DNA from: Methanothrix sp.
GTDB taxonomy: Archaea > Halobacteriota > Methanosarcinia > Methanotrichales > Methanotrichaceae
DNA length: 34,010 nucleotides
Direction: 5' to 3'
Assembly (NCBI GenBank): GCA_025361645.1
Contig: JANYKI010000069.1
Coordinates: forward strand, 1-34,010
The position numbers were made by a program, and so were the translations under genes. The notes under the pieces are model-generated. The model was not told where the DNA came from. It worked only from the letters and a program-made list of their open reading frames with translations, and did no database searches. This document shows, piece after piece, positions 1 to 34,010 of the stretch (position 1 is its first letter; the number at the start of each line of letters is the position of its first letter).

Positions 1-453
1 TCGAAGTTCGTATTTAAGGATTTTGCTCCATCATGACTCCCCGGTTTTGATCAGGAGGCTGGAACAAGATCGCGAACCCATCGCATCGGCCTTCAAACCT
101 AATAGATGATGGGTATTTAAAGATAGCGCACCAAAAAAAGAGGAAAATAAAGCGACAGAATTTTAAATAATATTAATTATATTAAAATATTCCTGATAGC
201 TATGCATATCAACCACACCGGAAGCATTAAACTATAGCGTTCAGCTTCGCGGGAGAATTATGAGGGTTACGTCTGAAGAAGCACGCTTTGCCAGGGAAAT
301 AATCCAGAAGATCCTTCTTTGCAACTATCGCAATCGAGACTATGATGCGCGAAATCAGATCGAAAATGATACCGTATAGCTCAATGATAAGCGCCTCATT
401 CCGCACCTTCCCACACCCACACACCCCCCTAAGCGTAACCTTAAACCATTTTG
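1..453. other. Intergenic region, no supported gene
   Basis: No reading frame here looks protein-like. A possible 65-codon minus-strand frame (227-424) has no ribosome-binding site and an odd composition. A strongly AT-rich block lies at about 108-200 and probably holds promoter elements. A weak TATA-like stretch near 370-376 could serve the scpB gene downstream. Nothing else is seen. Confidence 0.5.
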
Positions 454-1506
454 ATGAGGACAGCTTCCAGGATTGTCTTGACCGCAGATTCCTATGCCAA
501 AGCCGTCATCGAAGCCGCCCTCTTCGCCTCGGGTAGAACTCTCACTCCACGAGAGCTGGCCGATCTCTCCGCCCTCTCCGAGGAACGGGCACGCACTCTC
601 GCCGACGACCTGGCAAAGGAGTACGCCGCTCGCGACTCGGGCATTGAGATCAAAAGCATTGGTGAGAGCTATTCCATGCAGGTTCGCTTCGGCTTGGCCG
701 GGCGGGTCCTATCCTTCGCCCCCAAAGAGATCGAGGCCCCCCTCATCAGAACTTTAGCCATCATCGCCTACAAGCAGCCCATCAAGCAGAGCCATCTGGT
801 GGAGATCCGGGGCAACAAGAGCTACGATCACGTGAAAGAGCTGGAGGAAAGGGGCCTCATCAATGCGGAAAAGTTCAGCCGCACCAAGCTTCTTACCACC
901 ACGCGCTGCTTTGCCGATTACTTCGGCATCAGCTCTGCCGATCCCCAGGCAATTAGAAGAGCCCTTCTCAAAGACAAGAGGCTGGTGGGCGTCTCGCCCA
1001 TGTACGAGAGCCTGGCTTTACGTCTTGCCCTGGACTACATAGTAGTAAATCCCTATAAACCCGAGGCGGAGGATCTGGAGCGCCTGAAAGAGATCGAGCT
1101 ATTGGTGCTCGCTCCCGGCTACACAGAAAGGGTCAAGCGGCACTACTCCGGCCAGATGCTGGAGGCAGGCGTTGCCACCCTTTCCCAGCTCAAGGAGAGC
1201 GCGGAGAGAATCTGCCAGGAGTCTGGCTGCGGGGATGTCGAGCCGTTAGCCGCCGAGGTGGACTCGCTGCTCAAGAGATTCCGGCAGAGAGCGAAAACCT
1301 CCCGGGCAATCAAGCCGCTCACCCCCATGATCGAGGAAATGGCCCGCGACCTGCGCCTGCCTGTGCTGGAAGGGGGCCTAACGGTTGCGCCCGACTCTGC
1401 CGGAATAGAAGCAGATATCCTGGTACCCGCCCACCAGCCCTACGACATGGATATTCTGGAGAGAATTGTGCAGCGCTACGAAAAGATCCTGGGCAGGAAG
1501 GCGTAA
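454..1506 (+). CDS. scpB: ScpB, segregation and condensation protein B, with long C-terminal extension
   Basis: ScpB is the winged-helix kleisin-associated subunit of the SMC-ScpAB condensin complex, which compacts and segregates the chromosome. Residues about 8-170 carry the family pattern: AVIEAALFASGRTLT, then RTLAIIAYKQPIKQSHLVEIRG and YDHVKELEERGLI typical of its two winged helices. Residues about 175-351 are an additional helix-rich region, making the protein about 350 residues against roughly 180-220 in most ScpB proteins. The start is uncertain: ATG 454 is preceded directly by TTG 451, while TTG 478 has a closer AGGA. No scpA or smc lies nearby in the window. The gene converges on corA with only about 30 bp between the two stop codons. 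Confidence 0.88.
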   Translation: MRTASRIVLTADSYAKAVIEAALFASGRTLTPRELADLSALSEERARTLADDLAKEYAARDSGIEIKSIGESYSMQVRFGLAGRVLSFAPKEIEAPLIRTLAIIAYKQPIKQSHLVEIRGNKSYDHVKELEERGLINAEKFSRTKLLTTTRCFADYFGISSADPQAIRRALLKDKRLVGVSPMYESLALRLALDYIVVNPYKPEAEDLERLKEIELLVLAPGYTERVKRHYSGQMLEAGVATLSQLKESAERICQESGCGDVEPLAAEVDSLLKRFRQRAKTSRAIKPLTPMIEEMARDLRLPVLEGGLTVAPDSAGIEADILVPAHQPYDMDILERIVQRYEKILGRKA

Positions 1507-1535
1507 TCTTAATTATGATCCTTCGGTTCATCAAG

Positions 1536-2699
1536 CTAAATCCATTCTTTCCGCCGGAAATATACCATCATTGTTACTACTACCAGCAGCATCAATATCA
1601 AAACGGCCGGGTAGCCTAAAGGAGACTCCAGCTCCGGCATGAACCTGAAGTTCATCCCGTACAGCCCCGCCAGGAAGGTGAGAGGAATGAATATGGTAGA
1701 GATGATGGTCAAGAGCTTGATCACCTCGTTGAGCTTATTGCTCAGGCTGGAGAGGTATGTTTCCAGCAGCGAGGCGGACATATCGCGGAAGGTTTCGATG
1801 TTCTCGATCACCTGTATGGTGTGGTCGTAAACATCCCTCAGGTAGATCTTGATCGCTTCCGAGACGAGGGGAGAATCACTCCTCTGCATCTTGCTGATGG
1901 CTTCTCGCAAAGGCCAGACCGACTTTCGTAGGAACAGCATATCTCGCTTCAGATTGTAGATGGCAGGAAGAACGCCGGGCTGTGGGTCGGACACAACCGA
2001 ATCCTCCAGCTCCTCGAACCGATCCCCCAGTTTTTCCATGATCAAGAAATAGTGGTCCACGACGGAGTCAATCATGGAATAGGCCAGATAGTCTGCACCT
2101 TGCTTTCTTATTTTACCCTTGGCTGTACGCAGCCGATCTCGCAAGGGATTGAAAACATCAACCTCTTTTTCTTTGAAGGATATTATAAAATTTGGCCCCA
2201 GGATCATGCTCACCTGATCCATATCTAGGTTGGTATCACCCAGATCATCTTCATCATCTTCGCCTTCCGCTTTTTTATCTCCCTCTTCATCGTAGTAGAG
2301 CATCTTTAGCACGATGAATATGTAATCATCATAATCCTCAATTTTAGGACGCTGATCAGTCAGAATATCTTCCAGAACCAGAGGATGAATTCCATAGCAT
2401 GAGCCAAGTTTCTCTAAGACATCCATCTGATGAAGGCCATCAATGTTTATCCAGGTTACAGTGGGCTGATCTTTGAACCTGAAACACTCCTCTACCTCCT
2501 TGACCTCTGCCTCGTGATAATGTTGTTCATCATAATCAATTATAGTGATCTTAGGCCTTTCCAGTGGCTTTTCGATTGCCATCGGCAGCGGGTGGGCAGC
2601 GAGTTCTAAGATATCTCTACCAGTGCTTTGGCTCAAGTCGTTTGCCCGCAGTGGGCCTAAACCCTTTGCCTTCTCCGTAATGCTCCTGAATGTAGCCAT
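1536..2699 (-). CDS. corA: CorA-type magnesium/cobalt transport protein
   Basis: CorA forms a homopentameric Mg2+ (and Co2+) channel in the cytoplasmic membrane. The signature YGMNF sits near residues 352-356, between two C-terminal hydrophobic segments (about TIISTIFIPLTFLAGL and a final VLILMLLVVVTMMVYF), and the tail RRKEWI is basic as in the family. The large N-terminal cytoplasmic domain and long helix (LKRDMLFLRKSVWPLREAISKM) match. An acidic insert EGEDDEDDLGDTNLD near residue 140 is somewhat long. The ATG at 2699 has AGAGGT just upstream, overlapping the stop of the lrp gene. Spacing is 8 bp, so the two genes are very likely cotranscribed, with lrp first. Length 387 is at the long end of normal. 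Confidence 0.93.
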   Translation of the reverse strand: MATFRSITEKAKGLGPLRANDLSQSTGRDILELAAHPLPMAIEKPLERPKITIIDYDEQHYHEAEVKEVEECFRFKDQPTVTWINIDGLHQMDVLEKLGSCYGIHPLVLEDILTDQRPKIEDYDDYIFIVLKMLYYDEEGDKKAEGEDDEDDLGDTNLDMDQVSMILGPNFIISFKEKEVDVFNPLRDRLRTAKGKIRKQGADYLAYSMIDSVVDHYFLIMEKLGDRFEELEDSVVSDPQPGVLPAIYNLKRDMLFLRKSVWPLREAISKMQRSDSPLVSEAIKIYLRDVYDHTIQVIENIETFRDMSASLLETYLSSLSNKLNEVIKLLTIISTIFIPLTFLAGLYGMNFRFMPELESPLGYPAVLILMLLVVVTMMVYFRRKEWI

Positions 2700-2707
2700 T
2701 CCAACCT

Positions 2708-3166
2708 CTAAACCGGAGATGTCTCTTCTTTTGCTCGCTCTACCACCACGAGCTCATGCAGGTCTTCAATGCCGTCAATCGATCTTATGCGATCGTTTAT
2801 GAGGGTATTCAGCTCATCGAGGCTTTTGGACCAGACCTTGAGGAAGAGGTCGTACTCACCCAGTATCCCATAAACCTCAGTTATCTCTGGGATCTTCGTC
2901 AGAGCGGCAACTGCTTGATCGTGTCTTTCATTGTCTGTCTGCACAAGCATAATCGCGGTCACTGCATAGCCTGTAGCTGCCGGATTGGCCATAATGGTAA
3001 ATCGCTCTATGGCCCCATTGGCTTTCATGCGTTTGAGCCGAAACTGTATGGTCGCATCGGAGATGCCGGATTTTCTTGACATCTCTTGCAGGCTCATGCG
3101 CGCATTCTCCCGAAGACTGCAAAGAATGGCCCGATCCACTTCGTCAAGATCCACACTATTGCCCAT
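2708..3166 (-). CDS. Lrp/AsnC family transcriptional regulator
   Basis: A 152-residue DNA-binding regulator of the feast/famine family. Residues about 5-60 form the helix-turn-helix (DEVDRAILCSLRENARMSLQEMSRKSGISDATIQFRLKRM). Residues about 68-145 form the RAM ligand-binding domain (AVTAIMLVQTDNERHDQAVAALTKIPEI, then EYDLFLKVW). Such proteins form dimers and octamers and often sense amino acids, but the effector here cannot be read from sequence. It heads a two-gene unit with corA. A near-perfect palindrome just downstream of its TATA box suggests autoregulation. The start ATG at 3166 has only a weakly placed GGGAG about 14 bases upstream. Confidence 0.93.
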   Translation of the reverse strand: MGNSVDLDEVDRAILCSLRENARMSLQEMSRKSGISDATIQFRLKRMKANGAIERFTIMANPAATGYAVTAIMLVQTDNERHDQAVAALTKIPEITEVYGILGEYDLFLKVWSKSLDELNTLINDRIRSIDGIEDLHELVVVERAKEETSPV

Positions 3167-3201
3167 GATAATCTGGTATTCTCCCTGGTGATTCGTTATT
3201 G

Positions 3202-3233
3202 TATTGGTATATTACCAATATTACCATATAAAT
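3202..3233 (-). promoter_or_regulatory. lrp-corA promoter with palindromic operator
   Basis: On the minus strand TTTATATG (3226-3233) is a good archaeal TATA box. Just downstream is the palindrome TATTGGTATATTACCAATA (3202-3220; 8-bp arms, 3-base centre), which covers the expected transcript start. A further half-site TTACCAT (3221-3227) lies between the palindrome and the TATA box. This arrangement fits self-repression by the adjacent Lrp/AsnC protein. That role is inference. Confidence 0.6.
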
Positions 3234-3288
3234 GTTGCTCTTTCCCTAATATAGAGTATTAATAATAAAGTAATACAATGTTTGAATC

Positions 3289-3304
3289 AAAAAAATAAAA
3301 AAAA
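3289..3304 (-). terminator. Poly-T terminator tract behind the surface gene
   Basis: On the minus strand an almost uninterrupted run of T residues (plus-strand A7-T-A8) begins about 8 bases after the stop at 3312. Archaeal RNA polymerase commonly terminates at such oligo-T tracts without a hairpin. It separates the repeat-bearing gene from the lrp promoter. Confidence 0.5.
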
Positions 3305-3311
3305 TGTTTAA

Positions 3312-4408
3312 TTACTGTTGGTTGGAGACGATCTTAATATTATTGGCTCCTTTGGAACTTCTGTAGCTAGCAGCCAATTGATCTCCCACACGAATTGCCA
3401 TCTGGTTGACATAATCCTTATTCGGGCAGCATTTACTTATCTGGTTCTTCTTTATCAAGATATTATTCTCAGCCGTTGCGGGATCGGAAGCTATGGCCAG
3501 GGCTTTTTGATTGCCCAATTCCAGAGATTCCTGGTTTTTAGCAGCGCGCACATTTGAATGCAGACCTCATTGCTCTCACTCATAATGGTTAAACCATTGG
3601 GATCAATACCCCATGCTTGGGCCGTATTGCATACCTCTGTGCGGGGTGGGTATTTCAGAACCGTGGATTTACTAAAGGACTTGGTTTCATATGGCCCCAG
3701 CGAGATGCCTTCAATAATAATACCCAATCGACTGTCTACAATTCTAATGCCCACTATGGAGCAGTTGCAGGTATTTTTAATCACATAAGTATATGTGCCA
3801 TTCTGGCCGGACCGGTAACATTCGCACCCGTCAGCATATTTATATATTTTTAATAATTCGCAGTTTACTTTTAGGAGATCTTCATAAATCTCCATGAGAA
3901 TGGCTTGCCTGCGGATCAGATCTTCAAAGCTTGCCAGGAACTCGATCTTATCTTCTTCCGGAGCATCTTGCAGATGGTGCAGAAAACCCTCAAATCCCAG
4001 GAGAAGGGCTGCGTCTCGGTCCAGTAGGTCCTGAAAACTATTCAGGAACTTCTTTTTCTCTCGAATGGGAAAGAGGCAGTATTTCTTCTTCAATTGAGAT
4101 TGGAAATCATAAAGAAGAATGGCCTGGTGCCTCAGCAGCCCTTCCAGATTTTCAGTTATATCTACTCGCTCTTCCAGGCTCAATTCAGGCCAGATTTCTT
4201 TTAATCTGAGTTCAAATTGGGCCAGACGAATAGCTCTTTCTCTGAGCAGGCTCTCATATGCGCTCAGAGAGCTGATGTGCGGTTCAATCGATTGCCGATC
4301 GGCAAAAAAAACGGTGTCATTTAAATCGATCTGGCGAGACTGGTTCACTAATAGAATTTCGCTGGAGTATAATTCGCGAATATCCTCCATCAGCATGTGA
4401 TAGGGCAA
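3312..4408 (-). CDS. Helical-repeat surface-type protein, frameshifted near its C-terminus
   Basis: Not a named family that I recognise. As read directly, the frame starting at TTG 4408 (or ATG 4396/4390) ends at 3491 after 305 residues. Its last residues (CALLKTRNLWNWAIKKPWP) look out of frame. The adjacent frame continues plausibly from GTG 3551 to the stop at 3312 (start RAAKNQESLELGNQKALAI), so the intact protein would be about 365 residues. Residues about 45-195 contain four copies of a ~37-residue helical repeat with core S-[FY]-[EQ]-[DS]-L-[LI]-x-R-x-[AI]-x-L. A cysteine-containing DUF11-like domain follows and ends in SNEVCI, the same word that ends the neighbouring 831-residue protein. 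No signal peptide is visible, which is odd because its relatives look secreted. Confidence 0.6.
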
Positions 4409-4516
4409 GGCCTCCGGCAGGGTATCGGATAGAGTCTCAGACTGGATCTCGAATAGGGAACCGGATAAAGAAGCAATCGGTGAATCAAATGCCAGAACGT
4501 CACCGACTCTTCCAAA
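4409..4516. other. Divergent junction between two repeat-bearing genes
   Basis: Only about 108 bp separate the starts of the two divergent genes, and the stretch is not AT-rich as the other promoters here are. The minus frame stays open upstream of 4408 to a stop at about 4538-4540 without a start codon. The plus frame of the 831-residue gene is closed by TGA at 4481 and TAG at 4430. Both neighbours lack signal peptides. The stretch may be a rearrangement or deletion junction and not a true divergent promoter. Confidence 0.35.
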
Positions 4517-7012
4517 GTGGAATTGGTCATTACCGAGCTACTGGTCGCGAAACACCAGGCAGGAAAGGTGGACGACTGCGGAGCCAATGCTCCCTTCTCC
4601 ATCGAAGTTAGGAATTCAGCCGCTGCTTACGTCTACAATTTGTCCATAAAAGAGATACTCCCTGCAGGCCTAAAGCTCAACGACACACCCATCGTATCAG
4701 GAGCTGTGCCCACATCATTCGACAACAGTAATCCCGCCATTTTGATCTGGTGGTTCAACCAAACCCAGGGAGTTAGCCCTGGGACGAGGATATATATAAA
4801 ATTCAATGCCTCAGTTACGGGAAATTGCAGCTTTAATGGAGGAAACGCAAGAGTGCTGGTGAATTATATTGAGCCATGCGGAAGATTTGGGCCGGAGGTA
4901 GAAAGCCAGATTCCCGTAACAAAATTCAGTCCCAAGATAACAATTACTAAGACGCCCCCAACGACCTATGCAAATTCGGGGGATATAGTGCGCTGGGTTA
5001 TAACTCTGAAAAATGATGGGGATTATGTGGCCAAGAATGTGACCCTTCAGGATATTTTGCCCACGAACACCGTCTGGCACTCTGCTTACCCCCAGAACAA
5101 CAGCGGCATTGGATCAGTATCTAATCCATTGGTCTGGAAACTATCGGATATGCCGGTAGGGCAGACCAAGACCATTCGCCTTAATGCCACAGTTAAGAGC
5201 TGTACCGTTCAAACCACTGACAAAGCTACAGTCTACTGGGCCTGCTGTCCTTCCACAGCTCCTGCCACTGCCAACCTGATCACCAGACCCAGCGGTTCGG
5301 CCAGTCCGAACACGGGGCAGTTGAGTTTGCTGGATACCTGCGGAGGGGACTTCACACTAACCATCGGGAATTCCGGAGCTACAGCCTTAGTTTATAATAT
5401 CTCGGATGTACTGCCTGTAGGATTCATATACAAAAAGAATTCTGCTCGCATCACTAGCAACAACGCCACTCACAACGCGACCATCACCATCTATGAGCCC
5501 AACGACTTCACAGCCATCAATAGGACACTCATCTGGAACTCCACAAATATCGATAAAGTTTATCGCGGTGAGGTTATAACCTTACGGTTCAAGGTTATCA
5601 ACTGCACAGATTGCTGCAAATCATCTACCTCTAGTACGAACACTCTGAGATTCTATTACAGGGACTCCTGTGGAAATCTCTTTTCCACTACGCCAAATAT
5701 CCAGACAGTAAATCCCAAAAAGGGCAACCTCGTCGTGCGAAAGGAGCCTTCTGTGCAGTTTCAGGGACAGGTGAGCTGGACAATTTATATAGATAACAGT
5801 GGTACAAAGACGGCAGAGAACGTGAGCGTTGTGGACATATTGGGAGACGGGTTCTTCGATGTGACTTCCAGCAATGGCACAGTGACTCATAACCAACCGC
5901 TTCCCAACTGGACAACTATTAAATGGACCGGGCAGAAGGTGCCCATGGGAGTCGGCAAATGGTCCGTAGTAGTAAACGCCAACTCCAACGAGACCTGCGG
6001 ACTGACCCATATCAACAACGTCACCGTCCGGGGCACATGCGACACGGGGTGCATCTACAGCAACGAGCGTGCCATAGCTCGAGCCTTATCGCAGGCTACA
6101 TTTAGGCTTGACAGCCTGGAGAGTCTTCTCAGAGGGCAAACTTATACAATATCCAGTTTCGAGAGCCTGCTCAAGAACTCCTCCCTGGACGCCAACGCCA
6201 GCCGAGAGTTTCTTGCCAGCTTCGATGACCTCTCCTGGCGGCAGCAGCTCGGTCTGAAGGATTTCGAAGGACAGGTGTGGTGCAACTGGAACGATCTGGA
6301 CGAGGTGCAGAAGATAAAGTTCACATCCAGCTTCGAGGATCTCTTAAGAAGACAGTCTGAGATCATATCCAGCAATGATGTGCTTCTTATCCGGGGCTAC
6401 TGCAAAATTAATAGCTCAGAGAAGGCCGTCTTCCTGAGCAGTTATGAGGATCGCCTTCACAAAGAGCAGTATCTTCTCAACGGGTTTTCCAAGTGGTTAA
6501 ACAGCCAGAGTGCTCTTAACAACACTGAAAAGCAGACATGGTACAAATTTCTGGCAAGCTATGAGGATCTGATCAGGCGTCAGGCCAGGCTCATCGGCAG
6601 CTTTCAGGAGCTTTTATACTCCAGTTGTCAGGGAACTTTCATGGAAGTGTACAAGAGTACCAACAAGACCGATTACAATGCCAATGCAGGCGAACCCATA
6701 AATTACACGATCATTGTGAATAACACCGGGAGCAAGACTATCGAGAATATAACCATCAATGACTCCATACTGGGAGTGATACAGAGCTCTCCGGGCATCA
6801 CCCTGGCACCCGGGACAAACAAGACCTACTATAAGGTTGTCAGCCATAATTGCAGCTACTGTAGCTCTTGCACCTGCCGCATATGCAATTTTGCCTTAGC
6901 CTGCGCAGATGTGGTCATGGACGCGTCTAACCGAACCCATCTTTGCGTCGCCAGCAATGAGGTCTGCATAAATATCACAGAGCCCAATCTTGCCCCGATT
7001 TATCCGGGATGA
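4517..7012 (+). CDS. DUF11-repeat surface protein with helical SFEDLLRRQ repeats
   Basis: An 831-residue protein, apparently extracellular. Residues about 15-520 are four or more DUF11-like beta-sandwich repeats. Typical words are ITKTPPTTYANSGDIVRWVITLKN, YNISDVLPVGF and VVRKEPSVQFQGQVSWTIYIDN, with regularly placed cysteines and many N-x-S/T sequons. Residues about 525-705 carry four or five copies of a ~37-residue helical repeat (SFESLL, SFDDLSWRQ, SFEDLLRRQ, SYEDRLHKEQ, SYEDLIRRQ). A last DUF11-like domain with CSYCSSCTCRIC follows and ends in SNEVCI. The start is GTG 4517 without a ribosome-binding site, and no signal peptide is present; an in-frame TGA at 4481 prevents extension. The gene is probably 5'-truncated or its true start is lost. 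It converges on the 1962-residue gene. Confidence 0.75.
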   Translation: MELVITELLVAKHQAGKVDDCGANAPFSIEVRNSAAAYVYNLSIKEILPAGLKLNDTPIVSGAVPTSFDNSNPAILIWWFNQTQGVSPGTRIYIKFNASVTGNCSFNGGNARVLVNYIEPCGRFGPEVESQIPVTKFSPKITITKTPPTTYANSGDIVRWVITLKNDGDYVAKNVTLQDILPTNTVWHSAYPQNNSGIGSVSNPLVWKLSDMPVGQTKTIRLNATVKSCTVQTTDKATVYWACCPSTAPATANLITRPSGSASPNTGQLSLLDTCGGDFTLTIGNSGATALVYNISDVLPVGFIYKKNSARITSNNATHNATITIYEPNDFTAINRTLIWNSTNIDKVYRGEVITLRFKVINCTDCCKSSTSSTNTLRFYYRDSCGNLFSTTPNIQTVNPKKGNLVVRKEPSVQFQGQVSWTIYIDNSGTKTAENVSVVDILGDGFFDVTSSNGTVTHNQPLPNWTTIKWTGQKVPMGVGKWSVVVNANSNETCGLTHINNVTVRGTCDTGCIYSNERAIARALSQATFRLDSLESLLRGQTYTISSFESLLKNSSLDANASREFLASFDDLSWRQQLGLKDFEGQVWCNWNDLDEVQKIKFTSSFEDLLRRQSEIISSNDVLLIRGYCKINSSEKAVFLSSYEDRLHKEQYLLNGFSKWLNSQSALNNTEKQTWYKFLASYEDLIRRQARLIGSFQELLYSSCQGTFMEVYKSTNKTDYNANAGEPINYTIIVNNTGSKTIENITINDSILGVIQSSPGITLAPGTNKTYYKVVSHNCSYCSSCTCRICNFALACADVVMDASNRTHLCVASNEVCINITEPNLAPIYPG

Positions 7013-7064
7013 TGGCTGAAAGATGGTAGCGTCATGAAAAAGTTATGTCGAAAAAGGACATGAA

Positions 7065-7095
7065 GTGGAGGTAGCTCACCTGTTAGCTACCCCAC
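7065..7095. terminator. Hairpin between convergent surface genes
   Basis: GTGGaGGTAGCT (7065-7076) pairs with AGCTACCCCAC (7085-7095) with one bulged A and an 8-base loop. It lies between the stop of the 831-residue gene and the stop of the giant gene, so it can act on either strand. No T run follows closely. Confidence 0.45.
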
Positions 7096-7101
7096 ATCCA
7101 T

Positions 7102-10100
7102 TCAAGGCAGATTGTCGTCACCAGTGTTTATGCACGAGGCACAGGATGGCAGAACTACTGCGTTCCCAGGTTCCCCAGTCCCGCAGGTGTAGCAGGGAAC
7201 CCAGTCCTCGCCGTAGATCTGCCCGCTGCAGTTGAGGCCGAAGCACGTCGGCGGCTGCCAATCAGAAGATATGGAAGAAGGCAATGCTCCTCCTTTGCCT
7301 AGATCGATTCGCGCCTCAACATCTGCCGCGGCCCCGTCCGGCCCGTCCACGGAGAAGGCCTCGATGTGGGCCACGTTAACATAGACGCCATCCTTCAGAG
7401 CCCGAGCCCGGTATACGATGGTCCTGCTCTCTCCAGGAGCCAGATCGAGGATTGTCCAGGTGATGAGGTTGGACCTGTTCTCAGAAGGCTCCAGAGATGA
7501 GTTAAGAAGCTGCATGGGCAGGGGTAGCTGGTCCATTAAGAAGGCTACCATGGTGTACTTCTCCCGGTTCTTGAGGGACAGGCTGTACCAGACCACTTTC
7601 GGGTCCAGAGCATCGACTTTGGCGGTCTTGGTAGCGGAGAATTGAGGCGGGCAGCAGGTCAGCCAGTTCAAGCGAACTACGGAGAAGTTCCTGGCCAGCG
7701 TCCAACTCTCACTGTACTTGCCTGCCGCCTCCACCCGGTTGACTAGATTGGATGGCTCCTCGGTGATGTTCAGCCGCAAATCGATGACCACCTTGCTACC
7801 GATGCCCATGGAAAGCAGCGACCAATTGGCGTAGCTTGTCGTCAGCTCTACAGGCCGGAGGGATGAGGTGATATACTCGGTTCCCGTCGGGAAGACGTCC
7901 TTCACATAAACCGGCCCTAAAGCCTGGTTGCCGTTGTTCTCGATGGTGATCCTATAGTCGGCAAAGGTTGTGTTAAGCATATCTACCCGGGCCACCTTAC
8001 TCAAAGAGAGATGCGGTCGGTCGTACTTGGCCACGCCTCCCAGGGTGGTCTTTCTCTGGATATCGAATTGCCCGAGATACGTCTCCTCCTGATCGATATT
8101 ATTATGAGAATTGTCCTTGTAGACCGTCCGGAAATCGGCCTGGCCGGTAAAGCCAGCCTCGGTCACCATCTCGTTTAGGCCTCGGGCAGTTGACTGCAGA
8201 TCCAGGTATGTTGCTGAGGAAAATTGCTCGCTGATCAGGCTGGTGGGAGTCTTGGACCACATGCCCTCATTCCACAATAAGTCACTGGATGTGGAGAAGG
8301 TGGGCGTGTAATTGTAACTGGTCGGCAAGTGAGTGAGGTTGATATCCTTGGCGATGTAGTTGACGACCGTACTGATTCTCTCCTCACTCTGGTACTTGCC
8401 CGTGCCCGACTCGTAAGATTTCTGGCTGTTTCCAATTTTCCTGTTACCGGCCACGTACCCAATACCGCTAACGGATTTTTCATACTCCGCATTCTTGCCG
8501 TATTCATCGAACTTCTCGTTGATCTTGAAGCTGCCCACATAGTCCTCCGAAGCCTCGAAGATCTGGCTGGCGTTCCACGTTCTATTCGCATCAGCATCTT
8601 TCTTGACGAGGCCGATATGACCCACGCCCTCAAAGTCGGTCTCGGTCTTCATTGTGCTGCCGTTCTCGTCCAGCTTCAGGGAACTGTTGCGGTTGATGCG
8701 GTTGGCGTAGGTGTACTCCTCGTTAGTGGAGCCACCGGTGGCGTAATTCTTGGACTTGGCCTTCTCGACCCACTTGGTTTTGTAGTTGATATCCCGATTA
8801 TTGGGCAGAGAGAAAGTGGTTGGCTTATATGTTGCAGTCAGGCCTTTGGTCCACTTAATGGAGCGATTGGAGTTTTGGTATTTTATCACGTCCTCGCTGG
8901 CGTAGTCGCCGCTCCCGTGCTCCTTGAGAGCGACATAGGTCTGGGGCGGGCCGACGTTGACGTCGGCGGAGGCGGTCATGGGTTTTCCATCGATGCATTC
9001 TACTATTTTGCCCTTAATATCCACCATTTTTGCTCTATTTATAAGGATTACTGGCTCTGTACGGACGTCGTTGTGCAAATTAACGAATCCCGTTCCCGTC
9101 ACGCCCTGGCCCATGTCAAAGGTAGTATTGCCGATGTCCTGCGCTACCTGCACCAAAATGATAATGGTTCCATTTTTTTGCCAATCTATTATCCATCTGT
9201 TGTTATTGCCATCATCAACCGGCGTTGGGGACGCAGATACGAAGGACACTCCTCTTGGATAGTCATCCACGATCATATATCCTGGCTCATACCACGTTAT
9301 GTTATATGTCACATAGTCCCCAGGCTTAACAAATTTTGGCGACGCGGTCTTTGTTAGGCAGCGACCAGTGATAATCTTCACCTCTTCCCGGGCAGGCGGC
9401 GAGACCACTTCCAAGCCATCCGGAACCAATCCTGTTGCAACTACTATGTTAATTATTGATGGCTTTGTCATGTCCCGAGCGGTCACTTTATAAATTTTGT
9501 AGTAAGTTAGCTGCTCGCCCGGATCCAGATTAACCGGTTCGTTGAGGATCACTAAACCTAGCTTATCATCATTGAGTGTCAGTGAAACGATCTTGATGCT
9601 GCCGGTGTTTTCCACCGTGAATTTATACTTGATCTCCTCATTAACTTCGGTAACAAACTCACGATCCGCCTCCTTTAAGACTTTTAGACCTAGTACCGGC
9701 TGAGGGGACTGGCAGCTCCATCCCACATTAACACAGGCTCGATTGCTCACCATCGGTCCATCTTGATCACCCGCGCTGCCGTATGCTGTAGCGCAATTCG
9801 TGAGATGTTCCGGCTCTGCCAATCCTGGTGTTCTTCTGTAATCTCGGCTGATTACGTTGCCATAGAAGTCTACTATCATGATCAGGGTGTCTCCTGTGGC
9901 ATAGTACCTTACAGTGTAGGTCCTATAGCCTTTTTCCGGCTTATTGTACTCGATCTTTAGAGTCTCCTTGGTCGGCAAGAAGGTATAGAAGTCCGAGAGC
10001 ACCTCGCCTTTCGTGCCGTATGTTGTGGTCAGGAGGTCGTACTTGACGGGCCTGGTGTACTCAGACAATACCAGGAATCCGGTGGCATTAAGCTGCTCAT

Positions 10101-12990
10101 TCAGAGTCTCCCCTGTCGAGATATTCGTGTAGTTGATGAGTGTGTAGTTCGTCCCAGCAATGCTCTTTGTGCCTGATCCCACAGTTGCTTTGGCCTTATC
10201 GAATGTGTCTCGATGTTTCTTGATGCTTTGCAGCTTGGCCTCCAGCTTGGTCTTATTTCTGGAGAGAGCGTCAATCATCTGCAGCATGTTGACAGGTTCG
10301 CTTCCTGCAGCCATGACATTCAACTTTGTCTCCCCTGCGGTTATGACAGGAGGCGAGACGGTTGAGCTCGAAGCTGCATTGCAGGCTTCTGGACTCAATT
10401 TAACATTGTAAGTGATTGTCCAAGAATCCCCTGGTTGCAGAGAGCCAAGAGGGCCCAGATCAAAGTTCAGCCTGCCGCCTGCAATGGTGTGCTGGATTAA
10501 GATGTCTCCATAATATGCATAGGGAATAAATTCCAGCATTGGACTTAGCTCGTCAACGATTTTGATATCATGGATTTCTGTTTTTCCAATATTCTTCACA
10601 GTGATGGTGAAGGTGGTCTCCATATTCGGAATTAAAGTCTCAACTGTTGTAGTCTTCGTGACCTCTAGTTCGCCAGATTGCGTAAACTTGTTTCCGAAGT
10701 TTACCTGAGTCGATGGAACATCGGTCTGGTCAGACTTAGTTACTGTGACCTGGCCGGTTTCAGAAACCACAACCACGTAAATATTGCCCTCCGGATAGGT
10801 CTGAGTCCAGTCTGACGAAAGAGAAGGCATCTCTGCCAGCGTGTAGGTTCCGGGAGAAATGCTGTTAATACTGTAAGAGCCTAAAGCCGCTGGACCGGCG
10901 GATGTTATCGCGGCCTTGACTATCTCACCATCTTGGTTCTTCAGATTGATCATCCACTCACCAAGGCCCGGCTCGTTTGCATCCCATTCGTTGTTGCCAT
11001 TTTTGTCTTCGAACTTCGTGCCGGAGATGGACCCTACGGCGGGTTCGCACCTCCATCCCACATCAACACAAGCTCTATTGCTCACTACTGGTTCATCTTG
11101 TTCACTAATGTTGCCATATGCTGTGACGCAATTCGTGAGATATTTCGGTACCGCCAATCCGGGAGTCATTCTGTACTCTCGGCTGACTACGTTGCCGTAG
11201 GAGTCGACCGTTATAATCAGGGTGTCTCCAGTGGCATAGTACCTTACTGTGTAGGTTTTATAGCCTTTTTCCGGCTTATTGTACTCTATCTTTAGAGTCT
11301 CTTTGGTCGGCAAGAAGGTATAGAAGTCCGAGAGCACCTCGCCTTTCGTACCATATGTCGTGGTCAGGAGGTCGTACTTGGCGGGCCTGGTGTACTCAGA
11401 CAATACCAGGAATCCGGTGGCATTAAGCTGCTCGTTCAGGGTCTCCCCAGTCGAAATATTCGTATAGTTGCTCCGTGTGTAGTTCGTCCCAGCAATGCTC
11501 TTTGTGCCTGATTTCAGAGTTGTATTGACCTTATCGAATGTGTCTCGATGTTTCTTGATGCTTTCCAGCTTGGACTCCAGCTTGGTCCTATTCCTGGATA
11601 GAGAATCAATAATCTGCAGTATGCTGGTGCTGTCGCTTCCTGCAGCCATGACAGTCAACTTTGTCTCCTCAGCAATTATGATCGGAGGCGAGACGGTTGA
11701 GCTAGAAACTGCATTGCAGGCTTCTGAACTCAATTTCGCATTGTAAGTGATTGTCCAGGAATTCCCTGGTTGCAGAGAGCCGAGAGGGGCGAGATCAAAT
11801 ATCAACTTGCCACCTGTAGTGGAGTGCTGGATTAAGATATCTCCATAATATGCATAGGGAATAAATTCCAGCATTGGACTTAGCTCGTCTACGATTTGGA
11901 TGTCATGGATTTCTGTTTTCCCAATATTCTCCACGGTGATGGTGAAGGTGGTCTCCATATTCGGAATTAAAGTCTCAACTGTTGTAGTCTTCGTGACCTT
12001 TAGTTCGCCTGATAGCGTAAACTTGTTTCCGAAGTCTGCATTTGTAGATGGAACCACAGTCTGGTCAGACTTAGTCACTGTGACCTGGCCGATTTCAGAA
12101 ACCACAACCATGTAAATATTGCCCACCGGATAGGTCTGAGTCCAGTCTGACGAAAGTGATGGCACCTCCTCCAGCGTGTAGGTACCGGGAGAAATGCTGT
12201 TAATACTGTAAGAGCCTAAAGCCGCTGGACCGACGGATGTTGTCGCAGTCTTAGCTATCTCACCGTCTTGGTATTTCAGATTGATTACCCACTCACCGAG
12301 GCCCGGCTCGTTTGTATCCCATTCGTTGTTGCCATTTTTGTCTTCGAACTTCGTACCAGAGATGGACCCTACGGCAGGCTCGCATTTCTGGATAGCGACC
12401 GTCCTGCTGCAATTGCTGGAATATCCGTCCATAGTGGCATTGACAAAGATCGTGGCCCAGTTGCCTGTTCCTGCAGACCAGGTGGCCTTGGAGCTGTCTG
12501 CCGGATCGGCGGTGATGGAGGCACCCGGGCTTTCGCGTATCGACCAGGTATACGTCGTGCCTGAAATGGGGTCTGTGACCAATGCATTGTTTCCGGTTGA
12601 TCTTGCGCAGACAGGCGTATCGGCAATAAATACACAGCTAGGCTTTTGCGAAGGGAGGACGAGAAGCTCCGTCTCATTCTGGCTGGTGCATCCTACTGCG
12701 CCGCTGCTTATCAGAAGGCTGATTATCACCTTTGTAGGCTCAGTCACCAGCGGTGCCGTCCACTGGAAGGAGACAGTCCGGGAGGTCGTAGGGAAACCAT
12801 CCGTTGCTGTCCACAGATAACTATAGCTCTCGCCAACAGGCGGTGTTGGACCAATAAATGTATAGCTTTTTCCTGCCTCATACTGCTTGCCCTCACCTGA
12901 TGAAATGACGACCAAAAATATTATTATTAATATTGCAGCAATATGATTTCTTTTTTTGGAGGAGACACGTGTGGGCATATTGAGATCCAT
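7102..12990 (-). CDS. Giant secreted SdrD_B/DUF11 surface protein (1962 aa) with internal tandem duplication
   Basis: A secreted protein with a basic N-terminus and hydrophobic core IAAILIIIFLVVISSGEG (residues about 17-34). Residues 35-200 hold Ig/PKD-like segments. Two near-identical ~445-residue units follow (about 204-648 and 649-1093). Each begins with a calcium-binding SdrD_B-like domain (GSISGTKFEDKNGNNEWD), then a DUF11 domain, a short helical segment (SRNRTKLESKLESIKKHRDTF) and a Tyr-rich beta region. Residues about 1098-1320 are two further DUF11-like domains. About 1333-1655 is a Tyr/Asn/Ser-rich beta domain that I do not recognise. About 1660-1890 holds two more DUF11 domains. The Cys-rich tail has no membrane anchor or sorting motif. 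ATG 12990 lies 15 bp after the upstream gene, so the two are probably cotranscribed. A role in the cell envelope or sheath is inference. Confidence 0.85.
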   Translation of the reverse strand: MDLNMPTRVSSKKRNHIAAILIIIFLVVISSGEGKQYEAGKSYTFIGPTPPVGESYSYLWTATDGFPTTSRTVSFQWTAPLVTEPTKVIISLLISSGAVGCTSQNETELLVLPSQKPSCVFIADTPVCARSTGNNALVTDPISGTTYTWSIRESPGASITADPADSSKATWSAGTGNWATIFVNATMDGYSSNCSRTVAIQKCEPAVGSISGTKFEDKNGNNEWDTNEPGLGEWVINLKYQDGEIAKTATTSVGPAALGSYSINSISPGTYTLEEVPSLSSDWTQTYPVGNIYMVVVSEIGQVTVTKSDQTVVPSTNADFGNKFTLSGELKVTKTTTVETLIPNMETTFTITVENIGKTEIHDIQIVDELSPMLEFIPYAYYGDILIQHSTTGGKLIFDLAPLGSLQPGNSWTITYNAKLSSEACNAVSSSTVSPPIIIAEETKLTVMAAGSDSTSILQIIDSLSRNRTKLESKLESIKKHRDTFDKVNTTLKSGTKSIAGTNYTRSNYTNISTGETLNEQLNATGFLVLSEYTRPAKYDLLTTTYGTKGEVLSDFYTFLPTKETLKIEYNKPEKGYKTYTVRYYATGDTLIITVDSYGNVVSREYRMTPGLAVPKYLTNCVTAYGNISEQDEPVVSNRACVDVGWRCEPAVGSISGTKFEDKNGNNEWDANEPGLGEWMINLKNQDGEIVKAAITSAGPAALGSYSINSISPGTYTLAEMPSLSSDWTQTYPEGNIYVVVVSETGQVTVTKSDQTDVPSTQVNFGNKFTQSGELEVTKTTTVETLIPNMETTFTITVKNIGKTEIHDIKIVDELSPMLEFIPYAYYGDILIQHTIAGGRLNFDLGPLGSLQPGDSWTITYNVKLSPEACNAASSSTVSPPVITAGETKLNVMAAGSEPVNMLQMIDALSRNKTKLEAKLQSIKKHRDTFDKAKATVGSGTKSIAGTNYTLINYTNISTGETLNEQLNATGFLVLSEYTRPVKYDLLTTTYGTKGEVLSDFYTFLPTKETLKIEYNKPEKGYRTYTVRYYATGDTLIMIVDFYGNVISRDYRRTPGLAEPEHLTNCATAYGSAGDQDGPMVSNRACVNVGWSCQSPQPVLGLKVLKEADREFVTEVNEEIKYKFTVENTGSIKIVSLTLNDDKLGLVILNEPVNLDPGEQLTYYKIYKVTARDMTKPSIINIVVATGLVPDGLEVVSPPAREEVKIITGRCLTKTASPKFVKPGDYVTYNITWYEPGYMIVDDYPRGVSFVSASPTPVDDGNNNRWIIDWQKNGTIIILVQVAQDIGNTTFDMGQGVTGTGFVNLHNDVRTEPVILINRAKMVDIKGKIVECIDGKPMTASADVNVGPPQTYVALKEHGSGDYASEDVIKYQNSNRSIKWTKGLTATYKPTTFSLPNNRDINYKTKWVEKAKSKNYATGGSTNEEYTYANRINRNSSLKLDENGSTMKTETDFEGVGHIGLVKKDADANRTWNASQIFEASEDYVGSFKINEKFDEYGKNAEYEKSVSGIGYVAGNRKIGNSQKSYESGTGKYQSEERISTVVNYIAKDINLTHLPTSYNYTPTFSTSSDLLWNEGMWSKTPTSLISEQFSSATYLDLQSTARGLNEMVTEAGFTGQADFRTVYKDNSHNNIDQEETYLGQFDIQRKTTLGGVAKYDRPHLSLSKVARVDMLNTTFADYRITIENNGNQALGPVYVKDVFPTGTEYITSSLRPVELTTSYANWSLLSMGIGSKVVIDLRLNITEEPSNLVNRVEAAGKYSESWTLARNFSVVRLNWLTCCPPQFSATKTAKVDALDPKVVWYSLSLKNREKYTMVAFLMDQLPLPMQLLNSSLEPSENRSNLITWTILDLAPGESRTIVYRARALKDGVYVNVAHIEAFSVDGPDGAAADVEARIDLGKGGALPSSISSDWQPPTCFGLNCSGQIYGEDWVPCYTCGTGEPGNAVVLPSCASCINTGDDNLP
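9706..12375 (-). repeat. Tandem duplication, two ~1335-bp direct repeats inside the giant gene
   Basis: The landmark GATGGACCCTACGGC occurs at 12361 and again at 11026, a period of 1335 bp (445 codons, in frame). Long stretches, for example 11221-11470 against 9886-10135, differ only at scattered and mostly third-codon positions. By eye, identity there is about nine bases in ten. The copies are about 11041-12375 and 9706-11040. Confidence 0.9.
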
Positions 12991-13005
12991 CCTTTGAAAT
13001 GGTAT

Positions 13006-13854
13006 TCAGACTGATTTAATGTCGGCGCGGGGAACATCGACCACCAGGACGTTCATCTGGCGATGATCGGTATACCATACTCGTCCAAATTCATCGACGA
13101 AATTTACCGTCAGCTGCAATAGGTGATAGCCCTCTCCAAAGAGCCCCCAGTTTACATCAATGCTATTATTAGAGGATACCTGGGAGATCTCGGATCCATC
13201 GATACTCCAGCTCGCTTGATATATCGGGATGGATTGACCTGTTATTAGGGGGGTATAGATGGAAGGATTAGCTATGCAGGTTACGTTATCGCCCTGGATT
13301 TGAACCTTAGGTGGATTCAAAGGTATCCAAGCATTTATGGTTGAGGCTCGATAGCACTGCGTAGTCCTTTCGGCGCATTTTTTATTAGTATTACCATTTG
13401 TATCCCAACTTAGTACAAAATTCTTAAGCTCAATCGACTGGCTGCATACATAGGAAAAACTATAGATGTCAAATAGTGATGTGCCGGGAGGAACGACATC
13501 AAGAACGTATGCTCCCTCTTCTGCCCAGAGGGAACGCACAAGCAAATTGTTTATATAAATATCGGCAAGCAATATAAGGGCCCTTCTTTCGGAATTCGCA
13601 TTATTATTTACTTTGATCCAGAGATGCGCAGTAACAGGACTGCCTAAGGTACAGTCTTGCAGGTGATTGCCATGATTATCTCCCAGGTAGACCTCAAGGA
13701 CACTTACGTCTCCTGCCCGGCATTGAAATTTGCAATCAGGCCAGTCTGCAGCAACTACACCATTAAATAAATTTATTAATACCAATATTAATACCAATAC
13801 AGATAGCGTAAATTTAATTCTTTTTGGAATAGCTATGAGATGCATCCGCAGCAT
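13006..13854 (-). CDS. Secreted protein of unknown function, cotranscribed with the giant surface protein
   Basis: A 282-residue protein. The signal peptide is clear: IPKRIKFTLSVLVLILVLINL to about residue 35, cleavage near VVAADWP. The mature part starts with a Cys-containing beta domain (CKFQCRAGDVSVLEVYLGD, then LGSPVTAHLWIKVNNNA) and ends in an Ig/PKD-like segment (YQASWSIDGSEISQVSS, GYHLLQLTVNFVDEFG). I do not recognise a named family. An AGGAG about 11 bases upstream of ATG 13854 supports the start. Its stop is 15 bp from the giant gene, so the two proteins probably act together at the cell surface. The 15-base palindrome at 13871-13885 lies in its leader. Confidence 0.75.
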   Translation of the reverse strand: MLRMHLIAIPKRIKFTLSVLVLILVLINLFNGVVAADWPDCKFQCRAGDVSVLEVYLGDNHGNHLQDCTLGSPVTAHLWIKVNNNANSERRALILLADIYINNLLVRSLWAEEGAYVLDVVPPGTSLFDIYSFSYVCSQSIELKNFVLSWDTNGNTNKKCAERTTQCYRASTINAWIPLNPPKVQIQGDNVTCIANPSIYTPLITGQSIPIYQASWSIDGSEISQVSSNNSIDVNWGLFGEGYHLLQLTVNFVDEFGRVWYTDHRQMNVLVVDVPRADIKSV

Positions 13855-13870
13855 TTAGTCATCCGCTCCT

Positions 13871-13885
13871 GGCAAAATTTTTGCC
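13871..13885. promoter_or_regulatory. Perfect palindrome in the leader of the secreted-protein operon
   Basis: GGCAAAATTTTTGCC has 7-base arms around one centre base, 17 bp upstream of ATG 13854. It could be an operator or a small hairpin at the 5' end of the transcript. No function can be read from the sequence alone. Confidence 0.35.
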
Positions 13886-13913
13886 CACATTAATTTGATC
13901 ACTACTTTGCTTT

Positions 13914-13960
13914 AAAAAAAGGAAGGCCCCCTTCAAGAAGGGTGCCCCTCATTTTCCTTT
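13914..13960 (-). terminator. Hairpin plus T7 terminator
   Basis: Read on the minus strand, AAAGGAAAATGAGGGGCACCC pairs imperfectly with the following GGGGGCCTTCCTTT around a short loop (core CCCTTC/GAAGGG). It is followed immediately by seven T (complement of 13914-13920). It lies just after the stop of the 261-residue secreted protein. It separates that gene from the following operon. Confidence 0.7.
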
Positions 13961-13973
13961 GCCAGAATGACTA

Positions 13974-14759
13974 TCAGAAGGCCTCCGTAATCGTATTCGC
14001 CGGCTTGGCAACGACAGTTATCAGCTTCTGGCATGAGCCCAAGGGAGTCTTGTCGTTCCCCGTCTTGGGGTAATATCCTGTGAATACTATATATTTTCCT
14101 GTTGGCAGATTATGCCAGCTAGTGGTAATCGAGTTCGTATCTGGACCGGGCACCTTATAATTGCCAAATCCACCCCAGGTAACAAGGTTAGCACCGGGGA
14201 ATTCGGCCACTGGGAAGATCCACCAGCGCTGCCGGACCTGTGAAGGGATGCTGCCTGTACTGTAGGTATAACTTGCTTCATCTTCCGTGCAGATGATGGT
14301 CGATGTAGGATTTGACTGCATTGAGCAATCGTCTGGCTTCATTACTTTGAACTTGGTACATGCCTGGTTGATGCATGTATTCGCCTGCACGGCGGTGACA
14401 AATAATTCTATGGAATACCACTCGGCATAACCGGTCTTGGGCACGGTATACCGATATGTGCGTCCGGGTTCCCCTTCAATTTCCAGGGTTTGATCTACTA
14501 TAGTTCCGGCACTATTCTTGGTAATCCATTTATATTTCCAGGTGATTCCTAGCTGGGTCTGTGTTGCATCGGGAGCAGGACCTGAGACCACAATAGTATC
14601 ATCCGGAGCTACATTCTTATTAGAGATGGGACAATTGTCAGAATTGGAATTGTCAACCACCACGTCTGCTATTGCCGTTCCATCTGCCACAATAAATAAC
14701 ATGCATGTCAAAATGGCAAGCGCAATCGTACTTCGATAAGAGGACATATTCTCTATCAC
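13974..14759 (-). CDS. Secreted protein of unknown function with Ig/PKD-like segments
   Basis: A 261-residue protein with signal peptide (STIALAILTCMLFIVADGTAIA, cleavage about residue 32). The mature part has two beta-rich halves: VAPDDTIVVSGPAPDATQ with TWKYKWITKNSAG, and TSTIICTEDEASYTYSTGS with RQRWWIFPVAEFPG. It has several cysteines likely in disulfides (C43, then CINQAC, DDC, IIC). The first ~200 residues of the giant protein show a similar layout (YSYLWTATDG; TYTWSIRESPGASI), so the two may share an Ig-like fold. The start ATG 14759 has AGGTGAT upstream and a good TATA box further up. A hairpin terminator follows, so it is probably a separate transcript. Confidence 0.75.
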   Translation of the reverse strand: MIENMSSYRSTIALAILTCMLFIVADGTAIADVVVDNSNSDNCPISNKNVAPDDTIVVSGPAPDATQTQLGITWKYKWITKNSAGTIVDQTLEIEGEPGRTYRYTVPKTGYAEWYSIELFVTAVQANTCINQACTKFKVMKPDDCSMQSNPTSTIICTEDEASYTYSTGSIPSQVRQRWWIFPVAEFPGANLVTWGGFGNYKVPGPDTNSITTSWHNLPTGKYIVFTGYYPKTGNDKTPLGSCQKLITVVAKPANTITEAF

Positions 14760-14762
14760 CTA

Positions 14763-14817
14763 ATTGGTAAATGCATTCAAGTAATACTTATACTTTACCA
14801 TCAATTATATTTAAACG
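14763..14817 (-). promoter_or_regulatory. Promoter of the 261-residue secreted protein, with spaced inverted half-sites
   Basis: On the minus strand TTTAAATATAAT (about 14806-14817) is the TATA box. Inverted half-sites TGGTAAA (14765-14771) and TTTACCA (14794-14800) flank the expected transcript start. ATTGGTA at 14763-14769 is identical to the arm of the palindrome in front of lrp. Binding by the same regulator is a guess. Confidence 0.4.
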
Positions 14818-14856
14818 GTATTTTACTTAAAAAATTAATAATAATAGTTAATCCCC

Positions 14857-14939
14857 CACCCGGCTTAAGGACTGATCCGCTACCGGTTTCAGTCTTCATG
14901 CTGCAGCCTCGCCTGCCCCACCAGCTCTACTGCCGGGTG
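14857..14939. other. GC-rich structured intergenic element
   Basis: In the ~300-bp gap between two divergent genes, a GC-rich island sits in AT-rich DNA. CACCCGGC (14857-14864) pairs with GCCGGGTG (14932-14939) and encloses a hairpin (GACTGA 14870-14875 with TCAGTC 14889-14894, inner CCG/CGG). A possible second GCTG/CAGC helix also fits. It could be a small RNA, a regulatory leader or a DNA element. The strand is undetermined, and no similarity to a known RNA was recognised. Confidence 0.35.
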
Positions 14940-15063
14940 CGCCACCAGCTTTTAACTGATGTAAATATAAAAATTATTGACCGATATCTATAATTACCAT
15001 GCTGACGTATTACCTCCAAATAGACATATCCATTGATTCCCAGAGAATTAGGGTGATATATAA

Positions 15064-16146
15064 ATGTCATATAAGAAAAAAATGGCCACAATAGGATGCC
15101 TCATAGGCATTTTTCTACTAGTTTCGATTGGATTAGCGCTATCCAAGGAGAGCATCGTCGTTGTTAATTTGATGATTGATGCAGATATCAATCCGGCATC
15201 AACTCCTGAGCAAATAAAGATGGCAGAAGACGCCTTGATCAACCTCACCAATCAGATAGACCCCAAAGGTCTGGGTGCTACTATTTATGTAACCGAGGAT
15301 ATGGTCCAGGCGGACAGGCTGGGAGTAACCTATCAAGGTACTATGAAGAACCATGAACTTGCACTTTATGGTAATAGGACCGATGAGAGGCTCTCCAGTC
15401 TTTCTGCTTTCGATCAAGAGGCTTTATTGACCTCTTCTAAGGATAGGCTTTATAGTTGTTACGTCTGCGGAGGCGAGCATGTGGCCATAAAGGGCTTCCG
15501 GCCTCAAGCATTTGATCAGAACGAGGAAACATTCGGGATTCTGGAGAAGCTGGGGATAATCTATGATGCCGGATTCCAGGCAGGAGTGATCTTTAGGCCC
15601 GGCTACGAGAATGCTACCTGGCCGTATGATATCGAGGGCCATAACCTGTACGCGGTTCCTGTAAGCACCTATCCAATCAACGATGAACGTGTGTATCTTT
15701 ACGATCGTTACCTAAAGGAAGAGAAGAAGCTGAGCGGCACCCAGTGGTACGATCTCCTGGTGAAAAAGTTCGATGAAAGCTCAGAAAACGGAGACCCCAT
15801 GGTGGTAATCTTCAGCAATCTGGTCTCAGGCAGAGGTGATTACCTTGATGCTTACAAGAAATTCATTGATTATGCAGTCTCCAGGCAAGCAGCATTTGTA
15901 ACCACTTTACAGCTTGTTGATATGGCTGCGGCCAGGAAACGAGGGGGTCATATCGGTGCCATAGCAGAGGCAAACGAGAGCCAGCTGTTTGCAAATGCCA
16001 CGGAGGTAGGCGTCATAGCCAATTGTCCCAATTGCGATAAGACCGGAGAAGTGGCAGTTGGATCGATAATTAACGTTACCGTCCAAAAAGGTAATAAATG
16101 TTTGAACTGCATCCAAAATTCTACCAATTCCACACAGAATGCCTAG
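15064..16146 (+). CDS. Secreted polysaccharide deacetylase-like protein, probably catalytically degenerate
   Basis: A 360-residue protein with signal peptide (MATIGCLIGIFLLVSIGLALS). The mature part has the order of the NodB/polysaccharide deacetylase fold: a beta strand with Asp (VVVNLMIDADI), HELALYGNRTDERLSSLS in place of the metal-binding His motif, and GFRPQAFDQNEETFGILEKLGIIYDAG matching the RPPxG-type motif. The usual second His appears replaced (HELALY rather than HExxxH), so hydrolysis of N-acetyl groups is doubtful and glycan binding is possible. Three CxxC pairs (CYVC, CPNC, CLNC) are unusual. The tail is Asn/Ser/Thr-rich with sequons. The start has AGGGTGAT 7 bases upstream, and a TATA box AAATATAAAA lies near 14963. 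It diverges from the surface-protein genes. Confidence 0.65.
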   Translation: MSYKKKMATIGCLIGIFLLVSIGLALSKESIVVVNLMIDADINPASTPEQIKMAEDALINLTNQIDPKGLGATIYVTEDMVQADRLGVTYQGTMKNHELALYGNRTDERLSSLSAFDQEALLTSSKDRLYSCYVCGGEHVAIKGFRPQAFDQNEETFGILEKLGIIYDAGFQAGVIFRPGYENATWPYDIEGHNLYAVPVSTYPINDERVYLYDRYLKEEKKLSGTQWYDLLVKKFDESSENGDPMVVIFSNLVSGRGDYLDAYKKFIDYAVSRQAAFVTTLQLVDMAAARKRGGHIGAIAEANESQLFANATEVGVIANCPNCDKTGEVAVGSIINVTVQKGNKCLNCIQNSTNSTQNA

Positions 16147-16189
16147 ATGGGGAAAGATCAACAGCAATAACTTTTCCTCTCGGCGAAGC

Positions 16190-16197
16190 TATAAATA
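16190..16197 (+). promoter_or_regulatory. TATA box for the CNNM transporter unit
   Basis: TATAAATA. The expected transcript start falls about 25-30 bases downstream, that is at or very near the ATG at 16222 that opens a 23-codon leader frame. Confidence 0.55.
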
Positions 16198-16221
16198 ACT
16201 CCCAAGTAGTTAACCTTTAAA

Positions 16222-16293
16222 ATGAGCCGCCAGGGATTTAATCAAGGAAATGCAAAGAAATGGATAGCGAGGGCACTGGATCATGCTCACTGA
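16222..16293 (+). CDS. Possible 23-codon leader peptide overlapping the transporter start
   Basis: The frame starts with ATG about 29 bases from the centre of the TATA box, so the transcript could be leaderless for it. It encodes MSRQGFNQGNAKKWIARALD plus three residues, a basic amphipathic-looking peptide. Its TGA (16291-16293) lies just inside the transporter gene, whose ATG is at 16283 in another frame. The transporter's GAGGG site (16269-16273) lies within this frame. The layout could couple translation of the two, but it may also be chance. Confidence 0.3.
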   Translation: MSRQGFNQGNAKKWIARALDHAH

Positions 16294-17593
16294 AATCCTG
16301 ATCATTTTTCTCCTGTTCCTGGCCAACGGCGCGTTTTCCATGGCTGAGATGGCCGTGGTCTCCTCCAGCAAGGCCCGGCTCAGGGTCCTGGTGGAAGAAG
16401 GCCATGCAGGTGCAAAGGCAGCCCTGGAGCTGGCTGAAAATCCCAACCGCCTCCTCTCCGCCGTGCAGACCGGCATAACTCTCATCACTACCTTGACGGG
16501 AGCCTATGGAGGCGCAACAATTACCGATGAGCTGGCTCTTTACATCAGCTCCATTCCAGCTCTAACCCCATACAGCGGCGGCCTGGCCCTGATCACTGTC
16601 GTCCTGCTGATCACCTTCTTCAGCCTGGTCATGGCTGAGCTGGTCCCCAAGAGAATCGCGCTCAGCAATCCGGAGCGCTTCGCCTCTCTTGCTGCCGCCC
16701 CCTTGGCTGCCTTCTCCCGTCTTGTCTCACCCGTAATTGTCCTGCTTAGCTTTTGCACCGATCTGGTGCTGAGGTCGCTGGGGGTGAAGGCCTACAAAGA
16801 GCCTGCTGTGACCGAAGAGGAGATACGCATCCTGATCGACCAGGGAACGACGGCAGGCGTGTTCGAGGAGGAGGAGCAGGACATCATGGAGAGGGTCTTC
16901 TCCCTGGGGGACAGAAGAGTAAACTCCATCATGACTCCCAGAGGCGAGATCGTGTGGCTGGACATCGACGATTCCGCAGCCGAGATTTCTCGAAAGATAG
17001 CAGGCGGCGCATACTCCATGTTTCCGGTCTGCAGCAAGAAGCTGGACAACGTCCTGGGGGTAGTCCAGTCCAAGGATCTGCTGAGCTGCAACCTGGCCGA
17101 CCAAAAGGTTAACCTCAAGACATCTCTCCTGCCGCCTCTCTTTGTGCCGGAGAGCATGAGGGCCCTAAAGGTGCTGGAAAGGTTCAAGCAGACGGGAATT
17201 CATCTGGCCATAGTTTTAGATGAATATGCATCGGTGCAGGGAATAGTTGCCCTGGTAGATCTCCTGGAAGGACTGGTGGGAGACATACCGCACATCGATG
17301 ATCTGGCTGAGCTGCAAGTAGTGAAGAGGGAAGACGGCTCCTGGCTGGTGGACGGCTCCCTGCCGGTGGATGACTTCAGAGAGACGATCGACCCGGAAGG
17401 GCTGCCCGAGGAAGAGGATTATCAATACATAACCTTAGGCGGATTTGTGATGGCGCATTTGGAGAAGATACCTACCGCGGGAGATCACTTCGAGTGGGGT
17501 GGCTACCGTTTTGAGGTTGTAGACATGGATGAGCGCAGAGTGGACAAGATTCTGGTAACTCCTCTGGCAAAGGACAAAGATAGGTCATTATGA
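16283..17593 (+). CDS. CNNM/HlyC-CorC family membrane protein with CBS pair
   Basis: A 436-residue integral membrane protein of the CNNM (DUF21) family, associated with divalent cation (Mg2+/Co2+) export or homeostasis. Residues about 1-190 form the transmembrane DUF21 domain with small-residue helices (AEMAVVSSSKARLRVL, QTGITLITTLTGAYGGA, MAELVPKRIAL). Residues about 200-335 hold the acidic linker (EEEEQDIMERVFSLGDR) and two CBS domains (SIMTPRGEIVWLDI; IVLDEYASVQGIVALVDLLEGLVGDI). Residues about 345-430 are the CorC_HlyC C-terminal domain (GSWLVDGSLPVDDF, YITLGGFVM). ATG 16283 has GAGGG 9 bases upstream. The next gene overlaps its stop by 4 bp. Together with corA this makes two divalent-cation transport families in the window. 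Confidence 0.9.
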   Translation: MLTEILIIFLLFLANGAFSMAEMAVVSSSKARLRVLVEEGHAGAKAALELAENPNRLLSAVQTGITLITTLTGAYGGATITDELALYISSIPALTPYSGGLALITVVLLITFFSLVMAELVPKRIALSNPERFASLAAAPLAAFSRLVSPVIVLLSFCTDLVLRSLGVKAYKEPAVTEEEIRILIDQGTTAGVFEEEEQDIMERVFSLGDRRVNSIMTPRGEIVWLDIDDSAAEISRKIAGGAYSMFPVCSKKLDNVLGVVQSKDLLSCNLADQKVNLKTSLLPPLFVPESMRALKVLERFKQTGIHLAIVLDEYASVQGIVALVDLLEGLVGDIPHIDDLAELQVVKREDGSWLVDGSLPVDDFRETIDPEGLPEEEDYQYITLGGFVMAHLEKIPTAGDHFEWGGYRFEVVDMDERRVDKILVTPLAKDKDRSL

Positions 17594-17922
17594 GAAAGCT
17601 AACCGAGAAAGACATCCTGATCTTGAAGAAGATGGCACCGGAGATCGAGGGCAAACCACGCATAGAATACCGCTCCATTCTGCCGCCGGTATCCATGCAT
17701 TTTGCCGAGGACGGGGAAGACTTCCAGGCAAGGCTGGAGCGGCTGGACGGCCAGGAGCTGAGCTATCTTGCCGGACGCATCCTGGACGGCTCAGAATGCC
17801 TGCTCTGCATATCTCCGGAATCAGCCGGAATTTTCATTGATATGCTGGAAGAGAAGCTGCCGGGAGAGGATGCGGAAAAGATACGAGCGCTTTATAAATC
17901 ATCCACAGGGTACGATGCGTAA
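17590..17922 (+). CDS. Conserved-looking archaeal protein of unknown function (110 aa)
   Basis: A small soluble acidic protein, rich in helix-forming residues (LTEKDILILKKMAPEIEG; DFQARLERLDGQELSYLAG; FIDMLEEKLPGEDAEKIRAL) with a central ECLLCIS. I recognise no domain. Its ATG overlaps the stop of the transporter gene (ATGA), which indicates translational coupling, and queC starts 9 bp after its stop. The three genes therefore form one probable operon. Function unknown. Confidence 0.75.
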   Translation: MRKLTEKDILILKKMAPEIEGKPRIEYRSILPPVSMHFAEDGEDFQARLERLDGQELSYLAGRILDGSECLLCISPESAGIFIDMLEEKLPGEDAEKIRALYKSSTGYDA

Positions 17923-17931
17923 GGGAAATAA

Positions 17932-18591
17932 ATGAAAGGCGTTTTAATTCTTTCGGGCGGCGTGGATTCGACCACATTGCTCTACAAGATGCATTCTGAC
18001 GGCTATGAGGTGACGGCTCTTACCTTCAACTACGCCCAGAGGCACAAAAAAGAGATAGCCTCGGCAAAAGCCATTGCAAAAAGGCTGGACATCACGCATC
18101 ACGTCGTCGATCTCAGCTCTCTTGCATGCCTTTTGGGCGACAGCGCACTGCTGGGAGGAAAGGAGGTGCCAAGCTGTCACTACACAAAAGAGGCCGCCAA
18201 AAAAACAATCGTGCCCAATCGCAACATGATCATGCTCTCCGTGGCGGCGGGCTACGCCGAGGCTCACGAGATTCCCGAGGTCTTTTACGCGGCTCACAAA
18301 AATGATCGCACCATCTATCCCGACTGCCGGCCAGAGTTCGTTCAGGCGCTGCGCCCTGCCATCCGGCTGGCTACCGCCTGGCATCCTGTCGAGCTGCAGG
18401 CTCCGCTTGTGGATATGAGCAAGGCGGAGATCGTGAGGATGGGCCTCGCCTTAGAGGTGCCCTACGAGCTAACCTGGTCCTGCTACCGGGGGGAAGAGCG
18501 GCCCTGCCGTACCTGCCCCACCTGCATCGAGAGGGAGGAAGCGTTTGCCCTGAACGGGCGGCGGGATCCGCTGCTGAAAGACGAGAATTGA
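17932..18591 (+). CDS. queC: 7-cyano-7-deazaguanine synthase QueC
   Basis: QueC converts 7-carboxy-7-deazaguanine and ammonia to preQ0 with ATP, the late step of the deazaguanine pathway that in archaea feeds archaeosine in tRNA. The N-terminal PP-loop LILSGGVDSTTLLY (residues about 5-18) binds ATP. Four cysteines near the C-terminus (C184, C192, C195, C198 in SCYRGEERPCRTCPTC) form the zinc site. Other family words are NRNMIMLSVAAGYAE, YPDCRPEF and APLVDMSKAEIVRMG. Length 219 is normal. The ATG at 17932 lies 9 bp after the previous stop, with AAGGG just upstream. No other queuosine-pathway gene is in the window. Confidence 0.96.
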   Translation: MKGVLILSGGVDSTTLLYKMHSDGYEVTALTFNYAQRHKKEIASAKAIAKRLDITHHVVDLSSLACLLGDSALLGGKEVPSCHYTKEAAKKTIVPNRNMIMLSVAAGYAEAHEIPEVFYAAHKNDRTIYPDCRPEFVQALRPAIRLATAWHPVELQAPLVDMSKAEIVRMGLALEVPYELTWSCYRGEERPCRTCPTCIEREEAFALNGRRDPLLKDEN

Positions 18592-18741
18592 TTGGCTAAT
18601 TATCGTTCATCTGATGATGGATGCTCTGGCCCGGGCGCAATGAAACTGTTGCCCAGCCATCAGGCATCTTACGCTATGAAATAGTTATTCGATGAAATAG
18701 CCAACAGATCTATTTCCCATCCTTTACCACCTCTCAGCAGA

Positions 18742-21441
18742 ATGCCCGATCCAGTTTCCGCCGCCCAGCCTGTCTCCCCCGAAGACGCCGCCCTCCTCTC
18801 CCTCTTCGACCCCGTCGTGCGGGACTGGTGGCTTTCCTCTTTTAGCTTCGCCGAAGGCCTCTTCACTCCGCCCCAGCGCCTGGGCGTGCCCCTCATTCAG
18901 CAAGGCGAGAACGTGCTCATCTGCTCGCCCACCGGCTCGGGCAAGACCCTATCCGCTTTCATCTCCATCATCAATCAGCTCTTCATCATGGCTGCAAAGG
19001 GGGAGCTTGCAAACATGGTCTACTGCCTCTACATCTCTCCGCTCAAATCTCTGGCCAATGATATTCACAAAAATCTGGAGCGGCCCCTGCAGGAGATGCA
19101 GACCCTGGCTTTGCAGCGAGGGCTGGAAGTGCAGGAGATCAGGCACGCCATCCGGCACGGAGACGTCTCGGCCCAGGAAAAGGCCCGCATGCTGAATAAG
19201 ACTCCGCATATCCTCAACACCACACCCGAGTCCCTGGCCATCCTTCTCAGCTCTCCCCGCTTTAGGGAGAAGCTGAAGTGCGTACGTTGGGTGATCGTGG
19301 ACGAGATCCATTCCCTGGCCGCCTCCAAACGCGGCGTGCACCTCTCCCTCAGCCTGGAGCGGCTGGAGGAGCTGAAAAAGGAGCTGCAAGAAGAACTTCC
19401 CTCTGCTCTCGATCCCGCCTCAGGAAGCTTCGTTCGCATCGGCTGCTCGGCCACTGTGGAGCCGCTGCAAGAAGTGGCAAACTTTCTGGCAGGAAACTAC
19501 CGGCCTGTGCAGGTGGTGGACTGCCGCTTCTCCCGCCGCTTTGACCTGCGCCTGCTCTGCCCGGTGCCTGATCTCATTCTTGCCGATCAAAAAGAGCTTT
19601 CCGACCGGCTCTACGAGCTCTTGCACCGTCATATCCAGGAGCACCGGAGCACTCTCATCTTCACCAACAGCCGCAATGGAGCGGAGCGAACGCTATTCAA
19701 CCTCAAGCAGCGCTTTCCTCTGTTTTACAATGCAGAGAACTCCGCTTGCCACCACGGCTCCATGGGCCGGGAGGGAAGGCTGGACACGGAGAGCCGTCTC
19801 AAGCTGGGGCTGCTGAAAGCCGTCTGCTCCTCCACCTCTCTGGAGCATGGCATCGACATGCCCTACATCGATCTCGTCTTGCAGATCGGCTCGCCCAAAT
19901 CCGTTGCCGCACTTTTGCAGCGCTTCGGCAGAGGGGGCCACAGCCTAGACCGGGCCGTAAAAGGCCGGATAATCGTCCTGGAGAGAGAGGAGCTGATGGA
20001 ATGCGCCGTGATGCTGGAGAGGGCAAAAGAGGGCGATGTGGACAGAATTCACATTCCCAAAAATGCCCTAGACGCCCTCTGCCAGCACCTTTTGGGCATG
20101 GCGCTGGAGAGGGATTGGACTGTGGACGAAGTTTTGCGAGTGGTGAGAAGGTCCTACTGCTACAGGAACCTAAGCGAAGAGGAGCTGATGAGCGCTGTGC
20201 TCTATCTCTGTGCAGTCCACGAAGGCATGCAAGAGAGGCAGATCTATGCCAAGATTCGCTACGATGCCGGGAAGAGGATGATAGGAACGCGGGGCGGCAG
20301 CTCCCGCATGATCTACTACACCAACTCGGGCATGATACCGGATCAGTTCACCTGCGATGTGCTCACCCGGGAGGGCCGCTTCGTAGGAAGGCTGGATGAG
20401 AAGTACATGGAAAAGCTGGACAAGGGAGACGTCTTTTCCATTGGTGGTGGGGCCTATTCCTTCTGCTACCGACGGGGCGGGAAGATTTATGTGGACGCAG
20501 CGGCAGGCCGGCCCAATATCCCCACCTGGTCCTCGGAGAGGCTGCCCTTATCCTTTGACCTGGCCAGGAGCATTCTCTCCTTCAAGAGCGACATGCTCTG
20601 GATGATGAAGAGCTGGAAGATGGAGGGCCGGGCGGGACAGGATGATTATGATTATTATGATGATGACGATCATAGTAGCAGAGCCATTATCCGCTGGCTG
20701 CAGAGCCAGTACCCCATCGACGAGAACAGCGCCCGCTCCATCTGCGAGATCTTTCGCCAGCAGATCGGCTTCCTGGGTGAGGATGCGGTTCCCACCAACT
20801 GCAGAATAGTGGTGCAGGAGTGCCTCGACCGGGAAACGGGCCGCAGGATCTACTACTTTCTCTCCGGCTACGGCCTGCGCTTTAACGAGGGGCTAGCCCG
20901 CATGATGGCCTACCTTCTCTCCCAGCAGCGGATGAGCGACATCTGCATCACCACCTTCGACTCGGGATTCGTGCTCTCTCTTCCCGCGTCCGGAAAGGTG
21001 AGTCTGCCGGCCATCATTGGCTCCATCCGGGAGGAGAACTGCGAGCAGCTTCTCTTTCGATCCTTGCAGAATACGAGCCTCCTGAAGAGCGTCTTTCGCA
21101 TCAATGCCACCCGCTCCTTCATGATTCTGAAGAGCTACAAGGGGCGACAGAAGTCCGCCCGGCACCAGCAGTTTGACGCAGACATGCTCATCGGCTTTGC
21201 CGGCAAGCTGGATGAGTTCGCTGTGCTGCGGGAGAGCTTTCGGGAGATCATCGAGGATCGATTCGAGGTGGAAAACATCAAAGAGGTGCTGCGGGGCCTG
21301 GCCTCTGGCGAGATCGAGGTGGTTATGAAAAGGGAGGCCGTGCCCTGCCCCATGGCCTTCGGGCTGGCGACGGCTGGCGCAGGCGAGGAGAAGCAGGAGC
21401 GGATGAGGGAGATGCAGAGGAGTGGTGGTGGGAAGATATGA
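18742..21441 (+). CDS. Lhr-type DEAD/DEAH-box ATP-dependent helicase
   Basis: An 899-residue superfamily 2 helicase of the Lhr group, implicated in DNA repair and recombination or RNA handling in archaea. Visible motifs are Q-like PPQRLGVPLI, Walker A SPTGSGKT (about 62-69), Walker B DEIH (about 187-190), motif III SAT, and motifs V/VI SSTSLEHGIDMPYIDLVLQ and QRFGRGGHS. The Lhr-specific winged-helix and beta-barrel parts follow (GTRGGSSRMIYYTNSGMIPD; RFVGRLDEKYMEKLDKGDVF). An acidic tract DDYDYYDDDDH near residue 633-644 interrupts the C-terminal half and looks like a lineage-specific linker. ATG 18742 has no strong ribosome-binding site. A 53-codon frame begins in the ATGA overlapping its stop. 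Confidence 0.92.
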   Translation: MPDPVSAAQPVSPEDAALLSLFDPVVRDWWLSSFSFAEGLFTPPQRLGVPLIQQGENVLICSPTGSGKTLSAFISIINQLFIMAAKGELANMVYCLYISPLKSLANDIHKNLERPLQEMQTLALQRGLEVQEIRHAIRHGDVSAQEKARMLNKTPHILNTTPESLAILLSSPRFREKLKCVRWVIVDEIHSLAASKRGVHLSLSLERLEELKKELQEELPSALDPASGSFVRIGCSATVEPLQEVANFLAGNYRPVQVVDCRFSRRFDLRLLCPVPDLILADQKELSDRLYELLHRHIQEHRSTLIFTNSRNGAERTLFNLKQRFPLFYNAENSACHHGSMGREGRLDTESRLKLGLLKAVCSSTSLEHGIDMPYIDLVLQIGSPKSVAALLQRFGRGGHSLDRAVKGRIIVLEREELMECAVMLERAKEGDVDRIHIPKNALDALCQHLLGMALERDWTVDEVLRVVRRSYCYRNLSEEELMSAVLYLCAVHEGMQERQIYAKIRYDAGKRMIGTRGGSSRMIYYTNSGMIPDQFTCDVLTREGRFVGRLDEKYMEKLDKGDVFSIGGGAYSFCYRRGGKIYVDAAAGRPNIPTWSSERLPLSFDLARSILSFKSDMLWMMKSWKMEGRAGQDDYDYYDDDDHSSRAIIRWLQSQYPIDENSARSICEIFRQQIGFLGEDAVPTNCRIVVQECLDRETGRRIYYFLSGYGLRFNEGLARMMAYLLSQQRMSDICITTFDSGFVLSLPASGKVSLPAIIGSIREENCEQLLFRSLQNTSLLKSVFRINATRSFMILKSYKGRQKSARHQQFDADMLIGFAGKLDEFAVLRESFREIIEDRFEVENIKEVLRGLASGEIEVVMKREAVPCPMAFGLATAGAGEEKQERMREMQRSGGGKI

Positions 21442-21599
21442 AATCGAACCGGACCAAGGTTCGCGATATCCTAGATGTTGAGAGCATCAGAGCTGCCCAC
21501 GCACGCTATCGGTTCGGAGCACGCATGCAAAAACCCGTGATCAATGAGAAAAAACCGAAGCTGCGGAAATGTTTTATATGCTGGCAAAACGATACATAG
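21438..21599 (+). CDS. Possible 53-residue protein coupled to the helicase stop
   Basis: The ATG overlaps the helicase TGA (ATGA). The frame runs 53 codons to TAG: MKSNRTKVRDILDVESIRAA at the start, and a tail containing LRKCFICWQNDT. It is basic and has one CxxC. The promoter TATA of the following small gene lies inside its end. It resembles no family I know. Coupling favours a real gene, but the short length leaves chance or a degraded remnant possible. Confidence 0.35.
   Translation: MKSNRTKVRDILDVESIRAAHARYRFGARMQKPVINEKKPKLRKCFICWQNDT
21572..21580 (+). promoter_or_regulatory. TATA box for the 45-residue lysine-rich gene
   Basis: TTTTATATG, about 80 bases upstream of the small gene's ATG. 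The expected transcript start is about 21603, giving a leader of roughly 55 bases. It is a close match to the archaeal consensus. Confidence 0.5.
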
Positions 21600-21659
21600 A
21601 TATTATTAAGACGGAAAAACGCTAAATAGAATCAGCCAAAGGCGTAGCGAGGTGACTGT

Positions 21660-21797
21660 ATGCCAACGAGTAAGAAACAGATGGAGAAGCTGAACAAAGT
21701 AAAGAAGGCTAAGGCAGAAGAGCTCTCGAAGCAGGCGGCTTCGGGTAGCGAATCCGCCAAAAAGAAGCTCAAGAAGCTCGAGAAAAAGATCAAGTGA
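21660..21797 (+). CDS. Small lysine-rich coiled-coil-like protein (45 aa)
   Basis: ATG 21660 is preceded by GAGGTGACT, a strong ribosome-binding site at normal spacing. It encodes 45 residues, starting MPTSKKQMEKLNKVKKAKAE and ending KLKKLEKKIK. About 38 percent of the residues are lysine (17 of 45). The two halves are predicted helical around a central AASGSESA turn. It has its own TATA box upstream and a T-rich tract (21819-21834) downstream, so it looks like an independent transcript. I recognise no family. Nucleic-acid binding is a guess from charge. It is missed by length cut-offs above 50 residues. Confidence 0.6.
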   Translation: MPTSKKQMEKLNKVKKAKAEELSKQAASGSESAKKKLKKLEKKIK

Positions 21798-21818
21798 GCC
21801 GCCTGGCTTTTCCACCTA

Positions 21819-21834
21819 TTTTTATTTTCTTTTT
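21819..21834 (+). terminator. T-rich terminator after the 45-residue gene
   Basis: TTTTTATTTTCTTTTT, about 22 bases after the stop codon. It is an oligo-T tract of the type used by archaeal polymerase. The convergent phosphorylase gene ends at 21853. Confidence 0.5.
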
Positions 21835-21852
21835 AAAGGGATAATATCACCA

Positions 21853-24416
21853 CTAGTGCATCCACAGAATATGTGCTTCTTCCAATGGAATGAACGCCCC
21901 CCCATGATAGGGCACAATTCTTGGGGTGTAGTCCTCCACTGCCCTTTTTGCCGGCAGCCTCGCCCCGTAAATAAATCCATTAACTGCGCCCGCCAGCGGC
22001 CCTAGCCTCTCCATCGCGATCTTTTCTGGGGCACTCTGCATAATTTGCCCGACTTCTCCTTTACTTATCCCCGCCTCTGCACCTGCTTCTGTCTTTTCCT
22101 CGGGCAAGGGATTGGCATAAAGCTCTACCCGCACATCCTCGGGATACAATTCTCCCAAATAGGCCTCCACAGAAAAGCACCAGAAATCGTCTGCTTCGGT
22201 CATGGTCAGCCTGCCGAATCGCAGGTCCTTCCAGTTCTCTTTCAGCCGCTCCTGCCACGCCGCCAACTCCTCCGCCAGCCTGGCCCCATCCGCCGACCTC
22301 TTCCGAAAGGCAATAGCTGCAGGCCTATAGATCTTTTCCACATACTCCTGCATCATCCTGGCACTGCTATAGCGCGGTGTGAGGCGGGCCATGCTGGCCT
22401 TCATCATAGCCACCCAGCCCTTAGGTATGCCCTCTTCATCTCGCTCATAAAAGAGAGGCACAACCTTCTCCACCAGCAGGCGGTAGAGCTGTTCTGCATC
22501 CACTTCATCCCGGCCCGGCTCACTATGCTCCCGCTCGTCCCCCAGGCACCAGCCCACCTCTGGGTCGTAGGCTTCATCCCACCAGCCATCCAGATTGGAT
22601 ATATTGAGGCCGCCGTTGGCCAGCACCTTCATGCCACTCGTGCCACAGGCCTCATTGGGCCGCAGCGGCGTGTTGATCCAGACATCCACACCCGGCTGCA
22701 GGTGCTGGGCCAAATCGATATCGTAATCCTCCAAAAAGACGGCCCGATCGGAAATTTCAGGCCGCGCGGCAAAGTTGACCATCTGCTTTACCATCTCCTT
22801 TCCCTGCTCGTCTGAAGGATGGGCCTTGGCCGCCATGACCAGTTGCACAGGGTGCGCTCTATCGGTGAGAATGGCAATCAACCTCTCCGGGTTTTTAAGA
22901 AGCAGGTCGGTGCGCTTGTAAGCCGTGGCCCTTCGGGCAAAGCCCAGGGTAAGAACATTGGGATTCAAGACGTGCCGGGCAATCTTCAGCTCCTCCTGCC
23001 CGGCCCCCCGCTCCTGAAGCTGCCTGCCACTTCGGCGGCGAACATATTCCACCAGATCCTTTCGAGCCTCAGCTCTAAAGCTCCACAGCTGTGAATCACT
23101 CTGCCGGGTGATTCCATCTTTCAAATAGTCAATGCCGTCCGGCAGGCAGTCTCTCGGACAGGCCTCTGCCCAGAGCTTCTGCGCAGCCGGTGAATCCCAG
23201 GTGGAGATGTGAACGCCATTGGTAACATACCCCACCGGCACCTCAATCTCTGGCCAGCGGGCAAAGTGGGGCTGAAAGATCTTGCGGCTGACCCGGCCAT
23301 GCAGACGGGATACGCCATTAACGTGACTGCATCCATTTAAGGCCAAATGAGCCATGGTGAAAGGACAGGATTCATCTTCCGCCCTGCCGCCACCCAGAGC
23401 CATCAGATCAAGGCGGGAGAGGCCCAAAAGATCCGCATAAAATTTGGCATACTTGTCTACCAGGGCCCGATCGAAACGATCAAAGCCCGCTTCTACCGGG
23501 GTGTGTGTCGTAAATACATTTCCCGCTCTGGTGGCCCAGAGGGCCGCTGCCAGAGAGCAGCCCGTCTTCTTCATGAAGCTATAGGCCCTGGCCAGGACTA
23601 CAAAGGCTGCATGCCCCTCATTTAAATGGCAGACCTCGGGCTCTATTCCCAGCTTCTCCAAAACCTGCCAGCCGCCGATGCCCAGCACTATCTCCTGGAT
23701 CAGCCGCCGCTCCTGGCCAGGAGCATAGAGGTTGGCGGTAATGGCCCGATCCCAGGGGCTGTTCATGGGATCATTGGAATCGAGCAGATAGAGACTCACC
23801 CGGCAGACATTGGCCTGCCAGACGCGCAGGATAAGAGATCTTCCCGGAAGGCTGATCTTGACTCGCAGCCTTGATCCGTCTCTATCCCGGGCCGGGAGCA
23901 GCGGCATGGTGTCCGGATCGTTATAAGGAAATGCCTCCACCTGAGAGCCGTCCTGCGCCAGGAGCTGGCGGAGTAGCCCTGCTGGTAGAGCAGCCCAATT
24001 CCGGTGATGGGAACGGCCAGATCACTGGCCGTCTTGAGATGATCACCCGCCAGCATGCCCAAGCCCCCCGAGTAGATAGGCAGCGCCTCGGATAGGCCGA
24101 ACTCCATGCTGAAGTAGGCCACGGAGGATTGGCCATTCAGCTCGGCTGGGGCCGGCCTTTCCAGGAACCAGGATCTTCTCTCCTGCCAGGATGATATCTC
24201 TTTAACCAGGGCCTCATCTCTGGCCGCCTCCTGCAATCGTGCCTGGGAGACGTTCTGCAAAATCAAGGAGGGATTCTTGGTTTTCTCCCAGGCCTCGGCA
24301 TCAAGCAGCTCCCAGATCTTATCTGTGGTCTGCCGCACTGTCCAGCGCAAATCCTGGGCCAGATCGGCCAGACCTTCCAGGCCGGCAGGCAGATTAAGGT
24401 CGGAATGGGGCAACAT
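21853..24416 (-). pseudogene. glgP: Alpha-glucan (glycogen) phosphorylase, split by a one-base frameshift
   Basis: This GT35 enzyme releases glucose 1-phosphate from glycogen-type glucans. The N-terminal part (ATG 24416, preceded by GTG 24419) reads normally through DLRWTVRQTTDKIW, SVAYFSMEFGLSEALPIYSGGLGMLAGDHLK and GIGLLYQQGY (about residue 149), then turns into nonsense (SASSWRRTALRW). In the neighbouring frame the expected continuation RQLLAQDGSQVEAFPYND is intact and runs to the stop at 21853. The break is at about 23971-23976, where GGC TAC TCC should read GGC TAC TTC C: one T is missing. The rest is normal: NEGHAAFV, FTTHTPVEAGFDRF, GYVTNGVH and the pyridoxal-phosphate region EACGTSGMKVLANGGLNISN. 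Combined length is about 850 residues. It could be a true mutation or a sequencing error. Confidence 0.9.
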
Positions 24417-24472
24417 CACTTTTTGTTATCAAGCTCATGGGAAATCAAACTTTTCATGGTAACTATGCAGAA

Positions 24473-24482
24473 AGTATATAAG
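24473..24482. promoter_or_regulatory. Shared divergent TATA element
   Basis: AGTATATAAG lies midway between the divergent phosphorylase and DUF1269 genes. TATATA is self-complementary, so it can be read as a TATA box in both directions. It is about 57 bases from the phosphorylase ATG and about 55 from the DUF1269 ATG. Both genes have no better candidate. Confidence 0.45.
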
Positions 24483-24536
24483 CGATAAATACCTAAAGAT
24501 TATAAGATTAAAAGATTAAAATGGAGGATTCGAAAT

Positions 24537-25043
24537 ATGAGCGATTTGGTTGTATTGGCCTTCGACACCGAGACAGGTGCCGGGCAGATGAGAGACAGCC
24601 TGTTGAAGCTGCAAAAGGAGCATCTAATAGGATTGGAGGATGCTGCGGTCATTGTTAGAAACAAAGACGGAAAGGTTAAGGTGAATCAAGAAGTCAACAT
24701 GGTGGGGGCAGGAGCTATGGGCGGAGCCTTCTGGGGACTTCTGATAGGCTTCTTCTTCTTTGTGCCTATATTCGGATTAGTTCTCGGTGCAGCAACAGGA
24801 GCCATTGCCGGGAAGTTTGCAAATACGGGTATGGACGAACAATTCATCAATGAAGTCGGAAACACCATTCAGCCTGGAAACTCAGCATTGTTCATGCTGG
24901 TTAGAGAATCCACTCCAGATAAAGTAATGGACGAGCTGAAGAAGTTCAAGAACGTCAAGGTATTGAAGACATCTCTCTCCAAGGAGCAGGAAGAGCATCT
25001 CAGGGAAGCTTTTGCCGGCCAGGATGTAAAAGTTACGCTTTAG
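24537..25043 (+). CDS. DUF1269 family membrane protein
   Basis: A 168-residue protein of the DUF1269 family, function unknown. The N-terminal soluble part is LVVLAFDTETGAGQMRDSLLKLQKEH with LEDAAVIVRNKDGKVKV. A glycine-rich hydrophobic hairpin follows (about residues 56-100: GAGAMGGAFWGLLIGFFFF, then VLGAATGAIAGKF). The C-terminal part is GNTIQPGNSALFMLVRESTPDKV and ends in a basic-acidic helix. This matches the family layout exactly. GGAGG stands 9-10 bases before ATG 24537. It seems monocistronic, followed by a strong hairpin. Confidence 0.9.
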   Translation: MSDLVVLAFDTETGAGQMRDSLLKLQKEHLIGLEDAAVIVRNKDGKVKVNQEVNMVGAGAMGGAFWGLLIGFFFFVPIFGLVLGAATGAIAGKFANTGMDEQFINEVGNTIQPGNSALFMLVRESTPDKVMDELKKFKNVKVLKTSLSKEQEEHLREAFAGQDVKVTL

Positions 25044-25063
25044 CATTTTACAAACAGGCGCAC

Positions 25064-25084
25064 CCCCGCAGCTCTGCTGCGGGG
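25064..25084 (+). terminator. Perfect 9-bp hairpin after the DUF1269 gene
   Basis: CCCCGCAGC-TCT-GCTGCGGGG, beginning about 20 bases after the stop codon. The stem is perfect and GC-rich. No T run follows, so it may protect the mRNA end or aid termination. Confidence 0.5.
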
Positions 25085-25280
25085 CATCAAAGGCGCCGTC
25101 GCATGAACGCAAAACTATGTTAAGCTGATTCCAAACCTCCATGCAGGTGGCAGAGAAAAATATACTTCAGAATGACATAATGTTGTAACGGAATTTGGGG
25201 CTATAAGTGGTAATAAAAAGATGATCTTAAATAGAAAAAAGCGTATTAGTTATCATTCGATTGTTCTGGAAGGGTGGGTT

Positions 25281-27410
25281 ATGAAAATAAATCGGACCAT
25301 ATTACCATTGGCAGTAATTGCTATCATCTGCCTGTATCCCGGTACAGCTTCGGATCCGTCATTTCCTGCATCGGATCAGGAATCAAGCTGGTATGCTTAC
25401 GAGACCCCCGAAGATTCGGCCCGGCTTGTGGAGAACGGATCGATGAGCGCTCTGCCGGACAAAAGCAGTCTTTTGATAGTCGATTCCAGGGGCAAACAGT
25501 CGCGCACCTCCTTGGAGATGCCTGCCGGCGGTTGGGCACAACTTCGGCTAATGCCGGAGGCAAGCGGAGAGTTGCAGCTCTTCTGCCTCTACCCCACGGG
25601 CTCTCTTGCCACAATCCTCAATGCTTCCGTGCAAAAGGGCAAGGGCTACACGGCATGGTACCAGGCCGGCCTGGAAGGCGATTATGGGCTGTGGTTTACA
25701 GTAGATAAAGCGGCGGCTAAGAGCAATTCCGTAAAATTCCTTGTCCAGGAATCAGAGGTTGCGGATGAAAGCGCTCCAATGGTTGCCTCAGGAGGGAGTG
25801 GGGCTGGTGGAATCTCAAGAGCTATTGGCAGCGCACCGCTCATGGCCGTCGCCATGCCCTCTCCTGCTCTTGCCGCCAGTCCCAGCATCGGCTTTTCTGC
25901 GGGCGGCGCCAAGGACATCAACAGCTTCCGGGAGAACATCAAGCAGGACTATCTGCCCCTGCCAAGCGATGTGACCTACGAAGGCCTGTTTTATGACTAC
26001 TACTTTGATACGGGCGCGGCAAAGGATTGCAAGAAGCTCTTCTGCCCTTCCTACAGCTACGCCGTTTCTAAAGATCCCATATCTATGCAGCCGCAATACT
26101 ATCTCTCTGTGGGCCTGAACTCAGGAATAAACAATTTCCAGAGAAAGAAGCTGAACCTTGTGGTGGTGCTGGATTTCTCCGGTTCCATGGGCAGCCCCTT
26201 CGATGAATACTACTACGATCGCTTCGGCAATAAGGTAGAGCAGAAAGGGGACGAATCCAGCATGAGCAAGACCAAGATGCAGATTGCCGATGAGTCGGTG
26301 GTCGCCCTCCTGGGCCAACTTAAGCCGGAGGATCGCTTCGGGCTGGTAATATTCAGCGACGATGCCTTCCTGGTCGATCCGCTCACCAGCGTTGCCGACA
26401 AAGACCCAGAGAGGCTGAAGAGCCGCATCCTCAATATCAAGGCAACATACGGAACCAACATGGAGGCAGGAATGGAAGAGGGGACTGCCCTCTTTGATCA
26501 GTTCCTGCAAGCCGACAAATCAGAGTATGAGAACAGGATAATCTTTTTGACCGACGCCATGCCCAACATGGGGGAGACCGGCGACCTCCCGCTCTACCGA
26601 ATGCTGGAGGATAATGCCGATCAGGGAATTTACACAACATTCATTGGTATCGGCGTGGACTTCAACACGGCGCTGGTAGAGGGCATCACCAAGATCAAGG
26701 GGGCCAACTACTACTCAGTTCACTCGGCAGGCGAGTTCAAGACGCGCATGAACGATGAATTCGATTTCATGGTCACGCCGCTGGTCTTTGATCTGCGCCT
26801 CAAGCTGGATGCGCCGGGCTACGAGATTGAGAAAGTCTACGGCTCTCCTGAGGCGGACCAGGCCACGGGCGAGCTGATGAAGGTCAATACCTTATTCCCC
26901 TCCAAGGCCGAGGAAGGCCAGGTTAAGGGCGGAGTGATCCTGGTAAAGCTGAAGAAGCTCTCCAATCAGGGGAACATGCGGCTTAAAGTGAGCTACAAGG
27001 ATAGAAATGGAGTGATGGATAGCGATGAGGCCGAAGTGGATATGGCAGAGGCAAGTGCTGATTTCTACCAGAACAGCGGCATAAGAAAGGCTGTGCTTCT
27101 CTCTCGCTATGCGGATCTGCTCAAGAACTGGATGATAGATGAAAGGAAGGCGGCAGATAAGGGCTGGAAGATTGTGCCGTCCGTAACTTTAGCTAATGGA
27201 ATTGTCATCCCCATAGAGCTCGGGGAGTGGGAACGCCAGTCCATGCCCCTCGTCGTCTCTGAGCCCTATCCAGAGCTGTTTGGCAGGTTCCGGGATTACT
27301 TCCAGAGTGAGGCTCAGGTTTTGGGCGACAGCACACTGGGGCAGGAAGAGACGATACTAAAGAAGCTGGAAGCCTTTGCTGGACCGACTATGAACGGAGA
27401 ACGAAGGTGA
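25281..27410 (+). CDS. Secreted von Willebrand factor A domain protein
   Basis: A 709-residue protein from ATG 25281, which has AGGGTGGG just upstream and a clear signal peptide (INRTILPLAVIAIICLYPGTAS). An in-frame ATG at 25221 would add 20 residues before the signal and is less likely. Residues about 25-165 form a beta domain. A Gly/Ala/Ser/Pro-rich linker follows. The VWA domain spans about 290-480 with a complete metal-ion site: DFSGS (D298, S300, S302), the Thr in GTNMEAG, and LTDAMPN. A ~25-residue insertion (FDEYYYDRFGNKVEQKGDES) follows the first metal motif. The C-terminal ~220 residues are beta then helical, as in YfbK-like VWA proteins. A role in cell-surface adhesion or protein-protein contact is inferred. 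Confidence 0.85.
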   Translation: MKINRTILPLAVIAIICLYPGTASDPSFPASDQESSWYAYETPEDSARLVENGSMSALPDKSSLLIVDSRGKQSRTSLEMPAGGWAQLRLMPEASGELQLFCLYPTGSLATILNASVQKGKGYTAWYQAGLEGDYGLWFTVDKAAAKSNSVKFLVQESEVADESAPMVASGGSGAGGISRAIGSAPLMAVAMPSPALAASPSIGFSAGGAKDINSFRENIKQDYLPLPSDVTYEGLFYDYYFDTGAAKDCKKLFCPSYSYAVSKDPISMQPQYYLSVGLNSGINNFQRKKLNLVVVLDFSGSMGSPFDEYYYDRFGNKVEQKGDESSMSKTKMQIADESVVALLGQLKPEDRFGLVIFSDDAFLVDPLTSVADKDPERLKSRILNIKATYGTNMEAGMEEGTALFDQFLQADKSEYENRIIFLTDAMPNMGETGDLPLYRMLEDNADQGIYTTFIGIGVDFNTALVEGITKIKGANYYSVHSAGEFKTRMNDEFDFMVTPLVFDLRLKLDAPGYEIEKVYGSPEADQATGELMKVNTLFPSKAEEGQVKGGVILVKLKKLSNQGNMRLKVSYKDRNGVMDSDEAEVDMAEASADFYQNSGIRKAVLLSRYADLLKNWMIDERKAADKGWKIVPSVTLANGIVIPIELGEWERQSMPLVVSEPYPELFGRFRDYFQSEAQVLGDSTLGQEETILKKLEAFAGPTMNGERR

Positions 27411-27424
27411 AAAAGCGAGGACAC

Positions 27425-27470
27425 AAAAAAGAAACGGCTCCAGGATGATTCAGGAGCCGTTTCTTTTTTT
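27425..27470. terminator. Bidirectional hairpin terminator
   Basis: The left arm AAAAAAGAAACGGCTCC (27425-27441) and right arm GGAGCCGTTTCTTTTTT (27453-27469) are perfectly complementary around an 11-base loop. A run of T/U stands at the 3' end in either direction. It lies between convergent VWA and nitroreductase genes and can serve both. Confidence 0.9.
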
Positions 27471-27498
27471 GGTTTCTTTTTCTTGTTTTCGGTCAGCT

Positions 27499-28575
27499 TT
27501 ACTTCATCAGCACTTCCTGCAACGGCCTTCTGGTCGAATGCTCCGTGACCGGTTTGGCATACCCCAGCCGGAAGGCCTGCTGCACCTGCATCATCCTTGA
27601 CGGAGCTGGCAAGAGCTCGGTCAGATTTGCCTTTGTCTGCTGCAACTCCAGTGCCTGGCTCATGGGATGCATACTTACTCCCAGAGCCGTGGCAGCGAGC
27701 CAGAAACGCTCCAGGAACCTTCCCGCCTTGAGGGATGAGATGCTATCGTTTTTTGTTGTGCTGAGGAAGCCTAGATAGGGCGTGCTGTTGATCAACTCGG
27801 CGTCCTTTTTAGATTGCTCTGGTCCCACATCTAAAAAGACAACCGCCAACTGAGCCATCTTGGCCTGCATGCCTGTTGGCCCCATGACGCCCTGGCCTAG
27901 CCAGTGACCCAGCTCGCTCTTAAAGTTGGCATCGGAATACTGAATGCCGTTTGCCTGGACTACGAGATCTTGGAAGCCTTTCTTTATGGCAGAATCACGA
28001 GTTATGAAAATACTGACATCCGCATCAGAACTGAGGCTCTTGATAGTTTCCAGATCGGACTCGGAGATAGCCCGCGGTTCGTAAGGATTGCGGTTGGTCT
28101 GGCGGGAAGTTATGGCATAAAAGAGCCTGGAATCCGAGGGGGGCCTGGATTTGGCCAGCAGTGAGACTGTGGCTACAAGGTCGTCCGGGCCGGGGAAGTA
28201 GGAAACGCTGCAGTTGTAGCCGAAATGCTCAGCAGCTATTACCAGATTTTCCAGGGCACAGCCCAAACTTATGTACAGCTCTCTTTGATCTCTGTCCGCA
28301 ACCTGCAGCCTTCTTGATTTGTCGGCAAAGACCAGGATACGATCATTGGTAACGTTAAACTTCCAGGGCTGGCTGTTGTGGCTGGAGGGTGCGAGGACTG
28401 CATAATTGAGCAGGAAGGTAAGCTTCTCCTCTCGGCTATCATTTGCGGGAAAGTCGCTCTCTTTGATATTCCAGGCATCCAAGTAAGCCTCGGGCTGCAT
28501 TAAAACCCCTGCCAGCACCATTCCTACAATCAAGAATATGCTTATCACTACAACCTTAGTCGTCGAAACTGCCAT
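27499..28575 (-). CDS. Membrane-anchored nitroreductase-family (FMN) protein
   Basis: A flavin-dependent oxidoreductase-like protein of the nitroreductase superfamily, closest in style to the Acg subgroup. From ATG 28575 (GAGG upstream) it has 358 residues; longer versions back to 28665 lack support. Residues about 5-25 are a hydrophobic anchor or signal (VVVISIFLIVGMVLAGVL). The FMN-site word AVLAPSSHNSQPWKF lies near residues 59-73. Later family words are RELYISLGCALENLVIAAEHFGY, TSRQTNRNPYE, GRFLERFWLAATALGVSMHP and the C-terminal FRLGYAKP. Substrate cannot be read. Being anchored outside or at the membrane is unusual for this family. The gene diverges from the 5'-nucleotidase gene and shares a promoter region with it. 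Confidence 0.85.
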   Translation of the reverse strand: MAVSTTKVVVISIFLIVGMVLAGVLMQPEAYLDAWNIKESDFPANDSREEKLTFLLNYAVLAPSSHNSQPWKFNVTNDRILVFADKSRRLQVADRDQRELYISLGCALENLVIAAEHFGYNCSVSYFPGPDDLVATVSLLAKSRPPSDSRLFYAITSRQTNRNPYEPRAISESDLETIKSLSSDADVSIFITRDSAIKKGFQDLVVQANGIQYSDANFKSELGHWLGQGVMGPTGMQAKMAQLAVVFLDVGPEQSKKDAELINSTPYLGFLSTTKNDSISSLKAGRFLERFWLAATALGVSMHPMSQALELQQTKANLTELLPAPSRMMQVQQAFRLGYAKPVTEHSTRRPLQEVLMK

Positions 28576-28699
28576 GATCTGCTGCCTCGTGTTTGCTTTT
28601 GATACTGATGAAGTCCTATTTAAAATCAAGCAAATTCTTTTTTGGCAAGGTTTATTTGGAAGCAATTCCTATAATATCACAAGATCTGGAGGATTAAAA

Positions 28700-30433
28700 T
28701 TGTTAAATTTAAAACGTTCTGGATTATCTCTTGTTAAATGGAGTCTATTGACTGCCACTCTTCTGTTACTTGGCACTTCTATAGCAGCCTCTGCTTCCAT
28801 TAATTCGACAGAAGAGACGGTTGAGCTTCAGATAGTAGCCCTAAACGATTTTCACGGCCAGATTGAGCCGCCTTCCGGTAGCCAAACTCTATACTACAAC
28901 ACCACCAATTATCCCTTTAAGGCAGAGGTTGGGGGAGCGTCTTACCTGGCCACCCAGATTAAGGCACTAAAAGCCACCAATCCTAATACAGTTATTGTAT
29001 CGGCAGGGGACTGCATTGGCGCAAGCCCACTGGTTTCGGCACTTTTTCACGATGAACCCACCATTGAGGCATTGAGCGAGATAGGCCTGGAGTATTCCGC
29101 AGTGGGCAACCATGAATTCGATAAAGGCGTATCGGAGTTGCAGCGCATGCAGTACGGCTGCTGCCACCAGGTAGATGGCTGCCAGGATAAAGATCGCTTT
29201 GTGGGTGCTGGATACTATTATCTTACGGCAAACGTGGTCAATAGTGCTAACAGCAATAACGCTAGTATCAATAACACTAACCGTACGCTCTTTCCGCCCT
29301 ATATGATACGGGAAATAGAGGGAATCCCGGTGGCTTTCATTGGCGTATCCTTGAAAGAAACTCCCACCATTGTTGCACCATCCGCGGTCCGCGGCCTGGT
29401 GTTCCTGGATGAGGCTGATTCGATCAATGCCGCGGTTAGGGAGCTGAAAGAAAAGGGCATAAAGACAATAATCGTCCTGATTCATGATGGAGGCCAACAG
29501 GATGGACTGCCCAGCGAAAGCAAAAATTTCTCAGGATCTATCATTGATGTTGTCAAACGCTGTGATAAAGAGGTGGATGTATTCGTCACTGGACATACTC
29601 ATCAGTCTTACGTATCCACCATTGACGGGCGCATCGTTACCCAGGCAGACTGGCAAGGCAAGTTCCTTACCGATATAGATCTCGTCATCAGCAAAGAGAC
29701 GGGAGATGTTCTCTTGGCCAGAGCCAAGAATGTAGCCGTTACCCGCGACGTACCCAAAGATGCAGATGTTTCAGAAATAGTAGAAAAGTACTCCACATTG
29801 GCAAAGCCCTTGACCCAAAAGGTAATTGGATCGATAACCGCTGATATTTCCAAAACGCCGAGCAATTCCGGTGAATCGTCTTTGGGCGATGTCATTGCCG
29901 ACACACAACTCTACTCTGCCAGCCAGGAGGGCGCACTGGTCGCTTTCATGAATCCAGGGGGAATACGCACCGATCTAATTTACAAAGCGAGCCAGAGCGA
30001 GGGACCTGGCAATGTGACTTACGGTGAGGCTTTCAGCGTGCAGCCCTTTAGCAATAGCATATTTGCCGTGAATCTGACCGGCAGCCAGATCGATGAACTG
30101 CTGGAGGAGCAGTTTGACAATCCAAGCCCTGGGACAAATAGCATCCTCCAGGTCTCGCGTGGCTTCAACTACACCTGGAACCAAAGTGCTCCTTCCGGCC
30201 AGAAGGTCGATATCAAATCCATCAAGATCAATGGAAAATCCATAGATCCGAAGGTATGCTATCGCGTTGCTGCCAACGGCTTCCTGGCAGATGGGGGAGA
30301 CAACTTCACAGTCTTTAGTGCTGGAAAGAATAGGGTATGCGGGGTTAGTGATGTGGATGCCTTTATAGAATACTTCCAGGCTTTCTCACCAGTCTTGCCC
30401 GGTCGGATGGACCGGATTGTGGTTACCGGTTAG
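28700..30433 (+). CDS. Secreted 5'-nucleotidase / UshA-type bifunctional metallophosphoesterase
   Basis: An extracellular enzyme that removes phosphate from nucleotides (and possibly 2',3'-cyclic nucleotides). The best start is TTG 28700, with GGAGG 7 bases upstream. It is followed directly by a signal peptide (KWSLLTATLLLLGTSIAASAS). The reading frame is open back to 28538, but that segment overlaps the divergent gene and lacks a site. The metallophosphoesterase domain shows LNDFHGQIEP, SAGDCIGASP, GNHEFDKG, VLIHDGG and TGHTHQSY with all metal ligands. The C-terminal nucleotide-binding domain shows NPGGIRTDL, TYGEAFSVQPFSN and YRVAANGFLADGGDNF. About 577 residues, normal for the family. N-glycosylation sequons are present. 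A T-rich tract and a structured element follow. Confidence 0.93.
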   Translation: MLNLKRSGLSLVKWSLLTATLLLLGTSIAASASINSTEETVELQIVALNDFHGQIEPPSGSQTLYYNTTNYPFKAEVGGASYLATQIKALKATNPNTVIVSAGDCIGASPLVSALFHDEPTIEALSEIGLEYSAVGNHEFDKGVSELQRMQYGCCHQVDGCQDKDRFVGAGYYYLTANVVNSANSNNASINNTNRTLFPPYMIREIEGIPVAFIGVSLKETPTIVAPSAVRGLVFLDEADSINAAVRELKEKGIKTIIVLIHDGGQQDGLPSESKNFSGSIIDVVKRCDKEVDVFVTGHTHQSYVSTIDGRIVTQADWQGKFLTDIDLVISKETGDVLLARAKNVAVTRDVPKDADVSEIVEKYSTLAKPLTQKVIGSITADISKTPSNSGESSLGDVIADTQLYSASQEGALVAFMNPGGIRTDLIYKASQSEGPGNVTYGEAFSVQPFSNSIFAVNLTGSQIDELLEEQFDNPSPGTNSILQVSRGFNYTWNQSAPSGQKVDIKSIKINGKSIDPKVCYRVAANGFLADGGDNFTVFSAGKNRVCGVSDVDAFIEYFQAFSPVLPGRMDRIVVTG

Positions 30434-30451
30434 CCTGTAAGTTGGCAAATG

Positions 30452-30529
30452 TTGCTCAAGATCCCAGGCAGGCGCAATTCTCAGCATGCCTGCATCCTGC
30501 ATCGATGCGACTGGACCTGGGATCAGCAA
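30452..30529. other. Structured intergenic element, possible three-way junction
   Basis: TTGCT (30452-30456) and GATCCCAGG (30460-30468) pair with CCTGGGATC (30516-30524) and AGCAA (30525-30529), leaving a 3-base bulge. The enclosed ~47 bases can form CAGGC/GCCTG (30469-30473 with 30488-30492) and CATC/GATG (30493-30496 with 30504-30507), giving a three-way junction. It lies between the nucleotidase stop and the kinase start, followed by CTTTTT at about 30541. It may be a terminator-like 3' element, a leader of the kinase mRNA or a small RNA. Confidence 0.4.
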
Positions 30530-30571
30530 ACTACCAAAAGCTTTTTCGTTAAGTTCTTCAATCTTAAATGA

Positions 30572-33514
30572 TTGGGAGGGACTAAGATCAAGTTTTTATC
30601 TTTTCGCACCGCCGTTATTCTGGCCGCCACAATCATGCTGCTTCACCTGACACTGGTGATTCTCAGCGAAAGAAATGAGAGCCTCCTTCCCATTGAGGAT
30701 GTATTTGTAACCATGACCAGCGGACTGGCTGCCGCCGCCTTGTTTTACACAGCGCGTCGATTGGTGGGCAGGGCCAGAAAAGCCTGGATAATGATTGCTG
30801 CCGCCATGTTGTTCAATACCCTGGGGGATTTATCCTGGTCGGTGATCGAGGTCGTCCTCCATCAGAATCCGTTTCCTTCGGTTGCGGACATCGGCTACCT
30901 CATGTTCTATCCTCTCTTCGCTTTGGGCATATTTCTTCTGCCGGAGGTACCGTTCTCTCCTCGGGAGAAAATCAAGATCCTGCTGGATGCTGGAATCGTT
31001 ATTGTATCGATCACTTTGGTATTTTGGGTCTTGCTGATTGCCCCAATTGTTATTTCTATAAAAATATTTGATCTGGAATCGGCGGTTTCGCTGGCTTACC
31101 CCGTCATGGATTTGCTCCTTTTCATTGCTCTCGTAGAGCTGCTCTTCAGAAAGCTCGACTCTCGTGGACAGGGTCCTATCATCATTCTGGCACTCAGCAG
31201 TGCGATATTAATATTAACGGATGTGATCTTCAGCATTCAGACACATCAGGGAACATTCGTCTCCGGCGGCCTCCTCGATAGCGGCTGGGTGTTGAGCTAC
31301 CTCCTTTTTGGGCTAGCAGGAATTCTGCAGATAAACATTCCACCATTGGATAGATCTAGAGCTTCGGACTATGTTCAAAACAGGAGGGCGGATTGGACTC
31401 ACAACTTGCCCTTCCTTGGGATCAGTTCCGTCTTTTTGCTCTTCGTCTGGGGCCAGGAATTCTTACGTCCCATCAACTATTCTATGGTAACCGCCACTCT
31501 CGGACTCCTCATTGGTCTGATGTTCATCCGTCATAAGGTGGTTTTTGATGAAAGCAATCAATCGGAAAAGGAAAAAGCCGCAATTCTTAGCGGCCTGAGA
31601 AAAGTGGCAGTAGAATATCTCGATCCTCAGATGCGCATCATCTGGGTTAATTCTTCAGTGAAAGAGCATCTCGGCATCCCCGAGGACGAAATCAAGGGAA
31701 AACACTGCTTTGAGATCATCCAGGGCATCGATAAACCCTGCATAGGATGCACAGCCTTCAAAGCCCTGCAGACCGGTCAATCCCAAGAAGGAGAATTGAT
31801 CACCCCGGACGGCAAGACCTGGCTATCTCGGAGCAGTCCGATCAAGGATGCCAGGAGAATGGTCACGGGAGTAGTCCACGTAGCTCTAAACATCAGCGAT
31901 CGCAAGAAAACAGAGAGCGCTCTGAAAGAGTCCGAACGTCTTCTTGCGAGCATAATAAACTTCCTCCCCGATGCGACATCCGTCATCGACAAAGAAGGAA
32001 GAGTCATATCATGGAACAAATCGATGGAAAAGATGACCGGCGTCAAGGCCGAGCAGATCCTGGGAAAAGGAGATTACGAATACGCTCTGCCCTTCTATGG
32101 TGAACGTAGACCGGTACTCATAGATGCAGTCCGTGGATCAGATCCGAATTTTGAAAACAAATATGATTCAATAAAAAGGCAAGAAGACGGCACTCTCGGG
32201 GCCGAAGCCTACATCCCTAATCTATGCGGAAATGAAGCCTATATCCTGGGAAGCGCATCGGCTCTCTATGACTCTAACGGAAATTACTGGGGGGCGATCG
32301 AATCCATCCGCGACATCACAGAGCGAAAACGTGCTGAGGAGGATCTGCAGAGGGCCAAGGAGAAAGCCGAATTTGCCACGCGAGCCAAATCCGAATTCCT
32401 GGCCAATATGAGCCACGAGATCCGCACGCCCATGAATGCCGTAATAGGCATGACCGGCCTTCTTCTGGATGAGAATCTAACGAAGAGTCAGAGAGAGGAC
32501 GTTGAAATCATCCGCAGCAGTGGAGATACTCTTCTCACCATCATCAACAACATCCTCGATCTCACTAAGATCGAGACGGAGATGATTGAACTGGAGCGCC
32601 AGCCCTTTGACCTGCATGACTGCCTTGAGGTGTCTCTGGATATGGTGGCCATGGATGCCAAGAGGAAGGGTCTGGACACAGAGTACACCTTCGTAGACTA
32701 TGTTCCAACGGTGATCCTGGGCGATCCCACCAGGATCAATCAGATCTTGATTAATTTGCTCAATAACGCGGTGAAGTTTACAGAAAAAGGCAAAATCACC
32801 ATCTCTGTTTCGAGCAGAGCGGTAGAAGACGGCAACTATGAAATCCATTTTGCTGTAAAAGATACGGGAATCGGCATTCCAGATGATAAGATGGGACGCC
32901 TATTCCAGTCGTTTAGTCAGGTCGATGCATCGACAGCGCGCCGGTACGGGGGCACCGGTCTCGGACTGGCCATAAGCAAGAGGTTAGCGGAGCTAATGGG
33001 AGGAAAGATGTGGGCTCTTTGTGAGGTTGGCAAGGGGTCTACTTTTCACTTCACAATCATGGTGGAACCGACCCTCTGCGGGCCTATCGAAATAGGCAGG
33101 TATGAATCGAGGGTCGAAGTCCAGGGAGATCTCAATAAAGGTTTGAGCATACTGTTGGCAGAAGATAACTTGGTTAACCAGATGGTGACTCAGAAAATGC
33201 TCAATAAGCTGGGATATAGAGCGGATGTGGCAGCCAACGGCATCGAGGTTTTGCAGGCCCTGGAGCGCCGGCATTACGATGTGGTGTTAATGGACGTGCA
33301 GATGCCGGAAATGGATGGACTGGAAGCTACCCAGGCGATACGTCAAAGATGGCCGGATGGGGAGCGCCCATCGATCATCGCTATGACCGCTTCGGCCCTC
33401 AAGGGCGATCGTGATATGTGTTTGGCTGCCGGCATGGATGACTACGTAAGCAAGCCGGTCAAGATAGAGATGCTGAGGGCCGCTCTGGTGGCTTGCGACA
33501 AGGGCTGCCAATGA
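30572..33514 (+). CDS. Hybrid sensor histidine kinase with membrane domain, two PAS domains and receiver
   Basis: Residues about 10-325 are a polytopic membrane region with some nine hydrophobic segments, rare in better-known kinases. PAS 1 (about 340-452) contains KPCIGC, a paired-cysteine variant. PAS 2 (about 455-590) follows and ends in ITERKRAEEDL. The HisKA motif MSHEIRTPMNAVIGM carries phospho-acceptor H615. The ATPase has NQILINLLNNAVKF, DTGIGIP and GTGLGLAISK. The C-terminal receiver has phospho-acceptor D908 (VLMDVQMPEMDG) and a KP motif. It has no output domain, so it must signal to a partner. The start is doubtful: TTG 30572 has no upstream site, whereas GGGAGGG at 30574-30580 would serve ATC 30587. 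Confidence 0.93.
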   Translation: MGGTKIKFLSFRTAVILAATIMLLHLTLVILSERNESLLPIEDVFVTMTSGLAAAALFYTARRLVGRARKAWIMIAAAMLFNTLGDLSWSVIEVVLHQNPFPSVADIGYLMFYPLFALGIFLLPEVPFSPREKIKILLDAGIVIVSITLVFWVLLIAPIVISIKIFDLESAVSLAYPVMDLLLFIALVELLFRKLDSRGQGPIIILALSSAILILTDVIFSIQTHQGTFVSGGLLDSGWVLSYLLFGLAGILQINIPPLDRSRASDYVQNRRADWTHNLPFLGISSVFLLFVWGQEFLRPINYSMVTATLGLLIGLMFIRHKVVFDESNQSEKEKAAILSGLRKVAVEYLDPQMRIIWVNSSVKEHLGIPEDEIKGKHCFEIIQGIDKPCIGCTAFKALQTGQSQEGELITPDGKTWLSRSSPIKDARRMVTGVVHVALNISDRKKTESALKESERLLASIINFLPDATSVIDKEGRVISWNKSMEKMTGVKAEQILGKGDYEYALPFYGERRPVLIDAVRGSDPNFENKYDSIKRQEDGTLGAEAYIPNLCGNEAYILGSASALYDSNGNYWGAIESIRDITERKRAEEDLQRAKEKAEFATRAKSEFLANMSHEIRTPMNAVIGMTGLLLDENLTKSQREDVEIIRSSGDTLLTIINNILDLTKIETEMIELERQPFDLHDCLEVSLDMVAMDAKRKGLDTEYTFVDYVPTVILGDPTRINQILINLLNNAVKFTEKGKITISVSSRAVEDGNYEIHFAVKDTGIGIPDDKMGRLFQSFSQVDASTARRYGGTGLGLAISKRLAELMGGKMWALCEVGKGSTFHFTIMVEPTLCGPIEIGRYESRVEVQGDLNKGLSILLAEDNLVNQMVTQKMLNKLGYRADVAANGIEVLQALERRHYDVVLMDVQMPEMDGLEATQAIRQRWPDGERPSIIAMTASALKGDRDMCLAAGMDDYVSKPVKIEMLRAALVACDKGCQ

Positions 33515-33557
33515 TGATACATAACAATATTAAGAGGTAAGAATACATTCCTCTTTA

Positions 33558-33562
33558 GAGGG
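33558..33562 (+). promoter_or_regulatory. Ribosome-binding site pointing at an ACG codon
   Basis: GAGGG, 6 bases before ACG 33569-33571. A signal peptide begins at the very next codon, and no ATG, GTG or TTG is available in frame upstream after the TGA near 33516. Confidence 0.45.
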
Positions 33563-33568
33563 ATAAAT

Positions 33569-34010
33569 ACGAAGCTATTCACACTTGGAATTTTTGCCCT
33601 TGTTCTGGTCTCTCTCGCATCTGCCACTGTAGAGCTGGGCGGCCAGTCCGGGAAAGATGTTCTGATAGGTATCGGGAATGGTACAGGCCTATGGGACTGG
33701 GGCGAAGCGCCTTTGGGACACATCATCAACGACAGCAAGCTGATTGCAGGGTCCTGGATCGTCCCTGAGGACAGGTCTTCTATGCAGACCCCACTCCAGG
33801 CGAGCGGCATGGGCCAGGGAGGCTTTGCGAATGCGCCATATGTCAATAACATTGCATTTGATTACAAGGAAATAGTGACAAATGACCCCTACACTCTCCA
33901 TGTTAGCGATTTCCTTGAATATCATCTTTTCTATCCCACCTTCATCTCAGGCAGACCTTCGATTATTTCGACGTACTGCCTGACCAAGGACTTGCTCATC
34001 TCCAGTTCAG
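33569..34010 (+). CDS. Secreted protein of unknown function, cut by the window end
   Basis: The frame is open from a TGA near 33516 to the window end. The likely product starts at ACG 33569: KLFTLGIFALVLVSLASA is a clean signal peptide, followed by TVELGGQSGKDVLIGIGNGT. The visible mature part (about 125 residues) has Gly/Trp-rich and aromatic segments (LWDWGEAPLGHI; FLEYHLFYPTFISG) and no recognisable domain. ACG may be a real near-cognate start, or an ATG mutated or misread. It follows the kinase by about 55 bp, so it could be cotranscribed with it. Confidence 0.55.

Follow-up and report, generated by a model that had tools for sequence, protein, structure and literature searches.

A previously unnamed repeat domain, predicted to form a helical bundle, in CLIPPER-type surface proteins of Methanotrichaceae

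The window analysed here is a stretch of 34,010 bases that makes up one complete contig of a Methanothrix sp. genome of 2.43 Mb in 141 contigs. It contains two divergent open reading frames (ORFs), one of 305 aa on the minus strand and one of 831 aa on the plus strand, whose coordinates were given correctly in the original prediction; the homologous tail of the minus-strand gene runs on to 3315 in another frame (Table 1). The 831-aa ORF leads from a DUF11/CLIPPER stalk through a helical bundle to a terminal CLIPPER_2-like domain and has no signal peptide of its own. The 305-aa ORF lacks a start codon, a signal peptide, and the ~66 codons with which the genes of its relatives begin. No copy of the repeat described below was found in the neighbouring 1962-aa DUF11/SdrD_B protein.

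Table 1. Positions of the genes, predicted domains and helices, and sequence breaks at the locus (window coordinates).
Feature	Position	Strand	Remark
305-aa ORF	3491..4408	-	five helices (four good repeat units) and a C-terminal Ig-like CLIPPER_2-type domain
Repeat helix 1, 305-aa protein (residues 38-75)	4184..4297	-	HMM and AlphaFold
Repeat helix 2, 305-aa protein (residues 78-112)	4073..4177	-	HMM and AlphaFold
Repeat helix 3, 305-aa protein (residues 115-144)	3977..4066	-	HMM and AlphaFold
Repeat helix 4, 305-aa protein (residues 151-179)	3872..3958	-	HMM and AlphaFold; best conserved unit
C-terminal Ig-like domain, 305-aa protein	3551..3853	-	DUF7507-like; triad K190, D225, N261; ends SNEVCI
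One-base deletion relative to a relative's gene	3545..3545	-	frame shifts after SNEVCIQMCA
Conserved 71-aa C-tail	3315..3527	-	out of frame here; two G[ND]Q-A...NNI-I--NQ units
Deletion junction	4486..4489		~4.7 kb of L031 missing in the window
831-aa ORF	4517..7012	+	C-terminal half of a ~1820-aa protein
Repeat helix 1, 831-aa protein (residues 517-553)	6065..6175	+	HMM and AlphaFold
Repeat helix 2, 831-aa protein (residues 559-589)	6191..6283	+	HMM and AlphaFold
Repeat helix 3, 831-aa protein (residues 596-628)	6302..6400	+	HMM and AlphaFold; short model break near 620
Repeat helix 4, 831-aa protein (residues 633-666)	6413..6514	+	HMM and AlphaFold
Repeat helix 5, 831-aa protein (residues 669-701)	6521..6619	+	HMM and AlphaFold; best conserved unit
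C-terminal Ig-like domain with Cys-rich insert, 831-aa protein	6641..6982	+	predicted isopeptide triad K713, D749, N791
Neighbouring 1962-aa DUF11/SdrD_B surface protein	7102..12990	-	conserved next to the cassette in loci L031 and L032

The intact cassette is seen in relatives, where it consists of a ~1820-aa fibre protein ending in the bundle module, a ~376-aa secreted protein, and a divergent ~428-aa protein. Locus L031 (genome G015), with ~90% DNA identity to the window over the shared parts, has counterparts of both ORFs: the 831-aa ORF matches the C-terminal part of an 1820-aa gene, and the 305-aa ORF matches a divergent 428-aa gene. L031 also has a 376-aa gene. We observe this set of a giant, a 376-type, and a divergent 428-type gene in four loci (L031, L032, L033, and L069); the giant gene of L033 is cut by the contig end, and the L069 cassette sits in a different gene neighbourhood. 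One other relative (L070/L133) encodes a homologous giant protein that is free of repeats in the part seen. In L031-L033 the intact relatives carry an N-terminal hydrophobic segment, taken from hydropathy only to be a secretion signal, and hydropathy gave no C-terminal hydrophobic segment or membrane helix in the cassette proteins. The secretion signals agree with the original description of the two window proteins as surface-type. As complete genes the pair does not hold up: both are 5′-truncated remnants, whose intact relatives of ~1820 and ~428 aa flank a third repeat gene.

The point of truncation can be read from the alignment to L031, in which the window up to 4486 matches to L031 position 13632 and resumes at 4489 with L031 position 8906. 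The middle gene is absent from the window, and both ORFs lack their N-termini, start and signal peptide because the intervening ~4.7 kb is missing. This sequence was not found in the rest of the window's assembly, and the junction shows no repeats beyond a few bases in length. Either the locus in the window is broken or it is misassembled; a genuine deletion would look the same as an assembly fault. We consider it fairly probable that in this genome it is a decayed remnant, two pseudogene halves fused head to head with no functional product, given the clean junction, the assembly-wide loss of the 4.7 kb, the lack of a signal peptide in either ORF, and the additional frameshift at 3545. However, misassembly of a metagenome bin or a sequencing error would look alike, and the codons past the frameshift remain intact. 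Decay of this one copy is compatible with the explanation that we favour for the family.

Both proteins contain multiple copies of a shared repeat of ~37 residues, as originally predicted. A 36-position HMM, trained solely on loci of two other genomes, scored the 831-aa protein at 91.4 bits (E 1.7e-29), with five units at residues ~531, 562, 599, 639, and 676, and the 305-aa protein at 63.3 bits (E 1e-20), with units at ~48, 80, 117, and 152 and a partial one at 175, whereas the top score among 1000 shuffled window proteins was 4.7 bits. When units are compared in register, identity is 39% for units at different positions and 47% for units at the same position of different proteins, against 8% in random register. 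The profile proposed as a check on the repeat therefore aligns its copies far above chance, with no match to a described domain. The consensus reads F-L-x-S-F/Y-E-D-L-L-R-R-Q-A-x-L-L-x-S-F-E-x-L-L-K. Its hydrophobic positions (-3/-2, 1, 4/5, 11/12, 15, and 18/19) are spaced 3-4 residues apart, a spacing typical of bundled helices, and conservation of the polar S, E, D, R, R, and Q positions is almost as strong as that of the hydrophobic positions.

AlphaFold models of the two window proteins, built from 16-row alignments, predict each repeat to be one long helix of ~30-37 residues. The model of the 305-aa protein (mean pLDDT 88.7) has helices at residues 2-30, 38-75, 78-112, 115-144, and 151-179, followed by nine strands. 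The C-terminal 332 residues of the 831-aa protein show the same layout in a model that is only moderately confident (mean pLDDT 79.3, pTM 0.68). Reading the helix order together with the amphipathicity, we suggest that the helices pack as an antiparallel up-and-down bundle. The original prediction had split each repeat into a core and a second helix. Two helices per repeat are ruled out by both models, which show one continuous helix per unit; the supposed second helix is the latter part of that helix, which carries a 14-residue internal echo (SFEDLLR ... SFExLLK).

As the original prediction had it, the helical repeat is without a named family: none in Pfam, NCBIfam, or PHROGs lies over the repeats, and by sequence no solved-structure family covers them. 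Up to E = 1, consistent coverage of the repeats across 16 members was reached by no Pfam family, the TPR, HEAT, spectrin, and coiled-coil families included, and isolated Pfam matches to Slx4, GCIP_C, and Arg_decarbox_C in 1-3 of the 16 were treated as chance. A sequence search of solved structures found no relative (designed coiled coil, E 0.49; viral NS1 chains, E of at least 1.5). Whole-model Foldseek searches, in which the bundle was searched together with the Ig-like domain, returned top matches at a query TM of about 0.2. These matches, to the STAT core, share with the models a bundle and then an Ig-like sandwich, but STATs are eukaryotic transcription factors and the TM-score is 0.2 with an rmsd > 20 Å, and we reject a STAT-like fold as a resemblance of domain order only. 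One archaeal-virus fold match, A0A8B0LT15, spans 88 columns at 30% identity. Our search of the openly accessible literature turned up no account of the repeat. We conclude that the repeat is a real, previously unnamed domain in an already known kind of protein.

Both window proteins end in a DUF11-like domain that closes with SNEVCI, in line with the original prediction; its best Pfam match is DUF7507, which is close to DUF11, and it has an Ig-like fold in the models. DUF7507 scores 47.4 bits in the 831-aa protein and 19.3 bits in the 305-aa protein, the latter below the cut-off of 27, and DUF11 reaches 102.5 bits in the 831-aa protein (cut-off 24.6). A 2025 survey of isopeptide bonds named DUF7507 CLIPPER_2 and DUF11 CLIPPER, and gives Lys72-Asp112-Asn152 as the DUF7507 reference triad (PMC12617251). 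The Lys, Asp, and Asn columns are invariant in 16 of 16 aligned members, and the spacing in the window resembles the K72/D112/N152 reference. From this conserved triad an intramolecular isopeptide bond is predicted in the end domain.

DUF11-type domains form the stalks of fibrillar adhesins (PMC12617251). Like CLIPPER/CLIPPER_2 stalk proteins, the cassette proteins are probably secreted and are long, with tandem Ig-like domains and a Lys-Asp-Asn triad in the end domain; unlike them, they add a helical bundle outside the families of the libraries searched. An adhesion or sorting domain is common in such stalk proteins, though not required, and Pfam and NCBIfam detected none in the window proteins or their relatives. 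The cassette proteins belong with CLIPPER-type surface fibre proteins and probably work as these do. With the archaeal sheath (SH) proteins of Methanothrix and Methanospirillum they have in common the organisms and an extracellular location, and the cap domains of SH proteins may themselves be Ig-like or helical (PMC11576556). However, the twelve-strand amyloid-like SH core (two six-stranded sheets) is absent from the modelled parts, which consist of helices and an Ig-like sandwich, and judged by this predicted fold the window proteins are not SH sheath proteins.

We found the repeat with the 36-position profile in 12 of 50 Methanotrichaceae genomes, representing 7 of 11 genera, with two of the twelve weak (G030 and G041). 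Outside the family the same profile, run against 238 class genomes and a phylum sample of 393, found none. A 144-position domain profile agrees and adds two marginal matches, one in another family of the class (G125, 3.7e-4) and one in G038 (6e-4). Some genomes are incomplete, which makes the absences soft. A DNA-pattern scan of 84,980 species genomes, which reaches close relatives only, confirmed loci solely in MAGs labelled Methanothrix, Methanosaeta, Methanotrichaceae, and, in one case, Methanosarcinales. Two scans of viral contigs returned no relative, and a virus origin of the repeat was set aside. Within the window's genus, only 6 of 26 genomes carry the repeat module by the 36-position profile, and it is therefore not essential to the sheath. 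The cassette is accessory, because in three genomes without repeats (G001, G012, and G024) other genes adjoin CorA and/or the Lrp-type regulator.

The bundle occurs in three domain orders: signal, bundle, CLIPPER_2, and tail in the 376-, 428-, and 488-type proteins; signal, CLIPPER, and bundle in G011 proteins of 378, 390, and 413 aa; and signal, several CLIPPER domains, bundle, and CLIPPER_2 in the ~1820-aa proteins. A separate domain would be expected to vary in position in this way. Small secreted proteins of ~150 aa (GNQ...NNIEIKKNQ repeats), encoded elsewhere in Methanothrix-type genomes, share a homologous C-terminal tail with the 428-type proteins but have neither the helical repeats nor the Ig-like domain; the one tested matched no Pfam or NCBIfam family.

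Whole-gene dN/dS for the three cassette genes is 0.10-0.17 between intact relatives (G015 vs G021), and between the window and L031 it is 0.11 in the bundle and 0.17 in the DUF11 part. These ratios indicate that the cassette genes are under purifying selection. The dS between the window and L031 is 0.60 in the DUF11 part and 0.12-0.14 in the bundle and end domain, and DNA identity dips to 72-84% at 4489-5688 and to 66-82% at 8989-9888, with much of the rest at ~95%. This mosaic is consistent with an exchange of stalk segments.

The explanation that we favour, at somewhat better than an even chance, is that the bundle is a Methanotrichaceae-specific module of fibrillar surface proteins that acts as a stiff joint or docking module. 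Each ~37-residue unit would be one long amphipathic helix, and four or five of these would pack up-and-down into a bundle that is usually joined to Ig-like CLIPPER (DUF11/DUF7507) domains, themselves predicted to carry internal isopeptide bonds that lock them. An intact locus encodes a ~1820-aa fibre protein, with a CLIPPER stalk and the bundle near its C-terminal end, and two or three short secreted partners made up of little beyond a bundle, one CLIPPER_2-like domain, and a tail. At one end of the fibre the bundle would then form a joint that is stiff and resists proteases, and the giant's bundle may dock bundle-to-bundle with the short partners. These partners could fasten the fibre to the sheath or to the extracellular matrix, and the 428-type tail may anchor the complex. 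Since the short co-encoded proteins consist in large part of the bundle, pairing of bundles, whether homotypic or heterotypic, would most simply explain why the gene set is conserved. Of these elements, the repeats, the secretion signals of intact relatives, the confinement to the family, and the conserved neighbourhood are observed, and the folds are predicted. The original suggestion of a helical spacer or assembly module names the best category, in which an assembly role is what we infer.

The variable unit number and linker length of these tandem repeats are typical of spacers, and a module found in several domain orders would also suit a passive rigid spacer that binds nothing, the short proteins being independent relics of gene duplication. 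We regard this alternative as unlikely: in the mature 376- and 428-type proteins the bundle takes up so much of the chain that little is left to space apart, the conservation of the polar S, E, D, R, R, and Q positions exceeds what a spacer needs, and the pairing of giant and short genes is conserved. It is quite improbable that the bundle acts as a fibrillar adhesin's tip, adhesive or ligand-binding, that contacts a surface, other filaments, or partner bacteria. CLIPPER domains do build adhesin stalks (PMC12617251), and the patchy accessory distribution and strongly divergent stalk blocks resemble adhesins. However, binding tips usually diversify, and the bundle is among the parts that are better conserved (identity to L031 of 96% vs 83% in the DUF11 part); a CLIPPER_2-like domain lies distal to it, and no adhesive-domain family matches.

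Returning to the joint or docking module, a fully developed docking system, invented in Methanotrichaceae, is a doubtful but conceivable form of it. Here an isopeptide-clamped giant and two or three short bundle proteins would make up an accessory apparatus of the filament surface, and the tail of one short protein, common to the small secreted proteins, would plug the complex into the sheath or matrix.

According to the 2025 survey of isopeptide bonds, few partner domains of archaeal DUF11 proteins were recognised, and they may be unlike known families (PMC12617251). The bundle provides a concrete and recurrent example of such a partner domain with a predicted fold, and the ~376-aa protein is small enough for direct testing. 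Methanotrichaceae are major methanogens on acetate in digesters and wetlands, and their surface components are relevant to granulation and to contact with partners.

The ...GCD-IDC end, found at the C-termini of both the 1686-aa protein and the 488-aa repeat protein, is a second C-terminal tail that surface proteins have in common. In the 488-aa protein, the tail region matched no family in Pfam or NCBIfam. The 71-aa tail has homologues in Methanothrix, secreted proteins of ~150 aa that form an unnamed family; one of them is encoded by G001 (a 3.0-Mb genome in two contigs). The tail is possibly beta-rich or amyloid-like.

Tail-bearing proteins and neighbouring genes (window coordinates unless a locus is named)
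Feature	Position	Strand	Remark
71-aa tail	3315-3527	-	out of frame; two G[ND]Q-A...NNI-I--NQ units
1962-aa DUF11/SdrD_B protein	7102-12990	-	adjoins cassette in three genomes
ORFs of 282, 261 and 360 aa	13006-16146		
1686-aa DUF11/SdrD_B/GEVED protein	L128:11804-16861		own genome, contig C79
488-aa repeat protein, tail region	L074:6973-7629		

We observed the highest repeat-protein copy number, and the least degenerate repeats, on contig C100 of genome G011 (loci L034 and L074), where six repeat proteins cluster around a 1843-aa DUF11-like protein.

Within the window, the 1962-aa protein carries an internally duplicated block of ~440 residues, and Pfam at 1e-5 gave no match for any of the three ORFs. 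Identity to L031, a relative's locus with an intact cassette, drops to 66-84% at 4489-5688 and 8989-9888. These blocks sit inside surface genes that are otherwise ~95% identical, which suggests that stalk segments are exchanged or rapidly diverging.
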